DNA from: Candidatus Obscuribacterales bacterium
GTDB taxonomy: Bacteria > Cyanobacteriota > Vampirovibrionia > Obscuribacterales > Obscuribacteraceae
Direction of reading: 5' to 3'
Length of the DNA: 64,000 nucleotides
Assembly (NCBI GenBank): GCA_020050835.1
Contig: JAGVKB010000049.1
Location: 62,001-126,000, forward strand
The notes under the pieces were generated by a model. The model was not told the origin of the DNA. It worked only from the letters and a program-made list of their open reading frames with translations, and ran no database searches. Below, in pieces: positions 1-64,000 of the stretch. Position 1 is the first letter of the stretch. Every line of letters starts with the position of its first letter. A program made the translations under genes and the position numbers.

Positions 1-2410
1 CGGACTGACGCATCCCAATATCGTCGGTATTCACGATTTCGGCGTGACGACCGGTGGAGAGGCGTATCTGGTTACTGATTTCTTAAGCGGCAGCAGCCTT
101 TCAGATCGGCTCAATGAGAGCGGTGCCTTTCCCTGGCAGCAAGCGCTATCCGTCTTCAAGCAGATGTGCTCAGTGCTTGCTTACGCCCACAAGAATGGTG
201 TCATTCACCGCGATCTCAGACCGAAGAACATTGTGCTGGTCGAATCTGACAGCGGCTTTCCGGTTGTAAAAGTAACCGACTTCGCTGTCGGAAAGAGCGC
301 CCGGCCATCACCGGCCGAAGCGGAGCAGCTCCTGCCGGCTGCTGAGGCAAGCCAATCGTTGCCGTATATGAGTCCCGAACAAATTCTCGGGCGTAATGTC
401 GACCAGCGCTCGGATATCTATGCCCTCGGCTGTGTGATTTACGAATGTCTCGCCGGCAGACCACCATTCCTCGGTGATAGCGCTGCCGAGACTATCTCTA
501 AGCAACTCTCTCAAAAACCACCCGCGCTCGGTCTATTGCCGGCGGAGTCGAAAGCACCGGAATGGCTGGAGCAGCTAGTGTCAAAGTGTCTAGCGAAGGA
601 TCCGGCCAAACGATGGCAGTCGATGGCGGACTTGAGTGAAGAGCTGTCCAAGCGGTCTGGAGCGGGCGGCAGTGACGGACAAGGAGCGATCTTTAATGAG
701 CAGGCCAGCATCGGCCAGCAAAACGATGCTGCGGGCAAGGCGAGGCCGAGCCGGCGTTCAGGCGCAGCCGCTGCGATAGCAGTAAGTGGTGCCTTTGTGG
801 TGCTTTTGATCGGTCTTTTGGCTTGGGCGGGAGAATTGCCGATCGTTTGTGCCTGGACTAAGTTGAAGTTAGCTGAGCAGAGCGGCGGAGCGCAGTCGTC
901 CAGGCTACTTGCTGCCATGCTCGAATTGGAAAGACTCGATGAGGGCAAGCAGCGTTACTCTGAGGCGGCAGATTTGTGCCGGCGCCTGCTCGCCGCTGCT
1001 GAAAGCAGCTCAGGACCGACCTCCCTGGCTGCAGCTGAAGCGATGATTAGACTGGCAAATGTGTATAACTGCCAAGGACGCTCAGCTGATGCCGCCGAGT
1101 ACTGCGGCAAGGCATTCCAGATTTGTCAGAAGAACGCCGGCAGGAAAGCGACTGATCAGCAGAGGCAAACTGTGTCGACTTTGTTGCAACAGTTGTTGCC
1201 GGTTGCCCGGGCTGGTTCGGCAAGTAGGGCGAGAGACGACCTGCTGGCGAGGGCATTGGGGCTGGCTGGAGAATTCGCAAGCCGGGCTAAGGACTTTGAG
1301 CAGGCAAGAGTCTTTCTTGAAGAAGCATTAGTACTTCACAAACGCGTCGGCGCTTCGAGGCGCGAGGACAAGTACTGGTCTGCTCTGAATCTAGCTGATG
1401 TTTACCGGGAAACCAATCGATTGCAGGCTGCTGAAAGTCTTTACAAGGAGGTCAGCAATCAGTTCTTGGAGCGGTTCGGTCCTACCAGTGCTTACACAGC
1501 TCAAACTTTTCACAACTTCGCCTTTTGCTATGCGAAACAAAATAAGTATGCAGAGGCGGTTGAGATGATGAGCAAGGTGGTGGAAATTAACAAGAATGCA
1601 GATCTCAGAACGCAATTCGAACAGCTGCTTCCGACATTGGAGCAGATGCTAAACATGATGGAACAGGGTGGTGTGACGGACAACCGGGAGAAGATTTGCA
1701 AGCAAATGATTGAGCTCGAAAGAAAGAAGAGCGGCCGGGCCAGGGATGTCTCGCTCATAAGGTTGGTCGAGATTTATCATGATGAGAAGAAGTTTGCGGA
1801 GTGCGAGCGCCAGCTCAAGGATGTCTTGACAAGAGTGAATCAACCGGATGTCACACCGGAAGTGCTGAATCGGCTCGGAATTTATTACGCACACAAAAAT
1901 CAACCGGAGCTGGCAATCGATACCTTCAAGCGAGCAGCATCAATACTTAGACAAGATCAGAATTGCAACAAGCTCTTCCGGGCTCAGGTACTCTATGCGC
2001 TCGCTGTCACGCAGGTTTCGCTCAAGCATTATCAAGAGGCCGTGCCGGCTTTTGAAGAAGCGATCGCAATTGCCGAGAAAGAATCCGGAAATGCAAAAGA
2101 GATTGCTTCAACTATCATGATTGGTTTGGCCGACTGTTTTGGCAGGCTCGGTTCTGACTCCGCCTGCGAGTCTTATCTCAAGCGGGCTGTTGCTGTTCTG
2201 GAGCCGGTTAGCGGTCGGCCGGACCAGGCTTTTTTTGCCGCCGTGTTTGCCCTCTCTGCATTCTATTGGAAGCACCAGCGATTAGACGAGCTGGAGAAGA
2301 ATCTGCAACGGATCCTGCCTTACTGTCAACAAAACTCAAATGAAGTCAATTGCATTGAGTGTCTTCGACAGCAAAGGGAGGTCCTCGCCAGGAGGGGGGG
2401 GGATAGCTAG
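1..2410 (+). CDS. Ser/Thr protein kinase with TPR extracytoplasmic region (5' truncated)
   Basis: The frame is open from base 2, so the gene starts outside the window and the GTG at 44 is not its start. The first codons already read as kinase N-lobe (LTHPNIVGIHDFG). The catalytic loop is HRDLRPKN (bases 206-229), with Arg in place of the usual Lys two residues after the Asp. The metal-binding DFG is DFA (bases 278-286), followed by an SPE motif and the DxRSDIYALGC helix. A single membrane helix follows at about bases 765-840, then roughly 500 residues of TPR-like helical pairs. This is the standard bacterial receptor kinase layout: cytoplasmic kinase, one helix, then a presumably exported TPR sensor. 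The DFA and the Arg substitution may weaken activity. The ATP-binding Lys lies off the window and cannot be checked. Confidence 0.9.
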   Translation, partial: GLTHPNIVGIHDFGVTTGGEAYLVTDFLSGSSLSDRLNESGAFPWQQALSVFKQMCSVLAYAHKNGVIHRDLRPKNIVLVESDSGFPVVKVTDFAVGKSARPSPAEAEQLLPAAEASQSLPYMSPEQILGRNVDQRSDIYALGCVIYECLAGRPPFLGDSAAETISKQLSQKPPALGLLPAESKAPEWLEQLVSKCLAKDPAKRWQSMADLSEELSKRSGAGGSDGQGAIFNEQASIGQQNDAAGKARPSRRSGAAAAIAVSGAFVVLLIGLLAWAGELPIVCAWTKLKLAEQSGGAQSSRLLAAMLELERLDEGKQRYSEAADLCRRLLAAAESSSGPTSLAAAEAMIRLANVYNCQGRSADAAEYCGKAFQICQKNAGRKATDQQRQTVSTLLQQLLPVARAGSASRARDDLLARALGLAGEFASRAKDFEQARVFLEEALVLHKRVGASRREDKYWSALNLADVYRETNRLQAAESLYKEVSNQFLERFGPTSAYTAQTFHNFAFCYAKQNKYAEAVEMMSKVVEINKNADLRTQFEQLLPTLEQMLNMMEQGGVTDNREKICKQMIELERKKSGRARDVSLIRLVEIYHDEKKFAECERQLKDVLTRVNQPDVTPEVLNRLGIYYAHKNQPELAIDTFKRAASILRQDQNCNKLFRAQVLYALAVTQVSLKHYQEAVPAFEEAIAIAEKESGNAKEIASTIMIGLADCFGRLGSDSACESYLKRAVAVLEPVSGRPDQAFFAAVFALSAFYWKHQRLDELEKNLQRILPYCQQNSNEVNCIECLRQQREVLARRGGDS

Positions 2411-2559
2411 TGGCTCGGCGCTTGCTCAGGTCGGTGTTGATGTCTTGTTGATTGAATTCAGCTCGGGTTTTGCTCGAGTTCGGCGAATCGCTCTGATGGC
2501 AAACTGGTAGACTAGGATTATTCCGGTCTGCGCGGATAACAAATTGAGGCGCCCGAGAA

Positions 2560-2784
2560 ATGGGAAAGATGGAAAGTTGTCAGTTGATTGCTGGGCTTAA
2601 CTTAATCTGCCTGCTTTTTTTCTCCTTGCCTGCTTATGCATATCTAGACCCTGGTACCGGCGCCTATTTGGCTCAAATCATCGTCGGTGGCTTGCTCGCT
2701 CTTGGATTGACTTTCAATCGCTTCAAAACCGCCATTTTCGAGGCAATCTGTAAGAGGAAATCGAAAAAGAAGGGACAGGAATAA
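2560..2784 (+). CDS. small membrane protein with YLDPGTG motif
   Basis: This 74-residue protein has a signal-peptide-like N-terminus ending in AYA (residues 5-28), immediately followed by YLDPGTGAYLAQ, a second hydrophobic helix (about 39-52) and a basic Lys-rich tail. The YLDPGTG motif directly after an export signal recurs in small bacterial proteins of unknown function that often neighbour surface-polysaccharide or sulfatase-like genes. Here it sits two bases before a methyltransferase and just upstream of a sulfatase-like gene, matching that habit. It probably heads the 2560-5726 operon. Function unknown; a membrane accessory role is inference. Confidence 0.75.
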   Translation: MGKMESCQLIAGLNLICLLFFSLPAYAYLDPGTGAYLAQIIVGGLLALGLTFNRFKTAIFEAICKRKSKKKGQE

Positions 2785-2786
2785 GG

Positions 2787-4166
2787 GTGGAGCAGCTCAA
2801 TACTGAAGAGCGCGATCCAGCCTCTTTCAGAGATCCAAGCGGATATGTCTTTGCCCGATCGGGCGAAATCTTTCGCTTCGTTAGCTCGCAATATAAAGAA
2901 CATTATGAGTTCGTTGCCAGCACCGGCTTGTTGGCAAAGCTATGCGAATCGAATTTGTTGATCGAGCATGAAGATGTCAGCGCGACTGAGAATCAAGCTG
3001 GTGCGTATAAGATACTACGTGTGAAAAAGGTGCCGTTCGTCTCCTACCCTTACGAATGGTCTTTTAGTCAACTGAAAGATGCCGCGTTAACTACTTTGCA
3101 GTTGCAGAAAATAGCCATGGAGCATGGTGCCACTCTCAAGGATTGCAGCGCATACAACATTCAATTTCTAAATGGCAGTCCGATCATGATCGATACTCTG
3201 TCCTTCGAAAAGTATCAAGAAGAGCCATGGGTCGGCTATCGACAGTTCTGCGAGCAGTTTCTCGCGCCACTGGCATTGATGAGTTATTCGGATCTGCGAC
3301 TGGGAAAGTTGCTTCAATCGTTTTTCGAAGGCGTGCCGCTGGACTTGACGATGAAGCTGCTGCCTGTCCGGGCCAATCTTAATTTCGGCATATTCAGCCA
3401 TATTCGATTTCAAAGCTTCCTGCAAGAAAAATCGGCTGGCGGCGAAAGTGGTGCGGCAAGGAGATTGAACAAGAAGTCCTTGTTGGCGTTGTTGGAGAAT
3501 CTCGGCTCGACGATTGAGTCGCTCAAACCCGGTTGTACGCCTTCCATCTGGGCCGCTTATCTCGAGCAGCACAATTACACCGACGCCGCGATGTTGAAAA
3601 AGCAGCAACTTGTCGATCAATTCGTTGCCCGCGTAAAACCGGAGACAGTCTGGGATATCGGAGCAAATACCGGAGCCTTTAGCAAGCGGACCGCCGAGCA
3701 TGGGATAAATACCGTCGCCTTCGATTTCGATCCGATTTGCGTAGAACTCAATTATGTCAATAATTCCAGGCATCACTCGATACCTCTGCTTCCGCTCGTA
3801 GCGGACATAGCCAGCCCATCGCCCGGACTGGGTTGGGCTCATCGCGAGAGACGATCCCTGGTGGAGCGTGGTCCGGCTGACCTGGTGCTGCTATTGGCTG
3901 TGATACATCATCTGGTGATTACTCGCAATATTCCGATGTCGCTGGTGGCAGAGTATCTGCATCAGATAGCCAATGCGCTGGTGATTGAGCTTGTGCAACC
4001 AGCAGACAGTCAGGTAAAGCGCCTATTGGCGGCTAAGCAAGGCCTCACGCATCAGTATGGGGAGGAGGAGTTTTTGCGAGCATTTGGACGGTTTTTCGAG
4101 ATTGAAAGGCGTGAGATGATTGAAGAGTCTGACCGGGTGCTTTTCCTGCTCGTGAAGAGGAAGTAA
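2787..4166 (+). CDS. kinase-like / class I SAM methyltransferase fusion
   Basis: This 459-residue protein starts at a GTG two bases after the preceding stop, so the genes are probably translationally coupled. The C-terminal half carries a SAM-binding motif (VWDIGANTGAFS, about residues 288-299) followed by an acidic loop (FDFDP), typical of class I methyltransferases. The N-terminal half contains D119-CSAY-N124 and then MID136TLSF. That spacing recalls the catalytic Asp, Asn and second metal-binding Asp of aminoglycoside-phosphotransferase/choline-kinase-like folds. The family is usually annotated only as a methyltransferase; the kinase-like reading is my inference. WbdD-type methyltransferase-kinases that cap O-polysaccharides are a functional analogy, not a demonstrated homologue. 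The neighbours support a surface-glycan role. Confidence 0.75.
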   Translation: MEQLNTEERDPASFRDPSGYVFARSGEIFRFVSSQYKEHYEFVASTGLLAKLCESNLLIEHEDVSATENQAGAYKILRVKKVPFVSYPYEWSFSQLKDAALTTLQLQKIAMEHGATLKDCSAYNIQFLNGSPIMIDTLSFEKYQEEPWVGYRQFCEQFLAPLALMSYSDLRLGKLLQSFFEGVPLDLTMKLLPVRANLNFGIFSHIRFQSFLQEKSAGGESGAARRLNKKSLLALLENLGSTIESLKPGCTPSIWAAYLEQHNYTDAAMLKKQQLVDQFVARVKPETVWDIGANTGAFSKRTAEHGINTVAFDFDPICVELNYVNNSRHHSIPLLPLVADIASPSPGLGWAHRERRSLVERGPADLVLLLAVIHHLVITRNIPMSLVAEYLHQIANALVIELVQPADSQVKRLLAAKQGLTHQYGEEEFLRAFGRFFEIERREMIEESDRVLFLLVKRK

Positions 4167-4175
4167 GCAATCCTC

Positions 4176-5726
4176 ATGCTGGCACTGCCGCTCCATCCTT
4201 TTTTGATTGTCGGTTGCATTGTTTTGTCGATTTACATGGGCAATTCTCAGTTTGCCCTGCTGCACCAGATCTGGTTGCCGCTATCGCTCTTGCTCTCCTT
4301 TTGTACTGTTCTGCTTGTAGCGCTGGCTCTGATTATGAAAAATGTCAAAAGAGCGGCGATCGTGTCATCGACATTGCTTTTCGTTCTCTTCTCTTTCCGC
4401 CACGTGCTCGTGCTGCTGTCAGATCAGATCGGTCCGGTGGCATCCTGTTTCGTTTGGCTGGCTTTGTTTGCCTTGGCTGTTACGCTGGTCTTGCGGGTCA
4501 AGGGAGACTACAACGAGCCGACACGAATCTTAAATGTGGTATCGCTGGCAGTGGTATCTATGTCGGCCGTCGGCGTGCTGGTCAACGAGACTCAGAGGCG
4601 CTTAGCGTGGCAAGAGGTGATCGCAAATCAGGCTCCGCTCGAGCCGATAAAGTCCGGCGGACCGGGCCGGACGTTCCCTGACATTTACTACATAATTCTT
4701 GATGGCTACTCCCGTCCAGATGTAATGTTGGATGAATACAAGCATGATGCCGGCGAGTTTGTGAGTACTTTGGAGCGCGAAGGCTTCTATGTGGCAGGCC
4801 AGAGTCGTTGCAATTACTGCATGACCGCGCCATCTTTGGCGTCCTCCTTCAATATGCGTCACCTTACCGATCTCCCAGCGCGATTGGGCAAGGGATACAG
4901 AAACTATGGTCCATTGGTGCATATCCTGCAAGAAAATCAGCTGGTGGCAGCGCTCCGCGCGGCTGGCTATAGCTACTTTCACCTCGGTCCGGGCGAGTTT
5001 CCCGATGACTGCTCATTCGGAGCAAAATACACCAATCAGACAGTCTGGTCTGCGGACTTTGTAGTAGAGGTGACCAATGCGAGTCCGCTTTCTCTGCTGC
5101 CCGCTGTTCAAGATTGGTTGCAGGCCGTGAAGCGAGAGCAACGCTTGGGTGTCTTTGCCGATCTAAACCGATTGGCTGACTGGCCCGGACCGAAATTCGT
5201 GTTTGCTCACTTGCTTGTCCCTCATCCTCCTTATCTGTTTCGAGCCGATGGTGCGCCCACGAAGGATAAGGCACCGTTCTACACTAAGACGGCCTGGCTC
5301 GATCGCCCGGCCTACGTCGAACAGTCTAGCTTTCTCGAAAGGCGCTTGATTCCTGCTATACGTGATATTTTGAAGCGATCTCCCCGACCTCCGGTAATCG
5401 TATTGCAGTCGGATCACGGCGGCTCTCTGGTTAGTGACGAACTGATCAATGGTGCACCAAACCCCGAGATGCTGAAAGGAAGAATGCCGATCCTCTATGC
5501 TGTCTTTCTGCCCGATCGAGATTACAGTAAGTTCTACGACTCAATCACGCCGGTAAACACCTTTAGAGTATTGTGCAATCAACTTTTCGGATGCCATTAC
5601 TCTTTACTTCCGGATCAGAGCTATTTTTCAACTTTTTCAGATCCGTTTGCGTTTACGCTGATACCGGCACCGGTCCGGCGGCAACAACAGCAGGAAGAAC
5701 GGCTGTCTCCCGCTCAGAAGCAGTAA
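4176..5726 (+). CDS. membrane sulfatase-like hydrolase/transferase
   Basis: This 516-residue protein begins with about five membrane helices (residues 1-135), followed by an alkaline-phosphatase-superfamily domain. Visible metal and catalytic positions are D176 in IILDGYSRPD, a candidate nucleophile T217 in NYCMTAPS, and D413-H414-G415 in LQSDHGGS. The layout matches LTA-synthase and phosphoethanolamine-transferase-type enzymes, which move phospho-headgroups to envelope glycans or lipids outside the membrane. It lies nine bases after the methyltransferase fusion, likely in the same operon. The exact donor and acceptor cannot be read from sequence; a sulfatase proper is the alternative. Confidence 0.8.
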   Translation: MLALPLHPFLIVGCIVLSIYMGNSQFALLHQIWLPLSLLLSFCTVLLVALALIMKNVKRAAIVSSTLLFVLFSFRHVLVLLSDQIGPVASCFVWLALFALAVTLVLRVKGDYNEPTRILNVVSLAVVSMSAVGVLVNETQRRLAWQEVIANQAPLEPIKSGGPGRTFPDIYYIILDGYSRPDVMLDEYKHDAGEFVSTLEREGFYVAGQSRCNYCMTAPSLASSFNMRHLTDLPARLGKGYRNYGPLVHILQENQLVAALRAAGYSYFHLGPGEFPDDCSFGAKYTNQTVWSADFVVEVTNASPLSLLPAVQDWLQAVKREQRLGVFADLNRLADWPGPKFVFAHLLVPHPPYLFRADGAPTKDKAPFYTKTAWLDRPAYVEQSSFLERRLIPAIRDILKRSPRPPVIVLQSDHGGSLVSDELINGAPNPEMLKGRMPILYAVFLPDRDYSKFYDSITPVNTFRVLCNQLFGCHYSLLPDQSYFSTFSDPFAFTLIPAPVRRQQQQEERLSPAQKQ

Positions 5727-5796
5727 CCGTTTTTTGCCAAAGCGGTGCCACTGCTGGCTCGTCCTATCAGTTTTGTGTTTCAACAACTCTAGCTGG

Positions 5797-6987
5797 CTAC
5801 GAATGCCAGATGCCCCAGACGTCTACTACTTCCTTATCGGCTGGAAAGGTCAATGCTCTGTAAGCCGTGTGCGGAGCCCCGATGATGATGATCTCTGCTT
5901 GGGCGATCGCCGTTTCGAGTGAAACAAGATTGGCATCATCAACATACGGATCGCTGCAGAGTACTTTGCGGCACGAGACGGTCAAAATCTTCTTGAGCTT
6001 GTATGAGAGGCTGTCTCGACGGTCATCCGAGTCGCCCTTGAATGCCATGCCGAGAATTGCCACGGTCTTGGTTGAAAGTTGGAGGTGGCTCAACTGATTG
6101 AGTACAAAATTGGGCATGGACTCGTTAACCAGCATGGCGGCTGTTCCCAGAAAGAAGTTGTTGTGGGCGAAGGTCGACAGCTGGATCGTATCTTTCAGCA
6201 GGCAAGGACCAGCAGCAAAGCCTGCTCGTGCAAAGGAGCGCATGCGCGGATAGTCCTCGGTCATCGCCTTGTAAATCTTGTAGAAGTCCACTCCGCTGTT
6301 TTGGGCGATCATGTAAAACTGGTTGGAGATGGCGAAGTTCAGATAGCGCCAGGAGTTGGTGAACAGCTTGGCGAGCTCGGCTTCAAGCGGCTGAAGCTCT
6401 ATTACCTGGCCAGCCACCAGCATGAATAACTCCTTGGCCTTCTGCATCGATTCCGGTTCGAACGCCGATACAATCTGCGGCAGGGAGATTAATTCCTCCA
6501 GCGCCTTTCCCTCGGCGATTCGCTCCGGACAGAACGCTACGTGAATCTTCCGCGATAGCTCTTGGACAGTGTCATAGACCATCTTTGTCACGCCGGGATA
6601 GATGGTGCTGCGCAACACCAGCAGAGAACCGTCCTTCATTTCAGTGACAACGCGGTCAAGGTCAGCTTTGAAGGTGTAGACGGTCGGATTGAGATGCTGG
6701 TCGATTGGCGTGCCGATTACCATCACCACGCAATCTGCATCCTTCAATCCCGCCGGTGAGGAGGTCGCGTGCAACGACTTTCCGCCCAGCTCTTTCAGCA
6801 GAGCGCTGGCCCCATCCTCCATGTATGGATTGCTGCCGCTATTGATCTGACTCACCTTATCCTCGTTGATGTCAATCAGCGTGACGCAGACGCGTCCGGT
6901 TCGAGCAAAGGCAAGTCCAAGTGGCAGTCCAACCCGACCGCAGCCGCCGACAATAGCCAGCTGGATAACGGTGGACTGCTCATGCAT
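5797..6987 (-). CDS. nucleotide-sugar dehydrogenase (UDP-glucose / UDP-ManNAc type)
   Basis: This 396-residue protein has an N-terminal Rossmann fold with the NAD loop AIVGGCGRVGLPLG (about residues 11-24). The central domain holds the catalytic Cys262 in AAGPCLLKDT, and the C-terminal UDP-binding domain starts at GMAFKGDSDDRRDS. Such enzymes oxidise a UDP-hexose C6 alcohol to a uronic acid in two NAD-dependent steps, supplying exopolysaccharide precursors. The start is supported by AGGAG seven bases upstream on the minus strand. GGCGRVGLPL leans slightly to the WecC-like side, but the substrate is not determinable here. Confidence 0.9.
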   Translation of the reverse strand: MHEQSTVIQLAIVGGCGRVGLPLGLAFARTGRVCVTLIDINEDKVSQINSGSNPYMEDGASALLKELGGKSLHATSSPAGLKDADCVVMVIGTPIDQHLNPTVYTFKADLDRVVTEMKDGSLLVLRSTIYPGVTKMVYDTVQELSRKIHVAFCPERIAEGKALEELISLPQIVSAFEPESMQKAKELFMLVAGQVIELQPLEAELAKLFTNSWRYLNFAISNQFYMIAQNSGVDFYKIYKAMTEDYPRMRSFARAGFAAGPCLLKDTIQLSTFAHNNFFLGTAAMLVNESMPNFVLNQLSHLQLSTKTVAILGMAFKGDSDDRRDSLSYKLKKILTVSCRKVLCSDPYVDDANLVSLETAIAQAEIIIIGAPHTAYRALTFPADKEVVDVWGIWHS

Positions 6988-7224
6988 TGCTCTTCTCCTG
7001 GCTGCTCGACAGTGACCTGGGCGGTGCTACTTTCAAATTGGCAACGGACCCGATTGAGATATTCCCTGCGGCTCGGATCCTAGAACAAAAGAGCAAATGG
7101 TCGCGGATTTGAATGTTTGCAAACGATCTGGCTATTATCAGACATGGGCTGTCGCGCCGACTGCGCCGAAGGTGTAGATTCAGCTAGAATGGCGTTTTAA
7201 TGGCTGCTGAGGTCGAGGCTGGCG

Positions 7225-8517
7225 ATGGCTGCTGATAGCAAATACTGGTGGCGCCTTCTCTCATTTTCCTATCTCTCATTTCTCTGCTGCTGGTTGGTAG
7301 GTTCCGTCTATCTACTGTTCAAGCTTTATGCTAGCGGCGAGATGTTTTACTTCGAGCGCGACGGAGTCTTTCACTTTGTCGATTTCACCCTCTTTTACAT
7401 GGGCGGCCAGTTGGCGCTGTCCGAGCAGCGGCATCTGATTTATGACCGGCAGGTCGAGCTGGAATTCTTTAATCGATTGATTGCACCGTCACAGATCGCT
7501 CGTTTTCCGTTTGTCGAATATCCGCCATTGTTTTTCTTGATTATGGCATTGTTTGCTGCCTTCCCGATCAAGCCGGCCTATATTCTTTGGTCGGTAATGT
7601 CGCTGGCGGCGCTATTAATCGGTGCCAGTCTATTCCTGCGCAGGCGATCCGAGCTTTCTAAAGTCGACAAGCGGCTCTTTTTGCTCGGCAGCCTGGTGTT
7701 TTTGCCGACCTGGCTCAACTTTCTCTGGGGGCAAACCGGGCTCCTGTTACTGGGGCTGATCTGTGCCTATTTCTGGTCTTTCCTGCGCCGGCGTGATATC
7801 GCAGCTGGTGCAGCCTTGGCGCTCACCACCTTCAAGCTGCAATACGTATTCTTGCTGGTGGTGCCGGCGTTGGCCTTCCGGCGCTGGAAGCTGGTTGCAT
7901 CTTTTGCCGTGGTGGAGCTGTTGTTGCTTGTCCTGGCTGGACTGATTGTCGGCTGGGAAAATGTTTTGGGTTATCCGAGAGTGCTGCTGCAAGTCGAAAC
8001 GTCATCCGATTACTACGGCGTATTCATCGAGAAAATGTCCAACCTGAGAGGGCTGCTGTCGCTCTTTCTTCCACGACCGGCGGTAAGCGTCATTTCGATC
8101 AGCGGCTTTGTGCTTGGTATCGCCGGCTGCTATTGCCTTTGGCGTCGGGCGCTGCGGAGCTCTTCGGATCGGAAGGAGTCCGTCTCGCCAGTCGATTGGG
8201 CGATCGCTTTAACGCTGGTGATCTGCCTGCTGACCGGATTGCACTCGCATTATCAAGACTGTGTATTTCTGGTCTTAGCTGCGGCCCTTACTTTGCCGAC
8301 TTTGAATCCGGCTGCTGCCGTCAAGCTTTCCCCGGTCAGCTTGAGGCTTTGGACCCTGACTATCCTGCTGTCTCCGTTCGTCTGCTGCTGCTTGTATGTT
8401 TATTACGATATCGGCCAGAAATGGCACGTGGCCTCGGTTAATCCGTTCGTCGTAATCGACTCGATCCTGCTTCTTTCCGGGCTGAGCTATTTCCGGAGCC
8501 TGACGAAATCTCGCTAG
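7225..8517 (+). CDS. GT87-like (DUF2029) multipass glycosyltransferase
   Basis: This 430-residue protein has about ten membrane helices. A first helix is followed by an extracytoplasmic segment with the acidic YDRQVELEF and EYPPLFF stretch, and further on FLWGQTGLLLLGL, a pattern of GT87 polyprenol-phosphate-sugar-dependent mannosyltransferase-like proteins. Three other genes here share this plan (16206, 25953 and, more loosely, 27306). It is divergent from the nucleotide-sugar dehydrogenase, with a 237-base gap that should hold both promoters. The sugar and acceptor are unknown. Confidence 0.75.
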   Translation: MAADSKYWWRLLSFSYLSFLCCWLVGSVYLLFKLYASGEMFYFERDGVFHFVDFTLFYMGGQLALSEQRHLIYDRQVELEFFNRLIAPSQIARFPFVEYPPLFFLIMALFAAFPIKPAYILWSVMSLAALLIGASLFLRRRSELSKVDKRLFLLGSLVFLPTWLNFLWGQTGLLLLGLICAYFWSFLRRRDIAAGAALALTTFKLQYVFLLVVPALAFRRWKLVASFAVVELLLLVLAGLIVGWENVLGYPRVLLQVETSSDYYGVFIEKMSNLRGLLSLFLPRPAVSVISISGFVLGIAGCYCLWRRALRSSSDRKESVSPVDWAIALTLVICLLTGLHSHYQDCVFLVLAAALTLPTLNPAAAVKLSPVSLRLWTLTILLSPFVCCCLYVYYDIGQKWHVASVNPFVVIDSILLLSGLSYFRSLTKSR

Positions 8518-8627
8518 GGTACATGCCCGAGCTTTGGGCTAGCGGTAGAGATTCATAATACTATAAAATACAGTAAAAAAACTCAAAAAAACAACCTGAT
8601 TGGCTTGGGTTGGGTGCGTTTGAAATG

Positions 8628-8684
8628 AAAGGGCTGTGCGCTCTGAGCCGGACATCTTTGATGTCGGTGAGCGCACAGCCCTTT
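8628..8684. terminator. 16-bp perfect hairpin between convergent genes
   Basis: The arms 8628-8643 and 8669-8684 are exact reverse complements over 16 bases, with a 25-base loop that itself holds a small 6-bp hairpin (gacatc/gatgtc). It lies between the convergent genes ending at 8517 and 8740. On the minus strand two T-rich runs follow only about 30 bases later, so it is not a textbook intrinsic terminator, but a bidirectional termination or mRNA-end role is the simplest reading. Confidence 0.6.
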
Positions 8685-8739
8685 GGAGAGGCGGAGGGGA
8701 AGGAGAGGTCAGCAGTCGTTCTTCATCCCCTCCAGGCAG

Positions 8740-9852
8740 TTATTTCGCGCCGGTCACCGGCGGATTGTCCGGCGGCGGCGGAATGATGCTGCCACTGTCT
8801 GCAGTGTCAGGTTGCGAAACCGTCGCTGCGCTGCTCGAAGCTGCCGGCGAGAACAAAGACGGCAACTCGAATCCACCGACGCGCGGGTCGGGCGGAAAGC
8901 GGTTGAGGTCTCTGTGCAAGCGGCAGACATAGCTGGTGTCAGTCGGGCTGTTGAACCAGCGCACTCCCAGAGCGAGCTGAGGCGGAATGAACTCAGCCGG
9001 GATGTTCTGGAGGGCAACCACCCAGGCCTGCTCGCGCAGATTCAGGCGTCGTCCGATTCGAGATTCGAGTTGGCGGACAGCTCCCTGCAGCACCTGAAAG
9101 GCTGCCTTATGCTCGCCGTATGTGAACTCAAAACCCATCCGGTCGATGAAGAACATCGCCACGTTGTAGAAGCCGCAGACGGCGTCCATGCGATGGTATT
9201 GGTGTGCAGTCAACAGCTCGCCGGCTTTGTCGACGAAATGCTGAGCGACGCCCTTCATCGATGGAGACGGCTGCCAGGGAGCCATATTGCTGGCTTCGAA
9301 CGCACGCGTCCAGAGGCGGAAAAACTTCTCCGGCTCGAAATGCTTGTAGACATACTCGTCGTACCTGACGATGAAGTCTCGCATCTCATTGGCGGGCAGA
9401 TACCGCTCCGGGTCGTAGCAGTAGATGCTCAGCTCGGCCGCTCTGAAAACCGGGTGGGGCGCTCGATTGGTGGCTTCGTGGGTGTTGGGGAAAGGACAGA
9501 GCGGAGAGCTGGCGGGGGTGCCGTCCAGCAGTCTGTCTCGCAAGGCGCAGCGCAGGACTTTGCGCTCACCGTCGGCGCCCTGGTGGAAGACTTCGGACAA
9601 CAGTTCCAGACCGTCACGTTGGATGATCAGTCTGCCGGTGGGAAAGGAGAAGACCTTGGTCTCGATGAAGTCGACGAAAGTAACGGTTGGAGCGACGCTT
9701 ACCGAAGCGCCAGCTTCATCAAGATACCGAAGGTCTCCGCCGATGACTGTCGGATTCGACAGGCGCAGCTTACGAAAGACGTCCGGGTGCACAAGCCGCT
9801 GTACGACATCACCGTCGGTGATGGCCATCAGCGGAGCGTTGTATTTGAACAC
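8740..9852 (-). CDS. conserved-looking hypothetical protein
   Basis: I prefer the GTG at 9852, because GGAGG (9859-9863) stands six bases upstream of it. A longer frame reaches an ATG at 9870 and a TTG at 9894, with poorer ribosome sites. From 9852 the protein has 370 residues. The N-terminal third is beta-rich (VFKYNAPLMAITDGDVV and similar), the middle is helical and rich in aromatic residues, and the last 40 residues are low-complexity Ala/Ser/Pro ending in PPPPDNPP. There is no signal peptide or membrane helix and I recognise no family. A 397-residue frame on the opposite strand covers the same bases but is Arg/Glu/Gln-rich with no hydrophobic core, and I treat it as a shadow. Confidence 0.6.
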   Translation of the reverse strand: MFKYNAPLMAITDGDVVQRLVHPDVFRKLRLSNPTVIGGDLRYLDEAGASVSVAPTVTFVDFIETKVFSFPTGRLIIQRDGLELLSEVFHQGADGERKVLRCALRDRLLDGTPASSPLCPFPNTHEATNRAPHPVFRAAELSIYCYDPERYLPANEMRDFIVRYDEYVYKHFEPEKFFRLWTRAFEASNMAPWQPSPSMKGVAQHFVDKAGELLTAHQYHRMDAVCGFYNVAMFFIDRMGFEFTYGEHKAAFQVLQGAVRQLESRIGRRLNLREQAWVVALQNIPAEFIPPQLALGVRWFNSPTDTSYVCRLHRDLNRFPPDPRVGGFELPSLFSPAASSSAATVSQPDTADSGSIIPPPPDNPPVTGAK

Positions 9853-10961
9853 TGGATACCTCCATTCCATGGCTAAGTGGGCCCGCGACTGCAAGGTGGC
9901 GGACCCGGTCTGGGCGATATGCGGGTTTACTGAAGCTTCACAGGAAGCCGAACAAACACCATCTCCCGATTGGGAGTTGAGCCGATGCAGGAAAGTGCAT
10001 ACCGGTGCCGATCTGCTTGTTGGGTTGTCGGTCGCCTTGTTTGGGAAGGAGCAATAAATCAGGTATTCAGGCTACTTAACAGGCTCTTTCAAAGGCAATA
10101 TTCAAGAAGTTCTTTGCAGCCGTAATCTCAATCGCCGCATGTACTTGGACCGAGTCAACCGCCTCCCAAAAAAACGGAATTTCCGGGCAATTTTTCGGGT
10201 AGACGGGATTATTGCCAGCTTGGCTTCGACTGGATTCTTATCAAGAAGTAATATGTTGGTACTGTGCTAGCTATCGTAAGAGCAGCGTTGAATATCTAGT
10301 GTTTCGGCCTACGGTCTGCCTGCGTATATGGATGATCGAGACAGGCGGTGGTGCTATTTCAACCGCGCCTTCAACAACGGCAGCATCGATCGCCGAATCC
10401 GCATGCAGAAGCCACGGCCGTGCGCATTCTGCAGCGCAGCCAGCTTAATCGACCCGGTGAACGCCGGCTGGAGGCAAAGCTGCCGACTGCAGCAATTGCA
10501 AGGCGGTCTCCTCTTCGGTTGGCTCCAAAAGCTCGATTGACATGCCGCAGATTGCCGCCGACAAACCGGGAGGAGTTGGCGTCGGTCTAATCTTGACTGT
10601 CGCCTTCAGGGCACGGTCGGCAGCAAGCACCTGGAAAAGAGTATCGAATGTAAGGATCAGTCTGGACACCGGCCGCTCCTGCCAGCGCTCCGGCGCGATT
10701 GCGTTGTGCGTGCTGCTGAGCCGGTAGCTGCACACATTACTGGCACCGCTACGGCGCACGTTCTTGCCCGCAAAGGAACGTGCGGTTGTAAGGGGATGCA
10801 GGCATTTGCCTGCGCAGGCTCAATCAGCCAGTTTCGAAGCATAGTTTTTGCCGGCGGTTAACGCAATTCCAACATGGGTATGACAATATAGAAGTGTACT
10901 CGTCAATCAGCCAATTAGTTCGATGGGCACTTGACTTCGCTGTGTTATACTCGGGGGACTT
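9853..10961. other. about 1.1 kb with little coding evidence
   Basis: Apart from the weak minus-strand candidate at 10445-10759, I see no convincing gene, RNA or repeat here. Several short frames exist on both strands, but their translations are Arg/Ser/Cys-rich and lack ribosome sites. This is unusually empty for a window this dense and may be decayed sequence or a long regulatory region. Confidence 0.5.
10445..10759 (-). CDS. possible small protein, faint PilZ-like features
   Basis: A 104-codon frame from a GTG at 10759. It contains ERPVSRL, which fits the RxxxR opening of PilZ domains, and a late GMSIELLEPTEEE stretch resembling the GxxF/E closing strand of that fold. The DxSxxG motif expected between them is absent, so if it was PilZ it is shortened or degraded. 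There is no clear ribosome site. Reported only because it is the best coding candidate in an otherwise empty kilobase. Confidence 0.3.
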   Translation of the reverse strand: MRRSGASNVCSYRLSSTHNAIAPERWQERPVSRLILTFDTLFQVLAADRALKATVKIRPTPTPPGLSAAICGMSIELLEPTEEETALQLLQSAALPPAGVHRVD

Positions 10962-11201
10962 ATGCAATATTTACTCTGCCCACGATGCAAGTTTAGAGTC
11001 CCGAGCAACCGGCAGCTGTGTTCGACTTGCGGCAACAAAATTGCAGCGATCAATGCGCCGCGTGCCGTCAACAGCGATCAGCTCGTCAGCACGGAAGTCG
11101 TTCAGAAACAAGGTTTTTGGCATCAGTGGCTGGGACTTGCTGGCTCCGAGCAGGAACATAAAGATTCCAGTCACGACGGACCGGCGCTCGGCGAAACTTA
11201 G
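10962..11201 (+). CDS. small zinc-ribbon protein
   Basis: This 79-residue protein opens with CPRCKFRVPSNRQLCSTCGNK, a two-CxxC zinc ribbon at residues 6-23, followed by a polar tail with FWHQWLGL. A GGGGG run seven bases before the ATG can act as ribosome site. It is convergent with the lytic transglycosylase gene, 15 bases apart. Such single-ribbon proteins are common and have no assignable function. Confidence 0.6.
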   Translation: MQYLLCPRCKFRVPSNRQLCSTCGNKIAAINAPRAVNSDQLVSTEVVQKQGFWHQWLGLAGSEQEHKDSSHDGPALGET

Positions 11202-11216
11202 AAAGGCTCTTAATAG

Positions 11217-13619
11217 TCAGCGCTTGCTGGCGTTTGACTGATAGATAGCTTGATAATTCCAATAGCTGCCGAACACCTTGCGTACATAGTCGCGAGTCTC
11301 CTTGAACGGAATCCCTTCGACGAAGGTGTCCCAGTCGGTCGCTCCTTGCCTTCTCATGCGCGATACCCAGGCGCTGACTGCGTTTGGCCCGCCATTGTAA
11401 CTCGCGACCCCGAGCATCGCGGCATTCGGACCGGACGACTGGTTGCGCTTCACGACATAGGACAGGTAATTGATTCCGAGCGCCAGATTGTTCTCAGGCT
11501 TGTAGATGTCGGCATTGCTCGCCAAGTTGATGCCGACCCGTTTGGCGATACCATAGGCAGTGCCAGGCAACAATTGCATCAAGCCAAGCGCATTCGAGCT
11601 GCTCAGAGCCAGCGGGTTATAGCGCGACTCCTCGCGAATCAGCGCATGCACCAAAAGCGGATCTAGAGAGACCTTGCCGGCTTCCTGGGCGACAGTCTCG
11701 GCATAGAGCAATGGATAGGCTAATTGCCAGCGACCGGCTCTTTCGGGCTTGCCGGCGAGCTGTACGCCGGCGGCGTTGATGGCATCAAGCGGCAGATTTT
11801 CCATCGCCAAGAGAAAAGATCTGGCGGTCGCGTTGGCGCCGGGCGGCAGGAGCTCCAGGGCCTCTTCCCATTGATGCAACTTGATCAAGATGGTAACTGT
11901 CGGTCCGACCTTCTGTTCGAGCTGCTCGTAAGTCACCAGTTCGGGCGGCTTGGGCCAGGTCCAGCGGCTCTCCGGATGCTTGCGGGCCGGTGCGGTTGCC
12001 CAGCCACTGTCTTTGCCGCCGCGCAGTGCTTGCAGCCGGTGGTGCGCGCGCCAGCCGTAGTAAGTAGCGGCGTAGCTGCTCGCGGCCTTTTTATACGCGG
12101 CAACTGCTGCTTCCCTCCGGCTCAAACGCTCGTTCAACTTGCCGATCCAGTAGGCAAAACGAGGAGCTGGACGTGTCTTGGCGTACCGACTTTCAGCGGC
12201 TTCGGCTTGAGCGAGGGCGGCGCCGAGCTTGCCGTGTTGAACTTGATCCCAGAACGTCCACCAAGATGCTTCCGGTGCGTAATCGGACTGTGGGTACTTC
12301 GTAAGGAGTTCGCGGTAGTACTCGACTGATTGTGGTGGATCGCAGCGGATGGCGAGGTTCCAGAGAGCGAGGTCGGCATATCGCTTGCTTTGCGCCAGGA
12401 TGGTCTTCCAGACCGCTACCGCTTCATCGTGCGAGAGCAGCTGGCAGAGTGTGCGCGCCGCTGCCGGCAGTGAATTTTCTGAAGAATGAGCGGAGATACC
12501 GGCGCGCAGCGCTTGCTTTGCATCGTCGGTGCGATTTAGTTTCAGCAGGCAGACCGCTCGGTCATACCAATGCGCGGGAGTCTGTGATTTCGTCCACTCC
12601 TCTAGAGCGGCTTGCCATTCACCATGAACGAAATGCACTTGGCCGAAAAGAACTCTGTCGGCAGCGGTCGGCGTATAGTCCTTCAAAGCTGCTAACTCGA
12701 CCAGGATATTGCGAGCGAAGTGTCCGTCCGGGCTGGCTTTTAGATACTCCCTGTACAGCGCCAACGCCTGGTCATGCTCGGTGGGCTCCGCTGCGTGCAT
12801 CTCCGCTAAATAGAAAGCCGAGCCGAGCGCATAATTGCTGCGCGGAAACTTCTGCCTCAGCTCGCTGAACGCTTCTCTTGCTCTGACCTTTTCATTTCCA
12901 CGCAAGAATGACTGGGCAAGCCCGTATTCGGCGCTCGCTCTCGACTCGTCCGATTGAGTCAGAGCCAAGATGTCGCTCAGCGCTTTACGTACGACTTTCT
13001 CTTGTCCGAGCATGGTTGCGCACTCAGCGCTATGCAGCAGGCAGCGCTCTTTGAGTGCAGATACCTGCTCGGCCTCGGCATAAAGCGACAGCGCTGCTTC
13101 GGGATCGGGATTAGCCGGAGCCTTCTGCAAGCTTCGAGCCAGCACGTAGGCGGCTTCGCGCCTGGTCTCTTCGCTGGTTCCGGCGGCCGAGATGGTTGCA
13201 CTGAGCTGTGCCTGCAACTCTTCGGGCGAAAGCCGGCCGATGTTTTCTAGAGTCTGCTGAAAAGGCATCGGGGAGCCGGCGCGCACCTTAAGCAGATTGA
13301 GTGGTGAGCCGCCGGACTGATCCTTGCCGGCGCAACCACAAGAAAGGCAGGCGACAGCGAGCGCTCCGGCCGTCAGAACCCGGGAGACGCTCCGCCTGCT
13401 GCTTAAGCTTGCCTGGAGGGCGGTGGAAGGTTTGGTGGGCAGAATTGAGCTGCCCGAATCAGGCTCCGAAGCTGTCGGAACCCGGTTATTGCCCGGATGA
13501 TGGCGGAATTTGAGCAAAGTCTTCCGGAGCAAGGGGCTAGACTCAAAAATGCTAGCATAGCAAAGGCGCCTTTCGCCGCGCCGGCAAGGGGGCGTAAAGC
13601 CCGCCCGGCCTAAGGGCAT
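11217..13619 (-). CDS. soluble-lytic-transglycosylase-like lipoprotein with TPR array
   Basis: This frame of up to 800 residues has an N-terminal hydrophobic segment ending in LSCGCAGK (about residues 85-102, lipoprotein-like but a non-canonical lipobox). About 500 residues of TPR/superhelical repeats follow, then a C-terminal SLT domain with the catalytic Glu664 in REESRYNP, the GLMQLLPGTA motif, and SYNGGPNAV. Slt enzymes cleave peptidoglycan to anhydromuropeptides in the periplasm. The start is uncertain. The ATG at 13619 leaves only five bases to the divergent gene at 13625 and gives a long basic leader, so TTG codons at 13532 or 13517 are plausible starts. Confidence 0.88.
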   Translation of the reverse strand: MPLGRAGFTPPCRRGERRLCYASIFESSPLLRKTLLKFRHHPGNNRVPTASEPDSGSSILPTKPSTALQASLSSRRSVSRVLTAGALAVACLSCGCAGKDQSGGSPLNLLKVRAGSPMPFQQTLENIGRLSPEELQAQLSATISAAGTSEETRREAAYVLARSLQKAPANPDPEAALSLYAEAEQVSALKERCLLHSAECATMLGQEKVVRKALSDILALTQSDESRASAEYGLAQSFLRGNEKVRAREAFSELRQKFPRSNYALGSAFYLAEMHAAEPTEHDQALALYREYLKASPDGHFARNILVELAALKDYTPTAADRVLFGQVHFVHGEWQAALEEWTKSQTPAHWYDRAVCLLKLNRTDDAKQALRAGISAHSSENSLPAAARTLCQLLSHDEAVAVWKTILAQSKRYADLALWNLAIRCDPPQSVEYYRELLTKYPQSDYAPEASWWTFWDQVQHGKLGAALAQAEAAESRYAKTRPAPRFAYWIGKLNERLSRREAAVAAYKKAASSYAATYYGWRAHHRLQALRGGKDSGWATAPARKHPESRWTWPKPPELVTYEQLEQKVGPTVTILIKLHQWEEALELLPPGANATARSFLLAMENLPLDAINAAGVQLAGKPERAGRWQLAYPLLYAETVAQEAGKVSLDPLLVHALIREESRYNPLALSSSNALGLMQLLPGTAYGIAKRVGINLASNADIYKPENNLALGINYLSYVVKRNQSSGPNAAMLGVASYNGGPNAVSAWVSRMRRQGATDWDTFVEGIPFKETRDYVRKVFGSYWNYQAIYQSNASKR

Positions 13620-13624
13620 GCAAA

Positions 13625-14788
13625 ATGACGATTTACTTTGACAACGCTGCCACCACTTACCCTAAGCCGGAAGAGGTTTATCAGGCACAGGACAGGTACT
13701 TTCGGTCTTGCGCCAACCCTGGCCGCGGCGCCTACCAGTTGTCACTCGATTCGGCTGGCGTGATTTTCGACACCCGCCTGAAATTGGCTGGCTTCCTCGG
13801 TGTAAGTGACGCCTCGCGCCTGGTTTTCACCGGCGGTTGCACGCTCTCTCTCAATCTGGCGCTGAAGGGAATGACCTGGCAGAGAGGTGATGTTGTCGTT
13901 ACTTCGGCCCTGGAGCACAATGCGGTGATGCGACCGCTCCGGCAGCTTGAGCGAGACAATGGCATTCGAGTCGTTATTTTGCCCTATGCCGACGGTTCGG
14001 TGATTGACCGCGATCGGCTAGCGCAGGCGCTCAAGCGCGAACGTCCGAAATTGTGTGCGCTGGCTGAGGCCAGCAACGTTACCGGCGATCTGCTCGACCT
14101 GGCTGCGGTAGCCGATGTCTGCCGCAGCCAGCGCGTACCGCTTCTGGTTGATGCAGCGCAGTCGGCTGGTTGTGTAAGGTCTCGCATCGAGGAGCTCGGG
14201 GTCAGCATCTGGTGTGCTCCCGGTCACAAAGGACTGCTGGGTGCACCCGGCGTCGGATTGCTTTATGTCTCTCCGCAAGTCGAGTTGACGCCGCTGGTTG
14301 CCGGTGGCACCGGATCGGGTTCGGAAGAGCTTTCAATGCCGAAGTGCTTCCCCGATCGGCTCGAGTCCGGCACGCTTGCCGGCCCGGCGATCGCCGGCTT
14401 AAGTGCGGCAGTGGATTTCCTCATCGAGCGCGGTCCGGACAATATCGCCCGGCACGAGCGCGAGCTTGCCGCGCAGTTTATAGCCTGGGCGGCTGAAAGA
14501 CCTTATATTCAATTGTATGGACCGGGCGCCTATGCCGAGAGGCGCACCGGCATAGTGTCGTTTTCAATGCGGGGGATAACGCCGGACCGGGTAGCCGATC
14601 TCTTGAATCGAAACTTTGATATTGCGGTGCGCGCCGGTCTTCATTGTGCAGCAGTCGCTCATCAAACGCTCGGTACTGTGGCGACCGGACTCGTGCGCGT
14701 GAGCTTCGGTCCGTTCAACAAGCAAAGCGAAGTCGGCGCGCTTTTGAGCGCGTTGGAGTCCATAGCTGTCAGCAGCGCGAAGATTTGA
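13625..14788 (+). CDS. cysteine desulfurase family protein (class V aminotransferase)
   Basis: This 387-residue PLP enzyme shows DNAATTYPKP at the N-terminus, the ALEHNA motif, PLP-binding Lys202 in APGHKGLLG, and catalytic Cys341 in RAGLHCA. This arrangement fits the SufS/CsdA-like branch often annotated as an aminotransferase V cysteine desulfurase family protein rather than IscS. It would mobilise cysteine sulfur for Fe-S clusters or thiolation. No suf or isc partner is adjacent, so its sulfur acceptor is unknown. AAGGG lies eight bases before the ATG. It is divergent from the transglycosylase gene with essentially no gap. Confidence 0.85.
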   Translation: MTIYFDNAATTYPKPEEVYQAQDRYFRSCANPGRGAYQLSLDSAGVIFDTRLKLAGFLGVSDASRLVFTGGCTLSLNLALKGMTWQRGDVVVTSALEHNAVMRPLRQLERDNGIRVVILPYADGSVIDRDRLAQALKRERPKLCALAEASNVTGDLLDLAAVADVCRSQRVPLLVDAAQSAGCVRSRIEELGVSIWCAPGHKGLLGAPGVGLLYVSPQVELTPLVAGGTGSGSEELSMPKCFPDRLESGTLAGPAIAGLSAAVDFLIERGPDNIARHERELAAQFIAWAAERPYIQLYGPGAYAERRTGIVSFSMRGITPDRVADLLNRNFDIAVRAGLHCAAVAHQTLGTVATGLVRVSFGPFNKQSEVGALLSALESIAVSSAKI

Positions 14789-14895
14789 GCTCCGGCACCA
14801 GGATTTAATACCGCTCGCCGAAGACCATAATATACTCAAAGGCCTTGAAGTTAGTTCGGTGACAGGCAAGGGTATGCTGACTTAAGGGGGTTTCC

Positions 14896-16155
14896 ATGAG
14901 CACCATTACATTGACGCAGGATGCTGTCACTACCTATGCGCAGAGCGCTATTGAACAGCTCAAGGGGATGCAGTCGGTAATCGACCCCGATCTGCTCGAC
15001 GCGATTACCCGCTCGAAGCGGGAGATTATCGTGGAGGTTCCGTTGCGTCGTGACAACGGTAAGTATGAGACCTTTCGGGGGTACCGTGTGCAGCACAATG
15101 ATGCGCGCGGACCTTTCAAGGGCGGCTTACGCTTTCATCCGACGGTCGATCTCAAGGAAGCGCGCACGTTAGCGCACTTGATGAGCTTGAAGACGGCGGT
15201 CGTCAATATCCCTTTTGGGGGCGGCAAGGGTGGTATCGCCTGTGATCCCAAGCAGCTGAGCGCGAGAGAGTTGGAGGTCCTGACCCGCAACTTTACCAAT
15301 CTGCTGGGAGACAATATCGGTCCGCTGATTGATATTCCCGCTCCCGATGTCAATACGAATGCGCAGGTGATGGCTTGGATCGTCGACGAATACTCCAAGA
15401 AACGCGGGCAATGCTGGGGTGTGGTGACCGGCAAGCCGCTCGAGCTCGGCGGCTCGGTCGGGCGGGATGAAGCCACCGGCCGTGGAGTCATGCTCGCGAC
15501 GCGCGAGGCGGCCAAAGAACGCGGCATCGATCTGAGCAAGGCCAAAGTGGTCTTTCAAGGATTCGGCAACGTGGCATCTTTTGGAGCCAGGCTGATTGAG
15601 CAGGATTTGGGCGGCAAGATAGTCGGTCTGTCCAGCTCGCAAGGTGCCATTTACAACCCAGGCGGGATCGATCTCGACGCCGCCTGGGAGTACTACCGTG
15701 AGAATCGGGGACTGAAAGGTTTCGGTGGAGTCGAGTGGATGACTAATGAAGAGCTCCTGGTTCAAGATTGCGACATCCTGGTGCCATCGGCTCTGGGCGA
15801 CGCCATCAATGTCAAGAATGCCCGGAGCATCAAGGCGAAAATCGTCGTCGAAGGAGCCAATGATTGCACACAAGCCGATGCGGACAAGATTCTGGCTGAC
15901 CGTGACGTGTTTGTGGTGCCGGACATTTTGGCTAACGCCGGAGGGGTGATCGTCTCTTACTTTGAATGGGTGCAGAACCTCAACAATCATTACTGGGGCA
16001 TTGATCAAGTTCGCCAAGAACTCGAAAGAATCGTCGTGACTGCCTACCGTAATGTCTCTGCGGTCTCGAAAGATCGCCGCTTGACGATGCGCCTGGCTGC
16101 TTATTCCGTCGCGATGGAGAGAATCGCCCGAGCCATGATCCTGCGAGGCGTCTGA
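14896..16155 (+). CDS. gdhA: Glu/Leu/Phe/Val dehydrogenase (glutamate dehydrogenase)
   Basis: This 419-residue enzyme has PFKGGLRFHP, LK99TAVVNIPFGGGK111GG with the catalytic and substrate-binding lysines, Asp151 in PAPDVNT, and a C-terminal Rossmann domain containing VVFQGFGNVAS. It interconverts glutamate and 2-oxoglutarate plus ammonia using NAD(P). Length and motifs match the 410-430 residue hexameric GDHs. AAGGGGG lies six bases before the ATG. A TATACT hexamer at 14831-14836 could be its -10, but no good -35 stands at the right distance. It is a single gene unless it continues into 16206. Confidence 0.92.
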   Translation: MSTITLTQDAVTTYAQSAIEQLKGMQSVIDPDLLDAITRSKREIIVEVPLRRDNGKYETFRGYRVQHNDARGPFKGGLRFHPTVDLKEARTLAHLMSLKTAVVNIPFGGGKGGIACDPKQLSARELEVLTRNFTNLLGDNIGPLIDIPAPDVNTNAQVMAWIVDEYSKKRGQCWGVVTGKPLELGGSVGRDEATGRGVMLATREAAKERGIDLSKAKVVFQGFGNVASFGARLIEQDLGGKIVGLSSSQGAIYNPGGIDLDAAWEYYRENRGLKGFGGVEWMTNEELLVQDCDILVPSALGDAINVKNARSIKAKIVVEGANDCTQADADKILADRDVFVVPDILANAGGVIVSYFEWVQNLNNHYWGIDQVRQELERIVVTAYRNVSAVSKDRRLTMRLAAYSVAMERIARAMILRGV

Positions 16156-16205
16156 GCATAATCCGGCGAAATATAGTCTGGCTACTGTTTGCCGTTCTTG
16201 CTCCG

Positions 16206-17378
16206 GTGATACCAGCTGTTATGATCGCTGCGTCGCAAACTTCGTTTGCCCATATTAGTGACTTGCCGGAGTATTACGCTGCGTCAAAAATGGCTGCCTC
16301 GAGTCGTGGCGCCGGCATTTACCGCTTGGATCAACTCGGCTCTGAGCAGCAGAAGTTGTTTCCCGCGATGGGTGAGCGCGCGGTCGGATTTTATGTTCCG
16401 CCGCCGGCCCTCGTCTGGCTGTTGCCACTATCAGTGGTGCCGCTCAGCATCGTTCCTGCCTTTTGGTCGACCTTGTTGGTGGCCGCCTTGATCGCGGCGA
16501 TCGCCATTCTGTCCCGCCTGTTTCAGCTCAATCTCGTCCAAAGTTTGGCCATCTGGTCGGTAGCGGCAATCTCTGGTCCGCTTTATGAGTCTATCCGAAT
16601 CGGTCAGCCGGCACCACTGCTGCTGCTGGCGCTCTGTGCAGCGGTAGCGGCATTGAGAGCAGACCGCTGTCTGCTGGCCGCTCTGGCGATGAGCTTCCTG
16701 TTTATAAAGCCGCAGGAGCTTTTGCCCTTCCTGGTCTATTTGGCCGGTGCGCGGCGTTATCGTCCACTTGCCGCGCTACTCGGCATTGCCGGCGTGTTCG
16801 TCGCTTTCTCCCTCTTGGCGGTCGGAGTGGAAGGATACACTAACTACTTTCAGCTGCTTTTTGACTCAGTCGGCAACACCGCCAATATGCAGCCGGAGTT
16901 GACGCCGACATTGCGAGGGCAGCTGCTCCGGCTTCTGCCGGGAAGTAAGTGGTTAGCGACGGGCGGAAGCTCGCTGGCGTGCCTGGCCGTTCTGGCTTTC
17001 ATCTGGCTGTCTGGTCGCCGCTATGCGCGTTACAGGCAATGGCTGGAAATCGGGCTGGTAATAGCGGTTCCAGCCGGACTGGTCTCGGCGCTGCACTGTC
17101 ATGACTATGACCTTTTGCTTTTGATACCAGTGGTAGTGGCGGTTTTCAAGCTGAATCTGCTCGCCACAGTGCCGGAAGCCGTCAAGCTCCTAATCATCGC
17201 CGGTTCGACCATGCTATTGCTGCCGCTCTACAAGTACATTCACTACGACTATCTGCTGGCCGGAGGTCCTTTTAATCCGATTTTCGCTATCTTGCTTGTA
17301 GCTGCTGTCGGGCTGCCGTTTCTCGTGCATAACTCGCGGCTCGAGCTCTTGCTGGACGAAAAGGACGATGCAGTCTAA
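16206..17378 (+). CDS. GT87-like (DUF2029) multipass glycosyltransferase
   Basis: From the GTG at 16206 this is a 390-residue multipass protein with the family's first-loop pattern (LPEYYAASKMAASSRGAGIYRLD, then FYVPPPALVWLLPLS). The open frame continues upstream and encodes more of the first membrane helix (NIVWLLFAVLAPVIP), so the true start is probably earlier. A CTG at 16152 would overlap the gdhA stop. About ten helices; the acidic DYDLLLL segment near the C-terminus is shared with the paralogue at 25953. Probably a polyprenyl-linked sugar transferase acting at the outer face; substrate unknown. Confidence 0.7.
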   Translation: MIPAVMIAASQTSFAHISDLPEYYAASKMAASSRGAGIYRLDQLGSEQQKLFPAMGERAVGFYVPPPALVWLLPLSVVPLSIVPAFWSTLLVAALIAAIAILSRLFQLNLVQSLAIWSVAAISGPLYESIRIGQPAPLLLLALCAAVAALRADRCLLAALAMSFLFIKPQELLPFLVYLAGARRYRPLAALLGIAGVFVAFSLLAVGVEGYTNYFQLLFDSVGNTANMQPELTPTLRGQLLRLLPGSKWLATGGSSLACLAVLAFIWLSGRRYARYRQWLEIGLVIAVPAGLVSALHCHDYDLLLLIPVVVAVFKLNLLATVPEAVKLLIIAGSTMLLLPLYKYIHYDYLLAGGPFNPIFAILLVAAVGLPFLVHNSRLELLLDEKDDAV

Positions 17379-17398
17379 AGAGAGTTCGAAAGGAAAGG

Positions 17399-20300
17399 TC
17401 AGCGCGGGCGGCTCTTCGAGCGTTTGAGAATTACCCAGAGCAGGTAGAATGAGCCAGCCAGAATTGCTGACTTAGCAGCTGACTCGGACAGCTGCAGGCG
17501 GATCTCGGTGCTGGAAAGAGGCTCGACACCGCTGGATGTTTTGGGTACGTGCTGCAAAGCTTGTTGCATGTCCGAAGCGGCAGTACTTTCTGCAAGCAGA
17601 TCTTTTGCGAGCGCCTGTGCGGTCGAGTCACCAGGCCAGAGCGTGAACGCTCGGCGCAGGAGCGTCCTGGCTTGAGCTGTTTTGCCGGCGGCGTGCAGCT
17701 TCGGCACCGCAATGAATAGCGGCTTGGCATCGGACATGCCGTTGACAAGCGAGCCGAACCAGAGTGCGCTGGACTCCGTGATGTCTTTGCTGAACCACAG
17801 AATGCTTGCCAGCGCTCGAGCCGCAATTGGCGAGTTGGGCTTGGCCTTAAGGTATCGTCTCAACAGGCGCTCGGCTTCGTCGTCCTGACCGAGCTGGTGA
17901 TTGCACAGTCCGCCGAGATACAAGACCTCCGGATTGGTGGCGATGAACTTCGTATCGGCCAGCGGACCTTTGAGGTAGCCCAAGGCCAGTGCCGGTGAAG
18001 TGAGCGATGTGACAGTGCCCGGACAACTTTGAATCGTGTATGAGCGAGCCATTTGGTACGCTGCATTTAGATTGTCCGGCTCGAGCTGGAGTGCTCGTTT
18101 GAGCTCGGCGCGCGCTACCGTCATCGTTTCCGTATCGATTAAATCGCTCGCCTTATCCACGAGAGTCTCGACATCGTTCGGTTGAAGGGACAGTGCGTCT
18201 TGCCACAATGCTTGGGCTTTGAGGTGGTTGCCGCGGGCCGCTGCGACCAGACCCTGAATGCGCAACGCTGCGCTGTTGCTCTTAAGTGCCAGCGAGGACT
18301 GGGACCAGTCGAGCGCCCGCGTCAAGCGACCGATTTTTGCCGCCTCTGCTGCGGTAGTGTTCAGGATGGCGACTTGATCCGCCAATCTGATGCCGCTCCA
18401 GCTCAAAAGCGCCGCTGGATGATCGGGGTCTTTGTCCAGCATCGCGGCATTGTCCTGAGCATAGCTGCGGTTCTCGTAAGTCATACCGACGGCAAATTCC
18501 AACTCGTTGCGATCGTCGGAGTTCGGTGTAGCTGAGGCTGACAGTTTGCGGCAGGCATCCGGTGTCGCCTGGATACGGGCCAGCAGCGCTTCCAGCGAGT
18601 CGATGCCGATCCGGGACAGCTCGTGCTTGCGTCGCCTTTCGGACAAGGTGGTTTTGCTCTCTTTCGGGTTGATGACAGGCGGCGCGTCGCTGGCCAGAAT
18701 CACCAGCGCTCGCGGGCTGGATGCGAAAATCAGACAATGGTGGAAGGTTTGGTTGAGCGCCGCCACGATCTCTTTGATCTGCGCCGGTGGAATCTCGCCA
18801 GTTTGCAGCCAAACCGACAGCACTCCGCCCGGTTTCAAGCGCTCATGGCAAAGCGAAAAGTATTGTCGCGTAAACAAATTGCAAACTCCTACCTGCCATG
18901 GATTCGATGGTTCGGAGATGATCACGTCGAAGCTGTCGTTGGTGGCCAGCAGGTAATTGCGGCCATCGTTGAGCTCGACTTTGACGCGGCGGTCGGATTT
19001 GCGCAGGCTGTTGACATGATCGAAGAAAGTTGCCGCCTTGAGCACCTCGGGCTCTAGCTCGATGGCGGTAATATTGCGGACTGGAAACAAGCTGGCGGTG
19101 CCGACTGTAACGCCGGAGCCCCAGCCGATGATCGCTACGTCGCCAGCGTTGCGATGCCAGAGCAGCGGCAGCGCGGCCAAAAGTATCTGCTCGGACATAT
19201 CACCGCCGTCGCTGGCGTCGGCACAACCGTTGGTAAGCAAGGTGTAGTGGCTGGATTGATCGGGCAGGTACAGCACTCCCACGTTCGAGCAAGCGCCGTC
19301 CCCCCAGAAGACGACATCGGTGCCGTTGTGGATGAATGCCAGCCATTCTTCGTAAGAATGCCAAGGCAGTCCGCTGTCGCGGTGCATTCGCCTCAAGCCC
19401 TGTCCGCACAAAAGAGCTGTGCGGTCCCAGATTGACGGGTGAGCGACGGTAGCGACAACTGCCAGAGCACTGACCAGCGCCACGCAAAGTTTGAATGGCA
19501 GTCCGGCTGTTCGAGCGATAGAAAGGAGGAGCGATGCCACCAGCAGGTTGGAGACGGAAGCTACCACCAGCGTCTGCTCCACGCCGAGCCAGGGAACCAG
19601 CAGGAAGCCGGATAGAAACGAGCCGGCGATTGCACCCAAGGTGTTAGCACTATATGCGGTTCCGACTGAATGTCCGACCCGGCTGAGATCTCTTGCGCAG
19701 ATTTTAATTACGACCGGGAAGACTGCACCGAGCAAAAGGGCGATCGGAAAGAGGATACCGCCGGCCAGGAGCAAGCGAGCCAGCAGAGTTGCTTGTTGAT
19801 TCGTCGGGAAAGCGGCATTGAAATAGAGGTTCCACCAGGGCAGGAGATTGAAGGAATACATGGCTGTCAGGCTGGCCAGGCAGACAAAAACCTGCAAAAG
19901 CACAAACCAAACCAGCGGCTCCTTGCTTCTGTCGACCTGTCTGGCGCACAGCAAACTGCCCAAGAAAATGCCGGTAAGAAAGGTGGTAAGCATAATTGTG
20001 AAAGCATAAGTGCTCGAGCCGATCACAAGCGAAAGCGCTCTGGTCCAGCAAACTTCGTAAATCATGGCGATGGCGCCTGATGCTGAAAATGCCACAAGTA
20101 CAACTTTGACTTCGACTGTCAATTGGCCGCTGTCGGTAGCGCTCTGGGATGGCGTTTCCTGCGGGTGTTTACTTTCGATCTGGTAAGAAAGTGCTGTTAC
20201 CACGGCACACAAGATCAGATTAATGGCGGCAGCCAGACCGGTGGTAGTGGCAAGACCAAGCGCTGGCAGGAGGAAGAAGCCGGCTGTCGCTGCACCGCCC

Positions 20301-20809
20301 ACCGCGCCTAAGGTATTGACGGCATACAAGGTGCCGACACGGCGTCCGACATAATCCAGGCTTTCAGTGACAAAACGGGCCAATAGCGGTAGCGTCGCAC
20401 CCATGCAGGTGGTCGGAATGATAAGCACGACAGCTGCTACTGAAAAGCGCAGCAAGCTGAAAGGCAGCATTGAAAGGTGAAAGTTCTGCCAGATCAGTCT
20501 GTAGAGGGGTGTGGCGGCATCGAAGAGAAACGGAATGGCAAGCGCCCAGATGCCGATCAGCCCCTCCAAGATGCCATACCAGAGGAAAGGTCGATTGATC
20601 CGATTGCTCAGGCGGCCGGTGACGAAACTGCCCAGTGCCAAACCGCCCATGAAGACTGAGAGCACGGTGGCGGTGGCGAAGGTGGTTGCGCCGAAGACCA
20701 GCACCAGCTGTCTGGTCCACACTACTTGGTAAATCAAACTGCTGAAGCCGGATGCCGTAAACAAGGCGGCTACCAGCCAGAAGTTAAGTCTCTTTTCAGC
20801 GCTCGACAT
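17399..20809 (-). CDS. fused MFS-like / spermidine-synthase-like protein with TPR tail
   Basis: This 1136-residue protein has two repeated membrane blocks, each opening with an SGxxxLIYEVxWTR-type motif (near residues 20-35 and 240-255), about 12-14 helices in all. A Rossmann aminopropyltransferase-like domain follows with IIGWGSGVTVG and IISEPSNPWQVG. A TPR region of about 350 residues and a final hydrophobic helix complete it. It belongs to the 'fused MFS/spermidine synthase' group. The catalytic Asp of true spermidine synthases is replaced in the SEPSNP motif, as is common in this group, so polyamine synthesis should not be assumed. It is divergent from guaA. Confidence 0.85.
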   Translation of the reverse strand: MSSAEKRLNFWLVAALFTASGFSSLIYQVVWTRQLVLVFGATTFATATVLSVFMGGLALGSFVTGRLSNRINRPFLWYGILEGLIGIWALAIPFLFDAATPLYRLIWQNFHLSMLPFSLLRFSVAAVVLIIPTTCMGATLPLLARFVTESLDYVGRRVGTLYAVNTLGAVGGAATAGFFLLPALGLATTTGLAAAINLILCAVVTALSYQIESKHPQETPSQSATDSGQLTVEVKVVLVAFSASGAIAMIYEVCWTRALSLVIGSSTYAFTIMLTTFLTGIFLGSLLCARQVDRSKEPLVWFVLLQVFVCLASLTAMYSFNLLPWWNLYFNAAFPTNQQATLLARLLLAGGILFPIALLLGAVFPVVIKICARDLSRVGHSVGTAYSANTLGAIAGSFLSGFLLVPWLGVEQTLVVASVSNLLVASLLLSIARTAGLPFKLCVALVSALAVVATVAHPSIWDRTALLCGQGLRRMHRDSGLPWHSYEEWLAFIHNGTDVVFWGDGACSNVGVLYLPDQSSHYTLLTNGCADASDGGDMSEQILLAALPLLWHRNAGDVAIIGWGSGVTVGTASLFPVRNITAIELEPEVLKAATFFDHVNSLRKSDRRVKVELNDGRNYLLATNDSFDVIISEPSNPWQVGVCNLFTRQYFSLCHERLKPGGVLSVWLQTGEIPPAQIKEIVAALNQTFHHCLIFASSPRALVILASDAPPVINPKESKTTLSERRRKHELSRIGIDSLEALLARIQATPDACRKLSASATPNSDDRNELEFAVGMTYENRSYAQDNAAMLDKDPDHPAALLSWSGIRLADQVAILNTTAAEAAKIGRLTRALDWSQSSLALKSNSAALRIQGLVAAARGNHLKAQALWQDALSLQPNDVETLVDKASDLIDTETMTVARAELKRALQLEPDNLNAAYQMARSYTIQSCPGTVTSLTSPALALGYLKGPLADTKFIATNPEVLYLGGLCNHQLGQDDEAERLLRRYLKAKPNSPIAARALASILWFSKDITESSALWFGSLVNGMSDAKPLFIAVPKLHAAGKTAQARTLLRRAFTLWPGDSTAQALAKDLLAESTAASDMQQALQHVPKTSSGVEPLSSTEIRLQLSESAAKSAILAGSFYLLWVILKRSKSRPR

Positions 20810-20966
20810 TCAGTGGCTCCGGTCGTCAGTATCGGTGGTAGCCTGGCATTGGATCGGACCTGCCCCGCTTTGCTTTGCTGGCCCCAACTACTAGAGGTGA
20901 TTCCCGGATTCCCTAGCGGTTATCCATACTTGATATCTTTGTTTGTTAATCGGATAGACGGTTGGC

Positions 20967-20995
20967 TTGACAGTCGGCCGGGGCAAGAATAATCT
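20967..20995 (+). promoter_or_regulatory. sigma70-type promoter for guaA
   Basis: TTGACA at 20967-20972 and TAATCT at 20990-20995 are separated by exactly 17 bases. The -35 box is a perfect consensus match. The expected transcript start near 21002 leaves a short leader of about 35 bases before the guaA GTG. Confidence 0.75.
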
Positions 20996-21036
20996 GCTAC
21001 AAACAAAGAGTTGGACCGACTCGTGAGGTAATTTTC

Positions 21037-22644
21037 GTGGCTTCAACCCAAACTGCCAAAGCAGTTGAAAGACTTCCGGACAACGCACTGGCTGATAGTA
21101 TCGCCATTCTCGATTTCGGCTCGCAGTACTCGCAGCTGATCGCCCGGCGAGTCCGCGAAGTCAGTGTTTACTCCGAAATGCTTCCCTGCAGCACCACGGC
21201 TGAGGAGCTCAAGCGGCTTAATCCGAAGGGCATCATCCTCTCGGGCGGACCGAGCAGCGTTTATGATGAGGGAGCGCCTACATTAGATCGCGATATCTGG
21301 AAGATGGACCTGCCGGTTCTGGGAGTCTGCTACGGAATGCAGCTTATGTCTCAGCACTTGGGCGGTACCGTCGAGCCGGCCGATATTCGCGAGTATGGGC
21401 GTGCGACCTTGACCATCATCCATCATGATCCGTTGTTCAACTCGCTCGACCCGGCGATCGAGAGTTGGATGAGTCATGGCGACAGCGTGACCAAGCTGCC
21501 GCCCGGTTTCGAAATTACGGCGCGCACCATGGATACGCCGGTGGCGGCGATTGCAAATGAGGAGCGGCGGCTGTTTGGAGTGCAGTTTCATCCGGAAGTT
21601 ATTCATACTGTCGGAGGGCAGCAGATAATCAAGAACTTTGTGATTGAAGTTTGCCAGTGCACTCAGAGCTGGACGATGGATAAGTTCATCGATCAAGCGC
21701 TCGCCGACATTCGCGCGAAGGCTGGTGACAAGCGGGTCTTATTGGCGCTCTCGGGCGGCGTTGACAGCTCCACTCTGGCCTTCTTGCTGCACAAGGCACT
21801 CGGCGACAAGCTTACCTGCATGTTTATTGACCAAGGCTTCATGCGGAAGAACGAGCCGGAATGGTTGGTTGAGACTTTCGAGCGCGATTTCCATATTCAC
21901 GTTCACTTCATCAAGGCGCGTGATCGTTTCATCGAGAAGCTTGCCGGTGTGACTGATCCCGAGGAGAAGCGCAAGAAAATCGGGACGGAGTTCATTCGGG
22001 TTTTCGAGCACGAATCGAAAAGGCTTGGACCATTTGACTATCTGGCCCAGGGCACGCTATACCCGGACGTGATTGAATCGGCCGGTACGAAAGTAGATCC
22101 CAAAACCGGCGAGCGAGTGGCAGTTAAAATCAAGTCGCACCATAATGTCGGCGGTCTGCCAGAAGACCTGCAATTTAAATTGATCGAGCCGTTCTCCAAA
22201 CTGTTTAAGGATGAGGTCCGCAAAGTCGCCCTCGAGCTCGGCGTCCCGGAAGGGATTCGAGTCCGGCATCCTTTCCCCGGTCCGGGGCTAGCAATCCGGG
22301 TGCTCGGTGAAGTCACGAAAGAGCGCTTGAAGACGCTGCGCGAGGCTGACTGGATCATTCGCGAGGAGATCAAATCACATAAACTTTATCGGCAAGTCTG
22401 GCAGATCTTCGGCGTCCTCCTGCCGACAAAATCAGTGGGAGTGATGGGAGATCAACGCACCTATCAAAATCAAATAGTGATTCGGGCGGTGACATCGGAG
22501 GACGGAATGACTGCCGATTGGGCACGCCTTCCTTATGATCTGCTTGATACCATCTCGCGCCGGATTGTAAATGAGGTGCCTGGTGTCAATCGGGTCGTCT
22601 ACGACATAACATCCAAACCGCCGGCAACGATTGAGTGGGAGTAA
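21037..22644 (+). CDS. guaA: GMP synthase (glutamine-hydrolysing)
   Basis: This 535-residue enzyme converts XMP to GMP with ATP and glutamine. The amidotransferase domain has Cys98 in GVCYGMQL and His185/Glu187 in QFHPE. The ATP pyrophosphatase P-loop is SGGVDSS (residues 239-245), and the C-terminal dimerisation domain ends in IEWE, as in other GuaA. The GTG start is chosen because GAGG stands about nine bases upstream and the N-terminus then has normal length. A strong promoter precedes it. Confidence 0.97.
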
Positions 22645-24251
22645 GCGCATCTGAGCTGGAGAGTCCTGGGATTGCCTCATCCTGGCGATTGTTCCTGCCC
22701 GGACCGGGCGGCTGGTTCTTCCTCCTGCTTTTAGGCTGCTTCCTGTTTGCCCGACCGCTTTTGCTGCTCTGGGATGGTGGCACGTGCCGCCATCTGGAGA
22801 CCGGCGTTGAGTTCGTCCAACATCTTCGTATTCCCGACACTAATTATGTATCGGCGCTTTTCCCGAAAGTCCCGTGCTTGACTCACTCCTTCTTCGGCGA
22901 TATCGCCTATGCGGTGTTCTATCAGCTCTGGCAGTTAAACGGGGTAGTGCTGCTGGCTTCTACCGCAACTGTCCTTGGACTGACCTGGACCTATCAGCTC
23001 GCGCGCGCGCGCGGGCTGGGACCGGTGGTTGGGCCGATTCTGCTGGTGCTTGGCCTGGCGGCCTGTTCGATGCATTGGTCGGCTCGCTGTCACATTTTTA
23101 GTTATCTGTGCTTCCTGGCGCTTTTTTACCTGCAATTTATGTCTGGTCTGAGCGAGCGTAAGAAGACCGCTTTGACGGCGCTCGTTTTGTTATTATGGGT
23201 CAATATTCACGGCAGCTTTTTGATCGGTTTGTTCGTGCTCGGCGTCAAGCTCGTTGCCGATTGGCTTGAATTGTCCTGGGGGGAAAAGGAGAGCGCGCGC
23301 AGATTGAAGTGGGACCTGACCGCACTCGGCGCTGCCGCCATGGCGATCTGTTTTAACTTAAGGGGCCCGGGATTCTACACTTACGTAGCTGGCTATCTCA
23401 GCCATCCGATGATTCTCTTGAAGAGCAACGAGTGGCGTTCGCTCGATTTCAGTCTGGGCTTTCAAACTTGGTCGGCCTTGTTTGTCTATCTAATCCTGGT
23501 GGCATTATGGGTGGTGCCCGGCTTTCGCCCGCGCCTATGGGAGTTTCTCTTGGTCACGGCGCTTTTCTTGGCCGGCCTGCATACGATGCGACTCATACCC
23601 TATATGGTAATCGCCGCTTTGTTGGCGATGGGACCGGCCTGGCTGTTCGTCCGAAAGAAGGTTCTGTCCAGCCTGGCAAGAGTACAACCGGCATCTGCCG
23701 GCGCCGAAAGCGAAGGATTGAAAGCAGCGGACGGTTGGTTGAGACGACTTCTGGTTGCTATCTTGTTGATGGAAATTCGGGTCGAAAAGCAGGAGCGGGC
23801 AAGCAAACTTGGGGCGCCGGTTTACCTTGCTGCTTTCGGAGTGATGGCCGCTTTCTTTCTGTTTACGCCGGCGCTCAAGATCAAAGATTTCAATCCCGAG
23901 CGGCTGCCGGTCAAGGCGGTCGACTACATAGCCGAGCACCAACTCTCCGGGCTTGGATTTATTTACGACAACTGGGGCGGCTATCTGCATTGGCGCCTTG
24001 GCCGCCCAGTCTTTATCGACGATTGGACCGATTTCTATCCAGTGCCGTTTTTAGAGGAGTATGTAGCTACTTTGATGGGACAGGCTGGCTGGCAGGAGCG
24101 GCTCGACCGCTACAAAATTCAATATGTATTGATTCCCCGGTCGACCTTGCTCGGTCAAGCTTTATTGCAATCGCCGCAATGGCGGCGCGCTTTTCAGGAT
24201 GAAGCCGGAGAGCTTTATGTCAGGTCGAATCAGGAGCAGGGAAAGTACTAG
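22635..24251 (+). CDS. multipass membrane protein, GT-C-like, unknown substrate
   Basis: This 538-residue protein overlaps the end of guaA by ten bases. About eleven helices are predicted. The first loop contains [12 protein letters not shown] and, later, [11 protein letters not shown]; the middle has [11 protein letters not shown]; and the soluble C-terminus has [19 protein letters not shown]. The same landmarks appear in the gene at 24334 (RDPDTCWLLALGDW, WCNFHSGFALG, NDAQFGDLIIWQLG). An acidic first loop and an extracytoplasmic C-terminal domain are the plan of GT-C transferases, but I cannot name the family. The two genes are probably ancient tandem duplicates. Confidence 0.7.
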
Positions 24252-24333
24252 ATTGAGGCGCCTCGGCGCCAGTTGAATTGAAAGCTGTATCAGGACAGGC
24301 GTTCGTGTACCTCAAATCGGGAAAGCTCTGCCG

Positions 24334-25941
24334 GTGAATGAAAAGGACATCACGAGTGAAGACAACCAGCAGTGCGGTTTCAGGCTGGCTTGGCTTTGCC
24401 GGTTGACAGTCGGAGCGCTGCTTGTCTTTGCATTTACTGTTGGGGTGTTCGCTGCCGGATTGGGTTTGAGAGACCCCGACACCTGCTGGCTTTTGGCGCT
24501 TGGAGATTGGATTGCCGAGCATCGTGCTCTGCCGCAAACCGATCCCTTTTCATATACTTATGCGCTCTTCCATCCGGGAAAGGCTCCTGTGCTCTATCAG
24601 TGGTTGACGGAGTTGGCCTTCCATTTCGTCCATAAGCTCTCCGGGCTGACCGGGTTGGTAGTGCTTTTAGCGGCTGTGCTGGCTTACGCGTTCATCTGCT
24701 TGCCGCTGGCTCAGCTGCGCCGTTCGAGCGTTCCGGACGTGTTGGCGATAGCGCTTACGTGCTTGACCGTTCTGTCAACCAGCTTTCATTTCTTGGCTCG
24801 TCCAGAGATCTTCTCATACTTGTTTCTCGGGCTTTGGATCGAACTGATCTTGCAGGTAGATAGCGGTCCCAAGAGCCAACCGGCTATCCTTGCTGCGGCG
24901 GCGCTCATGATGATCCTTTGGTGTAACTTTCATTCCGGCTTCGCCCTTGGGCTGACAGTCCTGGTCGTGTATGTCGCTTGCCGGTTGACGGCAAAGCCGG
25001 CGCCCGGTGCCGGCAAGGGCAGCCAAGCTTCGCTGTTGATCAAGCTTCTATGCTGTTCGGTGCTGGCGACGGCCTTAAATCCCTGGGGAGTGCGCCTGTG
25101 GCGATATCTTCCCGAGCTGTTTTTCATGCCTTTCAACGGCCGAATCGTCGAGCTAAGGTCATTGTCCGTCGCTGACTTGAGCGAGTTTACTTACTATCCG
25201 TACATCGCTTTGACGGCCTTGGTTGCTTCTTTGATGTTGTGGCGCTGCCGTTCGATCGGGTGGCGGTCGGTCGGCTTGTTTCCACTGCTCACAGCTTTTG
25301 GTTGGGCGGCAGCCGGGTTGTGTTGTCGCCGGCTCATCCCATTTTCAGCGCTCCTGATGCTGGCAGCGGTCAGCTGCATGTATCGCCAAGTGAAAATGGC
25401 TGCCCCGGCCAACGTGCGCCTAGGACAACCGAGCTTGTCTTGCTTGCTGAGTGGCTGGAGCAGGGCGCTGAAGCGCTACTACGATCCCACCAGCGCGGTA
25501 TTCAATCTGTCCGTTCCGTTGCTGGCGATGCTCGGTGCCTATATGGTGGCGCTCAATGTGGTGGCGCTTCGACTCCCTCAGTCTAGCTCGGCATTTAGAC
25601 CGCCGGTTGAAGCTGTGAAGTTTCTGGCGCGAGCTGGTCTTAGCGGCCGCTTGTTCAATGACGCTCAATTCGGTGATCTGATCATCTGGCAGTTGGGAAA
25701 GCAGCTGCCGGTTTTTATCGACACCCGCTACGACATGTATGGTGAGCGCCTGATCGCTGATTATCTGCGCATCATCTCGGCTACGGACAATTGGCGGGAG
25801 TTGGTCGACAGTTACGCGATTGATTTGGTCTTCGTAAGCGCTTCCGACCGTTTATCGTCCGAGCTGAAAACGCTTCCCGGTTGGCGGGAGCTTTATCGAG
25901 ACGAGCTGGCAGTTATCGCTCAGAGGGGGCAGAGCAAGTAA
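24334..25941 (+). CDS. multipass membrane protein, paralogue of the 22635 gene
   Basis: This 535-residue protein starts at a GTG with only a weak GGGAAAG ribosome site. It shares the acidic first loop (RDPDTCWLLALGDW), the NFHSGF motif in the middle, and the C-terminal FNDAQFGDLIIWQLGKQLP then VFIDTRYDMYG with its upstream neighbour. The soluble C-terminus ends in a short TFTR-less tail with a repeated Trp-Arg-Glu-Leu pattern. Likely membrane glycan or lipid processing; function unknown. It is convergent, 11 bases away, with the GT87 gene that follows. Confidence 0.7.
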   Translation: MNEKDITSEDNQQCGFRLAWLCRLTVGALLVFAFTVGVFAAGLGLRDPDTCWLLALGDWIAEHRALPQTDPFSYTYALFHPGKAPVLYQWLTELAFHFVHKLSGLTGLVVLLAAVLAYAFICLPLAQLRRSSVPDVLAIALTCLTVLSTSFHFLARPEIFSYLFLGLWIELILQVDSGPKSQPAILAAAALMMILWCNFHSGFALGLTVLVVYVACRLTAKPAPGAGKGSQASLLIKLLCCSVLATALNPWGVRLWRYLPELFFMPFNGRIVELRSLSVADLSEFTYYPYIALTALVASLMLWRCRSIGWRSVGLFPLLTAFGWAAAGLCCRRLIPFSALLMLAAVSCMYRQVKMAAPANVRLGQPSLSCLLSGWSRALKRYYDPTSAVFNLSVPLLAMLGAYMVALNVVALRLPQSSSAFRPPVEAVKFLARAGLSGRLFNDAQFGDLIIWQLGKQLPVFIDTRYDMYGERLIADYLRIISATDNWRELVDSYAIDLVFVSASDRLSSELKTLPGWRELYRDELAVIAQRGQSK

Positions 25942-25952
25942 GTTTGCGACGG

Positions 25953-27173
25953 TCATTGTGGTTCGACTTGATCGCGCTCAAAGCTCTGCCGATGCTGGTT
26001 GACAAACCAGAGCTGGGCCGCCTGGACGGCGATTAGCAGCAGAAAGTAAGGGTTGGCGATCTTGTCATTGCGCACTTTCGTGTGTGCTTCAAGATAAATC
26101 GGTGTCGAGATCAGCAATCCGGCGAGCGCTGCCAGCGCCACCAGCGCGCCTGGCATTAAAGTGAGCAGCGGTTGTGAAAATAGCAGGGCGACAGAGGGCA
26201 GCAGGAGCAAGAGGTCGTAGTCCTGAAAATGCAGCGCAAAGGCAAATCCCAGCGGCATACAGCCCAAGAGACCGGCCTCTAACCAGAGCGATGTCTGACC
26301 CATCTGCCGGCCGAGCCAGAAGCAGAAAAGATACACGGCACAAAGTGCCGCCAAGGCAATCGCTGAAACCAGCGCACCGTGTCCGAATATGGACAGCAGT
26401 ACACCTCTGAAGGTAGGACCGAGTTGAGAGTTGATGAAATTTGCGTTGTTGGACAGATTGGCCAAGGTAGAGTGGATAAAACCAGCATAATAAGCCGGTC
26501 CAAAGAGCGCGAGTCCGCCCAGGAGACCGGCTACTGTCCAGAGCGCTACCGAGCTTAAAATCTGATAGCGGCGGGCGCCAGCCAGATAGAGCAGGAGCGG
26601 CAGCGCCTCGTGCGGCTTGATTAGAAGAATTGCGAGAGCCGCTCCTGCTGTAATAGTACGCCCCTGCTTCATCGCCCAGACAGCAAGGGCAAGTGCAAGC
26701 AAAAGAACGGTGCCGAATTGACCGATTAAGATGCACCAGACGACCGGACCGGAAAGCAGGGCAAGCGAAACAAACCAAATTCGTGCAGCGCCTTCAATGC
26801 GATAGGTTCGCAAAATCACAAACAGGCCGCCGATTAAACTACCAATCATCAATCCGAGCCAGCATGTTCTGGCCTGATGTCCATCGAGAAAACCGAGTGG
26901 GCTTAAGAATAGAAGCGCTTGCGGTGGATAAAGATAGGGGGAGTAATCGCCGGGTGGCAGCTCCGGGCTGAGCGCGTGCTCGACCGAGTCCAAATTGGTG
27001 CGATCGTAAACCGCAGCTCCTCGTCCCGCTACAGCCATCTTGGCGGCTGAATAGAAGACCAGGAAGTCAGTGCTGCCCAAGGCACGCGTCAGGAATATCC
27101 AGCTGGCGATACAACATAACAGCGTTGCCACTATCGATACGATTGCTTGTACAATGCGAGCCGGTTTCGGCAT
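25953..27173 (-). CDS. GT87-like (DUF2029) multipass glycosyltransferase
   Basis: This 406-residue protein has about ten helices. The first loop is STDFLVFYSAAKMAVAGRGAAVYD, clearly related to that of the 16206 gene, followed by YLYPPQALLFLSPL. A short DYDLLLLLPS segment near the C-terminus is also shared. AGGA stands just before the ATG. The HTTM-like gene lies upstream on the same strand, 132 bases away, so the two may be cotranscribed. Confidence 0.75.
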   Translation of the reverse strand: MPKPARIVQAIVSIVATLLCCIASWIFLTRALGSTDFLVFYSAAKMAVAGRGAAVYDRTNLDSVEHALSPELPPGDYSPYLYPPQALLFLSPLGFLDGHQARTCWLGLMIGSLIGGLFVILRTYRIEGAARIWFVSLALLSGPVVWCILIGQFGTVLLLALALAVWAMKQGRTITAGAALAILLIKPHEALPLLLYLAGARRYQILSSVALWTVAGLLGGLALFGPAYYAGFIHSTLANLSNNANFINSQLGPTFRGVLLSIFGHGALVSAIALAALCAVYLFCFWLGRQMGQTSLWLEAGLLGCMPLGFAFALHFQDYDLLLLLPSVALLFSQPLLTLMPGALVALAALAGLLISTPIYLEAHTKVRNDKIANPYFLLLIAVQAAQLWFVNQHRQSFERDQVEPQ

Positions 27174-27305
27174 TACTTCCTACAATTTAGATTGCAATTC
27201 AGACGGCGATTTTATAATCGAACAACTTCCGGCCACTAGCATAACCGGCAATCGAGTCAACCGCAGCCGTGTCGGCGATCGGTTGGGGCCTCTGACCGAT
27301 GGTGA

Positions 27306-28565
27306 TTAGCGCTGGCGTACTTCGATCTTTCGAACGCCGTTGTCCGAGCGTGAATACTGGCAGGTCTTAATCAGAAGTCTGCGGCTGTTTACGCGCAAAC
27401 AAATCTCGACAGTTGCTTCCTGTGCGTCCGGCTGTTGCCGCAATATGAAGCGCGCCATGGCCAGCATTTCATCGTCTGAAGAAGCGCGGGTCATCCGCTC
27501 CTTCAATTCCACCTCATGCCAGAGTCCATCTGCAGTTAAAAAACCGGCTTTGACCGACTCGATCTGCTCGCGAAACATAAACATCCCCCAGCCCCAGGGA
27601 GCGTGGTCGAAATGGGAAAGTAGACTGACCGGGCGGCCCGTCGGACCGAGCGGAATGTAAAAGCGGAGTGGCAGCCAGAGCATTATCAGCAGGCAGCCTG
27701 CGGCAAGCAGCTTGTCCAAGCTGAACCCACTTTGCTCTGGTAAGCCGCCGGTAGTATGCACTGCGGACCGTTTGTCAAAAAAGGCTAGGTAACCAGTCAA
27801 CATCACGGAAGCAAAAACATCGACGTCGTCAATGAAAATGAAGATGCCCGCGTGCAGTAACACGCCGAGTATGACCGCGTAAATTCTCGTCTTCCGGTGC
27901 CAGAGACCGAGCGCTATAAACGCCTCGACTGCCGGCGTGACCAGCGACAGCGCGGCAAGTATGAGCGGCGGTGTTTCAAACCGGGCTGCAAATGGATGCC
28001 AGAATGGCTTGAGCATCCAGCAGTGATTGAAGATCTCGTTTAAGGTCTCGCCCGAAAGAAAGTCCGGAAACAATTTGTTGACAGCCGCGAAGAAGTAGCA
28101 GGTCGACACGCCAAACTGGATGAGCCGCCTCGTGCAGCTGAGCGGCTCACGGTAAAAGAGGAGCGCCACCAGATAAATGAAAAGCATGATCGTGTAGGAG
28201 CAGCCGAAGGCCAGCCGTTCATGGGAGCCAAAGTAAAACAGAACTGCTGCCGGCACGAAAGCGATGATTCGGCTTTTGCTGCCGAACATGAGCCAGAGCG
28301 CTGAGAGCGCATAGGCAAACCAGAAGAAACCATCCAACCAGAGCGGTGCGGCTGGCAGCTCTAACGTCCAGAGCCCGAACCGCCAGCCTGGTACACGATA
28401 GGGCAGCTCGTAAAAGCAATAGTGAAACTCAATCGGCAGTATGCCCAAAAGCCAGAGTCCGGTCAGGCGTCGAATCAGCTGTACGTAACCGTTCGGGAGA
28501 TACAGCTTGTCGAGTAGCCGCGAGATCGGCTGTACGTTAATAGCCACGGGCAGGACTCTCCTCAC
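27306..28565 (-). CDS. HTTM-like (vitamin-K-carboxylase-related) membrane protein
   Basis: This 419-residue protein has six to eight helices. The GSHERLAFGCSYTIMLFIYL and YFFAAVNKLFPDFLSGETL segments, with conserved Lys and acidic loops, match the horizontally transferred transmembrane (HTTM) family related to vitamin-K-dependent gamma-carboxylase. A soluble C-terminal domain follows from about residue 290. The start is uncertain between the GTG at 28565 and another GTG six codons later. Bacterial HTTM proteins have no established reaction. Confidence 0.65.
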   Translation of the reverse strand: MRRVLPVAINVQPISRLLDKLYLPNGYVQLIRRLTGLWLLGILPIEFHYCFYELPYRVPGWRFGLWTLELPAAPLWLDGFFWFAYALSALWLMFGSKSRIIAFVPAAVLFYFGSHERLAFGCSYTIMLFIYLVALLFYREPLSCTRRLIQFGVSTCYFFAAVNKLFPDFLSGETLNEIFNHCWMLKPFWHPFAARFETPPLILAALSLVTPAVEAFIALGLWHRKTRIYAVILGVLLHAGIFIFIDDVDVFASVMLTGYLAFFDKRSAVHTTGGLPEQSGFSLDKLLAAGCLLIMLWLPLRFYIPLGPTGRPVSLLSHFDHAPWGWGMFMFREQIESVKAGFLTADGLWHEVELKERMTRASSDDEMLAMARFILRQQPDAQEATVEICLRVNSRRLLIKTCQYSRSDNGVRKIEVRQR

Positions 28566-28922
28566 GCCTCAAACATTATTGCTGGTTTGAGACCGTCGCT
28601 ACCGATGGTGGCATCGATCAGCTGCAACCGGCCGTCTTTCAGAGAGAATCGCTGGCAATTCGGCCAATTCATCAACTTTTTTAACGTCTGTTATTTCCGG
28701 TCCCAAGTCGGGTATTAAAGAGGTAAGCGACCGAGGCAGGAGGGCGCTAAGAGAAAAAATTTGCTATATTAGTCTGGACCATTTGACCACCTTTACTAAG
28801 TTTTACACATTTTTAGCTTCTAGTCTTTCTCAAGAGCAATTAGAATGATTGCGTGCAATTTCGTAGGAAGTGCGACACACTTTCAGAAGGAGTTGCCTGG
28901 GGGGACTGGATTGGAGGATTTT
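28566..28922. other. leader region upstream of the flp pilin gene
   Basis: There is no gene in this 357-base gap. It separates the minus-strand HTTM-like gene from the plus-strand Tad locus and must hold both promoters. An extended -10 element at 28762-28770 is the best candidate for the pilin, leaving an untranslated leader of roughly 145 bases. Confidence 0.5.
28762..28770 (+). promoter_or_regulatory. extended -10 promoter element (TGnTATATT)
   Basis: TG-C-TATATT is a good extended -10 box, a type that does not require a strong -35. It lies in an A/T-rich stretch upstream of the Flp pilin gene and downstream of no plus-strand gene. It is the most likely start of the Tad operon transcript. 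Confidence 0.45.
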
Positions 28923-29144
28923 ATGTTAGCGAAGACAGCCCAATTTATCGATACTTTTATCTCGGACGAATCCGGACAAGGTATCACTGAGTACGGTGCA
29001 GTGCTGGCGTTCGTCGCCGTACTCGTCGGACTGGTATTCAGCTTCACACGCGGAACGTTGGCAAGCTCGATATCGGCTGCGTTCTCGTCGGTTGCAGGAC
29101 AGTTGAACAACTTGGCTAAGACCGGCGGAGCTACATCTAACTAG
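28923..29144 (+). CDS. flp: Flp-type prepilin
   Basis: The ATG at 28923 is chosen because GGAGG (28913-28917) stands five bases upstream. A longer frame from 28845 lacks such a site. The 73-residue product contains ESGQGITEYGAV, a match to the Flp processing motif G|xxxxEY, directly followed by a 20-residue hydrophobic helix. After cleavage by the A24 peptidase the mature subunit would be only about 50 residues, as usual for Flp pilins. It is the first gene of the Tad locus and has its own downstream hairpin, consistent with being made in excess of the assembly proteins. Confidence 0.9.
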   Translation: MLAKTAQFIDTFISDESGQGITEYGAVLAFVAVLVGLVFSFTRGTLASSISAAFSSVAGQLNNLAKTGGATSN

Positions 29145-29174
29145 TTTCGGCCGCGGAGCCGAATTGGCTTTCGG

Positions 29175-29200
29175 AAGGGGGCTCGCAAGAGCTCCCTTTT
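29175..29200 (+). terminator. intrinsic terminator/attenuator after flp
   Basis: Arms 29175-29184 and 29189-29198 pair over ten bases (one G-U) around a GCAA tetraloop and end in TTTT. It lies 30 bases after the pilin stop. Partial read-through here would give high pilin and low machinery expression from one promoter. Confidence 0.75.
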
Positions 29201-29363
29201 GGCTGCGCACATCACTTGTCAAAGTTAAGCGGATTGGGATCTGCCTTTCCCGGGTAATCGAGCTGTTACTGGCAGAAAGCCAGCTGGCAAGCATTGTGGT
29301 TGCCCTGCCAATGTGCGTTAATAGTATCTGGTTAATCTTTCTCTTCTAGAAGGGGAAACTGTA

Positions 29364-30290
29364 ATGAATCCATTACGAGCACTTTTCCTTAGCCTGTCGC
29401 GCATGCCGCCTGCGGTCATGCTGCTGATCATCGTCGGATTGGCCGTCGTCGTAACCATGATGGTTACCGGCAAAATGAGCGAATCCGAAAAGCAGATGAA
29501 AGAGCAGGAGCAAGCGTTAAAGGCTAAGTATGAGCAAAAAGCGAAGGTCGTTTATACGGTCAAGGACATCGCGGAAGGGGCAACCGTCTCCGCCGATGCA
29601 CTTGAAGAGAAGGAAACAGATGCAGGCAAAGCGCCTGTAGATGCTTTCTCCTCCACTTCGATGGCTGTCGGCCGTGTTGCTAAGTACGGAATTCCTGCCG
29701 GTCAAATCGTGACCGCGCACGACTTCACGACTACCATGCAACAAGTCGGCTTTGAAGCAAAAATCAAAGAAGGCCATCGTGGTGTCACTTTCGCCGTAGA
29801 TAGTACTACCGGAGTTGCTGGATTTGTAGCACCGGGCAGTCACGTAGACATCGTAGGAGTAGTCGGATCTGGCGCTCTGACCAAAGCCCAACCGATTCTT
29901 TCGGATGTCGAAGTGATTGCATGCGGGCAGCAATTCCAGAAACAAGCAGCCGGAGCTGCGGTTCCTGCCAATTCCATCACAGTAGCGCTGACGCCGGAGG
30001 ACTCCAACAAGCTGATAAAAGCTGTTGCCGCCGCTAACAAGCTCTACCTGACATTGCGAAATGACAAGGATCATACTCCAGTTGCGGTGGTGGACGTGAC
30101 CGCCATGTTTGATAAACCGAAACCGCAGCAAGTGGCTGTTGCGCCGCCTCCGGCGTTGCCGCCGCCGCCCCTTCCGGGCGCTCCGGACGGTGGATCAGCA
30201 GCCCCAGCACCGCCTCCGCCTCCGCCTATGCAGGAGATCGAAGTGTGGTCTGGCAGTAAGAAAGAAGTTATCTCGGTACCTAAATCATAG
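29364..30290 (+). CDS. cpaB: Flp pilus assembly protein CpaB/RcpC
   Basis: This 308-residue protein has an N-terminal membrane helix (about residues 16-36), a coiled linker, an SAF domain (VVYTVKDIAEGATVSADAL, then GIPAGQIVTAHDF), and the CpaB C-terminal region with RGVTFAVDSTTGVAGFV and PGSHVDIVG. The end is very Pro-rich, a periplasmic-spacer-like tail. CpaB/RcpC normally works with the outer-membrane secretin CpaC/RcpA, which is not encoded in this window. AAGGGG stands eight bases before the ATG. Confidence 0.9.
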   Translation: MNPLRALFLSLSRMPPAVMLLIIVGLAVVVTMMVTGKMSESEKQMKEQEQALKAKYEQKAKVVYTVKDIAEGATVSADALEEKETDAGKAPVDAFSSTSMAVGRVAKYGIPAGQIVTAHDFTTTMQQVGFEAKIKEGHRGVTFAVDSTTGVAGFVAPGSHVDIVGVVGSGALTKAQPILSDVEVIACGQQFQKQAAGAAVPANSITVALTPEDSNKLIKAVAAANKLYLTLRNDKDHTPVAVVDVTAMFDKPKPQQVAVAPPPALPPPPLPGAPDGGSAAPAPPPPPPMQEIEVWSGSKKEVISVPKS

Positions 30291-30362
30291 GCGCCGCGTG
30301 ATCTTCCTTCTTGCGTTGGGTACAAAACTAGAGGGGTTGTCGGATAGGAGTTCAGGACCGAT

Positions 30363-31547
30363 ATGAAACTGACTACTTTGCTTGTATGTGATGCTGGTTT
30401 GGACAAACGCCAGACCATTGAAGACTTAATCCACAGCCAACCTTCGTTGGCGCTTGTGGGAACTGTGTCGGGTGGAATGGCACGCGAACAGATCGGCAGC
30501 CTGCATCCAAAGTTAGTCTGGATCGAGCTGTCACCGGCTCCAGTCCGCGGATTGTCGTTGCTTGCAGAGCTGCGGGAAACTTTCCCGCAGCTCTACTTCT
30601 TCGTCAGTTATGAAGTGCCGGATCCTGAATTGATCCGCACCGCCTATCGATTGGGAGCTTCGGACTTCCTCGATGCCGAGCGCTGGCGGACAGATTTACC
30701 TGCCGCCGTCCAAAGCATCCAGCTGAAGCACCAGTCGGAGTCGACTTCAACTGCTTCTGGTAAATGCGTAGCCATATTCAGCCCGACCGGCGGGATTGGT
30801 GCAACTACCATTGTCACCAATCTTGCCGGTTATCTGGGTAAGTATGGTGAGACTTGCATCGTCGACCTCGATTTGCAGTTCGGCATGGTTTCTCACTACC
30901 TTAATCTCGAGCCTTCGTTCAGCTTGAGCACCATCGATTTCTCGCACACCAATTTCGATGCCACCTACTTGCGTAACTTGATGACAAAGTATGACGATAA
31001 GCTCTCCGTGTTGGCGGCGCCTCCGGAGCTCGAAGACATCGGAGACATCTACGCTGCACAGGTGCAGGAGATCTTGTTTACCGCCAAGCAAGAGTTCCGG
31101 TTTACGGTCGTCGACCTGCCGAAGAACTTGCTGGATGAGCGCGCGATCGCCACGTTAGATCTGGCCGATCACGTGCTCGTTTTGACTGAATATAACTGGG
31201 CGGCGATTCTCAATGCGCGTAAGTGTTTGGACACCTTTAAGGCGCACTACAACCAAGAAAAGCTATTACTTTGCATCAACAGATCCGAATGGCTCCCTCA
31301 GGATGTTCTGAGCGAGTGTCGGGCGAATTTGAATTATCCCGTTTTTGCCGAAATTCCCAACGACGCCAAGACTGCTAAATGGGTCAACAACCAGGGGCAG
31401 ATCGCTCCCGGTCACACCGCACTTGGTAAGGCTCTCGACTCGCTGGCTCGCCGTATTAGTGGTGGCGAACAGCTTCTTCTCACGGCGGGAGCCGGTGAGA
31501 AGGGAGGCGGTTTCCGGTTGCCGGCTATCTTTGGCAAGCGCAAGTAA
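30363..31547 (+). CDS. cpaE: Tad pilus localisation ATPase CpaE/TadZ
   Basis: This 394-residue protein has a receiver-like N-terminal domain in which the phospho-accepting Asp is Glu55 (VWIELSP), as in TadZ-type atypical receivers. A MinD/ParA-like ATPase follows with a deviant Walker A, SPTGGIGATT (140-149). Both signature lysines are missing: Thr142 replaces the first and Ala147 the second. CpaE/TadZ proteins often have GGVGATT loops; they localise the pilus machine to the pole. It sits between cpaB and cpaF, the usual order. Confidence 0.88.
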   Translation: MKLTTLLVCDAGLDKRQTIEDLIHSQPSLALVGTVSGGMAREQIGSLHPKLVWIELSPAPVRGLSLLAELRETFPQLYFFVSYEVPDPELIRTAYRLGASDFLDAERWRTDLPAAVQSIQLKHQSESTSTASGKCVAIFSPTGGIGATTIVTNLAGYLGKYGETCIVDLDLQFGMVSHYLNLEPSFSLSTIDFSHTNFDATYLRNLMTKYDDKLSVLAAPPELEDIGDIYAAQVQEILFTAKQEFRFTVVDLPKNLLDERAIATLDLADHVLVLTEYNWAAILNARKCLDTFKAHYNQEKLLLCINRSEWLPQDVLSECRANLNYPVFAEIPNDAKTAKWVNNQGQIAPGHTALGKALDSLARRISGGEQLLLTAGAGEKGGGFRLPAIFGKRK

Positions 31548-31565
31548 AAGGTGGTGAGTTCCTAA

Positions 31566-33128
31566 ATGTCTGACGATAGAAAAGATCAGAATCTGCCGGC
31601 CCGTCCTACGTCTTCATTGATGGGGCAGTTGGTGAGGCAGCGGCAAGCCGGTGAAGTGGCTCCGGTTAATCAACAAGGCGGGCAGGTCGCCAAGCCAGGC
31701 GGCCCGCAAGGGACAGGCGGATTGGCGACCGGTGCCAGCCCTGGCTCGAGCGCGGCGGCAGCGGCACCTGGTCCGACCAGGGCTGATATCGACCGGGTCG
31801 ATGCGCGTGACGAGTTCGTTACTCCACAACAGTCGTCCGAGCCTCAACAGGAGCTTGGTAAGTTCTCCACCAACCAGGGGCTCATTCGCGAACGAGAAAA
31901 GTTGATCATCGATCAGCTCAGGCGAGAGCTCGATACCTCCCGCATGACTCAGATCAGTGAAGATACGCAAGCTCAAGTTAGAGCCCGCATAAGAGAGATA
32001 GTCAATTCTGATCCGGCGCCACTAACGATGATGGAGAAGGGCATCCTTCTGCAAAACATCCTCGACGAAGTATTCGGCTTCGGTCCGCTCGGTCCACTTC
32101 TTAGAGACCCGTCGATCGGGGATATCTGCGTCAACGGACCCGGTTCGGTTTATGTGGAGCGACACGGACGTTTAGAGAAGACCAGTATCGTTTTCGAAAA
32201 CGAGCGTCATCTCAGGCAGACGATCGATAAGATTATCCAACCGCTGGGCAGACGTCTCGACGATAACTCGCCGATGGTAGACGCCCGTCTTCCCAATGGC
32301 TCACGGGTTAATGCCACCATTCCGCCGGTATCAATCGACGGTCCGACGCTTACAATTCGTTGTTTCGGCACTGCGATCATGTCGTTGGGGCAGCTCTGCG
32401 AAAAGGGCGCCATGTCAATTCCAATGGCGGAAGTCCTGAAAGCCTGCGTCAAAGGCCGGGTCAATATGATTATCTCCGGAGGTACCGGCTCCGGAAAGAC
32501 GACTCTGCTCAACGCTCTGTCCGCGCATATCAACCCGCGCGAGCGCATCATTACAATTGAAGACGCCGCCGAATTGAAACTGCAACACGAGCACTGGATC
32601 CGGATGGAGACCCGACCACCCAATACCGAAGGGAAAGGTCAGATCACTCAGCGGATGTGCTTGATCAATACACTTCGTATGCGTCCAGACCGAATCATCC
32701 TCGGTGAATGCCGGGGTGAAGAAGCGTTCGACATGCTCCAGGCCATGAACACCGGTCACGGTGGCTCAATGACCACTATCCACGCCAACACACCACGGGA
32801 CGCCACCAAGAGACTTGAGAACATGATCCTAATGTGCGGTGTCGACATGCCTCCGAGAGCGGCTCGAGAACTGATTGCCAGCGCGCTTCAGGTGATTATT
32901 CAGATTAGGCGTCTGGAAGACGGTACTCGTCGCGTGACGGAAATTGCCGAGATAACCGGCATGGAAGGCGAGGTAATTGCGATCAACACACTCTTCCATC
33001 TCGAGCGCGAGGGACGCGATCCGCGTGGATTCTTCAAGTGCAGACACGTTGGATCCGGCTTGCCGCCTAAGTTCCTCGAACAGCTAGAGCAAGAAGCAGT
33101 ACCATTCAAGATCGAGTGGCTACGTTAG
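31566..33128 (+). CDS. cpaF: Tad pilus assembly ATPase CpaF/TadA
   Basis: This 520-residue secretion ATPase has a disordered Pro/Gly/Gln-rich N-terminus (residues 1-100), then the CpaF N-domain ([20 protein letters not shown]), Walker [10 protein letters not shown] with Lys311, an Asp-box/Walker B region [15 protein letters not shown], and the His-box [14 protein letters not shown]. It powers pilin extrusion at the cytoplasmic side. The overall length fits CpaF. Confidence 0.95.
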
Positions 33129-33145
33129 TCTGAAAGGAACGGACT

Positions 33146-34084
33146 ATGAGCAAAGAAATGGTTGGAGCGGCGATCATGGCAACTTTCGTAGTTGCCGGGT
33201 TGTTGCTGTTGGCCGCAATGAAATCCGGGCATGCTGACGAATTGCAGCGTCTAGCCAAGCACCAAAAGCGGCTTTCCGATAAAGCGCCGGTAGACGGGAC
33301 AGAAAATATATTCGCGCAGCAGCGCGCTGACTATCTCTCCAAAGTGCTCGCGCAGGCTGGTCTTGAAGCCAAGTACGACACAATTAAAACACAGTGGATA
33401 ATGACCACGATCGGCTCGGCCATTACATTGATGATTTTGGCCTTTTTCGCTTCTCCGGATCTGCTCATTTTAGGGCTAATCTTAGGAGCGCCTGCCGGAG
33501 CAGCCGGGTTCATCATGTACCTTAACCGTCTGGCTAAACAGCGGCAAGATAAGATGACCGAGCAGCTACCGCAAGTCCTGGAGTCGATGGTCAGTGCATT
33601 GAGAGCTGGCTCTCCGATCATGGAGACTTTCAAGGTGCTGTCTGAGACGGCCCCCGATCCGATCCGCTCCGAGTTTAAGCGGGCGCTCATCTCGCTGCAG
33701 CTCGGCAAGTCTTTCCGCGAGGCGTTAAGCGAGATGTCGACACGCATTCGAACTCCGGACTTTAAGTTGCTTACGCAAGCCGTGTATATCAGCCAAGATG
33801 TAGGAGCCAACCTGGCCGATGTGGTAGCCACAATCGCTGAAGCGATTCGTGAACGTTTCAAACTGCGAGATTTCATGAACAGCTTGACCGCTCAAGGTAA
33901 GGCGACAGCTGGCTTCATCGGCGTGCTGCCGTACGGGATCACTGCGCTCACGTATGTTATGACTCCCGGATACATGATTCCATTTTTCAATCATCCGATT
34001 GCCAGGCTAGTCTTTATCGGATTGATTCTCTGGGAGTTTATTGGCTTTTGGATCTTGATGAAGATCACAACGTTCGAGGTCTAA
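33146..34084 (+). CDS. tadB: Tad platform protein TadB (T2SSF domain)
   Basis: This 312-residue protein has an N-terminal helix, a helix pair near residues 80-130, a T2SSF domain (QLPQVLESMVSALRAGSPIMETF), and two C-terminal helices. TadB and TadC form the inner-membrane platform driven by CpaF. It is 17 bases after cpaF and five bases before tadC. Confidence 0.9.
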   Translation: MSKEMVGAAIMATFVVAGLLLLAAMKSGHADELQRLAKHQKRLSDKAPVDGTENIFAQQRADYLSKVLAQAGLEAKYDTIKTQWIMTTIGSAITLMILAFFASPDLLILGLILGAPAGAAGFIMYLNRLAKQRQDKMTEQLPQVLESMVSALRAGSPIMETFKVLSETAPDPIRSEFKRALISLQLGKSFREALSEMSTRIRTPDFKLLTQAVYISQDVGANLADVVATIAEAIRERFKLRDFMNSLTAQGKATAGFIGVLPYGITALTYVMTPGYMIPFFNHPIARLVFIGLILWEFIGFWILMKITTFEV

Positions 34085-34088
34085 GGAT

Positions 34089-35024
34089 ATGAGCGTTATC
34101 GTCGCGGTTCTCACCTTCACCGTCGTTATAGCAGTTGGGCTCCTGGCCTTGCAGCCGGTCTTCACCCAGTATGTCGATACTTATGCAGTCCGAGTTCGGT
34201 CGCGCAAACAAACGACTGAAGGTACGGCTGCTGAGACTCCCAAAGAGTCGGCCATTCTTACTACCTGTCAGAGCGTCGGCGAATTGGTTTTGAGTGTGCT
34301 GCCCAATCTGGCGGACAAACGCACCGTCGCCCTGCTGCAGCAAGGCAGTTATCGTACCCCGCAACACTTGGCGATTTTCATCGGAATCAAGGCGCTGGTT
34401 GTTTTCGGCTCCGTGTTCGTCGCTCTGCTGTCGGCGGTCGGCAACGGCAATCCGCTCGGGATTCTCATGGCGGTTCCGATTGGACTGTGCGGTTGGATGC
34501 TTCCAAACTTCTTCCTTGCCACTCGTGTAAAGGCGCGCCAGGCGGAGATCTTAAGAGAACTTCCGACTATTATCGATCTCCTGATCGTCTGCGCTCAAGC
34601 TGGGCTTGGACTCTTAAGCTGTGTCGATAAAGTCTCGAAAGAGGTTGAAGATTCCTGTCCGGTGCTGGGCAGCGAGATGAGACAGCTGATGAACGATGTG
34701 AAGATATTCGCCAAGTCGGTTGCGCATTCACTGGCCGATATGGGAGAGCGTTGCGGAGCCGAAGAGCTGGTCAATGTAGCCAGCGCGCTGATCTCAGCTG
34801 AGACAAAAGGCTCCGATATCAGTTATCCGCTCAGGCAGCAAGCGGAAGCGCTCCGGGACAAGATGAAGAGAAGGAAGGAAGAAGAAGCCTCCAAGGTTCC
34901 GGTAAAAATGGTGCCAGTGATTATGTTCTTCGTCATGCCGCTTATCTTGTGCCCGATGTTGGGTCCTGCCGTCATCACTATCATGAATTCGCTCGGACCG
35001 GTCTTCGGCAGTGGTGGCAAGTAG
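34089..35024 (+). CDS. tadC: Tad platform protein TadC (T2SSF domain)
   Basis: This 311-residue protein has the same helix plan as TadB with the T2SSF signature ILRELPTIIDLLIVCAQAGL. The final helix ends in PVIMFFVMPLILCPM. It is second of the tadB-tadC pair. Its last 14 bases overlap the start of the DUF192 gene. Confidence 0.9.
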   Translation: MSVIVAVLTFTVVIAVGLLALQPVFTQYVDTYAVRVRSRKQTTEGTAAETPKESAILTTCQSVGELVLSVLPNLADKRTVALLQQGSYRTPQHLAIFIGIKALVVFGSVFVALLSAVGNGNPLGILMAVPIGLCGWMLPNFFLATRVKARQAEILRELPTIIDLLIVCAQAGLGLLSCVDKVSKEVEDSCPVLGSEMRQLMNDVKIFAKSVAHSLADMGERCGAEELVNVASALISAETKGSDISYPLRQQAEALRDKMKRRKEEEASKVPVKMVPVIMFFVMPLILCPMLGPAVITIMNSLGPVFGSGGK

Positions 35025-35370
35025 ATATCGCCGATTTCTCAATGCGACCCGGGGCAATGTTCTGGCCGACAAAGCGTTCATGGCCGACAGCTTCTTCTTG
35101 CGTTTACGAGGACTGCTCGGGCGCCCGCAATTGGCGAATGGGCAGGGTCTGTTTTTAGACCATTGCAATTGCATCCATATGTTTGGAATGACCTATGCGA
35201 TCGACGCTGTCTTCTTGGACAAGCAGCTCTGCGTGGTCGGTCTGGTGACAGCGATTGGACCGGGCCGGGTATCGTCCGTCTATAAGTCTGCTAACGCCTG
35301 CCTCGAACTGCCGGCCGGCACCATCGCCGCGACTGGCACCGCCCTTGGTGACAACCTGCAATTGCAATGA
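35011..35370 (+). CDS. DUF192 family protein
   Basis: This 119-residue protein overlaps tadC by 14 bases. It shows the DUF192 features LRGLLGRP, GLFLDHCNCIHMFGM, AIDAVFLD and CLELPAGT. In most members the N-terminal hydrophobic segment marks export; here there is none, so it is probably cytoplasmic or uses another route. The biochemical function of DUF192 is unknown. The overlap suggests coupled translation with the Tad platform, which is unusual for this family. Confidence 0.85.
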   Translation: MVASRYRRFLNATRGNVLADKAFMADSFFLRLRGLLGRPQLANGQGLFLDHCNCIHMFGMTYAIDAVFLDKQLCVVGLVTAIGPGRVSSVYKSANACLELPAGTIAATGTALGDNLQLQ

Positions 35371-35453
35371 ATGCCGAATCCGGCTAATTGGCTCAATTCG
35401 TGCGGTCCTGTCCGGTCGGTTGTGTTAAGCAAGCTGGTCCGTGCGGCCAAAGT

Positions 35454-36011
35454 TCAACTGGCAAAACCTAGAAACTCCAGAGTTTGATGCTCGAGTAAAA
35501 TGGCGCACACAGTGCCGATTGCATAGAACGGACCGAACAGAAGTTTGGATTTGCGAATCTGATTGAACTTACTCCAGTCCATGCTCATCCAGATCTGCCG
35601 GTTCGGAGCGACCAGAAACAACGGTGCAGCTGCGATTATCTGGCGCCAGGGGAATGCCATCAACATGCGAACGCTAGAGGCCAGACCGAGCGTGAGGCTG
35701 AAGTAGAAAAAGACCAAAAGGAGTGTGGCTGGACCTAGAAATGCGCCGACTGCAGCGATTAGTTTGACGTCTCCCATGCCGAACGGATAGCCGAAAATGC
35801 GAGTGGCCAGCATCAGGCCGACGCCCAGAAACCAACCCTCGACGGACACCAGCGCTCCGCTAAAGCCGGACACCGCTAGTTGCCAGACGATAGCACAAGC
35901 TGCTGCCGGAAAGGTAAGCAGATTGGGAATCTTTTGCGTGCGAAGATCGGTTATCGCACCGATTGTTGCCACTATTATGCTGGCAATGTGCAGTGGCTGA
36001 AGTGGTGGCAT
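35454..36011 (-). CDS. tadV: A24 prepilin peptidase (CpaA/TadV)
   Basis: This 185-residue protein has about six helices and the two catalytic aspartates of GxGD-type prepilin peptidases: Asp22 in TDLRTQKIPN and Asp81 in GMGDVK. The short length without an N-methylase domain is typical of CpaA/TadV, which process Flp. It is convergent with the Tad operon rather than in it, so it is separately controlled. It lies 17 bases after RidA on the minus strand and may share that transcript. Confidence 0.9.
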   Translation of the reverse strand: MPPLQPLHIASIIVATIGAITDLRTQKIPNLLTFPAAACAIVWQLAVSGFSGALVSVEGWFLGVGLMLATRIFGYPFGMGDVKLIAAVGAFLGPATLLLVFFYFSLTLGLASSVRMLMAFPWRQIIAAAPLFLVAPNRQIWMSMDWSKFNQIRKSKLLFGPFYAIGTVCAILLEHQTLEFLGFAS

Positions 36012-36028
36012 AGTTGGTGCCTAACCCG

Positions 36029-36409
36029 CTAGTCGCAACAAGCGATCGCGTCTATTTCGACGCCGACGTCTTTCGGCAGGCGCGCCACTTGAACTGTCGC
36101 TCGCGCTGGTTTGTTGCTGGTGAAGAATTCGCCATAAACGCGATTTACCTCTTCGAAATCCTGCATGTCTTTTAGGTAGACAGTCGTTTTCACTACCTTT
36201 GAGATGTCTGAACCGGCGCTTTCGAGCACTGCTTTGAGATTAGTTAGAACCGTCTTGGTTTGCTCGGCGATAGACCCCTGGTTGACCTGGCCGGTGCTGG
36301 CATCGAGCGGAATTTGACCGGAGAGGAAGACGAATCCATTGGCAACGATTGCTTGAGAGTAAGGACCAATCGCTTTGGGCGCCTTCTCCGTCGATATTAC
36401 CTGCACCAT
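36029..36409 (-). CDS. ridA: RidA family enamine/imine deaminase
   Basis: This 126-residue protein shows the whole RidA pattern: APKAIGPYSQAI, FLSGQIPLD, QTKTVLTNLKAVLESAG, KTTVYLKDMQDF, and the substrate-binding Arg in KPARATVQVARLP, ending in VEIDAIA. RidA hydrolyses 2-aminoacrylate and related reactive imines from PLP enzymes. The ATG is preceded by AGGAGAGTG on the minus strand. Confidence 0.95.
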   Translation of the reverse strand: MVQVISTEKAPKAIGPYSQAIVANGFVFLSGQIPLDASTGQVNQGSIAEQTKTVLTNLKAVLESAGSDISKVVKTTVYLKDMQDFEEVNRVYGEFFTSNKPARATVQVARLPKDVGVEIDAIACCD

Positions 36410-36474
36410 TTCACTCTCCTTTTGACGTTGTTGCTTGACTGCTAATTATAAGCCAGCAGCCGCTCAAGGAAGGT

Positions 36475-36507
36475 AAGCCGAAGGCACAGTAATGCGCGCT
36501 TCGGCTT
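36475..36507 (-). terminator. 9-bp hairpin between the 36621 gene and ridA
   Basis: Arms 36475-36483 and 36499-36507 are perfect complements over nine bases with a 15-base loop. It lies downstream of the secreted-protein gene ending at 36621 and upstream of ridA. No strong T-run follows, so a terminator function is only probable. Confidence 0.45.
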
Positions 36508-36620
36508 GCGAACTGCCTGCGATTCTGATTTGCCTCTCAGCCCCGGCAAAAATCAGACAGCTGTTGCGGGAATCGGCAGCTTCGGTATCGACTTGGTATA
36601 GACCTTGGTATTGATCAGGA

Positions 36621-37235
36621 TTAGTGCCCGTCGGCGCCTGGAAATACTCCGCCGCTCAAGTCAAAGAAGCCTCCGCCGGGAGAGCCGCCTGGCAGTCCAT
36701 CACCGGGATCGAGCGGGTAACCGGCTGCTTGTCCCTGCCCGTTTCGGATGACATGATCGCCCGAGACGCTCATCTCCGGGCCGCCAATAAACTCGTCCTT
36801 GCCCCAGGCTGAAGGCAGCATGCTTTCGTGTCCAGTCGTCAAGCCGGCGTTGTTGCCCTGGATGCCGGCATCAATCCGGTTGACGCGCTCGAAGCCGTTG
36901 ATCGGCGGCGGGCCGCTCGTTCCTTCATCGCCGTAAATTTGAAACGCGAGTCCGCCTGCCTCTTGGACGAAGCTATCCAGCCTGGTCGGTGGTAATCCGT
37001 TGTAGCCGCCAAAGACTGGCGCTAAACCACCGGTCGATGTGCGCGGCAACTGCACCTGCTGTGGACCGGTCGGGTGGGTCCAACCTGCCCCCTGTCCTGA
37101 TTGAGCACCGGTTTTTTCAGTTTGTCTGGCCTGAGCGCCGGTGGCGCCTGCGGTTCCCAGTCCACCCGATTGGGCGTTCGCTGGGTAGATAAGCCAAGTG
37201 CATAGTGCAATTGCGGTGATTGTTGGCTTTAACAT
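36621..37235 (-). CDS. secreted Gly/Pro-rich protein, paralogue of the 37308 gene
   Basis: I start at the ATG at 37235, which gives a clean signal peptide ending in ANAQS; a longer frame from 37280 adds 15 polar residues before it. The mature part (about 180 residues) opens with GTAGATGAQARQTEKTG, a motif shared with the neighbouring gene. It is rich in Gly, Pro, Gln and Asn, with no globular-domain signature, and ends in GGVFPGADGH. The function is unknown; a secreted surface or matrix role is plausible from composition and position beside the pilus locus. Confidence 0.7.
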   Translation of the reverse strand: MLKPTITAIALCTWLIYPANAQSGGLGTAGATGAQARQTEKTGAQSGQGAGWTHPTGPQQVQLPRTSTGGLAPVFGGYNGLPPTRLDSFVQEAGGLAFQIYGDEGTSGPPPINGFERVNRIDAGIQGNNAGLTTGHESMLPSAWGKDEFIGGPEMSVSGDHVIRNGQGQAAGYPLDPGDGLPGGSPGGGFFDLSGGVFPGADGH

Positions 37236-37307
37236 GGTTGGATCTCTCTTAGGCGAATCTCTATAAGTGTATTCAATCAAATCGGACGTTACTTCGCACC
37301 GGCATAG

Positions 37308-37865
37308 CTATTGTTGGGGAAAGGGAATTGGTGGAGCTGGAATACCGCCGCCATCTGCACCAGGGAATCCCCAACCGGGTGCAGACGCTGGTGAGTCGAG
37401 AAAGCTCGAACTGGGAGGCAAAGGGTTGACCGGTCCGGTGATGTCTATGTCTACGCTGCTGGTTGATGTCGGTGGCAGAAAGCCGCCGAAATTGCCGGCT
37501 CCCTGATAGGCGCCGCGGTAAACGTCAAAGCCGCTGTTCGGAAAGCCGAAATTGAATTGACCTGACGGAATGCCGCCAGCCATGCCGCTCTTCGGAGCTT
37601 CGAGCGTGGTAGCCGCCGGCGGCAGCATCGGTCCGTTAAAATCGTAGACGCCTTGCGTTCCGGTCGTCCAAGTGTTGCCGAGCCCCGGGTCGTAGTTGCC
37701 GTAGGCTGGCATTTGTTGAACGTCCTGCCAGGTGGTGTCGGTCTGGCGCGCTTGCGCACCTGTGGCTCCTGCGCTCTGAGCGTCCGAACCTTGAGCAAAT
37801 GCTGGTGAGGTTCCCGCCAGAAGAGCGATGACAAATACGATTGTGGTCTGTTGATGCTTTAACAT
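37308..37865 (-). CDS. secreted Gly/Pro-rich protein, paralogue of the 36621 gene
   Basis: The ATG at 37865 gives a signal peptide ending in AFAQ; the longer frame from 37898 adds 11 residues. The mature protein opens with SAGATGAQARQTDTTW, matching the paralogue, and the C-terminus is Gly/Pro-rich and ends in PFPQQ. Length is 185 residues. The two genes are 72 bases apart on the same strand and look like a tandem duplication that has diverged outside the N-terminal motif. Confidence 0.7.
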   Translation of the reverse strand: MLKHQQTTIVFVIALLAGTSPAFAQGSDAQSAGATGAQARQTDTTWQDVQQMPAYGNYDPGLGNTWTTGTQGVYDFNGPMLPPAATTLEAPKSGMAGGIPSGQFNFGFPNSGFDVYRGAYQGAGNFGGFLPPTSTSSVDIDITGPVNPLPPSSSFLDSPASAPGWGFPGADGGGIPAPPIPFPQQ

Positions 37866-38551
37866 TGTCGATAACCTGAAGGTTGTGAGCCAGTTCACTA
37901 GTTAGTCTCAGCTGCGCCATTAAAAACGAAAGCAACCCATGTTAAGGGCCCATTCCACTTATACCCGAATTCGCCCAATTTTAATTGCTTTATCATCGTT
38001 GTCGGGTGGCTTCGCAATAGATTAATTATGCCGAGGAGAAGAACAGCGACCGTGCTGGTTGGGCTGAATCCTGAGAGCCTGCCTGGTGCCACTGCCGACG
38101 ATATCAATTCGAGCTGGCGGCGCCGGCTCGGAGAGCCCGCCAAGTTGGCGGTGGTGCGAGCCGGTAGAGTAGAGCAGTGCACCGGTTCTAGTACTTTGCG
38201 GTCAGTCGTTGGCATGAAGAGATATCCGCCGACTTTCCGGTCGGTCCCCAAGCTTGATCTTGTAGTAAGCATCTGCATCCGGAAGCAATTACCCCGGACC
38301 TTCCGCCCGCTCTGCAGCGCCCTCTCCGAAAGAACGTTACAATATCGGACTTTAGTTGGCAGAATAGTACTTGTCATGCTGTAGATTGTCAATAGGTGCG
38401 GTCCAGAGGGCAGGTTAATTCTGCCTGTATGGCTGAGAGTAATCGTATGAGTTACTTTCTGACCGGCTGAAATTAGGAGGACATCTGGCCGCGTTGCGGA
38501 AAGTTTTGATTGTCCTTAAGCAGCGAGCTGAGCTGAGTTTAGGAGGAGAAG
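37866..38551. other. intergenic region without a convincing gene
   Basis: Frames of 164 codons (minus) and 118 codons (plus) overlap here, but both lack ribosome sites and recognisable content. The region must carry the promoter of the minus-strand secreted-protein pair and that of tsaD. Two Shine-Dalgarno-like AGGAGG stretches occur near 38476 and 38541; the second serves tsaD. Confidence 0.5.
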
Positions 38552-39517
38552 ATGGCCCTTTATCTGGGAGTGGAGACAAGTTGCGACGAGACGGCAGCAG
38601 CGGTGGTCCAGGACGGTCGAACCGTGCTGTCCAGCAAGGTCTTGTCCCAAATCAAGGTGCACCAACAGTACGGCGGCGTGGTGCCGGAAGTGGCTGCGCG
38701 TAAACATTTGGAGACTATCAACCTGGTGATCGACGAGGCGATGTCGGCTGCGTCGGTCAGCCCGAAGGATTTAACCGGGATTGCTTGCACAGTCGGTCCG
38801 GGGCTGGTCGGGACGCTCTTGATTGGGTTGTCTGCGTCGAAGGCTCTGAGCTGGGCCTGGGACCGACCCTTGATTGCTGTCGATCATCTGCTCGCTCATG
38901 TCTGCGCCAACTATATCGACACCGATCTCGAGCCGCCGTTTGTCGCGCTTTTGGTCTCCGGCGGGCACACGCAAATCATTCATTTCGAAAGTTACAGCGA
39001 CGGCAAGATACTCGGACAAACTCGTGACGATGCCGCCGGCGAAGCGTATGACAAGGTGGCGAGGCTGCTTGGTTTGGGTTATCCCGGCGGACCGGCGATA
39101 GACAAACTTTCCAGTCAGGGTAATGCCGGTGCATTTAAATTCCCGGAAGGGGTGGTGCCCGGCTATGACTTCAGTTTCAGCGGTCTGAAAACGGCCGTGA
39201 GCAGAACGGTTGAGAAGCTTTCGCAGCCGCTGCCGGTGGCAGATCTCGCTGCTTCCTTCCAAGAAGCGGTTACGCGCGTGCTCGTGAAAAAGACGCTCAA
39301 AGCCCAGCAAGATCTCGGTGTCAAGACAATTGTGCTGGCCGGCGGTGTGGCAGCCAATCGCGAGTTGCGGGCCAAGTTCGAAGCGCAGTCACCGGTGCCG
39401 GTCTATTTCCCGAAGCTCTCGCTCTGCACGGACAATGCGGCGATGGTGGCTGCTGCCGCGCATTTTTGTGGCAGTCCGTCTTCGCTGGATATTGGTGTCT
39501 ATTCACGCCAACGATGA
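38552..39517 (+). CDS. tsaD: tRNA N6-adenosine threonylcarbamoyltransferase
   Basis: This 321-residue enzyme makes the universal t6A37 modification of ANN-decoding tRNAs. Visible are the N-terminal LGVETSCDETAAAV, the metal-binding H112-LLA-H116, the SGGHTQI loop, GEAYDKVARLLGLGYPGG, and the late LCTDNAAMVA metal-site motif. AGGAGGAG stands about four bases upstream of the ATG. Slightly shorter than the common 335-345 residues but with no missing motif. Confidence 0.97.
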   Translation: MALYLGVETSCDETAAAVVQDGRTVLSSKVLSQIKVHQQYGGVVPEVAARKHLETINLVIDEAMSAASVSPKDLTGIACTVGPGLVGTLLIGLSASKALSWAWDRPLIAVDHLLAHVCANYIDTDLEPPFVALLVSGGHTQIIHFESYSDGKILGQTRDDAAGEAYDKVARLLGLGYPGGPAIDKLSSQGNAGAFKFPEGVVPGYDFSFSGLKTAVSRTVEKLSQPLPVADLAASFQEAVTRVLVKKTLKAQQDLGVKTIVLAGGVAANRELRAKFEAQSPVPVYFPKLSLCTDNAAMVAAAAHFCGSPSSLDIGVYSRQR

Positions 39518-39882
39518 AGTCCGGCTGTGCAAGCAGAGCTAAGCTGAATCGCCGCTCGATCTGAAGACTGTAAACGTCCTGAAAACACGGATTCACAGCG
39601 GCAGAAGTCCTGGTTCGATTCGGTCATGCAAGCCAACCGGTCGTTGACAATTGCTTGGTGCAATCAGCGTTCTAGGGCAGGAAAGAGGTTACATGCAATT
39701 GCCATATTCTTATGGCAATTACCCCAGAGAACGGTCAGATCTGCTTCCGGGCCAGAGAACTGCGTGTTATTGTGACGAACATAGCCTTAGTAATATTGCG
39801 CCCTTTCAGCCATCAAACCGATGACGGGCGTTTGACCGAAGGCTTGTTAGATGGAAGTCCCTAGCTCAGGTACCTTGGATAT
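39518..39882. other. intergenic region with one palindrome
   Basis: No gene was found in these 365 bases. The one structured element is the perfect 10-bp inverted repeat at 39697-39720. A stretch near 39610 (ggttcgattc) looks like a tRNA T-loop, but its arms do not pair, so it is not a tRNA. Confidence 0.5.
39697..39720. repeat. perfect 10-bp inverted repeat, possible operator
   Basis: AATTGCCATA and its exact complement flank a four-base TTCT centre. No T-run follows, so it is not an intrinsic terminator. Size and A/T content fit a dimeric repressor operator upstream of the zinc-ribbon gene at 39883. Confidence 0.45.
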
Positions 39883-40218
39883 ATGTCATTCCAGGACAAA
39901 AATTTGACCTGTCGAGATTGCAACAGAGTGTTCGTTTTTTCAGCAGGCGAACAGGAGTTCTTTAGCGCCAAAGGGCTCATCAACGAGCCGAAGCGCTGTC
40001 CGAACTGTCGCCTTTTGATGCGAGTTCAACGCAGCGGAGAAGATCCCACCCGTACAACTGAAGTTAATTGTGCGGAATGCGGTGCCCCGACTCGGGTTCC
40101 TTTCCAGCCAAAAGGTTATCGACCCGTGTACTGCACATATTGTTTTAGGACAAAAAAAGCGGAGAGTCAGGAAAACAAGGGGGAGTCTGAATCCGATCGA
40201 GCCATCCTTGCGGTTTGA
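39883..40218 (+). CDS. double zinc-ribbon protein
   Basis: This 111-residue protein has two Cys-pair modules: CRDC (residues 11-14) with CPNC (about 39-42), and CAEC with CTYC in the second half. The first follows the pattern LTCxDCxxxFxFSAGEQEFFxxKG, a widespread zinc-binding domain; the second resembles CxxC-type ribbons of related proteins. It is a stand-alone gene closed by a terminator. Its function is unknown; nucleic-acid contact is plausible. Confidence 0.8.
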   Translation: MSFQDKNLTCRDCNRVFVFSAGEQEFFSAKGLINEPKRCPNCRLLMRVQRSGEDPTRTTEVNCAECGAPTRVPFQPKGYRPVYCTYCFRTKKAESQENKGESESDRAILAV

Positions 40219-40245
40219 TCGAGTCGAGAAATTTGCAATGCCCAG

Positions 40246-40276
40246 AAGGAGCCTTAGTTATTAGGCTCTTTCTTTG
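40246..40276 (+). terminator. intrinsic terminator after the zinc-ribbon gene
   Basis: Arms 40246-40254 and 40263-40271 pair over nine bases (one G-U) with an eight-base loop. The tail is TTTCTTTG. It lies 28 bases after the stop at 40218. Confidence 0.75.
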
Positions 40277-40437
40277 TAACTAGCCGGAGAACTGGCAACT
40301 TTCACGCTCACCGCTGCCGTTTGGGGCACCGGCCGATCCGGCGCCAACCACCTTTTTGCTAGGCCGCCACTGGATTTGACAGAATGTCCAAAGGCAATTA
40401 AATTACTCTTATCGGGCGGTCCGAAAGGGTAACTGGG

Positions 40438-40668
40438 TTGTCGAAAGCTTACGACGAGTCATCGCAAAATCAAGAAGAAGACCTCCGGCGCAATCATCCA
40501 ACCGACCTGGATACGCGCGAAGTAACATTCGCCCGCCGTTTTTTGCATCCCGAACAGATTGAGGCGGTACGAGAATTCCTCTGTCATGCAAGTTCGGACG
40601 AAGTCGCAACCATCCGCAAGCTCTTCGGAGAGACTCCCGAGGTGCTGCGGGAGATCGGGCTTGAATGA
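40438..40668 (+). CDS. small hypothetical protein
   Basis: This 76-residue frame starts at TTG 40438, with AAAGGG about nine bases upstream. The N-terminal 25 residues are polar and probably disordered. The rest is helical (RRFLHPEQIEAVREFL, then DEVATIRKLFGETPEVL). Charge pattern and codon use look real compared with the competing minus-strand frames over the same bases. The family is not recognised. Confidence 0.5.
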   Translation: MSKAYDESSQNQEEDLRRNHPTDLDTREVTFARRFLHPEQIEAVREFLCHASSDEVATIRKLFGETPEVLREIGLE

Positions 40669-40742
40669 ACTTTTGTTGCCCGCCAGCTCTGTCAATTTCG
40701 CAATTTGGTTGGGGCCGTCAAAGTCTTGTCAACGCTTCACTA

Positions 40743-40748
40743 TATAAT
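40743..40748 (+). promoter_or_regulatory. possible -10 box for the FHA gene
   Basis: TATAAT is a perfect -10 hexamer 49 bases before the FHA gene ATG. The nearest TTGTCA (40726-40731) is only 11 bases away, so no proper -35 pairing exists; I rate this as suggestive only. Confidence 0.35.
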
Positions 40749-40796
40749 AAATGTCAGACAAGATAGTATTGACGTGAAGCAGACGGTAGCAGCTGA

Positions 40797-41249
40797 ATGA
40801 TAGAAAAAACTATTGAGCCCTGTCCGACTTGTGGCAGGCCGACACCAACTGATACTCGCTGCGTATTCTGCGCGACGGTCACCGATCTCGACCTTAAGAG
40901 CCTTCAATTAGATTATGTGAAAACCGCAGAATCTGATGATGAGGAGGATCTGCCCAGGCTCGTCAGTGTGGTGGTGCAGAAAACCGGCCAACGCTTTCCG
41001 CTCAAAAGTCGTAAAGTGAAGATTGGGCGAGGTCCTTCCAATCAAGTAATTATTCCGGACGACACCTTTACTTCTCGGAATCATGCCTGGATTACTTACG
41101 AGGATGGTGAGTTCTGGTTGGAAGACCTGGGCTCTACTAACGGCACGCTATTGAACGGTCACCCGGTGGTTAAGAGACAGGTGCTGTCGTCAGGAGATAA
41201 GGTTCGCGTCGGCCACACCGAGCTTACCTTTGAGGTAGACAAGAATTAG
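40797..41249 (+). CDS. zinc-ribbon plus FHA domain protein
   Basis: This 150-residue protein starts with CPTCGRPTPTDTRCVFC (residues 9-25), a zinc knuckle. A canonical FHA domain follows with KIGRGPSNQVIIPDDTFTSRNHAWI and DLGSTNGTLLNG. FHA domains bind phosphothreonine, typically on substrates of Ser/Thr kinases such as the one at the start of this window. It is 20 bases upstream of the J-domain-like gene, probably cotranscribed. Confidence 0.88.
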   Translation: MIEKTIEPCPTCGRPTPTDTRCVFCATVTDLDLKSLQLDYVKTAESDDEEDLPRLVSVVVQKTGQRFPLKSRKVKIGRGPSNQVIIPDDTFTSRNHAWITYEDGEFWLEDLGSTNGTLLNGHPVVKRQVLSSGDKVRVGHTELTFEVDKN

Positions 41250-41269
41250 AGCCTTGCCGGCGACGGAGC

Positions 41270-42094
41270 GTGCGGGAAAGAATGCAGGACAAAGGCGGTC
41301 CTAAGAACAAAGTTGAGCTTGAGTCACAGGTGCTCTGCTCGGCGCTGCGGCAGAGTTGGGCCTCGCGCGACACCAAAGGGGTGTTGACCTCGGCCCGCGA
41401 GCTTTACCAGCTTTTCCCAGATCTCCTGCCGCCTCCCAAGGCCGGCCAGGAGCAGTTTGCTATCAATTACTACGACTTGTTGGGGTTAAAACAACAGTCC
41501 ACTCCCAATCTGGTGTCAGCAACGTATCTGCAGGCGGCAAAAAAGTTTCTGCGCACCGAGAAAGTGAAAGAGCGAAAGGAAGATTTTTTCCGCATTCTCG
41601 ACGCCGGCTTCATATTAAGAAAGCCGCGTTTGCGCCTCAGCCACGACTTGGTCGTGGCTCGTCGGTGGTTGATGCAAGCCAAGGCTATTCCGGAAGACGG
41701 CACTCTGGAAGCGACCGAAACAGCCGGTGAAGCAACCGACCAGCTCGCCAAGACTCAACCGCTGATGACGGAGCTGCCTAAATTAGTACAGCTCCTGCAG
41801 GAAGCTCAGTTCATCGGTCCGGCGGAGACCCAGGCTTTGAGCGCACAAATGGCATTGGCGCCTGAGATTCCGCTCGAGAGACTAGTGCTCGATTCCGGCT
41901 ACGTTACTCAGCAAGAGATGAATTCTCTCAAATTAGCAGAGCTTCTGCTCGAGCAAGGCAAAATTTCAATGGCGCAATTTCAAGTCGCCATCTACGATGA
42001 GCGCACATCCGGTATTCGAATGGCAGAATCATTGCAGGTGAGGGGATGGCTTCCCATCGAAGTTTCCCCGCGTTCTGATGATGTGAAGAGCTGA
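41270..42094 (+). CDS. degenerate J-domain plus MshEN-like protein
   Basis: This protein has 274 residues from GTG 41270, or 270 from ATG 41282. The part around residues 65-110 (YYDLLGLKQQSTPNLVSATY) follows the J-domain opening YYxLLGl, but the HPD tripeptide that activates Hsp70 is not seen. The C-terminal 100 residues contain ELLLEQGKISMAQFQVAI and AESLQVRGW, resembling the N-terminal MshEN/GspE-N motifs that in other proteins bind cyclic di-GMP. Both assignments come from motif reading. It is linked to the FHA gene, so a signalling adaptor is plausible. Confidence 0.65.
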   Translation: MRERMQDKGGPKNKVELESQVLCSALRQSWASRDTKGVLTSARELYQLFPDLLPPPKAGQEQFAINYYDLLGLKQQSTPNLVSATYLQAAKKFLRTEKVKERKEDFFRILDAGFILRKPRLRLSHDLVVARRWLMQAKAIPEDGTLEATETAGEATDQLAKTQPLMTELPKLVQLLQEAQFIGPAETQALSAQMALAPEIPLERLVLDSGYVTQQEMNSLKLAELLLEQGKISMAQFQVAIYDERTSGIRMAESLQVRGWLPIEVSPRSDDVKS

Positions 42095-42240
42095 TACTAA
42101 GTGCTAGAATTCTAGGTCTGGAGGCGGCGAAGCCTGTGCGTCTGTGAAGGCCCCAGGTACTTTTCGGCGGTGGCGAGCTGCCTCTAACCGCCGAGCGTCC
42201 GAGCAAGTCTGCCGTACCGGACAGTCACGGAAACATCGAG

Positions 42241-43515
42241 ATGGACCTGACAAACAGTCCACGACACACACACCGTTACCTCTCGCGATGGCAAACCGGG
42301 GGGAACCCAGGCACTGGGCTCAGCCGGTCGGAGACGGTTGATCTTTTGAGGCTTTCCAGGCGTAACCAGCGCTTGGGTCTCACGGCAGAGCCTGAGCCGG
42401 AATTGGCCGCCATTTCGCCGGTTGAGTATTCTGCGCCAGCTTCGATTCCGCTTTCCTGGCTGGCTGACACGATTGAGGAGCAAGCTGCTTCCTCCGGCGA
42501 TCTGGCTGCTCAACTCAAAGCGGTGCTCAATCAATGCCTGCTTACGGAGGTGGCTGGCGCCGACGGTCTGTTCCAGGCCCCCGGGCTATCGGCTGTCAGT
42601 CAGACGCCGCAGGAGCTCTTAAGGGCGCTCGCTCGAGTGGTCGCTTTCAAGGAAGGGGGCGCAAATGCGCCGGTCGGATCCGACCCGTCCCGGGCCAGCG
42701 ACCGAAAGGAGAGCAGGCTGGACGGACCGGGAGCACTGGCCGGGCAGACTTTCACCGCTGCCCGAAGGCCGGCGGCGGCCCCCTATGCCGTTGCCAATCT
42801 AATCCGAAAGCACCGGCAGAGATTGCTGCCAGAGGCGGAGACAACCGCCGAGGGATTCCGCATCGAAAGGTTTCAGGACGGCTCTGAGATAACCAAGGAC
42901 CAGCTCGGGCGGGTTCTCTTTATTCGATCTTCGGTCGGGGAGAGTATTTCACTGCATTACGACCGCGATGGCAATCTGGATTCTTTTTATCGCAACGACG
43001 CAAAAGGTCGTACCCATAGCGTCGGCAAGAAAGACAAGCATGGAGTCGTGATTCGTGACGCCGACGGTCGCGCCAGAGCGGCCGGTGAGTCGATGGTTGT
43101 AGATCCGCACGGCTGCCTGTCTGTGCACAATCATGATGGACAGATGGTCAGCGTCGATCTGGTGCGCGGGCTTCATATCGAGCGCCGCCGCTGGCCTGAT
43201 GGCAGCGGTCATATGAGCACCGTGACGGCTGTTTTTGCCCATGACGGCTTTAGAATGGCGACTCATTTCCATGACGTGATTTTGATCGATGAAGATGAGC
43301 TGACCGCGTTCAATTCTGAGAAAGTAAGCCCGTTGCGATTTTACGGGCGCGATGGATCGATGATCGAGTTTGCTTCGGAGGAGGAGCTGGTGGTTGTCAG
43401 CCCGCTCAAGGTTTTGCCGCCGGCAAGTATGTGCGTTGAATCAAAGTGGCGTGGGAAAAGGCAATCCGGAACCGCCTGGGAGTCAGTTCAAGAGTATCTG
43501 GAGTTGCTGCTGTAA
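42241..43515 (+). CDS. hypothetical protein with YD-like beta repeats
   Basis: This 424-residue protein has no signal peptide. The first 190 residues are low-complexity and Ala/Pro/Arg-rich. From about residue 205 there are successive short strands with Asp-Gly turns (FQDGSEITKDQLGRVLFI, HYDRDGNLDSFY, NDAKGRTHSV), recalling YD/RHS-type beta repeats but irregular. There is no toxin or catalytic motif. The ribosome site is weak. I recognise no family; a structural or scaffolding role would be a guess. Confidence 0.55.
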   Translation: MDLTNSPRHTHRYLSRWQTGGNPGTGLSRSETVDLLRLSRRNQRLGLTAEPEPELAAISPVEYSAPASIPLSWLADTIEEQAASSGDLAAQLKAVLNQCLLTEVAGADGLFQAPGLSAVSQTPQELLRALARVVAFKEGGANAPVGSDPSRASDRKESRLDGPGALAGQTFTAARRPAAAPYAVANLIRKHRQRLLPEAETTAEGFRIERFQDGSEITKDQLGRVLFIRSSVGESISLHYDRDGNLDSFYRNDAKGRTHSVGKKDKHGVVIRDADGRARAAGESMVVDPHGCLSVHNHDGQMVSVDLVRGLHIERRRWPDGSGHMSTVTAVFAHDGFRMATHFHDVILIDEDELTAFNSEKVSPLRFYGRDGSMIEFASEEELVVVSPLKVLPPASMCVESKWRGKRQSGTAWESVQEYLELLL

Positions 43516-43553
43516 GTTGTAGAGAAGTAGTATTGGGGAGCGCTGGGAAGTCG

Positions 43554-45026
43554 ATGTCTGAAATTACCTTTGGAACTGATGGATGGCGGGCGATTATCGC
43601 TGAGAAGTTCACCTTCGCAAATGTGCAAAGAGTTGCATATGCAGTTGGTGAGTACATTCGCGAAAGTTACTACAAAAACAGCGGCGGACAACGACTGCCG
43701 GTTCTAATCGGCTATGACACCCGCTTTCTGGCCGACCAGTTTGCCTTTCATGCCGCCAGAACCCTCATTACGATGGGGATTCCAGCCAAAGTATCCAATC
43801 GAGATGTGCCGACGCCGGCGATCGCCTGGGCCGTCACACTCGAGCCGACTGCCGGAGCGCTTCAGTTAACAGCCAGCCACAATCCGCCCGAGTATTGCGG
43901 CATGAAGTACATCCCGCATTTCGCCGGTCCGGCCACCAATGAGATCACCGCCCAAATCGCCGCCTTCTTGGACAGGATGCCTGCGGATTTTGAGGTCGAG
44001 CCTGTCGCTGTTCCCACCTTCGATCCCAAGCCACCATATCTGGAGGCATTAGCAGCGCGGGTCGATCTGAATTTGATCGGAAAGTCCGGGTTGAAAGTGG
44101 CTTATGACGCTAATTATGCTACCAGCAGGGACTATCTCGATCAGATCTTGATCGATTCGGGAGTCTCTGTAACAGTGATGAACAACTGGCGAGATCCGTT
44201 GTTCGGCGGCAATATGCCCGAGCCAAAGCCAGAGTACCTCAAGAGCTTGATCAAAGTAATGCAAGCGGGCGGACATGACGTCGGTTTAGCGACGGATGGG
44301 GATGCTGACCGCTTTGGAGCGATTGACGAGAACGGCAATTTCTTCAGTCCCAATCAATTGTTGGCGCTGGTTACCAGGCATCTGGTCAAGAATCGCGGGC
44401 AGAGAGGGGCGATCGTTCGAACCGTTGCTACTACGCACTTGCTTAATCGGCTGGCCGAGCTCTACGGGTTGGAATTGACCGAAACTCCAGTCGGCTTCAA
44501 GTATGTCGGAGAACACATGCGGAGTGGTGATGTTTTGATCGGTGGCGAAGAATCCGGTGGCATCTCCGTCAAGGGGCATATCCCGGAAAAGGATGGCATC
44601 CTTGGCAATCTCCTGATCGTCGAAATGATGGCGTACGAGCGCAAGCCGCTCACTCAGATCTGGGCTGATTTACAGGAAGAATCGGGAGTGAAGCTTGTCT
44701 ACCGGCGGGCCGATCTGGATCTCAACCTGAAAACACAGCGCGGCTTGATGGACACAATGAAGGCCTCTCCGTTTACTGAGATCGGCGGGCAAAAGGTGAC
44801 GAAAGTAGACCGCAGTGATGGACTAAAGTTTTACTTCGATGAGCTCAATTGGCTCCTGGTCCGTCCGAGCGGCACCGAGCCGCTGATCCGGCTTTACTTC
44901 GAAGGGAGTTCGGCGGAAAGAGTCGACTGCGTGATGGCGGATTTCCAGATGCAGGTCGAAAGGATTCTTGAGCGCTACAGCGGCAACGGCAAGGCTGCCT
45001 CGACTCAAGTCGGCTCCGGCGTCTAG
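43554..45026 (+). CDS. phosphoglucomutase/phosphomannomutase family enzyme
   Basis: I start at ATG 43554, giving 490 residues beginning MSEITFGTDGWR. A longer frame from 43446 adds 36 residues overlapping the upstream gene. The phosphoserine loop is TASHNPPEYCG, the metal loop DGDADRFG, the sugar loop GGEESGG, and the phosphate loop RPSGTEPLIRLY: all four active-site motifs of alpha-phosphohexomutases are present. It interconverts hexose 1- and 6-phosphates, feeding nucleotide-sugar synthesis for the many glycan genes here. Glucose versus mannose specificity cannot be read. Confidence 0.93.
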   Translation: MSEITFGTDGWRAIIAEKFTFANVQRVAYAVGEYIRESYYKNSGGQRLPVLIGYDTRFLADQFAFHAARTLITMGIPAKVSNRDVPTPAIAWAVTLEPTAGALQLTASHNPPEYCGMKYIPHFAGPATNEITAQIAAFLDRMPADFEVEPVAVPTFDPKPPYLEALAARVDLNLIGKSGLKVAYDANYATSRDYLDQILIDSGVSVTVMNNWRDPLFGGNMPEPKPEYLKSLIKVMQAGGHDVGLATDGDADRFGAIDENGNFFSPNQLLALVTRHLVKNRGQRGAIVRTVATTHLLNRLAELYGLELTETPVGFKYVGEHMRSGDVLIGGEESGGISVKGHIPEKDGILGNLLIVEMMAYERKPLTQIWADLQEESGVKLVYRRADLDLNLKTQRGLMDTMKASPFTEIGGQKVTKVDRSDGLKFYFDELNWLLVRPSGTEPLIRLYFEGSSAERVDCVMADFQMQVERILERYSGNGKAASTQVGSGV

Positions 45027-45228
45027 CGCTCAGCAGTGGCTGGTGAAATTGAGAGCAACGATAGTCTAAATGACCGTTAGAACGACTCAACTTTTCTAGA
45101 CAATTTCTAAAAATGGATGTTAAGATGCCGCCAGGCGAATGCATATGCAATTCAGCCATCGGCCGATAGCTAAAACACTCGTAGAAGTGGTGAGAGATAC
45201 TATCGACGGAAATTAGCCTGGACGGTGC

Positions 45229-45510
45229 ATGACCAAGACGAAGTTGATTCGCGAGTGCCTGATAATGGTGGTTACTTTGCTAGCCATCTATCATGCCTCG
45301 CGGTCTATTATTCACAGCGTCGAGCGTCAATCTTTCCTCCATAATCAGGCTGTGGCTCTGCGGTCCGGACAGAGTCAAGCTGAAGAGGTGAATAAAGAGC
45401 TGCGCGAAGGTCTCACCAGCTATCGCTCCTCAAGCGGCATCGAGCGCTTGGCCCGCGAGCGATTGAATCTGGCTGGACAGGACGAAGTGGTCGTCCGGAT
45501 CGGCAAGTAA
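45229..45510 (+). CDS. FtsB/DivIC-like septum formation initiator
   Basis: This 93-residue protein has a short cytoplasmic N-terminus, one membrane helix (about residues 10-26), a coiled-coil-like stretch to about residue 62, and the typical C-terminal IERLARERLNLAGQDEVVVRIG. It would be a bitopic divisome protein. The family identification is by layout and this tail motif. No other division gene is adjacent. Confidence 0.75.
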   Translation: MTKTKLIRECLIMVVTLLAIYHASRSIIHSVERQSFLHNQAVALRSGQSQAEEVNKELREGLTSYRSSSGIERLARERLNLAGQDEVVVRIGK

Positions 45511-45584
45511 AGCGGTCTTTTACGCGCAATTACACGTTCTAGCCTGCTTGTCCGGGCAACGGCTGGCGATTTTGTGAAGGCAAA

Positions 45585-45605
45585 AGCCACCGCATTGCGG
45601 TGGCT
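45585..45605 (-). terminator. intrinsic terminator of the 45644 gene
   Basis: Arms 45585-45593 and 45597-45605 pair over nine bases with a three-base loop. Read on the minus strand it ends in TTTT. It lies 39 bases downstream of the stop of the small secreted-protein gene and also separates it from the convergent FtsB-like gene. Confidence 0.75.
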
Positions 45606-45643
45606 AAAGTGGAAGTCTAGAAGGTTTAGGGGGAATGCTTTCC

Positions 45644-45874
45644 CTACCTGACTATTGCCCTGGAGAGCCAGAAACTCCGAATTTCACGATAGGTATTCAA
45701 CAATTGTGTATTGACAGGCACTGAACGGTTGACCGGTGTGACGAATACTTTCGGTACCGGCACCGGGGCGTTTATCGGACCGAACATCAGTGGACCGGCT
45801 AAGCTAGCCGTCGACAAGACGGTGAGTCCAAAAACACCAGCTAGTGCTGCTGCAGTTAGTAGGCGTTTGATCAT
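45644..45874 (-). CDS. small secreted protein
   Basis: The ATG at 45874 is set by GGAGG seven bases upstream; the longer frame to 45991 is not needed. The product is 76 residues: a signal peptide ending in ASLAG (residues 1-27) and a mature part with a Pro/Val-rich stretch (INAPVPVPKVFVTPVNRSVPV) and a short helical end. No family recognised. It has its own terminator and a divergent A/T-rich upstream region containing the palindrome atgata-N5-tatcat (45933-45949), a possible operator. Confidence 0.7.
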   Translation of the reverse strand: MIKRLLTAAALAGVFGLTVLSTASLAGPLMFGPINAPVPVPKVFVTPVNRSVPVNTQLLNTYREIRSFWLSRAIVR

Positions 45875-46038
45875 ACGAAAACCTCCGAACTTCCAGTCTT
45901 TAGCAGTGAAGCAGAGCGCTCTATAAGCATCTATGATAGAACGTATCATCACGGCGAGACCTTGACAATATAATAACACGTAAGTTTGCAATTAAAATCC
46001 CTTAGAAATTTAAATTTGGGCACTGGTGGAGTCTACAT

Positions 46039-47103
46039 TTGACACTTGATCTATTAATTGTCTTGGCTTGTTGCATTCTCGGGTTGATAGCCCACGGCTC
46101 TCGGCGTCAGACCTGGCTGGTCTGGGTGCTTCGGACGATTATCGCCATCTTTTTCATCGCCGAGCTGCTCATGTGCTTGGGCTGGTCGGTGGATGAAGTA
46201 AACAGTCCGCTGGGCGGCGTGGGCATCAGCGCGAGTCAGTGGGGACTCGGGATGACTGCGTCGCTCTGCAGCTGCACAGGCGCTTTGCAGTTCTATCACG
46301 TTCGATTTGGGCTCTCTTACGTATTGACAGTTGTCAATCAGTTCGTGTCAGGGCAGGTCTTTGTCGCTATGTTCAGGCGAAAGGAAGTCTGGAAGAGCTT
46401 CCTGACCGAAAGCATATTCCAGCCCCGGTCGATGCCGCATTTGGTGGCACTGTGGATCTTCGTCACGACCTCTTTCTTTTTGCTCGGCTCCGTCGACCCA
46501 TCCAGCGTCAAAGTGCCGCTATTGCCGATTCCATTTCCGGTGCCGCTCGAGCAGTTGTTTTCGTATAACGGTCTCGGCTTGGTGGCCCTGGCGCTTTGCG
46601 GAGTAGGGATTTTTGTCGGACGCAAGCCGCTCGAGGCGTTCGCTCGGGTAGGCTGGCTCAAGCCAACCTTGCCGCAGATCGGGCTGGCAATCGGATTGAT
46701 CTTTGTGACCTTTGCCTACGACTATGTCTGGTCGCTCTATACACATAATATGGGCGCCGGAATGGCCTCAAAGCTCACCAACTACAATGCCGGTACTTTC
46801 ACTGCCGGTGGTGGGTTCGGCCCGTCGTTGATACTGGCTTTGTTTACGGGGGTTTGCGCTGGGGTAGGAGAAGAAACCCTGATTCGAGGCGCACTCCAGC
46901 CGGTCTTTGGAATCTTGCCGGCGGCTGTCTTGCACGGACTGCTGCACGGTCAGTTTAGCCACGCGCCGGTTTTTTTGCTTCAGGTAGCTGGCTGGTCCAC
47001 CATGATGGGGATAGTCAAACGCTACACGAATACCACCACAACGATCATCGCTCACTCTGGATTCAATTTCTTGACGACGTTTTTGTTTGCGTTTAATCCA
47101 TAA
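46039..47103 (+). CDS. CPBP family intramembrane metalloprotease
   Basis: This 354-residue protein starts at TTG 46039, with GGTGGAG about nine bases before. It has about nine helices. The CPBP/Abi motifs are present: E278-E279-TLIRG, then a His-containing HGLLHGQFSH helix, and the final HSGFNFL with the third-motif His. Family members are prenyl-protease-like and some confer bacteriocin immunity; the substrate here is unknown. Confidence 0.85.
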   Translation: MTLDLLIVLACCILGLIAHGSRRQTWLVWVLRTIIAIFFIAELLMCLGWSVDEVNSPLGGVGISASQWGLGMTASLCSCTGALQFYHVRFGLSYVLTVVNQFVSGQVFVAMFRRKEVWKSFLTESIFQPRSMPHLVALWIFVTTSFFLLGSVDPSSVKVPLLPIPFPVPLEQLFSYNGLGLVALALCGVGIFVGRKPLEAFARVGWLKPTLPQIGLAIGLIFVTFAYDYVWSLYTHNMGAGMASKLTNYNAGTFTAGGGFGPSLILALFTGVCAGVGEETLIRGALQPVFGILPAAVLHGLLHGQFSHAPVFLLQVAGWSTMMGIVKRYTNTTTTIIAHSGFNFLTTFLFAFNP

Positions 47104-47107
47104 ATAA

Positions 47108-47246
47108 GCGCGGCGGGTACTGGGACTGGCAAGTTGCCCAAGTCTGACGCAGACCCGCCGCGCGGAAAGACGCTCGGCGGCCGACGGCGTCGCCGTCGTT
47201 GCCTCGCTAGGCGCTGTCATTCGAGGGCGGGTACTGGGACTGGCAA
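47108..47246. repeat. direct repeat and GC-rich hairpins after the CPBP gene
   Basis: A 21-base unit (ggcgggtactgggactggca+a) occurs at 47112-47132 and 47226-47246, in the same orientation. The first copy lies in an 11-bp perfect hairpin (47108-47118 with 47153-47163). Between the copies is a near-palindrome centred at about 47196 (cgacggcg-t-cgccgtcg). This looks like a REP-type intergenic repeat or a compound terminator. Confidence 0.6.
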
Positions 47247-47360
47247 TTTGTTTGGGTTTGACAACTGAGCCGGAGCCGCTTGCGCTTGAGTTGTGAGATG
47301 TGATAAATCGGCGGGTAGATAGCAATAGATGTGAAAGTTTGGCCAGGCAATTGAGTAACG

Positions 47361-49217
47361 ATGCTGGGCGCAAATAAATTGACTATGTTTCAAAAAGGGC
47401 TGATCTTGATTTCAGTTCCGCTCATTTTTGAAATTCTCTTTGTTGCCGCACTCGTTTTTCTGCGTCATCAGGTAGAAATTGAGACGACGCGCGAGGAGCG
47501 TTCCAAGGAGCTGATTAGAGTTTCGCATATGCTCCTGCAGCAAAATCTCGAAGCATGCCAGCTACTGATGTTTCTGCATTTGACTCGTAATCATGAGTTG
47601 AGTGGAAAGTTGAAGCAAACGGTCGGCGAGATCTCGGCTGATTTCAACAATCTGAAGCTGCTTATTCGAGACAATCCGGTGCAACAGCGGTTCTTCCACC
47701 GATTAGAGCCGGTGCAGGCTGAGCTGATCAAGGACATCAGGAAGGCCGATCAAAGCTTGGGAGTGAAGTCGAAGTTTGACCTCTTAGAGGCTGGTGAATC
47801 GAAGAGAATTGCTGCTCAGCTCATGCTCAAAATGACTACATTCTTAGGGGCGATTATAGCGGACGAGCAGTCACGATTCGATCCCGGAGGCGCTTTGCGT
47901 GCGCGCAACAAAGCAGATACCTGGCTTTACTGGGGAGTGGGGTTGAATGTCGCTCTCAGTTTGGCGCTGGCGGTTTTCTTCAGCAAGCAGATTGCCGGAC
48001 GCTTGGTGCTGCTCAGAGACAATGCCTATCGATTGTCCAGGCAGGAGCCGCTGTCGCCGCTTCTTTCCGGCAGCGATGAGATTGCCTATCTCGACAGGGT
48101 ATTTCACGAAACACAGGCTACCTTGGCGGAAGCTAGCCGCAAGGAGAGAGCCTTGTTTGAGAATGCGGTGGACGCCATCTTCTCGTTTGATGTGAATGAC
48201 AGCTTTGTCAAAGTCAATCCGGCCGCGCAGAGGTCTTTTGGACTTGAGCCTGGCAGCTGGAGCGGGCGGTCGATTGACGAAGTAGTGCTTGAAGACGACA
48301 TACAGAGAGTTCGAAAGTTTCTCAATGATGTTAAGTCCGGCGCTGGTGTGGCTACTCTGGAGGCGCACTTTGTCAGGACTGATGGCATTGTGATTGATGT
48401 CTCCTGGTCGGCACACTGGTCTTCCAAAGACAAAACTCTTTTTTGTGTCGTCCATGACATAACCGAGCAAAAAGAGCTCGAGAAGCAGAAGAGAGAGTTC
48501 AGGGCGATGATCGCTTATGACCTGAGATCGCCTCTGACGGGAGTATTGTTCTCGTCGGAGCTACTAAGCGAGGGCGCTTATGGTGAATTGAGCGAGAGGG
48601 GGAGAGCGGAGCTTGCCACCATTGATGATTCCGTCCAGCAGATGTTGGTGCTCATTGACGATTTGCTCCAGGTTGAAAAGCTCGAGACCGGTCAGTTGGG
48701 TCTGCATCTTGAAGACGTTGACCTGGCGCGGGTGCTGGAGCGGTCGGTCAGACCGCTGCGCTCTGTCGCTGAGTTCAAAAAGATCAAACTCAGCATGCCG
48801 TCGACCAAAGCTTTAGTGCGGGCTGATGAGGACAAACTGGTACGAGTGGTGCTCAATCTTGTCTCCAACGCGTTGAAGTTCTCGCCGCCGGAGAGCGAGA
48901 TTGTCATTTCTGTCGACAGATGTGATGGCATGGTTATGGTCAAAATCTCCGATCGCGGTCCTGGTATCTCCGAGCAGGCGAGAGAGACTATTTTCGAGCG
49001 ATTCCGGCAAGCCGGTGTGGATGAAACGAAGGAGCAGCTGGGAACCGGGCTGGGACTGGCTATCTGCCAAGAGATTGTCGAGCTTCATGCCGGGTCGATC
49101 GGGCTCGACAGCACGCTCGGGAACGGCAGTACCTTTTGGTTCAAAATACCTGAGTCCGGCGATCAGTTTGAATTGGTGCCGGGAAGAAAGTCGGCCACGT
49201 CTTTTTCGTCATGCTAA
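47361..49217 (+). CDS. sensor histidine kinase lacking the phospho-accepting His (Tyr386)
   Basis: This 618-residue protein has a membrane helix at about residues 12-32, an extracytoplasmic helical sensor domain of about 160 residues, a second helix at about 195-212, a HAMP-like linker and a PAS domain (about 265-375). The HisKA box reads FRAMIAY386DLRSPLTG, with Tyr (codon TAT at 48516-48518) where the paralogue and the family have His. The ATPase domain is complete: N box NLVSNALKFS, G1 DRGPG (531-535), F box FERF, G2 GTGLGL (561-566). It should bind ATP but cannot autophosphorylate in the classical way. Tyr at this place is known from DivL of Caulobacter. The gene overlaps the next kinase by seven bases. 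Confidence 0.92.
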   Translation: MLGANKLTMFQKGLILISVPLIFEILFVAALVFLRHQVEIETTREERSKELIRVSHMLLQQNLEACQLLMFLHLTRNHELSGKLKQTVGEISADFNNLKLLIRDNPVQQRFFHRLEPVQAELIKDIRKADQSLGVKSKFDLLEAGESKRIAAQLMLKMTTFLGAIIADEQSRFDPGGALRARNKADTWLYWGVGLNVALSLALAVFFSKQIAGRLVLLRDNAYRLSRQEPLSPLLSGSDEIAYLDRVFHETQATLAEASRKERALFENAVDAIFSFDVNDSFVKVNPAAQRSFGLEPGSWSGRSIDEVVLEDDIQRVRKFLNDVKSGAGVATLEAHFVRTDGIVIDVSWSAHWSSKDKTLFCVVHDITEQKELEKQKREFRAMIAYDLRSPLTGVLFSSELLSEGAYGELSERGRAELATIDDSVQQMLVLIDDLLQVEKLETGQLGLHLEDVDLARVLERSVRPLRSVAEFKKIKLSMPSTKALVRADEDKLVRVVLNLVSNALKFSPPESEIVISVDRCDGMVMVKISDRGPGISEQARETIFERFRQAGVDETKEQLGTGLGLAICQEIVELHAGSIGLDSTLGNGSTFWFKIPESGDQFELVPGRKSATSFSSC

Positions 49218-51016
49218 AGCTGAGCAACCTCAAGCTGGTTTACAAAGGGCTGATTCTGGTAGCCGTTCCGCTTTTGTTCGAGCTCGCTTTTGTGGCGATT
49301 TTTCTCTTGCTAAAGCATCAAGCGGAATCTGAAGTGGCGGCGGCGGAAAAATCAAAATTGATTATCGCCAGCGCTCATGCCATCCCGGCCGCCGGAGTCT
49401 CTACTCTCAATCGATTGCTGCTCTATGGCATGCGTCGGACAGAAGAGGCTAGACAAGCCTACTATGACTACCGTGGTACCGTTCCGCAGAAAGAGAGAGC
49501 GCTCTTCGAGCTGATTAAGGATAATCCGCTTCAGCGGGAGAATTTCCAGGCAGCAGTGAAGAGCCAAGAGAAAGTTCTGGCTTACTTCGACAGTGGCGCT
49601 AGAACTATAGACGAGCACGGACTGCAAGCTGTTCTTATGCTCAACAGCATAAGCGAAAAGACAGCGGAGATGTTGTATGAAGGGACAGCTGCCTGGGCTA
49701 AGGTGGTTGAAGAGGAGGAGAAAAAGACTCACTTGCGAGCTGCTACCGAGTCGCGGGCAGTAGTCGATTACTGGTTGTACGGTGGAGTGTTGCTAAACGT
49801 TTTACTTGCAGTCGCATTGGTGCACTTCTTCAGTCGAGAGATAGCCAGAAAGATTGCGGTGCTGGTAGAGAACAGCAAGCGATTGGTGACTAAAGAGCCA
49901 CTTAGCACAATCATCGCCGGCTCTGATGAAATTTCGCAACTGGACAGTTCGTTTCACCAGCTGGCCGAAGAGTTGGCAGAAGCAGAAAGCAAGGAAAGAA
50001 CAATGGTTGACAATGCTGCTGACGTGATCTGCTCTTTGGATTCCAGCGGTCGAATCATTCGAATCAATCCGATCGTTAAGATGAATTGGGGCTATGGGGT
50101 AAACGAGTTAATCGGCCGCCGATTGCTTGAATTGGTGTCCAAAGAGGACAGCGTCAATTTTGAGCAGGCTACAGACAGGCTCAAGTCTGACCAGACCGAC
50201 ACAACTTTGGAGCTGCGACTTTACAGGCAGGATCAATCGTTGATAGATATTCTTCTATCGATGCACTGGTCTGCTCCCGATCAGACTTTCATCTGTGTTT
50301 GCCACGATGTCACCAGGCGCAAAGAGCTGGAGCGGATGAAAAGGCAGTTTGTGGCTACTGTCACGCACGATTTGCGTTCTCCTTTAACCGGCATACTTTT
50401 TACTACCGGTCTTTTGGTGGAGGGAGCGTACGGAGAGATCACTGAACGTGCTGGAAAGGAGATCGCTGCAGTTGAAGATGCCGTGACTCAGATGCTCGAC
50501 CTCATTAACAATCTGCTTTTTGTAGAAAAATTGGAATCAGGCAAGATGCAGATTAAGTTCAAGAATGTGTCGCTTTTGAGGCTGCTGGGGAAAGTCACCG
50601 CTCTGCTTAGCTCGACCCTTGAAAGACAGGCGGTTCAACTTACTGTCCCAGAGACTGATCTCGAAGCTTGTGTCGATGAAGAGAAATTGAGCCGGGTTTT
50701 CGTCAATCTCGTGTTAAATGCTGCTCGGGTCTCGGCACCGCGGAGTGAAATTCGGATTGCGATCGAACAAAAGGAAGGTATGGTCGAGGCAAGTGTGTTC
50801 GATCAAGGACCGGCATTACCGGACTCATTTGGCTCAGTAATATTTGACCGAGTGAAACGACTGGATAGTACGCTCAGCGACCTGCCCCGGTCTACCAGGC
50901 TGGGATTGGTGCTCTGCCGAGAGATAGTCGAATTGCACGGCGGTCGCATCGGTGTTGAGTCATTGCAGTCCGGTCCGGGCAGTCGATTTTGGTTTACGGT
51001 GCCGGGAAAGTCCTAG
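49211..51016 (+). CDS. sensor histidine kinase with intact His386 but degraded ATP-binding boxes
   Basis: This 601-residue protein is a paralogue of the preceding kinase with the same plan: two membrane helices, HAMP-like, PAS, HisKA, HATPase. The HisKA box is intact (VATVTH386DLRSPLTG). In the ATPase domain the G1 box is DQGPA (531-535, Gly535 lost), the F box FDRV (second Phe lost), and G2 is STRLGL (561-566, two of three glycines lost); the N-box Asn is kept. Key positions fall at the same residue numbers as in its partner. It is predicted to be a phospho-acceptor that needs another ATPase domain. The start ATG lies inside the upstream gene's end, so translation is likely coupled. Confidence 0.92.
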   Translation: MLKLSNLKLVYKGLILVAVPLLFELAFVAIFLLLKHQAESEVAAAEKSKLIIASAHAIPAAGVSTLNRLLLYGMRRTEEARQAYYDYRGTVPQKERALFELIKDNPLQRENFQAAVKSQEKVLAYFDSGARTIDEHGLQAVLMLNSISEKTAEMLYEGTAAWAKVVEEEEKKTHLRAATESRAVVDYWLYGGVLLNVLLAVALVHFFSREIARKIAVLVENSKRLVTKEPLSTIIAGSDEISQLDSSFHQLAEELAEAESKERTMVDNAADVICSLDSSGRIIRINPIVKMNWGYGVNELIGRRLLELVSKEDSVNFEQATDRLKSDQTDTTLELRLYRQDQSLIDILLSMHWSAPDQTFICVCHDVTRRKELERMKRQFVATVTHDLRSPLTGILFTTGLLVEGAYGEITERAGKEIAAVEDAVTQMLDLINNLLFVEKLESGKMQIKFKNVSLLRLLGKVTALLSSTLERQAVQLTVPETDLEACVDEEKLSRVFVNLVLNAARVSAPRSEIRIAIEQKEGMVEASVFDQGPALPDSFGSVIFDRVKRLDSTLSDLPRSTRLGLVLCREIVELHGGRIGVESLQSGPGSRFWFTVPGKS

Positions 51017-51020
51017 TCTC

Positions 51021-51041
51021 GTCCCTTATAATTCAAGGGAC
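51021..51041. promoter_or_regulatory. inverted repeat with embedded TATAAT before the response regulator
   Basis: GTCCCTT (51021-51027) and AAGGGAC (51035-51041) are perfect complements. A TATAAT hexamer (51027-51032) spans the loop and arm. It lies 26 bases before the regulator gene and could be an internal promoter with operator, or an mRNA hairpin. No -35 match was seen. Confidence 0.35.
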
Positions 51042-51067
51042 TAGCCGGTTCAGGGTGAGGTGTTGGT

Positions 51068-51739
51068 ATGGCTAAGATCCTTGTCGTCGAAGACGAAGCG
51101 CTGCTGGCAAGGAAGGTTAAGGACTGGCTCGTTCACGAAAAGTATATTGTCGAGCTTGTCGCCAACGGCGAAGATGCGCTTGGTTTGCTTGAAACTTATG
51201 AGTACGATGCAGTCGTGCTTGACTGGATGCTGCCTGGATTGTCCGGGCTTGAAGTGTTGAAAAGATTTCGAGCCGGCGGCGGCACGACCCCGATTATTAT
51301 GCTGACAGGTTTGGCCGAAATCGAAGAGAAAGAGATTGGGCTAGATACGGGTGCTGATGACTATCTCACTAAACCATTTGCGCCTAAGGAGCTGTCGGCC
51401 CGTATTAGAGCGCTGTTGAGGCGGCCGAGGGAATTTACAGGCAATCAGCTGATTGCTGGCAATCTGGTTTTTGAAGTTGAGGCGAACCGTGTCTTGAAAG
51501 ATGGTGAAGAGATTCAATTGCTACCGTTGGAGCGTGCTCTCCTGGAGTTCTTCATGCGGCATCCGAATCAAGTGTTCAATCAAGAGGCGATTTTGGACCG
51601 GGTTTGGAAATCAGACACTTTCTCCAGCACCGATGTTGTTCGGACGTATGTGAAGACCCTGCGGCGAAAGATTGACACGCAAGGGCAGGAGTCGAAAATT
51701 CGGACTGTATTTGGCGTTGGATACAAGTTCGAGCCGTAA
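51068..51739 (+). CDS. OmpR/PhoB-family response regulator
   Basis: This 223-residue protein has a receiver domain with acidic E8-D9, phospho-accepting Asp52 in VVLDWMLPG, Thr80, and Lys102 in TKPF. A winged-helix DNA-binding domain follows with LLPLERALLEFFMRHPNQ and SSTDVVRTYVKTLRRKID. All phosphotransfer residues are intact. It lies 51 bases after the kinase pair and is their obvious output. GGTGAGG stands about eight bases before the ATG. Confidence 0.95.
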   Translation: MAKILVVEDEALLARKVKDWLVHEKYIVELVANGEDALGLLETYEYDAVVLDWMLPGLSGLEVLKRFRAGGGTTPIIMLTGLAEIEEKEIGLDTGADDYLTKPFAPKELSARIRALLRRPREFTGNQLIAGNLVFEVEANRVLKDGEEIQLLPLERALLEFFMRHPNQVFNQEAILDRVWKSDTFSSTDVVRTYVKTLRRKIDTQGQESKIRTVFGVGYKFEP

Positions 51740-51768
51740 GGTGAGCTGCTTCTGCCAGCGGCTGGCGC

Positions 51769-51787
51769 TCTCACAGGTTTCTCACAG
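51769..51787. promoter_or_regulatory. 11-bp-period direct repeat, possible response-regulator box
   Basis: TCTCACAG occurs at 51769-51776 and again at 51780-51787, an 11-base period. On the minus strand this reads CTGTGAG-N4-CTGTGAG, the same architecture as PhoB/OmpR-type boxes. It lies between the regulator gene and the giant solenoid gene, about 160 bases upstream of the latter's ATG. The link to the regulator is inference. Confidence 0.45.
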
Positions 51788-51947
51788 CTGTTCCATAAAG
51801 TAGTAGGCACGGTTAGGGCGATTATTCTCCCGAAGCGAGTCCAACCTTTTAAATGATGGAATTCCGTGTGCTGGCGGACAGTTTAGCGTGCGCGTTTTCA
51901 TTCGACGAGGCGAGGGCAACCTTGATTGATAGTGCTAAGGAGAAGAC

Positions 51948-54900
51948 ATGAGCGGAATGGAGCAGCAAGAGAAGGAAGAAGTGCAGTATGTCTGCGATTG
52001 GAGCTCCAATCAAGACGGCGGCACCGGAGCACGACTGTCTCTCCTGGACCTGAGCGACAAGTTCTTACGCAGCGTCGAAGAGCGAAAAGACGTCCGATTG
52101 ATGGCTGGTGCGGACAAACTTGAGGCAAAATCAGAGCGCGAAACGCTCGACCAGTTGAAGAGTTCGTCTTCGCAGCGGGACAACTTAGCCGGGCGGCGGA
52201 TTGAGGCGATGCTTAACAGCGGTGACAAGCGCCAGCAGGAAGATGCTCGCAAGCTTTTGGAGATGGCCAGCGATCCCGAGAAAAAGGAGCTTGCTGTGGC
52301 AATCGTCGTAGACATTCCGACTGCGCAAGCGCGCAGCACATTTCTCGACGTACTGAGCAATCCTGCCCAGCAGGTGGCTGCTCAGAACTTGAGCGATATG
52401 CTTTTGGGTTTCGGTTATGCCAATAGTACTGAGCGCGGTGGCGCTCAAACCTTGCTCGGCTTGCTCGGCAGCCCGCTTGAAGGGCAGAAGACTGCTGGCA
52501 ACAAGCTGCTTGCCATGCTCAATTCCAGCGACTCGGAATTGAATATGGCGGCTTCCGGATTGCTCAAGCTGATGGCAAATGGAGACGTGCAGTCCGCCCT
52601 CGATGCTGAAAAACTTTCAAGCATGCTGTTGGGTTCCGACCCGAAGGAGCAGCAACTGGCAAAAACGGCTCTGTCAAAGCTCAACTGCCCCAAAGAGATT
52701 CATGCCTTTGTTGGTCTTTTGGAGCAGGCAGGCGCGGGCAAGGCGGTGGAAAAAATCGCCCAAATGCTTGGCTCGCCGGCCGAGGAAAGGCAAGGGCGCG
52801 CTCTGCTTGGCTTGCTTACCAGTGATTACGAAGTGGAGAGAAATGACGGGCAGAGGCTTTTCGCTCTGCTGCAAAGCGCAGAGCCGTCCGATTCCAAGTT
52901 CGCTCTTAGAGTGTTGAACTCGGTTGGCGATATGGAGCACCGCAGGGCAATCTTGAATGCCTGGCAAAATGCCGAGTTGAAGCCTGGAATCGAGCGCGTA
53001 CTGGACTGCGCCGAATCGACTAACCGTAAGGACAGGCTGCGCGGCTCCGAGCTGCTCAATGCGCTCAGTCACAAGAACAATCAAGAAAGCCAGACCGGCG
53101 AGGGTATTTTGCGTTTGCTGGGTGGTGACATAAGAGAGAGAGCGCTGGCCGGTGTAATGCTGGACAATTTCAACAGCGCCCAGCGGCGGGAGATGCTGGG
53201 TATGCTCCAGTCCGAAAACAACAAAGCCGGCGTAGAGAGGCTGGTCGACTACCTGACCGGAACGCCTCAGCAGCGCAGCGCTGCTGAGGCGTTGCTTAGA
53301 GTGCAAGGAGGGCTGAAGACCAATTTATTGAACAGGCTGGGGGAGCCCGATCAGGAAGAAACAGTCTTCTTGATGCTGCATCATTTAACCGGTCCGAGTC
53401 AGATCGCTGAAATGGCCAAATTGCTTGATGATCCTAGATACAAGGATGCGGCTCAGAAGATGATTGGCATGCTCAAAGACGGGGAGCGGGACTATCGAAA
53501 TGTCAGTGATGTTCGTACCGTTCTCTATATGATGGGAGCGCTTGATGATGCGGAGCGACCCGTGCCCAATTTTGGCAAACCGCAGGAGGTTGATACCACT
53601 AATGGTGAGCGCTTGCTCAGGCTGTTGAGCAGCGAAAATGCTGATGACCGCCAGCTGGCAGTTCAGCTTCTGCGTGTAAACGACCCAGTTGCGCGTAATT
53701 CATTGGTGACAATGTTGCACGACACCAAAGTTCCCCAAAACAAGGAACTCGCTCACCGCCTGCTCAAGATGCTGGGGGGCGCTGAGGACGGGCCGCTTGC
53801 TGCAGATATGTTGAGAACCTTCTCGGGCCCTGATGCACCGGCTAAGATGCAAAAGATGATTGAGATCCTGGACAATCCTAACTTGAAGCAGGCGGCCGCG
53901 CAGCTTCGTCTCATGAGTGCGCGTGATGGCGGGCAATTGTTGGAGCTGCTTGCCAGCGGCAATCCAGATCAAAGACAAGCCGGCGAAAAGTTGCTGGACC
54001 TGCTCAACGATCCCAACAAAGACTTGATCGGCGCGGCAAGAAAGATAATGCAATCCAGACTTGGATGGCAGGAAGTCGATGCGCTTCATACGTTGCTGAC
54101 AAATCCTGATAGTGAGAGGTCGGCTCGGGCGCTCGTCGATTTAGTGGTTGGGTTGAATCAAGGCGACACGGACCTGCAAGCGGTGCTGAGAACAAGGGAT
54201 GGTGTCTCCAGTTTTCTCAAGCGATATTATGCTGCCGATCTAAAAGAGAAGGAGTCCACGGAGCCAAAGGAGAAAGAAGCAGCTCGACAGGATAAAAAGT
54301 CTTGTCAAACCCTGTTTGACATGCTTGCTAAGCCGGAGAGCAGGGGTGTCGCGCAGGCTATTCTCTCCAATTTGACTGATCCAGAGCAGGTCAAGCGCAT
54401 GGTTGAAGCACTCGAGAACCCTCGCACTAGAGCTGGAGCTGAACAGTTGATCAAGCTCATGCAGCCTGAAGGTATGAGCGGCAAGTTCGCTGCGGTCGCA
54501 GAAATGCTAGGCAGCAAGGATGAAGCGACGCGCCGCGGTGCCGAGAGATTATTGGCGATGTTAGGCGACTCCGAGCAGGTCAAAGCCGGTAAAGCTCTGA
54601 TCGAGACCGCGCGTGATCCGCAATCGCTTAAGAAACTGGTTGAAATGATCGGCAAGGATGATTTGACTGAGGGCGGACGGCAGGCGCTCGCACAAATCCT
54701 TTTCCTGGCTGGGTCGTCAGGTAATGGCGATCGCAAGGCTCTGTCTAATTTGGTTGCACTGATCGGCTCCGATCTCCCGGCTGTCAGGCAGGTTGGCGAG
54801 AGATTGGCGGAAATGTTGTCCGACCATGCCACGAAGGCGCAAGCAAAGGCTGTTTTGTCCGGATTGGAGCAGCCGGCTCATTGCGTGCGGGTGATGGAGA

Positions 54901-55772
54901 TGTTGCAGAGTCCCGCCAGCGCTCAGGCTGGAAAGGTCCTGGTCGATATGCTTGCTTCTGGTAAGGAAGAGCAAGTAAGCGGAGTGCAAAGTCTGTTTGC
55001 AAATTCCAGGTTGAGCATCGGCTCCAGCTTGGATCGTCCGGAGCGGCTTGAAGTAGAAGAGATGATCGCCAGGCTTGGCGATCCCCGCACGAGCGAGCTG
55101 GCGAAGAAGGCTCTGTCTTGCGCTCGGTCGCCGGAACAGCTCCGGCTCTTGAATGACATGCTGAACAATCCGGCTTATCACAAGCAGATCGAGACTATGC
55201 ATGCGATGTCGCAGAGCCCGGAGAAGCAGATATACGTTCAAAGCATGCTGTCAGGCCTCAAGCAACCGGATCAGCTAAAGGAGATGTTGAATATTGCTGG
55301 CGATCCACAGAGACAGAAGGAGTTTGAAACTCTGCTCGAATTGCTTTCCAACGACGAATTCTCAGAGGAGGTGAGCACAGCAAGAGCGGTGCTGGCGATG
55401 CTGTCCAGTCCGCAACGTGAAGTGTCCGAGGCCGGCGCAAAAGTATTGAAGGCCCTGGGCTGCCCAGAAGTCGCCAAACCGTTAACCAAAGTGCTGGCGG
55501 CAGTCGGACCAAATGCCCGGCTGGCGGACTTCCTTTGTAAGCCCGAAAACAAGCTCGCTCTGGAGTCTTTAGGCGATTCGATCTCGGATAATCTGTTTGA
55601 GCGAGACCTCGGGCCACTGCGAAATCTTGCCCAGCATCTCAACAGCTCGAAGGAGGCTGATCGCCGTGAGGGCGAGCGCATTTTGAAAATGCTCAGTGAT
55701 CCGCGGCACAGACTCACCGGCTTACGGTTACTGGAACAGTTGCAGCGCCCAGGCGGAGAGGTTGGTAGATAA
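51948..55772 (+). CDS. 1274-residue HEAT/ARM-like alpha-solenoid protein
   Basis: AAGGAG stands six bases before the ATG. After an acidic, polar N-terminus (about 100 residues) almost the whole protein consists of degenerate helical repeats of roughly 27-40 residues with a recurrent LLxMLxS...xxAxxLL.xL pattern (for example KLLAMLNSSDSELNMAASGL, ERLLAMLGDSEQVKAGKALI). A Lys/Glu-rich insert lies near residues 765-785. There is no signal peptide, membrane helix or catalytic motif, so it should be a cytoplasmic superhelical scaffold. It resembles HEAT/ARM proteins but the repeats are too divergent for me to assign. It stands alone after the kinase-regulator locus. Confidence 0.88.
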   Translation: MSGMEQQEKEEVQYVCDWSSNQDGGTGARLSLLDLSDKFLRSVEERKDVRLMAGADKLEAKSERETLDQLKSSSSQRDNLAGRRIEAMLNSGDKRQQEDARKLLEMASDPEKKELAVAIVVDIPTAQARSTFLDVLSNPAQQVAAQNLSDMLLGFGYANSTERGGAQTLLGLLGSPLEGQKTAGNKLLAMLNSSDSELNMAASGLLKLMANGDVQSALDAEKLSSMLLGSDPKEQQLAKTALSKLNCPKEIHAFVGLLEQAGAGKAVEKIAQMLGSPAEERQGRALLGLLTSDYEVERNDGQRLFALLQSAEPSDSKFALRVLNSVGDMEHRRAILNAWQNAELKPGIERVLDCAESTNRKDRLRGSELLNALSHKNNQESQTGEGILRLLGGDIRERALAGVMLDNFNSAQRREMLGMLQSENNKAGVERLVDYLTGTPQQRSAAEALLRVQGGLKTNLLNRLGEPDQEETVFLMLHHLTGPSQIAEMAKLLDDPRYKDAAQKMIGMLKDGERDYRNVSDVRTVLYMMGALDDAERPVPNFGKPQEVDTTNGERLLRLLSSENADDRQLAVQLLRVNDPVARNSLVTMLHDTKVPQNKELAHRLLKMLGGAEDGPLAADMLRTFSGPDAPAKMQKMIEILDNPNLKQAAAQLRLMSARDGGQLLELLASGNPDQRQAGEKLLDLLNDPNKDLIGAARKIMQSRLGWQEVDALHTLLTNPDSERSARALVDLVVGLNQGDTDLQAVLRTRDGVSSFLKRYYAADLKEKESTEPKEKEAARQDKKSCQTLFDMLAKPESRGVAQAILSNLTDPEQVKRMVEALENPRTRAGAEQLIKLMQPEGMSGKFAAVAEMLGSKDEATRRGAERLLAMLGDSEQVKAGKALIETARDPQSLKKLVEMIGKDDLTEGGRQALAQILFLAGSSGNGDRKALSNLVALIGSDLPAVRQVGERLAEMLSDHATKAQAKAVLSGLEQPAHCVRVMEMLQSPASAQAGKVLVDMLASGKEEQVSGVQSLFANSRLSIGSSLDRPERLEVEEMIARLGDPRTSELAKKALSCARSPEQLRLLNDMLNNPAYHKQIETMHAMSQSPEKQIYVQSMLSGLKQPDQLKEMLNIAGDPQRQKEFETLLELLSNDEFSEEVSTARAVLAMLSSPQREVSEAGAKVLKALGCPEVAKPLTKVLAAVGPNARLADFLCKPENKLALESLGDSISDNLFERDLGPLRNLAQHLNSSKEADRREGERILKMLSDPRHRLTGLRLLEQLQRPGGEVGR

Positions 55773-56105
55773 CTGAAAGACAACGGTCGGCGGAAACTGA
55801 AAGTCTTACTTTCAAGCAGATTGAGCAGCATGCCCCGCTGGCGGATGTTGAGAAAGCTATCTGGGAGATAGTGATTCGGCTGCAACTGAAACAGAAGAGC
55901 TTTTGTGTGCCACGAGGCGGTCAAAGCGCGCCGGACGCGGGCTTGATCGGGACAGGTAGCTCCTTTATTGCTCTGTGCTTACGGCGGGTTAATGCGACTG
56001 GACCCGAACCTTTTGCTAAACTCTCGATGTGCGAATAAATCCCGAAGGAGGAATTTTGCACTTGCTTGAGTCCTTTTCCGCAGATTAATTGAGAACAGCA
56101 GCCTT
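55773..56105. other. intergenic region with a possible leader peptide
   Basis: No ordinary gene is seen in these 333 bases. A strong AAGGAGG (56045-56051) precedes a TTG at 56056 that opens a 10-codon frame (LHLLESFSAD) ending in TAA at 56086-56088, 17 bases before the methyltransferase ATG, which itself has only a weak site. This could be a leader peptide or simply a stray Shine-Dalgarno. Confidence 0.35.
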
Positions 56106-57746
56106 ATGAAATCCGAATCCTTGATTAACACCCAGACCTCGTTTGTTGTGCCTAGCGAAAAGCATGCAGACTTGCCCTATTCCGATTCAATTTTCAACCA
56201 ATCGAACCCGGACAAAATGGCTGCATTAGCTACTCTCCAGGGTGTCAAGGCGACTCCGGTCGAGCGGGCTCGAGTGCTGGAACTCGGTTGTGGCAATGGC
56301 TCCAATCTTATTTCGATTGCTTCTAATCTTCCGGGCGGGCAGTTCGTTGGGGTTGAGCTCACCGAGGCAAAAGCGGCCGAAGCCAAAGCGAGAGTCGCTG
56401 AATTTGGGCTCAAAAACGTTGAAATAAAGCATTTTGCGGATTTCGAATTACCGGCTCATGTCGGTGAGTTTGACTACATAATCGCCAACGGGATCTTTTC
56501 TTGGGTTAGCACTGAACTTCAAGAGAAGATCTTGCAAGTCTGTCAGAAGCATCTAACCGAGAAGGGCATCGCCTGCATCAGCTATAACACTTATCCTGGC
56601 TGGCATTTCCGTGGTGCGGTGCGCGGCATGGTTCAGTACTACACCAACAACATCAGCGAACCGCAAGATAAGCTGCAGCAAGCCGGTGCACTGCTTGGTT
56701 TTATGTGTCAGGGTGTCAATTTGATGGCGCAGCAAACCGAAGGGTTGGCAAGCGACAATGGCATGAAAGCGCTTGATGCCACGCTTCAGGAGGAGGTCAA
56801 GCAGATCGGACAGACCTTCGATGTCGAACGGATGAGCGAGCATCTCTGCGAGTTCAATCAGCCGCTCTACTTCTATCAGTTTGTCGAACGAGCCGGGCAG
56901 CACGGGCTGAAGTATCTGGCGGAGGCCGAATTTGCAACGATGTTGGTCGGCAACTTCCCTGAGCCGATTCGAGCTGCCTTCAGTGCGGTCGTAAATGACA
57001 TAGTGCGTACCGAGCAGTATATGGACTTCTTGCGCAATCGCAGTTTCAGGCAAACCTTGCTGTGTCGTGTAAAGCTGCCGCTAGATCGTAGTCTTCCGCC
57101 GGGAAACGTCACAAATCTTCTGATCGCTTCGCCGGCCAAGCCGGTGGAGGACAAGGCGGCGATTAATTCTGCCCAGCCAATGTCGTTCCAAAATGGTGGT
57201 GCCAATTTCACGTCGGTCGAGCCGGTCGTGAAGGCGGCTTTGTACCATCTCTGTGAGATCTGGCCGAAAGCCGAACCGTTTGAGCAGTTGCTGCGCCAGG
57301 CATTTGCTGGTGTTGAATCTGCTCCGGACGACGTTCGGACCCAAGAGCTGAGAGAAAGGCTGGCCAACGATCTCCTCCTGGCATTCGGTGTAAATATGGT
57401 CGAATTCAGGACGAAAGAGGATTCTTTCGTCACCACTTTGAGCGAGCGGCCCAGGGCGAGCGACCTGGCTCGCCGTCAATCGCTGGAATCTCACCTCGTG
57501 ACTAATCAATTGCATGAGACGCTGACTTTGGACGTCTTTTCTCTGCATTTATTGCGCTTGCTCGACGGCAGCCGGGACAGACAGGCATTATTGCTCGAGC
57601 TAACCAAGCTGGTAACCGATGGCATCCTGCTAGTGCACCGTGACGGTCAGCAAATTACCGAAGGTAGCCCGCTGACTGATGCTCTCACTGAAAGTCTGGA
57701 TGAGTGTCTCGAGAAGCTTTCGCTCTCGGCTGTTCTGGTCGGTTAG
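56106..57746 (+). CDS. class I SAM methyltransferase with regulatory domain
   Basis: This 546-residue protein has SAM motif I VLELGCGNGSNL (57-68), an acidic VELTEAK loop, and the SYNTYPGWHFRGAVRGMV segment that introduces the methyltransferase regulatory domain (PF10119-type). A long C-terminal region to the end has winged-helix-like helices. Such proteins are common in cyanobacteria and Melainabacteria genomes; their substrates are unknown. Position beside sugar-related genes suggests glycan or small-molecule methylation, but this is inference. Confidence 0.85.
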   Translation: MKSESLINTQTSFVVPSEKHADLPYSDSIFNQSNPDKMAALATLQGVKATPVERARVLELGCGNGSNLISIASNLPGGQFVGVELTEAKAAEAKARVAEFGLKNVEIKHFADFELPAHVGEFDYIIANGIFSWVSTELQEKILQVCQKHLTEKGIACISYNTYPGWHFRGAVRGMVQYYTNNISEPQDKLQQAGALLGFMCQGVNLMAQQTEGLASDNGMKALDATLQEEVKQIGQTFDVERMSEHLCEFNQPLYFYQFVERAGQHGLKYLAEAEFATMLVGNFPEPIRAAFSAVVNDIVRTEQYMDFLRNRSFRQTLLCRVKLPLDRSLPPGNVTNLLIASPAKPVEDKAAINSAQPMSFQNGGANFTSVEPVVKAALYHLCEIWPKAEPFEQLLRQAFAGVESAPDDVRTQELRERLANDLLLAFGVNMVEFRTKEDSFVTTLSERPRASDLARRQSLESHLVTNQLHETLTLDVFSLHLLRLLDGSRDRQALLLELTKLVTDGILLVHRDGQQITEGSPLTDALTESLDECLEKLSLSAVLVG

Positions 57747-57835
57747 CCCGGCGGTCGGTAGACTCTACTTGTGTATCCTCTAATGCGCGCCGCTCAGCTG
57801 GCATGGATAATTCTTTCAGTAACGGGAGAGTTTTT

Positions 57836-58540
57836 ATGATTGCTTCAGAGCTAGCCGGCCAGACCGCAACAAAGCCTCATTACTATCAACTGCTCAGTGC
57901 GTTGCATGCGCATCTGCGGCCAAGTAATTACATTGAAATAGGTGTATACAAGGGCGAGTCGCTCAACCTGGCTCTCGGCTCCGATGTGGTGGTAGGCGTG
58001 GATCCCGCTCCGATCATTCAGGTTGATGTCGGCAAGGCCAGGGTCTTCGAAATGACCAGCGATGACTTCTTTGCGAAGATGGATCTTGGGCAGATCTTCG
58101 CCGGACGCCCGATCGACTTTGCATTTATCGATGGCTTGCATCTTTTCGAGTACACTCTGCGCGATTTCTTCAATGTTCAAAAACACAGTGCCAGAAGCTC
58201 TGTGGTGGCGGCGCACGATTGTTATGCCTGGGATGAGGTTACCTCCAGCCGGGAGCGAGTCACAGATTTTTGGACTGGCGACGTTTGGCGTATGATTCCA
58301 GCCTTGCAGCAATTGCAGCCCGGTCTCGAGGTAAGGACGGTCGACGTCCACCCGACCGGACTGTGCTTGATTACAAATCTCGACCCAGACTTCAACGTCG
58401 ATCAAGCGCTGTTTGACGCAACTGTCGAGCAGTACATGAACACTCGCCTGCCCTCGACGCCGGAAGGTCGAGCGCAAGTCTGCAATCTGGTCGCTTGTGA
58501 TTGGCCTCGAATTGTAGAATCTTTGCCGCGTCGCAACTAG
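57836..58540 (+). CDS. class I SAM-dependent methyltransferase-like protein
   Basis: I start at ATG 57836, which follows GGGAGAG; a frame extending to 57704 overlaps the previous gene. The 234-residue product has motif I NYIEIGVYKGESLNLAL (31-47), an acidic VVGVDPAP turn, IDFAFIDGLHLFEYTLRDF, and VVAAHDCYAWDE. This matches the Methyltransf_24-like group often found in surface-glycan clusters. No clear substrate. It is convergent, 14 bases away, with the GT2 gene. Confidence 0.8.
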   Translation: MIASELAGQTATKPHYYQLLSALHAHLRPSNYIEIGVYKGESLNLALGSDVVVGVDPAPIIQVDVGKARVFEMTSDDFFAKMDLGQIFAGRPIDFAFIDGLHLFEYTLRDFFNVQKHSARSSVVAAHDCYAWDEVTSSRERVTDFWTGDVWRMIPALQQLQPGLEVRTVDVHPTGLCLITNLDPDFNVDQALFDATVEQYMNTRLPSTPEGRAQVCNLVACDWPRIVESLPRRN

Positions 58541-58554
58541 CACTCGGTTTTCGG

Positions 58555-59376
58555 CTAAGGTGTCGCCAGGCTGGAAAGATATGGGCTGGACTGTGGGAAA
58601 AACTGGTCGCGCGTAAGCTCGAAGGCTCGCAGCATCCATTCGTGTTTGTTAGCCAAATAAATCGCTTCGCGAGCAAGCTCCTGCGGGCGCGTATTGGGGA
58701 TGGGCTTGCTGCTTTGAGTGGACCTGACAGTGACGAGTTCGTGTGAAATGCGGTGAAACGAGCCGTCAAGAATGATTCGCAGCCAGTATTCGAGATCGCC
58801 TAGGTGGGTGAGATTGGGATCGAATCCTTGGCCGATTAGTTTTGATGGGAAGAGTACCGAGCTTTTGCAGCCGATCATGTTGTTCAAGGGTGAAAGGCTC
58901 AATCGGGCTATCTCACTGCCGGCCAGGTGCCGGTCGGCTGCAAGGCCGCTCGGAAACGGTGAAGTCGGTGGCATGACCTGCCCGGAATCGCCGGCAGTTA
59001 AGTGCTGGCATGCCGATGCGGTCAGCACCAAGCCGGGCGCGACATAAAATCGGTGGACTGATTCTCTGATCAGTTCCGGATGTAGAACTGCTTCTTGTGC
59101 CAGCGGTTTGGCGAAGGTGCCGGTTACTCGCTCAAAACATTGATTGTAGGCGGCGTTCAATGGCAATCTTACTGAACTGCGCCAGTGTTTTATGCGCCGG
59201 TCGCGGCTGGCGTAGTCCTCGATAATCGCTTGAGACGAATCGGTCGAAGCGTTATCCAGAATCAGCAACTCAAGGTTTGAATGAGTTTGACTGAGCACGC
59301 TCTCTATCGCTTCCCCAAGATACTGGCTTCCCTGGGTTACCGGCAGGCAGATCGATACGAGTGCTTCCAAGGACAT
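58555..59376 (-). CDS. GT2-family glycosyltransferase with altered acidic motif
   Basis: This 273-residue protein has the GT-A fold opening LVSICLPVTQGSQYLGEAIES and DNASTDSS, typical of family 2. The usual metal-binding DD/DxD segment before the conserved HP is AQEAVLHPELI, with only a Glu left, so nucleotide-sugar binding or activity may be changed. It is five bases after the upstream GT gene on the same strand, a two-gene unit. Confidence 0.82.
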   Translation of the reverse strand: MSLEALVSICLPVTQGSQYLGEAIESVLSQTHSNLELLILDNASTDSSQAIIEDYASRDRRIKHWRSSVRLPLNAAYNQCFERVTGTFAKPLAQEAVLHPELIRESVHRFYVAPGLVLTASACQHLTAGDSGQVMPPTSPFPSGLAADRHLAGSEIARLSLSPLNNMIGCKSSVLFPSKLIGQGFDPNLTHLGDLEYWLRIILDGSFHRISHELVTVRSTQSSKPIPNTRPQELAREAIYLANKHEWMLRAFELTRDQFFPQSSPYLSSLATP

Positions 59377-59381
59377 CTCTC

Positions 59382-60476
59382 CTACGTCAATTCCGGAACG
59401 GTGGTGCTTCTTGCATACAAGTCCTGCATAGAGATGACGGCTGAGGCGAAAATCTCATCATACTTGCGGACCAGCACATCGGTGTTCTGCGACAACAAGA
59501 GATTGGACTTTACGTAGCTTTGACTCTCTTCGGCAATGTGCAAACGAAGCTCGGCGCTATCAATCAACCTGCTCAACTGCCGCACCCAATCTTCGTCTGT
59601 GCTGGCAAGCAAGCCGGTCTTTTCGTTTTCGACGGTTTCGCAGTAGGGAGGCAAATTGCTGTAAACAGCAGGCTTTCCCAGCGCCGCATGCTCGAGAAAC
59701 TTGATTGTGCTCTTGCAGCGGTTGAACGAACTGTCTGCCAATGGGGCGAGGAAAATGTCGCACTGCTGCTGGGCCATAACTTGTGAAAACATCGGGTAAC
59801 TCTGGACCGTTAACGGTTTCCACTCGACTCCCGGCCGAGCGCGAAGATCTTCCGGCGGAGCGATCGCAAAGAACTTGAGTTTGATCTTTTGACCGTAGGT
59901 CGTAAGCAGTAATTTCAGCGCCGGTGCCAGGAGATCGATATCTTCTCTGTGCGAAGTTTGCCCGCAGTAACCGATTGTCACCACCTCGTTTTCAGCGTCG
60001 ACTGAAGGAGAGTAGAGCGGCCAGACCTGGTCGTGCAGGTAATTTTTGACCACATGTACATTGCCGTTCCAGGCTTTGAGATGTTGCTGGAGATGTTCAG
60101 TCGAAACGACAACCGCATCGGCCATGCTGATTGTTTCGAGAATGGCAGCTTTTCCCCGGGCAAAGAAGAGTTGCCCGATGTGATTGGCCGGCGGCTCGAT
60201 CAGCAGATCGTCGGCTTCATATATCAGTGGTTTGCCGGCCAGCGTACACAGCTGAATGATCGTTTTGTAATTTGTGGTGTAGGCTGCAAAATCTCGATGG
60301 ATCATGACGGCGTCGGCCTGGCTGAAATCAGAAGCCGCGGGATCGTTGACGTTGCCACGTTCGAGTGTCCAGCCGGCGGCCTGCCATGGTCCGGAGATTC
60401 TAAGCATGAAGACAGCGTCTTCCCAGCTCAGTAGAGCTGAGAACACCAATAGCTTTCTTGCAGACGGACTGGACAT
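59382..60476 (-). CDS. GT4-like glycosyltransferase
   Basis: This 364-residue protein has the GT-B C-terminal signature KSTIKFLEHAALGKPAVYSN with the following TVENEKTGLLA. Its N-terminal half has DAVMIHRDF, LIYEADDLL and VVSTEHLQQHL. Retaining GT-B enzymes of this type build surface glycans. It is the first gene of the minus-strand pair with the GT2 gene. The start ATG at 60476 has no strong ribosome site, but an upstream extension is not evident. Confidence 0.85.
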   Translation of the reverse strand: MSSPSARKLLVFSALLSWEDAVFMLRISGPWQAAGWTLERGNVNDPAASDFSQADAVMIHRDFAAYTTNYKTIIQLCTLAGKPLIYEADDLLIEPPANHIGQLFFARGKAAILETISMADAVVVSTEHLQQHLKAWNGNVHVVKNYLHDQVWPLYSPSVDAENEVVTIGYCGQTSHREDIDLLAPALKLLLTTYGQKIKLKFFAIAPPEDLRARPGVEWKPLTVQSYPMFSQVMAQQQCDIFLAPLADSSFNRCKSTIKFLEHAALGKPAVYSNLPPYCETVENEKTGLLASTDEDWVRQLSRLIDSAELRLHIAEESQSYVKSNLLLSQNTDVLVRKYDEIFASAVISMQDLYARSTTVPELT

Positions 60477-60869
60477 CGAGCGGCTCTAGCCTATGCCGAG
60501 AAACAACCGAAATTTCGTCAATGATATCAACGCTTGATTTTTTCAGCTAGCAATAGTTCAACTCGCTGCGTTACTTCCGAAGCGCAGTGCTTTGCTGTGA
60601 CATTTCTTATCCGGGGCACGATGAAAAACTTATCACCCGCCAACTCGGTTCGCGAAACAAGTGTTCACCACTGGTAAGAGGCTGTATTAGTGCGCTCTAT
60701 GATAATCGAGAGTCAACTGATGCTAAAATGCCAAGCGCTGTCGAAGCTGGTTCTAGCCGTGGTGGTTACTCGCTGACGGAACGGTTACCAGCGATTCGGT
60801 GTCAGGACGGAAGTTTGCAGTCCCCGCTTGGGGATGTCTCTGCGAAACAGTCTAAAAAGGAGGTTTTCC
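60477..60869. other. intergenic region before the GT41-like gene
   Basis: There is no gene in these 393 bases. It separates divergent transcripts, so it holds two promoters; TAAAAT near 60723 is a weak -10 candidate for the plus strand. A small hairpin (tccccgcttgggga) lies just before the ribosome site of the next gene. Confidence 0.45.
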
Positions 60870-63737
60870 GTGAATCTGGATGCGGTAATCCAATTGCATC
60901 GCACCGGGGACTTAGTCGGTGCTGAGAGCGGGTATCGAACCCTGCTTTCGCAGCGTATGAAAGACGCCGACCTGTACAGCAATCTGGCTTTGATCTGCCT
61001 GAGCACGGGACGCCTTGAAGAAGGCATAGCGCTGGTTCAAACTTCAATCAGAATCAATGCCAACAATCCTGAAACACACATGAATTTGGGTATTGCTCTT
61101 CAACAGAAGGGTAGCCTGGAAGCGGCGGTTTCATCTTTCCATGAAGCGTTGAAGCTCAATCCGGCCTATCCGGAGGCTCACAATAACCTCGGAATAGTGC
61201 TCTACGAGCAGGGTAAGTGGGAGCAGGCGATCGCTGCATACCGAATGGCGATTTCGCTGAAGTATGAATTCGTCGAAGCGCATTACAACCTGGGCAATGT
61301 GCTTCGGGTTGTCGGCGCATTGGATGAGGCGGTCGAGGCGTATCGCGCGACGCTCGAGCTCAAGCCTGATTATCAGATGGCGTATTTGAATCTGGGCAAT
61401 GCTTTGCACGACAGCGGCCGGTTCGATGAGGCGATCTCTTGCTACAGAACAGCGCTCGAGTTCTTCCCGAACTATGCAGAGGCGCACAACAACATGGGCA
61501 ATGCCCAGAAGGCCCAGGGTAACCTGGTAGAAGCTTTGGCCAGTTTTCATCGTGCCCTCGAGGTCGATCCAAATTTGTTTTACGCGCACTACAGCATCGG
61601 TATGGTGTTGACCGAGCAGGGGCAGTTGGAGGGCGCAATCGCCAGCTACAAGAAAGCGCTTTCACTCAATCCAAATCAACCTTACGCCCAGTTCAATCTT
61701 GGATTGGCATTTGCACTGCAAGGAAAGGTTGAAGAGGCCATCGCGGCATACCAGCGGGCAGTACAGCTCAATTCCAGGCACTTTGAAGCTCACAATAATC
61801 TCGGCGTAATGTATTGCGAGATCGGTGAACTCGAAAAGGCAATCGCCTCATATCAAAGGGCGGTCGCTGCAAAACCTGATTATTCGGATGCCTACTACAA
61901 CCTCGGCAATGTCTTGCGCGTAGTTGGCAACCCTGGTGAGGCGGTGCATGCCTATGGCAAGGCGGTGGAGCATAGTCCGGGGTATCTGGTGGCTTATCTC
62001 AACATGGGCAATGCTCATCAAGAAATGCTCAACTGGGGTGATGCTGCGGCTTGCTACCGAAAGACGCTCGAGCTCAATCCCAACTTTCCGGAAGGACATA
62101 ACAATTTGGGCACTGCATTGCGCGAGCTCGGAGATTTCGCTGGTGCTCTCGAGTGTTACAAAAGAGCTCTCGAGATCAATCCGCAATACGATCAGGCCTA
62201 TTACAATCAAGCGCTTTCGCAACAAGAGATGGGTCGCTTGAGTGACGCCGTCGAGACTTTCTTGACCGGTTTGAAATCACGGGTGGCTGTGCGTAAGCTG
62301 AGTCCGACCCTTGAGAAGTTGGCCACTCTCTTGATCGAGCTCGAAAGAATTCCAGTCATTTATCGGGACTCCGAAGAGTTGCAGTCTTCCAGGCGCCAAT
62401 TCATCTCGCTCTTGAATGAAGCTGCCGAGTTGGCTGCTGCGACCAGAGATTCTTTTAATAACGAAGAACGAAGCGTTCTTCGCCAGATCTTGTTTAGGGT
62501 CAACAACTTCTATTTGGTGTACCAGCAGTTGGACGACCTGGAGATCCAAAAGACTTATGCCAAGCTCGCTGGCGACATTATGCACAGCGAGTTAAAACCA
62601 TACCTGTCAGTGGATAACACAGCTCGACAAAGACAGAAAGTCAGAGTCGGAATTGCCTCGGAAAACCTCAAGAAGCACAATGGTGCATCCTGGGCATACG
62701 GCTGGCTCTCTAATTTGCCGAAAGACGATTATGAGTTTTTCCTCTATGCGATCAATGGCAGGGGATTCGATGAACTTACGGAAAAGTTCGCTGCTCTTGG
62801 CACATTCAAGGTGCTGCAGTTCAAAGATCATAATTATTTGCCCTCGTTAGAGGTGATCAAGCGAGACGAACTTGATGTGCTTCTGTTGCCTGACGTTGGT
62901 ATGACCGGCTCCAGCAAGATACTTTCGCTGACTAGGCTGGCTCCGGTCCAGTGCGTCTGTTGGGGGCATCCAGTTACCTCCGGCTCAGCAAATGTGGATT
63001 ATTATCTGAGCTGTGAACTGATGGAGACTGAAGAATCGGCGAAGCACTATTCGGAGAAGCTCGTTAAGCTTCCCAAGATTGGTGTGCACCTCGATTATCC
63101 GCTCATACCGGAGAATTCCGCGACACCGTCTGATTTCGGTATTCCGAAAAACAAAGTTGTTTACGGTGCCGTTCAATCGCTGTTTAAGTATCTGCCGGAG
63201 TTCGACTCTGTCTATCCGGCGATTGCCAAACAAGTACCGAATGCTATCTTCATTTTCGCTGAAAGCAGCGCTGAGGATACTACAAATGCCTTCAAGCAGC
63301 GACTGAAGAGCAGTTTCGAGCAAGCGGGAGTGAGTTACAAGAAGCACGTCAAGATATTGCCGCGTATGCCATTTCCGGAATTCATGAAGCTGCTGGGCGT
63401 GCTCGACATTTATTTGGATTCAATCGGATTTAGTGGTGGCATGACCGCCGCCCGATCGTTGGCTGTAAACTGTCCGGTGGTCACTATGCCTGCGGAGTTC
63501 ATGCGCGGAAGGCTTGGTTATGCGATGCTCAAGATGATCGATGTAAATGAGCTGATCGCCGGGTCGGTAGAAGAATACGTTTCGCTGGCCAGCAAGCTCG
63601 GTTCAGACACTGAAATCCGTATTTCGATCTCTGAGAAAATTAAGCGCCAAAAGCACATGTTGTTCAATGATATGTCCTGCGTCGCTTACCTCGACAAATT
63701 CTTGAAGGACGAAGTCAAAAGGGTTCAGGGGAGATAG
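60870..63737 (+). CDS. TPR plus GT41 (O-GlcNAc-transferase / SPINDLY-like) protein
   Basis: The GTG at 60870 is chosen because AAGGAGG stands seven bases upstream; a frame from 60828 lacks one. The 955-residue product has about a dozen 34-residue TPRs (residues 35-475) with the typical AHxNLGxxLxxxGxxxEAIxxYxxAL pattern, a linker, and a C-terminal GT41 region. The GT41 part shows RVGIASENLKKH (about 592), APVQCVCWGHPVTSGS, YLDSIGFSGGMTAA and the late MPAEFMRGRLGYAML. Such enzymes glycosylate Ser/Thr of proteins. The classical N-terminal His of OGT (HxxH) is not obvious. Targets in bacteria include surface and pilus proteins; here unknown. Confidence 0.9.
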   Translation: MNLDAVIQLHRTGDLVGAESGYRTLLSQRMKDADLYSNLALICLSTGRLEEGIALVQTSIRINANNPETHMNLGIALQQKGSLEAAVSSFHEALKLNPAYPEAHNNLGIVLYEQGKWEQAIAAYRMAISLKYEFVEAHYNLGNVLRVVGALDEAVEAYRATLELKPDYQMAYLNLGNALHDSGRFDEAISCYRTALEFFPNYAEAHNNMGNAQKAQGNLVEALASFHRALEVDPNLFYAHYSIGMVLTEQGQLEGAIASYKKALSLNPNQPYAQFNLGLAFALQGKVEEAIAAYQRAVQLNSRHFEAHNNLGVMYCEIGELEKAIASYQRAVAAKPDYSDAYYNLGNVLRVVGNPGEAVHAYGKAVEHSPGYLVAYLNMGNAHQEMLNWGDAAACYRKTLELNPNFPEGHNNLGTALRELGDFAGALECYKRALEINPQYDQAYYNQALSQQEMGRLSDAVETFLTGLKSRVAVRKLSPTLEKLATLLIELERIPVIYRDSEELQSSRRQFISLLNEAAELAAATRDSFNNEERSVLRQILFRVNNFYLVYQQLDDLEIQKTYAKLAGDIMHSELKPYLSVDNTARQRQKVRVGIASENLKKHNGASWAYGWLSNLPKDDYEFFLYAINGRGFDELTEKFAALGTFKVLQFKDHNYLPSLEVIKRDELDVLLLPDVGMTGSSKILSLTRLAPVQCVCWGHPVTSGSANVDYYLSCELMETEESAKHYSEKLVKLPKIGVHLDYPLIPENSATPSDFGIPKNKVVYGAVQSLFKYLPEFDSVYPAIAKQVPNAIFIFAESSAEDTTNAFKQRLKSSFEQAGVSYKKHVKILPRMPFPEFMKLLGVLDIYLDSIGFSGGMTAARSLAVNCPVVTMPAEFMRGRLGYAMLKMIDVNELIAGSVEEYVSLASKLGSDTEIRISISEKIKRQKHMLFNDMSCVAYLDKFLKDEVKRVQGR

Positions 63738-63740
63738 GCT

Positions 63741-64000
63741 GTGAATCTCAGCGGCGTCATTCAATTGCATGCATCCGGACATTTGGATGCAGCCGAGCAA
63801 GGATATCGCAGTCTGATCGCCCAGCGACTCAACAGTGATGTTGAGCTGAGGAATCTCGGGCTTATCTGTATGAACGACGGGCGCCTGTCCGAAAGTATCG
63901 AGCTGTTGCAGGTTGCAGCTCAGGTAAATCCCTCTAACGTCGAGATCTTGCATGACCTCGGATTGGCATACTGGCTAGGAAAAGATGCTGAGCGAGCATT
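63741..64000 (+). CDS. TPR protein, paralogue of the preceding gene (3' truncated)
   Basis: GTG 63741 follows GGGGAGATAGG, only four bases after the previous stop, so translation is probably coupled. The first 86 residues are visible and run off the window. They match the start of the upstream protein (NLSGVIQLHASGHLDAAEQG against NLDAVIQLHRTGDLVGAESG) and then enter TPR helices. It is likely a second GT41-type or TPR-only protein of the same tandem family; which cannot be decided. Confidence 0.85.
   Translation, partial: MNLSGVIQLHASGHLDAAEQGYRSLIAQRLNSDVELRNLGLICMNDGRLSESIELLQVAAQVNPSNVEILHDLGLAYWLGKDAERA

Follow-up and report, generated by a model that had tools for sequence, protein, structure and literature searches.

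Tandem and fused histidine kinases with complementary lesions suggest obligate two-headed sensors in one bacterial family

The window, the whole stretch of 64,000 nucleotides analysed here from a Candidatus Obscuribacterales bacterium, contains two overlapping histidine kinase genes with complementary lesions: the upstream product (kinase 1) has every ATP-binding box and no acceptor His, and the downstream product (kinase 2) has the acceptor His and has lost glycines of its ATP-binding boxes. It is probable that the two form one composite, trans-phosphorylating histidine kinase. Taken together with the relatives described below, the pair suggests that one bacterial family has, on balance, repeatedly derived two-headed kinases with obligate pairing from duplicated sensor kinases. 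These would take the form of overlapping gene pairs or of fused chains, with only an ATP site in the upstream module and only the acceptor His in the downstream module, and each would be an enforced, asymmetric pseudo-heterodimer that unites two sensors. The sensor kinase of the textbooks is a symmetric homodimer, and to our knowledge few examples of natural obligate heterodimeric sensor kinases have been found.

The overlapping kinase genes of the window

The coordinates of the two genes, their diagnostic motifs and the adjacent regulator gene are given in Table 1. Kinases 1 and 2 align without gaps to about residue 584, with 37% identity, and have a common layout of two membrane helices flanking a helical sensor, followed by PAS, HisKA and HATPase_c domains (for kinase 1, the order TM - sensor - TM - PAS - DHp - HATPase). 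In both proteins the HisKA DHp and HATPase_c domains exceed the curated cut-offs. The Pfam HisKA scores are equal (55 bits for kinase 1 and 54 bits for kinase 2), while HATPase_c scores 101 bits in kinase 1 and only 64 bits in kinase 2. In the comparison across the genome kinase 2 has one of the lowest HATPase_c scores, 68 bits where most are above 95 bits. As to the motifs expected of a HisKA kinase, kinase 1 lacks the phospho-accepting His, replaced by Tyr386, and has the N, G1 and G2 boxes, whereas kinase 2 has the His and lacks G1 and G2 glycines. At the level of sequence, acceptor and ATP site lie on different partners, as in split kinases of the FasB/FasC and CheA3/CheA4 kind. An earlier note on this DNA had described the overlapping paralogous genes, their shared residue numbering, Tyr386, His386, the intact N box of kinase 1 and the G1 and G2 motifs of both kinases, and it was right in every detail that we checked.

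Table 1. Features of the kinase pair and the downstream regulator gene, in window coordinates
Feature	Position	Strand	Description
Kinase 1 gene	47361..49217	+	618 aa; Tyr386 in place of the acceptor His; ATP-binding boxes all intact
Tyr386 codon of kinase 1	48516..48518	+	TAT at the phospho-acceptor position (His in the family)
ATP-binding boxes of kinase 1	48855..49058	+	Intact N box NLVSNALKFS, G1 DRGPG and G2 GTGLGL (context LGTGLGL)
Overlap of kinase 1 and kinase 2 genes	49211..49217	+	7 nt; ATG of kinase 2 within the end of kinase 1
Kinase 2 gene	49211..51016	+	601 aa; paralogue of kinase 1; His386 kept; ATP-binding glycines gone
His386 codon of kinase 2	50366..50368	+	Candidate for the pair's only phospho-acceptor
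G1 box of kinase 2	50801..50815	+	Degenerate, DQGPA; second Gly gone
G2 box of kinase 2	50891..50908	+	Degenerate, STRLGL (context RSTRLGL); two Gly gone
OmpR-type response regulator gene	51068..51739	+	Receiver + Trans_reg_C; starts 51 nt after kinase 2; proposed target

The overlap makes translational coupling of the two kinase genes probable. Between kinase 2 and the regulator gene, a hairpin was no better than those of shuffled sequences. Kinase 2 has lost three box glycines in total (one in G1 and two in G2) and retains the Asn of its N box (NLVLNAARVS), the Asp of G1 and part of G2; with that Asn and Asp kept, it may still bind some nucleotide. Its AlphaFold2 model keeps the HATPase fold, with pLDDT mostly around 90 and a poorly defined ATP lid.

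Fused and tandem relatives

The genome that contains the window has 7.0 Mb in 154 contigs and encodes about 85-90 histidine kinases, many of them with the architecture of the window pair. One locus of this genome, L214, encodes a protein of 1,230 aa in which two complete kinases are joined end to end. Its module 1 has no His (VSEFEQPL) and perfect ATP boxes, and its module 2 has THDLRSP and no N, G1 or G2 box. Searches with L214 as the query led to further fused double kinases in other genera, for a set of 26 complete proteins of about 1,220-1,310 aa in related genomes. In 19 of these, module 1 lacks the His and keeps all seven ATP-box residues, while module 2 has an intact HDLR(T/S/N)P and has lost three to seven box residues. 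Both halves are intact in five of the remaining proteins; one has lost only the His of module 1 and one is of the opposite type. A protein of this opposite type (L312, G020), with the His kept and glycines lost in module 1, and with intact boxes and HG for HD in module 2, was not counted as a case. The residue at the lost His of module 1 may be S, F, Q, R, N or Y. In an alignment of 24 fused proteins, no variation is seen at the ATP-box positions of module 1 or at H-D-L-R-P of module 2, whereas the module 1 His position and the module 2 boxes are variable. Selection in the fused family keeps a single acceptor His and a single ATP site in each pair.

The AlphaFold2 model of one fused protein (mean pLDDT 80, pTM 0.52) has two DHp and two HATPase-like folds, in an arrangement between modules that is not confident, and a Foldseek search with it matched ordinary histidine kinase cores only. 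Most of the fused relatives have no regulator gene nearby. No fused homologue was found outside this family at E<=1e-130 among 386 genomes of the phylum, with two candidates scored in each.

Separate genes in tandem also show the pattern. In the genome of the window, L217 is a milder case, whose first kinase has H->R with intact boxes and whose second has the His with a degraded G2; lesions in the same direction as in the window pair are found in L214, L217 and L145 of this genome. In another genus, L262 consists of overlapping split genes, the first with H->A and the second with the His and no recognisable ATP boxes. L182 (G044) is only half a case, with the His and lost glycines in its second gene and an intact first gene. 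L215 was rejected as a clean additional case, its order being reversed and an in-frame stop interrupting its second gene. Both halves are intact in the tandem pairs L147, L193, L212, L213 and L216. Because these and the five intact fused pairs exist, pairing alone does not force a division of labour.

The earlier note had proposed that one partner acts as the ATPase and the other supplies the acceptor His. This part of its reading is strongly supported because the complementary pattern recurs, in 19 of the 26 fused proteins, in the split genes of L262 and, in milder form, in L217.

Background frequency, descent and rates of change

The kinome of the window's own genome was compiled from the results of domain searches and from genomic regions; it covers essentially all kinases, with their catalytic cores aligned. 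Among its unpaired modules with a readable site, 67 of 68 have the His, and the exception (L222) has no ATP boxes either. Loss of the His affects five of 20 paired modules vs one of 68 unpaired modules (Fisher p = 0.002), and loss of ATP boxes four of 20 vs three of 69 (p = 0.04), both p values being rough because the modules of one pair are not independent. Over all genomes, 115 lone family/HK proteins with a length of 500 aa or more were compared; 112 have the His and all ATP boxes, and in none is the His lost while the ATP domain is intact; the lesion calls behind these counts depend on profile alignment and the sampling is biased by similarity searches. Complementary lesions in pairs exceed the chance background.

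A scan of 50 genomes for codon patterns encoding YDLR(S/T/C/W)P gave 46 matches. Because this count is below that of its backwards control, the matches are mostly due to chance; the HDLR version of the scan gave hundreds of matches, far over its control. Among the YDLR-match loci that were retrieved, the sole kinase of the family was the window's own. No orthologue of the window pair was found in the 50 genomes of the same family, in which the genus is represented by one genome, and a search of genome contigs for relatives of the pair returned distant kinases only.

In a tree of 99 rows built on the sensor-PAS-DHp columns, all copies of module 1 form one clade and those of module 2 one or two, which reflects one fusion. 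Two changes of the module 1 His and one of the module 2 ATP domain were counted within the fused clade, and because the lesions trace to so few events the 19 complementary fused proteins are not 19 origins. Kinases 1 and 2 are sisters among lone kinases in this tree, and a mixture-model tree agrees, placing them as sisters (100/98) outside the fused clade. The AU test rejects a placement of kinase 1 with module 1 (p = 0.0006), and tree and AU test together rule out the window pair as a split descendant of the fused family. The L217 kinases are also sisters (100/97) and are placed elsewhere in the tree, and the split genes of L262 group with the fused family. Because the window pair falls outside the fused clade, the complementary pattern originated at least twice, and probably three times, with the milder L217 as the third.

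Drift was expressed as z scores against 99 single kinases, with the motif columns left out. The ATP domain of kinase 2 has drifted outside the motif columns (z = -3.1). In the fused family, the drift of the module 1 DHp ranges from z -2.7 to -6 and that of the module 2 ATP domain from z -3.5 to -8, and the partner domains drift far less. Unlike these modules without His, kinase 1 has a DHp whose drift is not unusual (z = -1.5). For this reason its Tyr may be recent, and the window pair may be at an early stage.

Between fused orthologues, the ATP domain of module 2 accumulates 1.8-5 times the amino-acid change of that of module 1 and the change in its DHp is low, whereas in an intact fused pair both ATP domains change about equally fast; synonymous sites are saturated in these comparisons and the rates are relative only. 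All domains of the fused family change much more slowly than synonymous sites (pN/pS 0.02-0.34), and constraint still acts on the degenerate ATP domain of module 2, perhaps in a role as a scaffold.

Mechanism, alternatives and known systems

Histidine kinase dimers pack through their DHp domains, and in many such dimers the ATP domain phosphorylates the opposite chain. Since the window pair has one complete ATP site, in kinase 1, and one His, in kinase 2, only a mixed dimer in trans geometry could react. From the anatomy of the pair and the parallel with the fused family we infer heterodimerisation, trans geometry, phosphotransfer and the joint reading of two signals. The two membrane-anchored paralogues would pair through their DHp helices, and kinase 1, with the sole complete ATP site, would phosphorylate His386 of kinase 2 in trans. 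The next step would be transfer of the phosphate from kinase 2 to the OmpR-type regulator, whose gene lies next. In this way the pair could read two signals together, and gene fusion or coupling would ensure an equal supply of the partners.

Kinase 1 might instead be a catalytically silent regulator like DivL or RetS, binding and modulating the response regulator or kinase 2, with kinase 2 phosphorylating itself through residual ATP binding. DivL of Caulobacter has a Tyr at the acceptor site of a full histidine kinase core and works without kinase activity, as a sensor of DivK~P to whose function the Tyr contributes (PMC4211667), and the residues that kinase 2 retains in its N, G1 and G2 boxes would fit such an activity. 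We nevertheless regard a silent regulator as unlikely. Kinase 1 has kept every ATP-box residue, which is needless for that role, whereas DivL itself binds ATP only weakly (PMC4211667); of the two marks of a pseudokinase of the DivL type, an acceptor Tyr and impaired ATP binding, kinase 1 has the Tyr with intact boxes. Furthermore, the acceptor His is replaced in the recurrent cases by S, F, Q, R, N, A or Y, and because the residue varies no role specific to Tyr is implied. The parallel with DivL drawn in the earlier note is not supported on these grounds.

It is quite unlikely that the pair is a duplicate decaying neutrally towards loss, with two lesions that arose by accident and have nothing to do with each other. 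The pair is known from one genome only, the ATP domain of kinase 2 drifts and a stop codon has broken L215 in the same genome, all of which would agree with decay; against it, both frames have stayed open over 1,200 codons after 63% divergence, the lesions sit on opposite partners, and the fused family maintains the same state across genera under amino-acid constraint (pN/pS 0.02-0.34). A genome with about 85-90 histidine kinases, dozens of them close paralogues and many of the same architecture, offers other acceptors, and kinase 1 could be a shared donor that phosphorylates the His of these rather than that of kinase 2. This seems very improbable given the overlapping genes, the sister relationship and the complementary lesions, all of which point to kinase 2, and the physical tie between partners in the fused forms. 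The least probability, a slight one, is given to Tyr386 being an assembly error or strain variant, which would leave kinase 1 an ordinary active kinase and kinase 2 alone degenerate. TAT is one base, a single C/T difference, from the His codon CAT in a metagenome-assembled sequence of one genome, and the DHp of kinase 1 is not otherwise relaxed, but L214, L217 and L145 show the pattern in the same direction in this genome and the lesions of kinase 2 are many, beyond what one error could produce.

The composite kinase that we favour has counterparts among known systems. In Mycobacterium tuberculosis, HK1/HK2-TcrA (Rv0600c-Rv0602c) has its ATP-binding part and its His part encoded by two neighbouring genes, and a single regulator; those kinases are truncated proteins, whereas the window encodes two full-length paralogues. 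The nearest experimentally studied case is FasB/FasC of group A Streptococcus, which together with FasA likewise comprises two kinase genes and one regulator. It is a heterodimer, with two-hybrid evidence, in which FasC supplies the His and FasB the ATPase, and in which the ATPase domain of one partner is dispensable and its DHp His is needed (PMC12675982). Experiments with truncations and mutations showed the division in FasB/FasC, and candidate His residues exist in FasB, whereas the lesions of the window pair are visible in the sequence; FasBC has six TM domains, compared with the two TM helices, PAS and HisKA of the window kinases. In Rhodobacter sphaeroides, neither CheA3 nor CheA4 autophosphorylates alone and their mixture does, one having no phosphorylatable domain and the other no catalytic domain (PMC3591291). 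There, whole domains are missing from a CheA architecture, whereas the window partners have full-length folds (predicted, for kinase 2) with motif lesions. A survey found two transmitters in only 2 of 15,704 non-hybrid kinases (PMC3018481), which resemble the fused relatives, of which at least 26 occur here in one bacterial family, 19 of them with complementary lesions. The open-licence literature yielded no description of lineage-wide single-chain complementary kinases or of their separate evolution as tandem genes. The fused single-chain complementary form therefore appears to be new, while a division of labour between kinases was already known.

On more than one occasion, it seems, this lineage has produced two-headed sensors whose halves function only together. 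It holds every intermediate, from intact fused proteins through loss of the His only to complementary fused proteins and separately evolved tandem pairs, and with these one can test directly how a duplicated kinase evolves into half-enzymes. The natural single-chain heterodimers could separate cis from trans phosphorylation without engineering, and the pairing suggests a simple wiring of two inputs into one output.

Fused kinases, intact and with lesions

The window's own genome carries both intact fused double kinases (L142) and a fused protein with complementary lesions (L214), its first module lacking the acceptor His and its second the ATP boxes. In the tandem of such proteins (L342), module 1 of the first kinase has Tyr at the acceptor site, like window kinase 1. 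The opposite type (L352), which is adjoined by a regulator gene, retains His in module 1 with loss of G-box residues, while module 2 retains the boxes and HG replaces HD.

Kinase loci by genome and contig
Feature	Locus and coordinates	Genome
Three consecutive fused double kinases, six modules, all intact	L142:4085-15527	G000:C2
Overlapping kinase genes	L182:11254-14999	G044:C88
Tandem kinases, lesion order reversed	L215:2825-6973	G000:C12
Lone kinase-like protein	L222:2422-4734	G000:C73
Tandem of two fused complementary-lesion kinases	L342:3090-10615	G022:C506
Fused complementary kinase, neighbourhood	L350:2130-9281	G021
Opposite-type fused double kinase	L352:4518-8276	G020:C290
Orthologue of L350 kinase, neighbourhood	L353:5213-12370	G024

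Separate kinase genes

The second gene of the overlapping pair encodes a receiver-like N-terminus followed by a histidine kinase, with His retained and boxes DQGAA and DTGSSL. In the reversed tandem, the second gene has an in-frame stop within the N-box region. In the lone protein, Asp occupies the acceptor position and the ATP boxes are gone; it is probably a pseudokinase.

Downstream of the window's regulator, positions 51948-55772 encode a protein of 1274 aa whose repeating units look helical and resemble HEAT repeats.

Cell-wall neighbourhood

In G021, murC, murB and D-Ala-D-Ala ligase genes immediately precede the fused complementary kinase, and gene sizes and order beside the G024 orthologue roughly match, which suggests that this kinase is a cell-wall-linked sensor.
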